DNA from: an uncultured Porphyromonadaceae bacterium
GTDB taxonomy: Bacteria; Bacteroidota; Bacteroidia; Bacteroidales; Muribaculaceae
Assembly: GCA_905212215.1 (NCBI GenBank)
Contig: CAJMDR010000163.1
Span: 1-5,464, forward strand
Reading direction: 5' to 3'
Length of the DNA: 5,464 nt
Shown here piece after piece: positions 1 through 5,464 of this stretch. Both the position numbers and the translations under genes were made by a program. The notes beneath the pieces are model-generated. The model did no database searches, had not been told where the DNA came from, and worked only from the letters and a program-made list of their open reading frames with translations. How positions within the stretch are numbered: the stretch's first letter is position 1; the number at the start of each line of letters is the position of its first letter.

Positions 1-480
1 AAGGTTCTCCTTACGCTTGATAAGACCTTTCAGCATACCACGGCTTACATCGTGGCCCTGCTGCTTCAACACTTCGAGATTTTCTTCAACCGTGTCAAGT
101 TCCGCCTGTAGGATTTGCTGCTGCATCTCCGGCGACTGCGGTATCTTGCCGAACTGGTCGTGCGACATGATAACGCAGTCATAGTCGTTGTTCTTGATTT
201 GATTGAAGAACGCCACGCGGTTGTCAGCCTTGAAACTCTTTTCATCGGCATAAAGAATCCTTGCATTGGGGTAAGCGGTCTGATAGGTCATGGCGATTTC
301 CGCAACATTCGCCTTCATCCCGATAATCATGGGCTTGTGGGCGAGGCCGAGGCGTTTCATTTCATGGGCTGCCATGCACATTATCAGCGTCTTGCCTGTA
401 CCAACCTGATGATCGCATATTCCGCCGCCGTTCTGCAAGAGCATCCACACACAGTCCTTCTGCGACTGATAAATGGAGCT
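1..480 (-). other. SF2/SNF2-like helicase domain, N-terminal part
   Basis: Residues 1144-1303. [17 protein letters not shown] (1146-1162) resembles a Q motif region. [14 protein letters not shown] (1164-1177) is motif I/Walker A with Lys1173 and Thr1174 for ATP binding. [14 protein letters not shown] (1192-1205) is motif Ia. [19 protein letters not shown] fits the strand and loop seen before motif II in this family. It is followed by a long charged helical region (about 1264-1303, EENLEVLKQ.., KRKENL). The DEAH box and motifs III-VI would lie beyond position 1. Expected activity is ATP-driven translocation or remodelling of DNA; the substrate is unknown. Confidence 0.85.
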
Positions 481-3400
481 GATGCCATAACGGTCTCCGA
501 GCATCCTCATGTTCAGATCAGGAAATGTCTGATGGCTTCCGTCATATTGGGGTCTGACGAAACAGTTGAATTTGTCGTTATACAGCTCCACCAGCCGTTC
601 CTTGAACTCCGGCGATTGAGCCTCCAGCCATTCCGAGAAACCGTTGCGGATTTCATCAATCTTGGCATTGGCGAGTTGGATAGCCTCGTTGTCAGGAACT
701 TTTATGTCGTGTCCGTCCTCATCCTTACCGATTGACTTCTTTATGTCAGGTATGGTATTGTGAAGAGCGTGTTTAAGAAGACTCATACCGTCATAGACAC
801 GATAATAACCTTTGACACAGAATTCCTCCCATATCTTCATGTTTTTGTGAGGCGCATCTGCCGAATATTCATCCATCGAGGAAGAATATGCAATCTTTAT
901 TTCGGTTTCATACAGATGACTCATATATGCCGAATAGATACCCGTAGGGATCCATCGCTCACCGAAGTTGAAATCAAGTTCATCGAACTCGATGCGGCGG
1001 GGCCGGGCTTCCTCCAATGCTTTGAGGGAGTCCTGCGACATGGCGATGAACGGTTCTATACCGTCATAGCCGGGGAAGCCTTTGATGCGTTCTTTCTCTT
1101 TATCTATCCATGCCTTGACTGCCTCGGCTTTGGCAACGACATTTCCGGCTATAAAGCGGTCTTTTATCTCGTAATTGCTCACAAGCGGATTGTAGTAGAT
1201 GTGTCCGCCAAGGTTCTCAACCATTGCGTCCTCATCCATATCCACCAATGACGACATATATTCGAGATTTACCTCACCGTATTTGTTGAGCGACGCAGTC
1301 AGTGCCTCCAGCGGAGTATCTACACTTGTAACCTCATCAAGAGAGAATGAAACGGGATGGTCGAAGATGTCAGCCTTGACAAACTGACCGTTCTCGCCAC
1401 GTTCCAATGCCAGTGCGTCACGACCGTTGGCGTCCATCATAATGAACTTGACATTCTGCTTCTCGTTGAGATTGCCATACTTGGCTACAAACTCATCGTA
1501 ATACTGATTGAGGTGTTCGCGCAGATGTTCACTCGGCTCATGTGTCTCCGCCTCGTAGTTGTAGAGCTGCTGGTATGTCTCGGACATGGTGATATACAGC
1601 ATGGCGCGCTTCTCCTGCTCATGTTTTAGACCGAGAGGCGTAAATGTGGCTCCCGTCTTTCTGACATCTGACAGAAATCCGACCATACCGTCGGCAACGA
1701 CCATTGAGCCGTTCTTGTGAAAGAACTGAATATCCTCCGAGAACGGACGCGGCGACATATCGCGCTCGATAGGAATAGCCGTAACTTTCGGCTGGCGGGC
1801 ACGACCACCGGGAATGAAATCGCCTTCGGTCTTTTCGATATAAGTTTCTCCGGGGGCAATTCCGGCGGCTTGTGCCGCTTCCTGAGATTTCTTTTCAAGA
1901 CGCATCTCCTCCATCTGACAATGGGCAATCGACATCATGGCTTCATAAAAGCCATTGATGGGGGGATTGTCGTCCCAGTTCAACGAGCCATAGAACTCAA
2001 GCTCCTTATCAGTCAGTTTACGGAATCCTGATGATTTTATCGGCTTTGCCTTGGTCGCAGGATTGGCAGGCTTCGGTTTTTCCTCCGGCTTTTGCATCTG
2101 CTGACGACGGTTGTTCTTCTGCTGCACAGGCTCCAGTTCTCCGAAAAGATTGTAGGCAAACAGACGCGGATCGGGATTGTCCGAATAATCGGGTCTGCCG
2201 TCGGTTTCAATCTCCTTAGTTTCTACCTTTGGAGCTTCAACTGGTTTGGGTTCAGGTTTGGATTCCAATCTTGGCTCTGGCTTCGGAGGTGGGTTAGGCG
2301 TAACCGTCTCGACCACCTTTTGCCGGGGTGTCTTTTTCAGCTTCGGATCCTCCAACTGCTCGCAGATAGCCACACGCTTGCCTGCCCGCACAAGTTTGGG
2401 CAAATAAGTGTCGAGGGCATGGTGTGGAAATCCCGCCAATTCAATGCGGTTGTCAAGGCCGTTCATTCGGCGCGTCAGAGTAATCCCAAGTATTTCAGAC
2501 GCTTCGATTGCATCCTTGCCGAAAATCTCATAGAAGTCACCCACGCGGAACATAAGAATGGCGTCGGGATGCTTCTTTTTCATCTCCTGATACTGTTTGA
2601 GCAAAGGCTCGTTCCTCTGCTCAATCTTCTCGGCAAGCGGTTTCTGTTTCGGTGATTCCGGCTTTACTTCGGGTGTCGGCTTTACCTCCGGCTTCAGTGT
2701 CGGAGTCGGCTTGACAGGGTTTAGCGTGGGAGGTTTTATACCATTGGAATTATACAGCTCCAGATTCAGACGCAAGCGCAGCGACTCATCGAGAGCCTTG
2801 CGTAAATCCTCGGCAATGCCATTAACACCTCCTGTATGTGTATAGACAATCGCCGGTTTTCCATACTGATCGGTGCCAATCTTTGCATCATCGCTTATCA
2901 CATTCTGCGGAAAAGCCTGAAAGAATTTATTGCCCGGTACCTTCGTACCACGGTCAACAACCGACTGAATGAAAAACTCTTCATCAGCCGACAACGCCTT
3001 CTTTCCGGTATGCTTCTGGAAAATAATCAGGTCAGAGCCTACATCAGTTCCGGCGTTATCGGAGAAAGTGTTGTTGGGCAGACGTAGAGCCGCCACAAGG
3101 TCGGCACGCTTCACCAGCTCCATGCGTATGAAAGGAGAAGCAGCGTTCATAACACCCTGCGATGCAATGAAGGCAACCAATCCCCCCTCGCGCACTTGGT
3201 CGAGTGCTTTGAGAAAGAAATAGTTATGTGTAGCCTTTGTCGATTGACGGTAGGCAATCTCCTTGCTCACGGCATACGCGGGGTCCGCAATCGCGAAATC
3301 ACCGAAAGGAACATTAGAGGCAGCGACATCGAAATAGCCGTTGAAGTCGCTTTCTATCTTTTCAAAGCCCTCTATGCGAGTAAGAATAGACGGATGCAGC

Positions 3401-3909
3401 GCTGAAAGGATTTTACCCGTGAGCAAATCCTTCTCATACGCCAATACCTCAGCACCGGGGTATCTGTCATTGCGCAGGAACGAGTCAATAAATGCTCCCT
3501 GACCGGCAGACGGTTCCAGAAAACTTTTTATCTCGACTCCGGAATATTTCAGCGAGTCAGAGATGGCATCAACAATGCGGTTGTCGGTATAAAACGCAGT
3601 CAGCACCGAGGCTTTCAGTGAATCCATGTACCCGGCAAACTCCTTATCGTTGTGGCTGTAATCATGGATAAGCCGACGCAGTTCCACCGTAGGCGCGAAC
3701 AGTTCAATCTCCGATTTGCTCCACTTGGCTGCATCAGCCAGTTCATTGGCATCGTTGAGAATGCACTTCAACCCGCCGAAGCCGGCGTATTTCCGCAGTA
3801 TCTCGCGCTCCTCGGCAGTCTGCGCCGAGCGTCCGGCAACGCCGAGGCGAAAGGCAAGCCTTATCGCCTCGATGTTGTCGCGCATAACTTTAAGTCTGTT
3901 ATATGCCAT
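1..3909 (-). CDS. N6-adenine DNA methylase / MutS-I / SF2 helicase fusion protein (3' end outside window)
   Basis: One frame is open from the ATG at 3909 to the window edge: 1303 codons without a stop. Relatives in Bacteroidales conjugative elements are, as I recall, about 1900-2100 residues, so the helicase C-terminal part is cut off. Domain order: N6-methylase (about 1-391) with YAGFGG (41-46), SAM motif [10 protein letters not shown] (132-140) and motif IV NVPF (199-202); Lys/Pro linker (392-424); MutS domain I-like module (435-539); second Pro-rich linker (540-623); conserved middle region (about 744-925); a pre-helicase segment with [18 protein letters not shown] and YDGSH (about 1074-1126); then a helicase with Walker A GTGKT (1170-1174). 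It probably modifies or remodels element DNA in the cytoplasm during transfer or establishment, for example as anti-restriction, but the exact function is not established. No signal peptide or membrane segment is seen. It is the third gene of the operon, one base after DUF1896. Confidence 0.9.
1135..1680 (-). other. Conserved middle region of methylase/helicase proteins
   Basis: Residues about 744-925 match the region found between methylase and helicase in large proteins of phages and conjugative elements. Landmarks are the helical [16 protein letters not shown] (824-839), [44 protein letters not shown] (860-879), VNLEYMSSL and LGGHIYYNP (900-908). No catalytic motif is visible. It probably serves as a structural or DNA-contacting connector; its biochemical role is unknown to me. 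Confidence 0.65.
2041..2292 (-). other. Second Pro/Lys/Glu-rich linker with a hydrophobic island
   Basis: Residues 540-623 begin with [19 protein letters not shown] and end with [17 protein letters not shown], both expected to be disordered. Between them lies a non-repetitive island, [20 protein letters not shown] (574-593), with aromatic and hydrophobic residues typical of a short binding motif. The two linkers bracket the MutS-like module and its neighbours, giving the protein a beads-on-a-string layout. Confidence 0.65.
2293..2607 (-). other. MutS domain I-like (mismatch-recognition) module
   Basis: Residues 435-539 follow MutS domain I from end to end. [20 protein letters not shown] matches the MutS start (QQYL..K..HP..LL.Y); RVGDFYEIF (455-463) matches E. 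coli Mut[35 protein letters not shown] and [10 protein letters not shown] match the following blocks; and [10 protein letters not shown] (529-538) matches the MutS boundary to domain II (ERKVVRIVTP). Phe459-Tyr-Glu461 is the Phe-x-Glu motif that, in MutS, stacks on and hydrogen-bonds to a mispaired base. The other MutS domains (connector, lever, clamp, ATPase) are absent. The module probably recognises distorted or mispaired DNA for the fused enzyme. Confidence 0.9.
2638..2736 (-). repeat. Lys/Pro-rich degenerate repeat linker before the MutS-like domain
   Basis: Residues 392-424 are built from repeated K-P-x units, such as [14 protein letters not shown] and EVKPE, encoded by near-repeats of GTCGGCTT/CCGGCTT on the plus strand. 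Such sequence is expected to be extended and disordered. It separates the methylase from the MutS-like domain. Being repetitive, it may vary in length between related elements by slippage. Confidence 0.75.
2737..3909 (-). other. N6-adenine methylase domain of the fusion protein
   Basis: Residues 1-391. Motif [10 protein letters not shown] (132-140) is the SAM-binding loop. The catalytic motif IV reads SNVPFGDF (198-205), with Asn199-Val-Pro-Phe202 in place of the usual N/D-PP-Y/F/W; this variant is typical of methylase-like domains in conjugative elements. Motif I precedes motif IV, as in gamma-class and type I-like N6-adenine enzymes. Other family landmarks are FYTDNRIV (106-113), [20 protein letters not shown] (228-247), RLPNNTF (276-282) and [14 protein letters not shown] (286-299). 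A methyl-transfer role is inferred from family; activity has not been shown. Confidence 0.85.
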
Positions 3910-3913
3910 ATCA
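3907..3913 (-). promoter_or_regulatory. Stop-start junction TGA-T-ATG between DUF1896 and the methylase gene
   Basis: The DUF1896 stop (3913-3911) is followed by one base and then the ATG of the large gene (3909-3907). No purine-rich ribosome binding site precedes it. In the frame of the large gene, a TAA occurs 12 codons upstream (3945-3943) with no ATG, GTG or TTG between, so this ATG is the earliest credible start. The arrangement points to re-initiation by the same ribosome and fixed stoichiometry of the two products. Confidence 0.7.
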
Positions 3914-4327
3914 GTGGAAATAGGTGGTGAAATAGTCGTCGATTACACCGAGAAGTTCGGTCTTGAACGCCTCGTACTCCGCCGAATGCACGGGGTACTT
4001 GTCGGGAGAATACCGCTCACGGTATTCTTCGAGCACATCATCCATATCAGAAATGAAGAAGTCATAGCCTTCTTCCGGACTGTAGTCGGATAGGATTTCC
4101 CGGACGAGGTCGTCAAAGGAATCACCCTCATAGCCCTGCATGAGTGCTATCATAGCCAGTTCCTCGGCGGTGGACACCTCCACCCCTCCGCGTCGTGCCT
4201 CCCAGAACACCTCGTATGCCTGGTCTGCACGGGCGTTGATGAAGCTGAGATCTTCGGCCTCCGGATAGTTGTTGCGAGAGAGGAAGTTTGACAGGTAGCG
4301 GATGTATGCGTCGAGAGTATTTTTCAT
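3911..4327 (-). CDS. DUF1896-type small acidic protein of Bacteroidales mobile elements
   Basis: This is a complete 138-residue protein. The start is fixed: the topoisomerase TAA lies in the same frame only five codons upstream, and the ATG at 4327 is the first one after it. I recognise the DUF1896 pattern from its N-terminal YLSNFL helix, the [20 protein letters not shown] block (residues 29-48), the following A.ELA...L..G segment and the late Y..E...[12 protein letters not shown] region. Function is unknown. It is very acidic, with 31 Asp/Glu against 11 Lys/Arg by my count, and has no signal peptide, membrane segment or Cys motif, so a soluble cytoplasmic protein is expected. DUF1896 genes commonly sit beside large methylase/helicase genes in Bacteroidales conjugative elements (family knowledge). 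Here it ends one base before that gene, so the two are probably translationally coupled. It might be an accessory partner of the large protein or a DNA mimic, but nothing proves either. Confidence 0.85.
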
Positions 4328-4337
4328 AATTGCAATT
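4328..4337. repeat. 10-bp perfect palindrome in the topoisomerase/DUF1896 gap
   Basis: AATTGCAATT is its own reverse complement and fills most of the 12-nt gap (4328-4339) directly upstream of the DUF1896 ATG. The gap has no Shine-Dalgarno sequence but is AT-rich, as is usual for Bacteroidales start regions. No promoter of the Bacteroides type (TAnnTTTG) is seen here, so the downstream genes are probably read from a promoter outside the window. The palindrome is short enough to be chance; a regulatory role is not claimed. Confidence 0.4.
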
Positions 4338-4339
4338 GT

Positions 4340-5464
4340 TTAGGCGTTTTCGGATTTGTTTTTGCTGACCACCTGAGTATTCCCGGCGGCATTGATTATC
4401 ACTTGGGCTTTGAAGGTCTTGCCGCTACGGGCACGGAAACCTCCGATGAACGGTGTCGAGCCGGTGTTGATGAGCGAGGCGAGTTCATCATGGGTGAGCG
4501 TCACGCCGTAGAACTGGCGAAACACGTAGTGGCCGCATTCGGGGTTGTCGCACATTGCAACTCTGCCGAAGGTTTTCATTACCCCCTCTGAGCAGTGAGG
4601 ACACGGGATGTCTTCTTCCATTCTGGGAAAGAGTTTTGCCGATGCAAGGATTCCTGCCGTCACGTCGCGGGTGAACTGTTTGAGTTGATTGTCGTATGCA
4701 CTCGTTGAGAGTACGTCACGGGCGACTTCTTTCATCAGAGTGTCCACCTTGACCACCTCGCCGATGTCGGCAATCTTCATATCCTTGATGATGCCGTAAA
4801 GCAGACGCCCCTTTGTAGTGAGCGAAAGGTGCCCCCATACGTCGCGCTCGATGAGACCGCTTGATTCCAGATGGACGATGTCTTTAGCGATTCCGGCAGA
4901 ATAAACCGTGCCACGGATTGCGAGAAGATCCTCAATGAGAGTAGCGTCCGTGTAGTCTTCGGGCATCGGAGACTTTGCGATACACGAGCCTGTTGAGAAG
5001 ATGTCGGTCTCTTCGCCTTCAGCGAGTACAGGCATCGGCTGTGTTTTCATCAGCGTGTCGGGGAAGAGCGAGTGCCAGGCTTTGGTCTTGTAGGTTTCTC
5101 CTTTCCATTCGTAGCGGACTCCTTCGCACTCAGTGATGACACGGGTGCGGATAACCACTGCGTCTTTGCTGAATGCCTGATACATTCTCTTGACGATGAG
5201 ATGATAGATACGGCTCATGTCATCATCGAGAACCAAAGGGGGCACGCCGGTTGCCACAATACCGTGGGTACCGTACTTGCTTTTATCGACAGCACGACCG
5301 GGAGCAAACCCGATGTTTGCCATTGCCACGGATGTGTAGTTGCTGTATGAGAGCATCTTTTCCAGTACCTTGCGGCACTCCTGATACTTACGCTGGGGAA
5401 CGGTGCTACCGGCGGCGACAGGGAAAGAGACGAGTTTTCTACCGAAGAGACGGTGTGCCGCCTC
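4340..5464 (-). CDS. Type IA topoisomerase III-like protein, C-terminal part (5' end outside window)
   Basis: The frame is open from the window edge to a TAA at 4342-4340, giving 374 visible residues; family members are usually about 650-700 residues, so roughly the N-terminal half, including the TOPRIM domain, is missing from view. The ATG at 5356 is internal, because coding with clear family similarity continues upstream of it. Visible parts: an active-site-like segment (residues 6-23), a segment resembling the His motif (THGIVATG, 66-73), a YTDATLIEDL segment like topoisomerase III YTEATL, a helical region ending TTKGRLLYGIIKDMKIAD, a four-Cys zinc finger (288-310) and a C-terminal GF..RSGK.FKA repeat-like segment. 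Active family members relax DNA and pass single strands through a 5'-phosphotyrosine link; homologues in Bacteroides conjugative transposons include TopB/Exc-type proteins. The catalytic Tyr, the His motif and the GxGTxATR motif all look degenerate here, so the protein may be a DNA-binding pseudo-enzyme. It is the first visible gene of a three-gene operon. The family is clear; activity is doubtful. Confidence 0.85.
   Translation of the reverse strand, partial: EAAHRLFGRKLVSFPVAAGSTVPQRKYQECRKVLEKMLSYSNYTSVAMANIGFAPGRAVDKSKYGTHGIVATGVPPLVLDDDMSRIYHLIVKRMYQAFSKDAVVIRTRVITECEGVRYEWKGETYKTKAWHSLFPDTLMKTQPMPVLAEGEETDIFSTGSCIAKSPMPEDYTDATLIEDLLAIRGTVYSAGIAKDIVHLESSGLIERDVWGHLSLTTKGRLLYGIIKDMKIADIGEVVKVDTLMKEVARDVLSTSAYDNQLKQFTRDVTAGILASAKLFPRMEEDIPCPHCSEGVMKTFGRVAMCDNPECGHYVFRQFYGVTLTHDELASLINTGSTPFIGGFRARSGKTFKAQVIINAAGNTQVVSKNKSENA
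4535..4603 (-). other. Four-cysteine zinc finger of the topoisomerase-like protein
   Basis: Visible residues 288-310 have the pattern C-x2-C-x13-C-x4-C (CPHC, then CDNPEC). This is the C-terminal zinc-ribbon type found in many type IA topoisomerases, where it binds single-stranded DNA. All four Cys are intact even though the catalytic motifs are degenerate, which suggests that DNA binding has been kept. It is followed by the family's C-terminal repeat-like segment with GGFRARSGKTFKA. Confidence 0.8.
5396..5449 (-). other. Degenerate topoisomerase active-site segment (Tyr to Phe)
   Basis: Visible residues 6-23 read LFGRKLVSFPVAAGSTVP. They align without gaps to the typical family segment LYEKKLISYPRTGSRYIP (recalled consensus). 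The catalytic Tyr becomes Phe14 (codon TTC, 5425-5423), one base from TAC, and the conserved Arg two residues later becomes Val. The flanking Lys-Leu, Ser, Pro and final Pro match, which fixes the alignment. The segment is close to the window edge, so it cannot be excluded that a functional Tyr lies elsewhere. Confidence 0.65.

Follow-up and report, generated by a model that had tools for sequence, protein, structure and literature searches.

Among the described systems closest to the present locus is the element CTnDOT, in which Exc, a topoisomerase III relative, is encoded in what we take to be an excision operon, after the xis genes and orf3. Exc, the subject of work by Sutanto and colleagues (2002, Mol Microbiol 46:1239), reportedly relaxes DNA in vitro, and a mutant of its Tyr is reported still to support excision; its active site is reportedly intact and its topoisomerase activity dispensable for excision. 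To our knowledge, why CTnDOT needs Exc when this enzyme activity is dispensable has been an open question since 2002. The gene analysed here belongs to a family of topoisomerase relatives, called PT1 below, whose active site, in contrast to that reported for Exc, has been lost by descent. Bacterial TopB (type IA) has Tyr328 and Arg330, whereas the protein encoded in the window (the whole stretch of 5,464 nucleotides that was analysed) has Phe and Val.

The portion of PMC6101483 drawn on here reports that changing the Toprim Glu of Mycobacterium tuberculosis topoisomerase I to Gln or Ala abolished relaxation and cleavage and left oligonucleotide binding unaffected. The same loss of activity is given there for the M. 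smegmatis counterpart and for E. coli E9Q, an earlier claim of E9Q cleavage not having been confirmed. That portion also describes the active-site Arg as strictly conserved and a proposed transition-state stabiliser, and places a Ser of bacterial topoisomerase I at the position of topoisomerase III Lys8. A search of the open-licence literature found no report of dead or pseudo-topoisomerases, nor of topoisomerases from Muribaculaceae conjugative elements.

The window gene and its operon

The minus strand of the window carries, in order, a topoisomerase III-like gene coding for 374 C-terminal residues (positions 4340-5464, with the start codon beyond the window end, past 5464), a DUF1896 gene of 138 aa (3911-4327; PF08989, 69.3 bits, cut-off 25) and the N-terminal 1303 aa of a large methylase/helicase-like protein (1-3909), which runs off the window. 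The gaps between these genes, 12 bases and 1 base, suggest that they probably form an operon. The 374-aa fragment matches the Pfam families Topoisom_bac (PF01131; E 6.4e-20, 72 bits, cut-off 35.1) and, from residue 310, the C-terminal repeat Toprim_Crpt (PF13342; E 2.5e-10), E-values which indicate that the likeness to topoisomerases is not due to chance. A C-terminal segment at 4535-4603 (minus strand) looks by eye like a four-Cys zinc finger, and its C580, C583, C597 and C602 are invariant in a 29-member alignment.

The full gene was found in L001, the one relative retrieved by a scan of named genome contigs (from a MAG named Muribaculaceae bacterium), as an ORF of 666 aa (L001:7125-9125); the two proteins share 95% aa identity over 374 residues. 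The DUF1896 gene also adjoins the topoisomerase-like gene in L001 and in L044-L046. MutS_I is the only Pfam domain above its cut-off in the window part of the methylase/helicase-like protein, and Helicase_C exceeds its own in the L001 counterpart of 2149 aa. The MutS domain I, of a mismatch-binding domain family, lies at 2296-2607 (minus strand) inside the ORF 3909-1; a single stretch is matched here and two in the longer L001:9556-16005. Silent-site divergence between the window and L001 is much higher in the helicase gene (dS ~1.1) than in the adjoining topoisomerase (0.32) and DUF1896 (0.38) genes, a pattern that would suit a mosaic operon. The L001 contig also holds a MobC-type coupling protein gene (L001:507-4913) split in two around a 550-aa ORF (2051-3703), which resembles a group II intron reverse transcriptase.

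Catalytic residues of PT1 and two sister families

Alignment with E. coli TopB (NP_416277, locus L007) places the Phe codon at 5423-5425 (minus strand) on the catalytic Tyr328 and the Val codon at 5417-5419 on the conserved Arg330, in agreement with the preliminary description. That description had read the segment LFGRKLVSFPVAAGSTVP, whose minus-strand codons are precisely 5449-5396, as aligning without gaps over 18 positions with the active-site segment of the family; this holds for element-type relatives, but the alignment with TopB contains one gap, owing to an additional TopB residue ahead of the motif. Further on, Thr-His (5264-5269, minus strand) replaces His381-His382 of TopB, as the alignment and the family counts indicate. 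The N-terminal Toprim residues lie outside the window and were read from the close relative L001, where the Toprim stretch is VEPTQEGE and Glu7-Lys8 of TopB are replaced by Gln-Asn, as also in the database protein P0001. L001 shares with the window protein the Phe, the Val and the Thr-His pair, and keeps Arg197 of the GRVQT motif.

The predicted absence of cleavage could have been undone by a better SYPRT-like motif upstream or by a sequencing error at the Phe codon. The former was ruled out: full-length L001 contains no YPR, and the sole further [ST][YF]P match, SFPHL at residue 61, belongs to the Toprim part and likewise lacks Tyr. The latter is unlikely, since Phe is present in L001, a separate assembly, and in 24 of 62 family members. 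Of the features of an active TopB, the type IA domain sequence and the fold, a topoisomerase III fold predicted by AlphaFold, are found, whereas the Tyr in SYPRT, the Arg two residues on and, as read from L001 and P0001, the Toprim Glu/Lys are absent. Against the NCBIfam topB model (cut-off 515.75), one full-length PT1 member scores 167; the intact L048 enzyme, at 515.3, itself falls just under the cut-off.

A protein search listed the best 120 of 286 matches, among which P0001-P0064 share the degenerate pattern and the other 56, 29-32% identical, look intact. Leaving out five shorter pieces and adding three loci gave a set of 62 PT1 proteins, which form a single clade (FastTree support 1.0). 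Arg197 is kept in all 62, His382 in 47, Tyr328 in 38 (Phe in the other 24), Asp103 in 21, Glu7 in one, and Lys8, Arg330 and His381 in none; Glu7 has become Gln in 59. All eight residues are retained in 93/93 other topoisomerases. TopB Asp105 is absent from 92 of these 93 intact enzymes as well and was therefore not kept as a marker.

Tyr and Phe thus alternate, and parsimony requires at least seven switches between them within PT1. On these sequences, the nucleophile position accepts an aromatic ring with or without the hydroxyl, and Phe was discarded as the defining change: the decisive losses are those of Arg330 and of the Toprim Glu7, gone also where Tyr remains. The loss of Lys8 weighs less, given the Ser at that position in bacterial topoisomerase I (in the portion of PMC6101483 used here). 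The preliminary description had attributed a block of strand cleavage to the Phe. Its picture of a non-cleaving relative is supported, but the Phe taken alone matters little, Tyr and Phe having replaced each other repeatedly, and the Phe of the window is best seen as one outcome of a loss reaching most of the active site. PT1 is therefore very probably a conserved, catalytically dead member of the topoisomerase family, predicted to be unable to cleave DNA. Among 110 positions invariant in the intact set, it keeps 41 and has lost 44, so that retained DNA binding is not assured. An invariant stretch specific to PT1 and absent from intact enzymes, TPRG..YW.R..SFP (TPRGxASYWFRxxSFPxLP, P0001 residues 48-71), lies in the Toprim part, in a low-confidence region of the structure model.

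The operon slot of PT1 is also occupied by two sister families: PT2, with Ser in place of the Tyr, and PT3, shortened to 355-388 aa. The Ser is invariant in 111/111 PT2 proteins (P0121-P0228, L074, L075 and L078), even though the three loci share just 28-29% identity with L074; Glu7 is kept in 105 of these proteins and Asp103 in 96. Arg330 is lost in 108/108 database PT2 proteins. Among 34 aligned PT2 rows, Glu7 is kept in 28, Lys8 in nine and Arg330 in four, and these four have lost Glu7. One branch, L151, L153 and L154, combines a retained Arg (ISSPRTS) and Ser for Tyr with a His at the Toprim Glu position; here the DUF1896 and helicase genes are found on the opposite flank and in reversed orientation. 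PT3 keeps Tyr in 19/21 and has lost Glu7 in 21/21. No residue among Glu7, Lys8, Tyr328 and Arg330 has been lost by all three families, so that the losses differ by lineage, and Tyr328 and Arg330 occur together in 0/72 aligned dead rows. In contrast, the intact element-borne enzymes of Bacteroidales keep Glu7, Lys8, Asp103, Tyr328, Arg330 and both His in 21/21 aligned sequences.

A tree built without the catalytic columns recovers each of PT1, PT2 and PT3 as a clade of its own (100) and unites the three (99/94) next to the intact element-type enzymes (80/77). An earlier FastTree analysis had also put PT1 beside those enzymes, with weak support. AU tests of placing PT1, PT2 and PT3 with intact enzymes (p = 0.045, 0.083 and 0.008, respectively) exclude other placements only partly. 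One shared origin is thus favoured on this tree but not secure, and the long branches make it tentative. Two loci, L130 and L131 (G082:C203 and G144:C21; 117 and 101 bits), match PT3 weakly and in its N-terminal part alone, and are perhaps a further family.

Operon slot, spread and mobility

Intact element-borne topoisomerase genes of Bacteroidales (e.g. L048:8248-10338), the neighbours of the PT families in the tree, occupy the same slot, in the order HTH, DUF3945 gene, topoisomerase, DUF1896, helicase. PT1 loci show this order with MobB and MobC ahead of it. In PT2 loci, the HTH and DUF3945 genes are followed by PT2, HTH genes and an integrase mostly on the other strand; PT3 loci often begin with an integrase, then HTH genes, the DUF3945 gene, PT3, DUF1896 and helicase. 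For intact, PT1, PT2 and PT3 loci, respectively, the DUF3945 gene lies upstream in 4/4, 3/3, 23/24 and 21/21, an HTH-like gene upstream in 2/4, 3/3, 21/24 and 21/21, DUF1896 downstream in 3/4, 3/3, 0/24 and 20/21, and an integrase within the stretch in 1/4, 1/3, 22/24 and 14/21. These labels are best BLAST matches to reference genes, backed by Pfam for DUF4099/DUF3945 in 3/3 tested and for the integrase in 4/4 tested; of ten small genes labelled HTH, four reach the HTH_17 cut-off, five fall below it and one (L074) has no HTH match.

No integrase was found to adjoin the PT1 slot in G001, G056 or G131. A search with reference genes over 100 kb of the G001 contig detected none; the G056 integrase match (68.7 bits) is located some 2.5 kb past the helicase gene. 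The single PT1 integrase count, in G131, reflects three recombinase genes within the helicase gene, and another tyrosine recombinase lies near the tra genes of this genome. In the PT1 element of L046 (1496-4693), three tyrosine-recombinase-like genes stand between two helicase-gene pieces, and L074 has part of a similar set near its helicase gene. PT1 of G131 is accompanied by TraG, TraJ, TraM, TraN, MobC and MobB, all above their cut-offs.

The intact slot of G174 adjoins tet(Q) (1519.9 bits, cut-off 1425), with histidine-kinase-like and response-regulator-like genes, MobC and MobB around it, and the element is taken as CTnDOT/ERL-type. PT1 loci share with this tet(Q) element the order HTH-like gene, DUF3945 gene, topoisomerase, the small HTH-like genes being candidate Xis genes. 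The putative link to Exc comes from this gene order beside tet(Q) in a MobB/MobC element and from the slot described for Exc; PT1 may sit in a slot like that of CTnDOT Exc. PT1 may be a type IA topoisomerase relative outside the active enzymes that works like Exc.

One or more of the three families is present, by score, in at least 37 of 397 Muribaculaceae genomes: PT1 in at least four (residues checked), PT2 in at least 22 (141 bits or more, other matches reaching at most 129; one of the 22 partial) and PT3 in at least 21 (two weak and partial). These are lower bounds, since only three or four candidates were scored per genome. In 393 genomes drawn from the order, PT1 was found only in G001, the other loci read being intact, and PT2 only in G014; both genomes were already part of the family sample. 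A scan of viral contigs found nothing. One genome, G075, carries five dead copies (PT1, two PT2 and two PT3) as well as three strong PF01131 matches. G075, G091 and G118 share PT3 stretches of 17.3-17.5 kb at 99.94-99.98% identity, and G014 and G093 share a PT2 stretch of 12.6 kb at 99.8%, in each case between different species. Elements with a dead copy thus seem to be mobile, unless the assemblies contaminated one another.

A putative role in excision and its alternatives

The many catalytic residues lost could point to a decaying pseudogene, but this is hardly credible and was rejected on dN/dS and length. As the preliminary description had maintained, the frame is intact: Nei-Gojobori comparison of the window gene with that of L001 gives a dN/dS of 0.0212/0.317 = 0.067 over 374 codons, indicative of purifying selection, and that of L010 with L011 gives 0.0128/0.1735 = 0.074 over 668 codons (remaining PT1 pairs are saturated). 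The neighbouring genes of the window and L001 have similar values (DUF1896, 0.089; helicase, 0.04 and 0.052, with dS ~1.1), which suggests that the topoisomerase-like gene is kept about as firmly as they are. Moreover, 59 of 64 PT1 proteins among the matches listed are 658-672 aa long, the other five being shorter pieces, and two more families occupy the same slot. Activity through other residues, such as the invariant Ser of PT2, would accord with the Glu7 and Asp103 kept in most PT2 proteins and with the Arg330 of four PT2 rows. It is nevertheless very unlikely: PT1 and PT3 lack such a Ser, Glu7 is lost in 61/62 PT1 and 21/21 PT3 proteins, Arg330 is lost throughout PT1 (62/62) and the database PT2 proteins, and the four PT2 rows with Arg330 are without Glu7. 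Type IA cleavage without Tyr and Arg is not known to us.

It seems possible, at a probability of about one in two, that the PT1 protein is a structural, DNA-holding part of the excision module of its element. It would keep the topoisomerase III fold without DNA cleavage, bind DNA without cutting it, and act with the integrase and HTH proteins in an excision complex, as described for Exc. A rather unlikely alternative makes it a holder of single-stranded DNA for the helicase or relaxase of the element, in transfer or replication. Such a role also fits the constant helicase and DUF1896 neighbours of PT1 and PT3 (directly downstream in 3/3 PT1 and 20/21 PT3 loci), the MobB/MobC genes upstream in PT1 elements and a PT1 slot without an adjoining integrase. 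However, the DUF1896-helicase pair is missing downstream in 24/24 PT2 loci, which keep the DUF3945 gene (23), the upstream HTH-like gene (21) and the integrase (22), so that PT2, with an integrase close by, favours excision over transfer. The PT1 loci, flanked by Mob genes at one end and by the helicase gene at the opposite end, give the excision role less clear support. HTH-like genes upstream in 47 of the 52 loci counted would suit a regulator of mob/tra genes using the topoisomerase fold for DNA binding, an improbable reading.

Among the entries that databases call 'type IA DNA topoisomerase' or 'DNA topoisomerase' (P0006, P0027 and P0126) are proteins that very likely cannot cut DNA. A natural clade without the active site, but with gene, slot and strong selection retained, would imply that the element depends on the fold as such, and PT1-type proteins would be ready-made test proteins for the question raised by Exc. 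We propose tentatively, and at somewhat less than even odds, that mobile elements of Muribaculaceae turned the type IA fold into a non-enzymatic scaffold for integrase excision, in one clade of three families in the same slot: the first with Tyr or Phe but no Arg, the second with an invariant Ser for the Tyr and the third of half length. If so, a DNA-cutting enzyme would have become a DNA-holding scaffold for recombination.
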